In this document: positions 1 to 5,170 of the stretch, one piece after another
Position numbering within the stretch: position 1 is the stretch's first letter
Layout: every line of letters starts with the position of its first letter
Assembly (NCBI GenBank): GCA_009776715.1
Contig: WRNF01000178.1
Location: 1-5,170, forward strand
Direction: 5' to 3'
Source: Treponema sp.
Lineage (GTDB): Bacteria; Spirochaetota; Spirochaetia; Treponematales; Breznakiellaceae
DNA: 5,170 bases
Notes under the pieces: model-generated
What the model was told of the DNA's origin: nothing
The model's input: the letters and a program-made list of their open reading frames with translations, nothing else
The model's database searches: none
Program-made: the position numbers and the translations under genes

Positions 1-367
1 TTTCAAAGGCAAGCCATTCATCAAAACCATAGGCAGCGGAAGGCTCACATTCCAGCGTAAAGGGAAAGCCTTTGCGGATGTCAAGGACGTTGCGGGCAAT
101 GGGCGTAAGGCTCAACGAAGGCGAACTGGAATTAATCCATCCTTCCGGCGCATGGAAAGCCACGGTCAGCTTTGCAGCATTGGCCCAGGCGATTTCTGCG
201 TCAATTTTTTCAAGGAAATGAGGGTCTTTCTTGTTGTTAAAAAGATCGCAGGAAATAGTGGTTAGTGTGAAGTGGATAGTGATTAGTGCAAGAATTAGAA
301 GAGAACTAACTTTAGCATGTTTTTGCTGTTTTGTCCAATTGGCATATTTCAAATTGGCATATTTCAT
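1..367 (-). CDS. Putative surface lipoprotein, N-terminal part (gene continues past the left edge)
   Basis: This reading frame begins at an ATG (367-365) and stays open for 122 codons to the window edge, so the 3' end is missing. Upstream of the ATG is an AGAGG ribosome site (373-377, five bases away) and a strong promoter. The protein has a basic stretch at residues 13-19 (KQQKHAK), a hydrophobic segment at about 20-38 and then TISC with Cys40, which reads as a lipoprotein signal with the loose lipobox that spirochetes tolerate. The mature part (41-122) is acidic then mixed, with EIAWANAAKLTV at 59-70 and FPFTLECEP at 101-109. It resembles the starts of large repeat-containing outer-surface proteins of termite-gut treponemes, but that is recollection and not a search. 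Two in-frame duplications shape the N-terminus: residues 1-10 are two KYAN units, and the hydrophobic core contains a 21-bp repeat. Function unknown; an anchored surface protein is the most I would infer. Confidence 0.72.
   Translation of the reverse strand, partial: MKYANLKYANWTKQQKHAKVSSLLILALITIHFTLTTISCDLFNNKKDPHFLEKIDAEIAWANAAKLTVAFHAPEGWINSSSPSLSLTPIARNVLDIRKGFPFTLECEPSAAYGFDEWLAFE
255..288. repeat. 21-bp-period direct repeat inside the signal peptide
   Basis: ATAGTGGTTAGTG at 255-267 recurs as ATAGTGATTAGTG at 276-288, one mismatch in 13 bases and a spacing of 21 bases, exactly seven codons. On the coding (minus) strand it specifies the hydrophobic core of the lipoprotein signal (ITIHFT then LTTIS). 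The unit is close to the TTAGTG/CACTAA-type simple repeats seen scattered in some genomes, so the signal peptide core may have been built from, or expanded by, such a repeat. Confidence 0.6.
337..366. repeat. Perfect 15-bp tandem duplication over the lipoprotein start codon
   Basis: AATTGGCATATTTCA occurs at 337-351 and again, without any mismatch, at 352-366. Read on the minus strand, each unit encodes (M/L)KYAN, so the protein begins MKYANLKYAN. The duplication is five codons long and keeps frame. The outer copy carries the ATG, while the inner copy would begin with TTG, a possible but unsupported alternative start lacking its own ribosome site. The exact identity suggests the duplication is recent or is maintained. 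Confidence 0.9.
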
Positions 368-398
368 ATAAACCTCTTAATATCATTTATTAGACAAG

Positions 399-427
399 AA
401 TATATAACAGAAAAATGAATCTGTCAA
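399..427 (-). promoter_or_regulatory. Sigma70-type promoter of the lipoprotein gene
   Basis: On the minus strand TTGACA (427-422) is followed after exactly 17 bases by TATATT (404-399), a consensus -35 with a five-of-six -10. Transcription would start near 392, leaving a leader of about 25 bases with AGAGG in front of the ATG at 367. The promoter lies directly beside the left edge of the composite repeat (431 onward), so the lipoprotein gene need not depend on read-through from rnz. Confidence 0.7.
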
Positions 428-430
428 TGC

Positions 431-626
431 CGCTTCGCTGCGAACCATCTACAAGGTAACTTTTATGAAATTAAAGAAAAGCCCACGGATTAGCACAGAT
501 TTTCCACGGATTATCACGGATTAATCAGAATTAATTAAAAATCCGTGTAAATCCTTTTAATCCGTGAAAATCCGTGGCTTTTGCATATATGGTTTAGCGA
601 GAGGCCTAAATGAAGTTAGAGGTAAG
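431..626. repeat. Composite dispersed repeat, copy 1, with CACGGATT inverted-repeat core
   Basis: The core at about 477-584 is a long imperfect inverted repeat. Its left arm has four CACGGATT-like units (starting at 484, 494, 505 and 515), and its right arm has the complementary ATCCGTG-like units (542, 552, 561, 571). Unit spacing is 9-11 bases, about one DNA turn. Both flanks are also shared with the second copy at 2466-2667: on the left GCTGCGAACCA and GGTAACTTTT, and on the right TTAGCGAGAGGCC followed by AAATGAAGTTA. The distance from the GCNGCGAACC motif to the core is 47 bases in both copies, so this is one module and not a chance hairpin. It lies between the rnz stop (637-635) and the lipoprotein promoter. 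In rnz mRNA the core would fold into a long hairpin that could stop transcription or protect the 3' end. The family is unnamed to me; a non-autonomous, MITE- or REP-like element is an inference. Confidence 0.85.
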
Positions 627-634
627 TAAATTCC

Positions 635-1564
635 TTAATCAATATATTCAATGGGGAAAACCCCTCTGTCGCGGGAAAGCGCCGTGTTGGAAAAAATCCG
701 GGAGGCTTCTTTTTGCAGTTGTTTCAGGTCATAGTCCGAATACCGTGGGCTGTAATGAATAAGGGCCATTTTTTTTATGCCTCCGGCTGCGGCGGCAATG
801 CCGGCAGCTTCTGCCGCGGTCATGTGCTTTTTGCCATGGGCATCTTCGGCAAGGGCCTGTTCGAACATTCCTTCGCAGACAAACAGATCGGAACCGGCAA
901 CTTCGGCTGCTATTGAATCAACAGCAAGGCTGTCGGTAACAAACGAAAATTTCCTGCCGCTGCGGGGAGGCCCAAGCACTTCGCTCGAACGCACCTGCCG
1001 CCCATCGGCTGCCTGAACCGCAGTTCCGGCCTGCAATTGCGCCCACAGCGGCCCGCGCGGAACGCCCAGAGCCTCGGCTTTTTCCGGGTGAAATTCTCCG
1101 GGACGAAGGTATTCTTCCAGCGTGTAACCGAAACAGGGCTTGGTATGATGCAGCGGGAAACAGCGTATGTGGAATCCCTCTCCCTGGTACACAATGCCCG
1201 GCTCGGTTATTTCTTTTACAATTATTTCATAATTAATGAACATGTCCAGAACCCGCCGGTTTGTTTCGACATATTCGCCGATGCGCGGCGGTCCGATAAT
1301 GTACAGTGGATCGTCCCTGTCTACCTGCGAGGAAAGCATTAAAAGGCCGGGTATGCCGGTAACGTGATCCGCATGGGTGTGGCTTACCAAAATGACCGAT
1401 ATTTTTTTCCAGCGCAGGTTTAATTTCCGCAGGGCAACCTGAGTTCCCTCGCCGCAGTCAAACAGAAAAAGCTCGCCTTCCCGCCGCAGCAGCACCGATG
1501 TTAAATGCCTGTTTGGCAGGGGCATCATCCCCCCGCTGCCAAGTATAAATGCTTCAAGATTCAT
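635..1564 (-). CDS. rnz: Ribonuclease Z (tRNA 3' endonuclease)
   Basis: A 309-residue protein of the metallo-beta-lactamase fold, the usual length for bacterial short-form RNase Z, which cuts the 3' trailer from precursor tRNAs lacking an encoded CCA. The zinc-binding histidine motif SHTHADH is at 61-67 (H62, H64, D66, H67). Further expected ligands are H140 (FPLHHTKPCFGY), D211 (FVTDS) and H270 (IHYSPRY), and H247 in KKHMTAAEA fits the catalytic-helper histidine. DCGEGTQ is at 36-42. The tRNA-gripping arm is present around 150-203, including PRGPLW and GPPRSGRKF. Two family motifs differ from Bacillus and E. coli: the PxKxRN loop reads PLPNRH (15-20), and the HEAT motif reads CEGM (230-233), as I recall from clostridial and spirochetal members. 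The start is the ATG at 1564-1562; the ribosome site is weak (GGA 13 bases upstream), but the protein begins as the family does. It is divergent from nadE, and the repeat copy begins nine bases past its stop. Confidence 0.95.
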   Translation of the reverse strand: MNLEAFILGSGGMMPLPNRHLTSVLLRREGELFLFDCGEGTQVALRKLNLRWKKISVILVSHTHADHVTGIPGLLMLSSQVDRDDPLYIIGPPRIGEYVETNRRVLDMFINYEIIVKEITEPGIVYQGEGFHIRCFPLHHTKPCFGYTLEEYLRPGEFHPEKAEALGVPRGPLWAQLQAGTAVQAADGRQVRSSEVLGPPRSGRKFSFVTDSLAVDSIAAEVAGSDLFVCEGMFEQALAEDAHGKKHMTAAEAAGIAAAAGGIKKMALIHYSPRYSDYDLKQLQKEASRIFSNTALSRDRGVFPIEYID

Positions 1565-1575
1565 GTTTCGTTATA

Positions 1576-1604
1576 TTTCCAGTATTGCAATAGAATAGTA
1601 TACT
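1576..1604 (+). promoter_or_regulatory. Candidate nadE promoter
   Basis: TTTCCA (1576-1581), 17 bases, then TATACT (1599-1604): four of six matches at -35 and five of six at -10. The -10 lies in the perfect 8-bp palindrome AGTATACT (1597-1604), so the same bases also read as TATACT on the other strand. That makes a shared, two-way promoter core with rnz plausible. The transcript would have a leader of about 20 bases. Confidence 0.45.
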
Positions 1605-1620
1605 TTAATAACATAAGCAA
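1592..1620 (-). promoter_or_regulatory. Candidate rnz promoter, overlapping the nadE promoter
   Basis: On the minus strand TTGCTT (1620-1615) is separated by 17 bases from TATTCT (1597-1592). It overlaps the plus-strand nadE -10, so the two polymerases would compete for one stretch of DNA. An alternative minus-strand -10 is TATACT from the palindrome at 1597-1604, but it has no good -35. Only about 30 bases of leader would precede the rnz ATG. Confidence 0.4.
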
Positions 1621-1621
1621 T

Positions 1622-1627
1622 GGGGGA
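1622..1627 (+). promoter_or_regulatory. Ribosome binding site that fixes the nadE start
   Basis: GGGGGA at 1622-1627 stands four bases before the ATG at 1632. An in-frame ATG at 1620 overlaps this purine run and has no ribosome site of its own, so the four-residue extension MGEN is probably not translated. Confidence 0.7.
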
Positions 1628-1631
1628 AAAT

Positions 1632-2408
1632 ATGTTTGATGCTGCAAAAACAAAAGAGCAGATAATTCAATGGATAAAAGATTATTTTAATGATAACCAG
1701 CCGGATACGCCGTATCCAAAGGATACGCCGAATCCAGGGGATACGCAGGGCCTTTTCGCAGTAATTGGCATCAGCGGCGGCAAGGACAGCACCATAACCG
1801 CCGCCTTGTGCGCTCAAGCCCTTGGCGCGGATAGGGTTTTTGGCGTGTTAATGCCCTGCGGGGAACAATGGGATTTATCCGTCTGCCATGACGTTGTGCA
1901 ATTTTTGGGAATTCAATATTGTGTTATTGATATTAAAGAAATTACGGATGCCTTTTCCGGGACAATTGCAAACAGCGGGTTATTAATGAACAGGCAGGCG
2001 GCAATAAATGTGCCTGCCAGAATAAGAATGGCGGTGTTATACGCTGTTTCGGCCATTGTAAAGGGGAGGGTGGCAAATACCTGCAACCTCAGCGAAAACT
2101 GGGTCGGCTATTCAACCAAATTCGGCGACAGCGCCGGCGATTTTAGCCCTCTGTCGCAGTTCACTGTTACCGAGCTGAAGGCCCTTGGCAGGGAACTGGG
2201 CTTGCCGCCGCAGTTTATCGACAAAACTCCCGAAGACGGCCTTAGCGGCCTGACCGATGAAGAAAACCTGGGATTCAGCTATGCAACTTTAGACAAATAT
2301 ATCCGCAGCGGCCTCTGCGAAGACATGGCAGTCAAAGAAAAAATCGACCGCTTGCATAAGACCGGCCTGCACAAGATCAATGCAATGCCTTGTTTTAACA
2401 GACTCTAA
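1632..2408 (+). CDS. nadE: NH3-dependent NAD+ synthetase
   Basis: A 258-residue N-type ATP pyrophosphatase that makes NAD from deamido-NAD, ATP and ammonia, the last step of NAD synthesis, in the cytoplasm. There is no N-terminal nitrilase domain, so it is the ammonia-using short form. The pyrophosphate loop is SGGKDST at 48-54, after the strand FAVIG. Other family landmarks follow in order: GVLMPCG (71-77), VPARIRMAVLYA (128-139), NTCNLSE then GYSTKFGDSAGDFSPL (159-174), ELKALGRELGLP (181-192) and KTPEDGLSGLTDEENLGFSY (198-217). The C-terminus ends in HKINAMPCFNRL. The ATG at 1632 is preferred over the one at 1620 because of GGGGGA at 1622-1627. The oddity is residues 25-40 (DTPYPK, DTPNPG, DTQG), a Pro-rich insert made by an 18-bp tandem repeat between the first helix and the strand leading to the ATP loop, where most relatives have only a few residues. 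The reading frame is otherwise intact. Confidence 0.95.
   Translation: MFDAAKTKEQIIQWIKDYFNDNQPDTPYPKDTPNPGDTQGLFAVIGISGGKDSTITAALCAQALGADRVFGVLMPCGEQWDLSVCHDVVQFLGIQYCVIDIKEITDAFSGTIANSGLLMNRQAAINVPARIRMAVLYAVSAIVKGRVANTCNLSENWVGYSTKFGDSAGDFSPLSQFTVTELKALGRELGLPPQFIDKTPEDGLSGLTDEENLGFSYATLDKYIRSGLCEDMAVKEKIDRLHKTGLHKINAMPCFNRL
1703..1750. repeat. 18-bp near-palindromic tandem repeat inside nadE
   Basis: Units start at 1703, 1721 and 1739, each beginning GGATACGC. The first two are full 18-mers (GGATACGCCGTATCCAAA, then a copy with three changes) and the third is cut short. The first 15 bases of unit one form an almost perfect palindrome, GGATACG-C-CGTATCC. Because 18 is a multiple of three, frame is kept and the protein gains DTPYPK, DTPNPG and DTQG. 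It behaves like a small in-frame palindromic insert, similar in principle to the palindromic elements found inside Rickettsia genes. Confidence 0.8.
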
Positions 2409-2420
2409 CTAAAGCCCCCT

Positions 2421-2461
2421 CGCCTGCCTGTCTGCCTGCACAGGCGGGCTCAAGCAGGCAG
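2421..2461. repeat. GC-rich CTGCCTG hairpin after nadE
   Basis: The sequence from 2430 to 2449 folds on itself (GTCTGCCTG against CAGGCGGGC, with G-U pairs and a very small loop). CTGCCTG occurs at 2424-2430 and 2432-2438 and pairs with CAGGCAG at 2455-2461, giving an alternative larger stem. It begins 12 bases after the nadE stop, but no T-run follows, so it is not a standard intrinsic terminator. It could end or protect the nadE mRNA together with the repeat core that comes next. Confidence 0.55.
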
Positions 2462-2667
2462 CCCCGCAGCGAACCAACTCTTTGGTAACTTTTGAAGCTA
2501 TAGATAAAAAGCCACGGATTTACACAGATTTACACGGATTATTTTAAAATTTTAATTCTTAAAATCCGTGAAAATCCGTTTAATCCGTGGAAATCCGTAA
2601 AATCCGTGAAAATCCGTGGCTATTGATTATATGCCTTAGCGAGAGGCCAAATGAAGTTACAGACAAG
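2462..2667. repeat. Composite dispersed repeat, copy 2
   Basis: This is the same module and orientation as 431-626. The left flank is GCAGCGAACCA with GGTAACTTTT, the core is a CACGGATT/AATCCGTG inverted repeat at about 2509-2621, and the right flank is TTAGCGAGAGGCC with AAATGAAGTTA. The arms are unequal: three CACRGATT units on the left, but six ATCCGT units on the right (T of TCCGT at 2565, 2575, 2584, 2594, 2603, 2613), against four and four in copy 1. Units have therefore been gained or lost. Outer short inverted repeats GTAACTT (2485-2491) and AAGTTAC (2654-2660) bracket it. The left flank also contains ACCAA-CTCT-TTGGT, a perfect small hairpin that copy 1 keeps poorly. It lies between the convergent nadE and MCP genes and ends about five bases from the MCP stop codon. 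Confidence 0.85.
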
Positions 2668-2671
2668 CCCC

Positions 2672-4534
2672 CTATACTTCAAAACTGTCAACTATCCTTT
2701 TTATTTTTTCAACTACCGAGTTTGAATTTCCTGCAAGATTAGAAACTGCCTTGGCTTCAGTGTTGATGTTATGAATTTCATTGGAGATATTTACAATAGC
2801 CGATGAAATGCCGCTTGACTGATTTTGCAGTAAATTTACTTCGCTTAACATGGAGTTGCTGCCGTTCTTCATTTCCTTGGAGCCGGTTTCTACTTCGGCA
2901 GAAATATCATTCATTCGTTTTAGCGCATCCAAAACCTGATTTGCGCCTTGTTTCTGTTCATTAATGGCATTGTTTACTTCAATAACAAGGTTTTCAGTTT
3001 CACTTACCCTCATGCTTACAGCGCCAAAAGCCGAAACCGATGATTGCGCGCCTTTAACAATTCCGTCAATTGTTACGCTGATTTCTTTTAACTCATTGTG
3101 AATTTTTTTTGATTCCGCAGTGGCAGTCTCTGCAAGCTTCCTAATTTCGTCTGCAACAACAGAAAATCCTCTTCCTGCATCTCCGGCATGGGCAGCTTCA
3201 ATTGCAGCGTTCATGGCAAGAAGGTTTGTCTGGGAAGAAATAGTTGCAATAATGCGGTTTGCCGCCTGCAATGCATTTGACTGCTCAACAATTTTTTCTA
3301 TGCGCCGGGAACTTTCGTTTTGAATGGTAAGGCCTTCGTTAGCCGCGCTATTTACTGTTTTAAAATGTTCAGCCATTTTTCCAATTACATTTCCAATAGA
3401 CACAATATTATTCACCATTTCTTCGACCGCTGCTGATGCCTGCCCCATACTGTCTGCCTGAATAATTATTGAATTGTTAAGCGATTCAATATTTTGAGTA
3501 ATTTCATGGACTGCAGCCGAAGCCTGATTAACGCTTTGCAGTTGCCCATTGGTTCCTTCCTGCACATTAACAATCGCAGTAGAGATTTTTTCAATAGAGG
3601 TATACATCCCCTGTGCATTGCCGTCAAGATTTGCGCTTGTTGAAGACAATTCCTGCTGAGTGGTTTTTATTTCTCTCATGCCTTCGGCAATATTTTCACA
3701 AAAACTGTTAATCATTCCTGCTGTTGAACCCAATTCATCCACCGATAAAATGCTTATCCGGCGTTTTAAATCTTTTTTGCCCGCTGAAAGATTTTCAAGC
3801 TGGACAATAACGGAGTTAAACAGTTTTGATGAATTTCTTTTAATATAAATTGCAATTGCAAGCAGAAAAATAATGTACCCGCCGGAAACAAAATTTATTA
3901 TATACCATATTGAACTGTCAAACATGGAAGGATTAAGCCCCCCCTTACTAAGCGATAGCATAACGAATGAATAAGTTATTACCATTGAAATAATGCTCAT
4001 TGCAAAGGGTATGATGCATGCTTTAAGGCTTTGCCTGCTTTCGCGCAAATTTTTTGGAAATACCGTTATGTTTAGATCCCCCAGCGTCCGGGTTACCAGG
4101 CCTTCGCCTACATTATAGACAAGAATGCCGGCAGCCATGCCGACAGCAAGGCATCCGCCATAAAGGAATTGACGGAATTCAGGCAGAAGCCCCAAAAAAT
4201 CTCCCATAAAAAAAACCACCGGTATAAGAAATACCGCCTGCAAAACGATAATATAAGCAATGGATTTTATGGGCAGCGCGCCGATTTTTTTCAGGAATTT
4301 GAAAAACCGCTCATCTTCCATATTTTCAATTTTATAGGAAAAAAGCGGCGCATTTATTCCTAAAAGCACGGAAATTGCCAGCACGTATATTAACGCTGGA
4401 ATAATAAAACGCTGCAGCACAATTTGAACGGGCATTATTCCCGATCCAAAAAAATACAAAACTAAAAAATTCCCCACAACAGTAATAACTGCTGAGCCAA
4501 TAATAATCAATAAAAAAGTAGCTCTTTTGTTCAT
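2672..4534 (-). CDS. Methyl-accepting chemotaxis protein with six-helix membrane domain
   Basis: A 620-residue inner-membrane chemoreceptor passing signals to the CheA/CheW array. Six hydrophobic segments fall at about 5-29, 42-60, 92-110, 122-142, 172-195 and 211-231, joined by short loops, so there is no classic periplasmic ligand domain; sensing within the membrane or in short loops is inferred. A HAMP-like linker follows at about 232-285, with the typical DELG (266-269). The rest is a long coiled coil, and the signalling tip at about 428-470 contains [35 protein letters not shown] and the usual hairpin glycines. AAVEEM (368-373) resembles a methylation site. The C-terminus ends in DSFEV, without a CheR-docking pentapeptide. 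The ATG at 4534-4532 is chosen because GGAAGGA stands three bases before it; the frame extends to an ATG at 4546 and a TTG at 4564, neither with a ribosome site. No che genes are adjacent, so this is an orphan receptor. Stimulus unknown. Confidence 0.95.
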
Positions 4535-4580
4535 GTTTCCTTCCATAAAAATGAGTTGAATCAATTAAATTTTAGCCTTT

Positions 4581-4610
4581 ATTTTAGTATAATTTAAAAT
4601 GGTATGTAAA
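4581..4610 (-). promoter_or_regulatory. Candidate MCP promoter
   Basis: On the minus strand TTTACA (4610-4605) and TAAAAT (4586-4581) are 18 bases apart, each five of six matches to the sigma70 consensus. A second reading overlaps it: TAAA (4596-4593), 15 bases, then GGCTAAAA (4577-4570), a partial match to the flagellar sigma28 pattern TAAA-N15-GCCGATAA (five of eight at -10). Either gives a leader of roughly 30-45 bases. Confidence 0.45.
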
Positions 4611-4635
4611 GGGGCTTTGTTTTTTTTCTTGAGCC

Positions 4636-4677
4636 AAGCGCCGTTTTCGCAAGCCACGCGGGGCTTTTTTGGCGCTT
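4636..4677 (+). terminator. Terminator-like nested hairpin
   Basis: An inner stem AAGCC/GGCTT (4651-4655 with 4662-4666, six-base loop) is followed at once by more T, giving a run of six from 4665 to 4670, the form of an intrinsic terminator on the plus strand. It is nested in an outer perfect pair AAGCGCC (4636-4642) and GGCGCTT (4671-4677). No plus-strand gene ends nearby (nadE stops 2.2 kb away), so it may insulate the MCP promoter region from antisense transcription or be part of an unrecognised transcript. Confidence 0.45.
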
Positions 4678-4692
4678 ACTGCTGTTTTAATA

Positions 4693-4791
4693 ATGCAAAA
4701 TGAATTTTTCCGTCATATCTATTACATTCTAAAGAAGGGCTTTTACCTGATAGAACAGACAGGAGACACGGTAAAGATAAACATTCCCTAA
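4693..4791 (+). other. Short reading frame, 32 residues, possible small protein or gene remnant
   Basis: ATG at 4693 to TAA at 4789-4791 encodes MQNEFFRHIYYILKKGFY, then LIEQTGDTVKINIP. The composition looks protein-like (aromatic, then beta-prone, ending NIP), unlike most accidental frames in AT-rich DNA. However, there is no ribosome site before the ATG, and the open frame upstream runs into the terminator-like hairpin. It may be the tail of a decayed gene. Low confidence that it is translated. Confidence 0.15.
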
Positions 4792-4863
4792 GGTTTTACG
4801 GCAACGGAATGATAGCCGTGAACATAAAAAACCGATATTTTATAACAAATAAGGATAATTTTT

Positions 4864-4926
4864 AAAAAAAACGTTTTTTCCGCAAAAAAAAGGGAAAAAA
4901 AAGAAAAAAAAGAAGATTTTTTTTTT
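4864..4926. promoter_or_regulatory. Phased A-tract/T-tract block (probable bent DNA, UP-like region)
   Basis: Four runs of eight A begin at 4864, 4884, 4895 and 4904. A T6 run lies at 4874-4879 and a T10 run at 4917-4926. Starts are about 9-13 bases apart, close to the helical repeat, which favours intrinsic curvature. The block includes the 14-bp palindrome AAAAAACGTTTTTT (4866-4879). It ends eight bases before a consensus -35 (4935), the position where AT-rich UP elements contact the polymerase alpha subunits. Confidence 0.6.
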
Positions 4927-4934
4927 GGAAATGC

Positions 4935-4963
4935 TTGACAAAGAATAAAGAATTAAGTATTTT
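4935..4963 (+). promoter_or_regulatory. Strong-looking promoter reading toward the right edge
   Basis: A perfect TTGACA (4935-4940), 17 bases, then TATTTT (4958-4963), four of six at -10, directly downstream of the A/T-tract block. Transcription would begin around 4970, exactly where the composition switches from AT-rich to GC-rich. No convincing plus-strand gene follows before the window ends. Confidence 0.5.
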
Positions 4964-4970
4964 TTAAAAT

Positions 4971-5163
4971 GCGCATCCGCCTGCGAAAGCAATAAAGGGC
5001 GTGGTGTGGAAAGGCGCCTTAGAGGGGGCGGCGCCTGGATTGGTATTTGGCAAAACGCCGTGCCGTAAAAAGCGGCAAGGCTGCAGGGAAGGGGAGAGAG
5101 AGGCAAGGCGCTGGCCTGGCAAAAGCCGGTCAGCAAGCGAAGGGTCCGTGGAGGCACGGGCCC
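4971..5163 (+). ncRNA. Candidate structured RNA (hairpin-dense GC-rich segment, family not recognised)
   Basis: Successive hairpins fill this segment. TGC-GAAA-GCA (4982-4991) has a GNRA tetraloop. AGGCGCC with GGCGCCT (5012-5018 and 5030-5036) has an 11-base loop. GCC-G-TGCCG pairs with CGGCA-A-GGC (5057-5081) around an A-rich loop. GCTGGCC-T-GGC closes an AAAA loop against GCC-GGTCAGC (5110-5134). GGGTCCGTG with CACGGGCCC (5142-5163) has a GAGG loop and one G-U pair. A purine-rich single-stranded stretch lies between the third and fourth (5085-5105). I compared it by eye with RNase P RNA, tmRNA, SRP RNA, 6S RNA and T-box leaders and saw none of their signature motifs. The 3' end may lie beyond the window. 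It could instead be a cluster of palindromic repeats and not an RNA gene; no protein gene is supported here. Confidence 0.3.
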
Positions 5164-5170
5164 CGCAGCG

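Follow-up and report, generated by a model that had tools for sequence, protein, structure and literature searches.

Gene-less repeat modules in a Treponema contig and their probable origin from mobile elements that carry GxxExxY nuclease-fold genes

The window analyzed here, a stretch of 5,170 nucleotides from a Treponema sp. contig, holds two composite repeat modules. These are probably gene-less, MITE- or REP-like derivatives of a small mobile element that, in its full form, includes a gene of the GxxExxY family (PF13366/TIGR04256). This kind of element is widespread and apparently undescribed; our search of the open-licence PMC literature found no description of the intergenic repeat class or of its unit strings.

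Both modules are real, at 437-626 (copy 1) and 2466-2667 (copy 2), and they have the same part order and orientation, as the sequence-only reading had claimed. The left outer flank of copy 1 (GCTGCGAACCA...GGTAACTTTT..., 437..483, plus strand) is matched in copy 2 (GCAGCGAACCA...GGTAACTTTT..., 2466..2512, plus strand) at an equal distance from the core. The left motif GC(T/A)GCGAACCA starts at 437 and 2466 and the first CACGGATT at 484 and 2513, which gives in each copy the 47 bp originally claimed, and 19 bp separate the end of GGTAACTTTT from the core in both. On the other side, the distance from the last AATCCGTG to TTAGCGAG is also equal in the two copies, but it measures 17 bp and not the 24 bp claimed. 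The right outer flanks, again on the plus strand, match each other (TTAGCGAGAGGCCTAAATGAAGTTAGAG.., 594..626, and TTAGCGAGAGGCCAAATGAAGTTACAG.., 2636..2667). When copy 1 was compared with copy 2, the left flanks scored 17 versus a shuffled mean of -8.8 (sd 4.3) and the right flanks 29 versus -7.7 (sd 3.6), with 0 of 2000 shuffles as high in either case. Within a copy, the inner arms are inverted and the outer flanks at most weakly so (247 of 2000 shuffles as high for copy 1 and 27 of 2000 for copy 2). Measured between exact terminal units, the core of copy 1 spans 484-576 (93 bp), with F units (CACGGATT) at 484, 494 (CACAGATT), 505 and 515, a loop, and R units (AATCCGTG) at 540, ~550 (degenerate), 559 and 569. 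The core of copy 2 spans 2513-2618 (106 bp) and has three F units, an AT-rich loop and six R units; the two cores are unlike in unit number (4 F and about 4 R versus 3 F and 6 R); neither core is assigned a strand. No GxxExxY gene lies among the window ORFs inside either copy, and Rfam at gathering threshold returned 0 matches in the window.

The core pattern of CACGGATT and AATCCGTG at 9-10 bp steps was found in 66 of 195 genomes from the family of the nearest relative, versus 4 of 195 for a reversed-letter control. For the order of the arms, there were 182 matches to the F-loop-R pattern (some overlapping) versus 9 to R-loop-F in the same 16 genomes. One-turn phasing, proposed from the window, proved to be real: within the arms of 31 hairpins the start-to-start step was 10 bp in 63 cases, 9 bp in 25 and 11 bp in one, and there were 17 wider gaps of 18-39 bp. 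Binding of a putative protein to the phased units is plausible. The right outer flanks of both window copies, at up to 3 mismatches, had 0 matches in the 195 related genomes, and neither the exact right flank plus core in our genome contig collection nor the right flank in IMG/VR returned a match. The left flank had 0 matches in IMG/VR, the sole collection searched with it. Like cores elsewhere lie within other, genome-specific outer repeats, and together with the two window copies these uphold the view that the repeat is a defined module, beyond a simple palindrome. The outer pair TGTCAACAAGTTAAG..CTTAACTTGTTGACA surrounds like cores in relatives, with TGTCAACAAGTTAAG ends at L045 and L053 and a variant at L056; CTAGGG..CCCTAG surrounds the core in several of 13 loci of genome G127; and TTGAYCC..GGRTCAA lies outside 5 of 57 GxxExxY genes, a figure with no chance control behind it. 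Inspection showed cores that end in GCC(C)ACGG..CCGTGGC in the window; in relatives the ends are often GTCCACGG..CCGTGGAC.

In Treponemataceae and Bacteroidota, GxxExxY genes are often enclosed by arrays of such units in inverted orientation. We tested this association by comparing the 200 bp upstream with the 200 bp downstream of each gene, using 41 displaced windows in Treponemataceae and 30 displaced controls in Bacteroidota. In Treponemataceae the inverted match exceeded the 95% point of the displaced windows for 36 of 53 genes (MWU p 4e-11). In Bacteroidota it was higher than in all 30 controls for 24 of the 30 genes with the best scores (p 1e-9). With 300-bp windows compared with letter shuffles, 31 of the 53 Treponemataceae genes passed the threshold, as did 3 of 15 Y1_Tnp loci. 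The arrays are arranged F-gene-R at 47 of 87 genes and R-gene-F at 3, the other 37 being one-sided, same-sense or unclear; in this orientation count, arrays were on neither side of 12 of 57 Treponemataceae genes. Arrays frame the GxxExxY family in several phyla. The family is present in 100 of 198 Bacteroidota genomes and is very common overall, with at least 7991 members among the 7999 scored candidates listed. Both window copies are of class ATT, that is, an F arm and then an R arm built of CACGGATT/AATCCGTG at 9-10 bp steps. Class-ATT genes are borne by relatives in the comparison family (L096, L098, L100, L102, L106, L110 and L121) and by the Treponema saccharophilum plasmid pTS1, where one unit lies on each side of the gene. 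The genome of the window presumably carries, or formerly carried, such a gene.

The class of unit is congruent with the phylogeny of the protein. On the wider protein tree, where a script gave a unit class to 73 of 94 genes, unit class required 5 changes versus 23.2 when shuffled (0 of 200 as low), and on a family-only tree, with 47 of 57 rows labelled, some by eye, it required 8 versus 25.9, with classes ATT (7 rows) and ACn (15) each on one side of a branch. However, class ATT by itself takes 4 changes on the wider tree, and the pairing of unit with protein is therefore not a strict one. Genomes with an ATT-clade gene (n=7) had a median of 11 ATT-array matches versus 0 (p 1.6e-4), an enrichment that is partly circular because the class is recognized by its arms and the arms enter the count. 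For the other gene clades the corresponding values were p 0.51 (ACn) and p 0.19 (GLLE), and ATT arrays were slightly more numerous in genomes that had any PF13366 match (p 0.024). ACn arrays (CACGAAC) were enriched where genes of the ACn clade occur (p 0.002), but the same held for genes of the GLLE clade (p 0.0005) and of the ATT clade (p 0.009), so that the link between array and gene is not cleanly class-specific. A PF13366 match at E 0.001 was absent from five of the ten CACGGATT-richest genomes (G127, G130, G170, G152 and G133), which are draft assemblies.

The GxxExxY protein, roughly 115-140 amino acids long, is by structure prediction a PD-(D/E)XK nuclease-fold protein. Its AlphaFold model (pLDDT 96) matched the PDB structures of SSO0001 (E 2.6e-4), which we take to be a Cas4, a DinG entry (8.1e-4) and LHK-Exo (6.6e-3), and the D, E and K catalytic residues are conserved in 87 of 87 proteins. 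Searching solved structures by sequence gave chance-level matches only. The Rpn (YhgA-like) nucleases are likewise PD-(D/E)XK members but form a separate Pfam family (PF04754 versus PF13366), and we know of no phased arrays flanking them. In PMC5350276 they are described as transposase-like and linked to DNA mobilization.

Mobility had been suggested for the modules. The evidence supports it in the kin that bear the gene, and we infer it for the window copies, which lack one. The gene with its arms behaves as a mobile unit, and homology is limited to the gene plus arms. Sixty-four Treponemataceae locus pairs, some of which share loci and so are not independent, match at 75% or more along 306-542 bp, and in 52 of them the sequence extends at least 150 bp past the aligned part on each of the four sides; L117 and L132, both of genome G070, align at 91% over 540 bp. 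In B. finegoldii an element lies between radA and the next gene, and the inserted DNA contains little besides the gene and its arms. These genes are adjacent in relatives, with gaps of 5-93 bp in 12 inspected Bacteroidales loci, and none of 30 Bacteroidales radA loci has a GxxExxY gene within 1.5 kb. In the close Bacteroidota relatives G253, G362 and G299 an element occupies the same site, so that it is inherited and not moving now. Comparison of close Bacteroidota relatives revealed no nucleotide-level empty sites, the elements being at the same site in the groups compared. Visual inspection of radA and of the element boundaries, where the compared sites have diverged, showed no target-site duplication. 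Phages were rejected as carriers: 50,697 phage records gave 0 matches (E 1e-5), and IMG/VR gave 6 loci.

The outer flanks could instead be the ends of an ordinary MITE served by an unseen IS transposase, the CACGGATT hairpin being cargo or an insulator and GxxExxY a passenger. The varied outer repeats around like cores (G127, TGTCAACAAGTTAAG..CTTAACTTGTTGACA, TTGAYCC..GGRTCAA) and the lack of the gene in half of the ten richest genomes agree with this, but the inner arms are the commonest shared part of gene-bearing elements and track the protein tree, and the B. finegoldii insert has hardly anything beyond arms and gene. We consider an ordinary MITE unlikely. Still less probable are duplicated static structural sites without a dedicated enzyme, such as transcription terminators, mRNA-end hairpins or protein-binding sites. 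Strong RNA folds (z of -4.87 and -3.68 for the two copies), the finding that a single hairpin among 36 falls within an ORF of at least 90 aa, and the shorter median distance to 3' neighbours (55 bp for 26 of them) than to 5' neighbours (172 bp for 22; significance not assessed) would suit such sites. However, opposed 2-bp spacers pair at 8 of 56 positions, fewer than the 38% expected from shuffling (1 shuffle in 5000 was as low), so that what is conserved is not an unbroken RNA stem. The framing of one protein family by such arrays across several phyla also argues against static sites.

A RAYT/REP system (REPtron), in which a Y1 tyrosine transposase would mobilize the hairpins as REPs, would account for extragenic palindromes of high copy number in some genomes, and Y1_Tnp is frequent among the family's genomes (119 of 195). 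A RAYT had been named as a partner to look for, but Y1_Tnp presence does not track core number across the 195 genomes (MWU p 0.28, Fisher p 0.53), the array-rich genomes G170, G152, G147, G121 and G133 have no Y1_Tnp match, an array lies near 1 of 20 Y1_Tnp loci, and inspection found no GTAG (or CGTC) tag at the core ends. We regard this explanation as very improbable, and GxxExxY is a better partner than RAYT for the arrays.

Among known systems, REP/RAYT (REPtrons, also TIRtrons), as described in PMC3733652, shares with the present elements short extragenic palindromes in high copy, a gene-bearing version within inverted repeats and a proposed dedicated enzyme; for REP/RAYT too, that paper notes no obvious correlation of transposase genes with repeat families. 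The candidate enzyme here, in contrast, has a predicted PD-(D/E)XK nuclease fold and is not an HUH tyrosine transposase, and the repeats take the form of arrays in which 8-bp units recur at 9-10 bp steps and the spacers are mismatched. MITEs are gene-less derivatives that share ends with gene-bearing insertion sequences. Gene-less derivatives here similarly share ends or arms with a gene-bearing element, but one with no known IS enzyme and no visible target duplication, and internal arrays rather than ends are conserved. Rickettsia palindromic elements and CGTC repeats often lie inside genes. According to PMC3733652 they are likewise palindromic and without a recognized dedicated transposase, and they carry a CGTC tag, whereas here we find mostly intergenic arrays and a candidate enzyme.

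Under the GxxExxY reading that we prefer, the full element is ~400-540 bp long and consists of an outer flank (in some lineages), an array, the GxxExxY gene, an inverted array and the other flank. Each array comprises ~8-bp units every 9-10 bp, CACGGATT being the unit of class ATT, and gene-less copies retain the arrays (and flanks) around a short loop. The protein may recognize the phased units where they line up along one side of the double helix, or else as the 8-bp stem modules of a hairpin that has been extruded, and may cut at or near the arrays; through the break and host repair, the element would then reach intergenic sites by being copied or moved, and gene-less copies would ride in trans. 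We suggest tentatively, at somewhat less than even confidence, that a major unrecognized class of prokaryotic mobile element has GxxExxY proteins as its enzymes, with a stand-alone PD-(D/E)XK nuclease, helically phased unit arrays as recognition ends, co-divergence of unit and protein across phyla, and large gene-less hairpin families mobilized in trans. Through its tie to the arrays, a protein family that is very common and of unknown function gains a testable substrate. The tie could also account for a class of intergenic repeats, and natural matched and mismatched pairs of unit and protein make specificity directly testable.

Within the window, the end motif of copy 1 is 16 bp from the stop codon of a minus-strand gene (635..1564) for a metallo-beta-lactamase-fold protein (Pfam PF12706, PF00753; ribonuclease Z-like, name inferred). 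Copy 2 lies beyond the 3' end of nadE (NAD synthase, 1620..2408, plus strand, PF02540), and its end motif is 12 bp from the stop codon of the minus-strand gene (2672..4564) for a methyl-accepting chemotaxis protein (PF00015). The nadE locus was found in the relative L010 at 66% identity.

Both modules in the window (copy 1, 437-626; copy 2, 2466-2667) are intergenic, among a ribonuclease Z-like gene on the minus strand (635-1564, name inferred from Pfam domains), nadE on the plus strand (1620-2408) and a chemotaxis receptor gene on the minus strand (2672-4564). The right end motif lies 16 bp from the stop codon of a minus-strand gene in copy 1 and 12 bp in copy 2. As the sequence-only reading had it, the two copies share the order left motif, core, right motif, with an identical 47 bp between left motif and core; the distance from the core to TTAGCGAG is likewise equal in both, but it measured 17 bp and not the 24 first given. 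Flank similarity between the copies was above that of 2000/2000 shuffles on the left side and on the right side alike, and the modules are real. The two cores have different numbers of units, so units come and go within flanks that are retained. The nearest nadE found (66% identical) is in the MAG Treponema sp. isolate Nt197P3bin89, an isolate code of a kind that we take to denote termite-gut origin, and the family of this MAG provided our comparison set of 195 genomes. Near the N-terminus of nadE (1703-1750), an in-frame tandem, partly palindromic GGATACGCCGTATCC-type repeat adds a proline/threonine-rich stretch and looks like an in-gene repeat insertion. A G+C-rich inverted repeat, CTGCCTGCACAGGCGGGC..AAGCAGGCAG, lies directly upstream of copy 2 (2421-2461).

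The core pattern, defined as two adjacent inverted (R) units (AATCCGTGNNAATCCGTG) with one mismatch tolerated, was found in 66 of the 195 genomes, with a maximum of 179 matches in one genome, against 4/195 for its reversed-letter control. Across 16 array-rich genomes there were 182 matches (some overlapping) to forward (F) units, loop and R units in that order and 9 to the reverse. The proposed one-turn spacing of units was borne out in the arms of 31 hairpins, where start-to-start steps of 10 bp (63), 9 bp (25) and 11 bp (1) accompanied 17 wider gaps. Opposed unit positions were complementary in 819 of 904 cases (46 hairpins), and opposed 2-bp spacer positions in 8 of 56 versus 38% in shuffles (1/5000 as low); in these 46 hairpins spacers thus pair less often than expected by chance, as though perfect palindromes were disfavoured. 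Because units pair and spacers under-pair, the arms are not kept as a single unbroken stem, and their conserved object is the 8-bp unit. Only 1 of 36 hairpins in longer loci lay within an ORF of at least 90 aa. For 24 hairpins with a neighbour on each side, flanking ORFs were tandem in 16, convergent in 5 and divergent in 3; by median distance, a descriptive comparison, neighbouring 3' ends (55 bp away, n=26) were closer than neighbouring 5' ends (172 bp away, n=22). An IMG/VR contig (L001, 2123-8535) carries 29 AATCCGTG/AATCTGTG units, every one pointing the same way, spread around the genes of a 6.4-kb stretch.

Matches to PF13366 (TIGR04256, 'GxxExxY') also occurred in 66/195 genomes, a set differing from that with core arrays, and 57 long matches were gathered from the family genomes. 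Many of these genes are flanked by unit arrays, F 5' of the gene and R 3', with CACGGATT units in one protein group and CACGAAC, CACGGAGT, CGCAGAG, CACAAAGG or CACGAAGG in others. By unit count, F upstream with R downstream was seen in 47 of 87 genes and the reverse in 3, and 12 Treponemataceae genes had no array on either side. A motif-free comparison of the two gene sides, with windows displaced outwards as controls, gave inverted similarity exceeding the 95% point of the 41 controls in 36/53 Treponemataceae cases (p = 4e-11) and exceeding every control in 24/30 from Bacteroidota (p = 1e-9). Loci of the RAYT-type transposase domain Y1_Tnp are a poor control here, as 3/15 also passed the shuffle threshold. 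Eight plasmid records carry the gene: arrays are inverted on both sides in B. finegoldii and Bernardetia, a single CACGGATT unit stands on each side in Treponema saccharophilum pTS1, AATCCGTG-type units lie on both sides in the same sense in a Fusobacteria bacterium, Sphingomonas has an upstream array only, and the arrangement is unclear in Persicobacter, Prevotella and Gemmatirosa. At loci L067/L121 (G177:C99) a class-ATT gene lies between two hairpins, not within one. The AlphaFold model of one GxxExxY protein (P0001; pLDDT 96) had PDB matches to SSO0001 (E = 2.6e-4) and to a DinG entry (E = 8.1e-4), with a weaker one to an alkaline exonuclease (E = 6.6e-3), and the expected active-site D, E and K were present in 87/87 aligned genes, best-scoring matches in which decayed copies are under-represented. 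GxxExxY has a predicted nuclease fold.

Gene and arms appear to move as a unit. Among 64 gene-locus pairs (not independent) at least 75% identical over at least 300 bp, with lengths of 306-542 bp, there were 52 in which similarity ended while each of the four sides ran on for 150 bp or more. One genome (G070) has two copies whose surroundings are unrelated; over 540 bp the copies share 91% identity, starting with AACTTGA(T/C)CC and ending with GGGTCAAG. In B. finegoldii the element sits between radA and the next gene (478 bp); none of the 30 best Bacteroidales radA loci had GxxExxY, 17 of them had the same next gene, and the gap between the two was 5-93 bp including the stop codon in 12 loci inspected. 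Three close relatives share an element at one common site, which counts against current movement. At L100 and L160 (T. saccharophilum pTS1) the gene preceding the element has an identical end (..GYEIKL stop).

Unit class required 5 changes on the protein tree versus 23.2 when shuffled (0/200 as low; 73/94 genes labelled, by script alone). Class ATT alone required 4, which implies more than one gain or loss of this class; on the family-scale tree, where some labels were by eye, ATT and ACn each occupied one side of a branch. Unit sequence and protein thus go together, if not strictly. ATT arrays were more numerous in the 7 genomes with an ATT-clade gene (median 11 vs 0, p = 1.6e-4), an excess not seen with genes of the ACn (p = 0.51) or GLLE (p = 0.19) clades; for genomes with any PF13366 match the p value was 0.024, and ACn arrays track several clades. 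The RAYT partner suggested from sequence found no such support, Y1_Tnp presence bringing no ATT-array excess (p = 0.28). The GxxExxY gene explains the hairpins in part: five of the ten array-richest genomes (G127, G130, G170, G152 and G133) have no PF13366 match, which could reflect incomplete assemblies, loss after amplification or another mobilising enzyme. Another genome without a match, G142 (~2.1 Mb), has 293 CACGAAC-array matches.

Our preferred reading is that the window modules are gene-less members of this nuclease-linked element family. They would work like REP/RAYT systems, but REPs carry a GTAG tag, absent from the window modules, and are linked to RAYTs, to which the tests made gave the modules no link; on these two grounds we rejected their assignment as REPs. 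The open-licence PMC literature, to which our search was confined, yielded no account linking such arrays to GxxExxY.

With as many as 3 mismatches allowed over its 24 fixed letters, the right flank of the window modules was found in 0/195 related genomes, and inverted similarity between the window's left and right flanks is weak. The composite build itself, a core within outer repeats, does recur elsewhere: several of 13 fetched loci in G127 have hairpins inside ~200-bp units with CTAGGG..CCCTAG ends, TGTCAACAAGTTAAG ends surround hairpins at other loci, and TTGAYCC/GGRTCAA lies outside the arms of 5/57 genes, all five of class AAG. The window flanks fit as one more lineage-specific outer part of this layout. 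Within the arms of several G127 hairpins (L150, L152, L156), units are separated by an inserted 17-bp palindrome, GCGAACCNNNGGTTCGA, so that one element is nested within another. The palindrome starts with GCGAACC, seven letters of the window's left flank.
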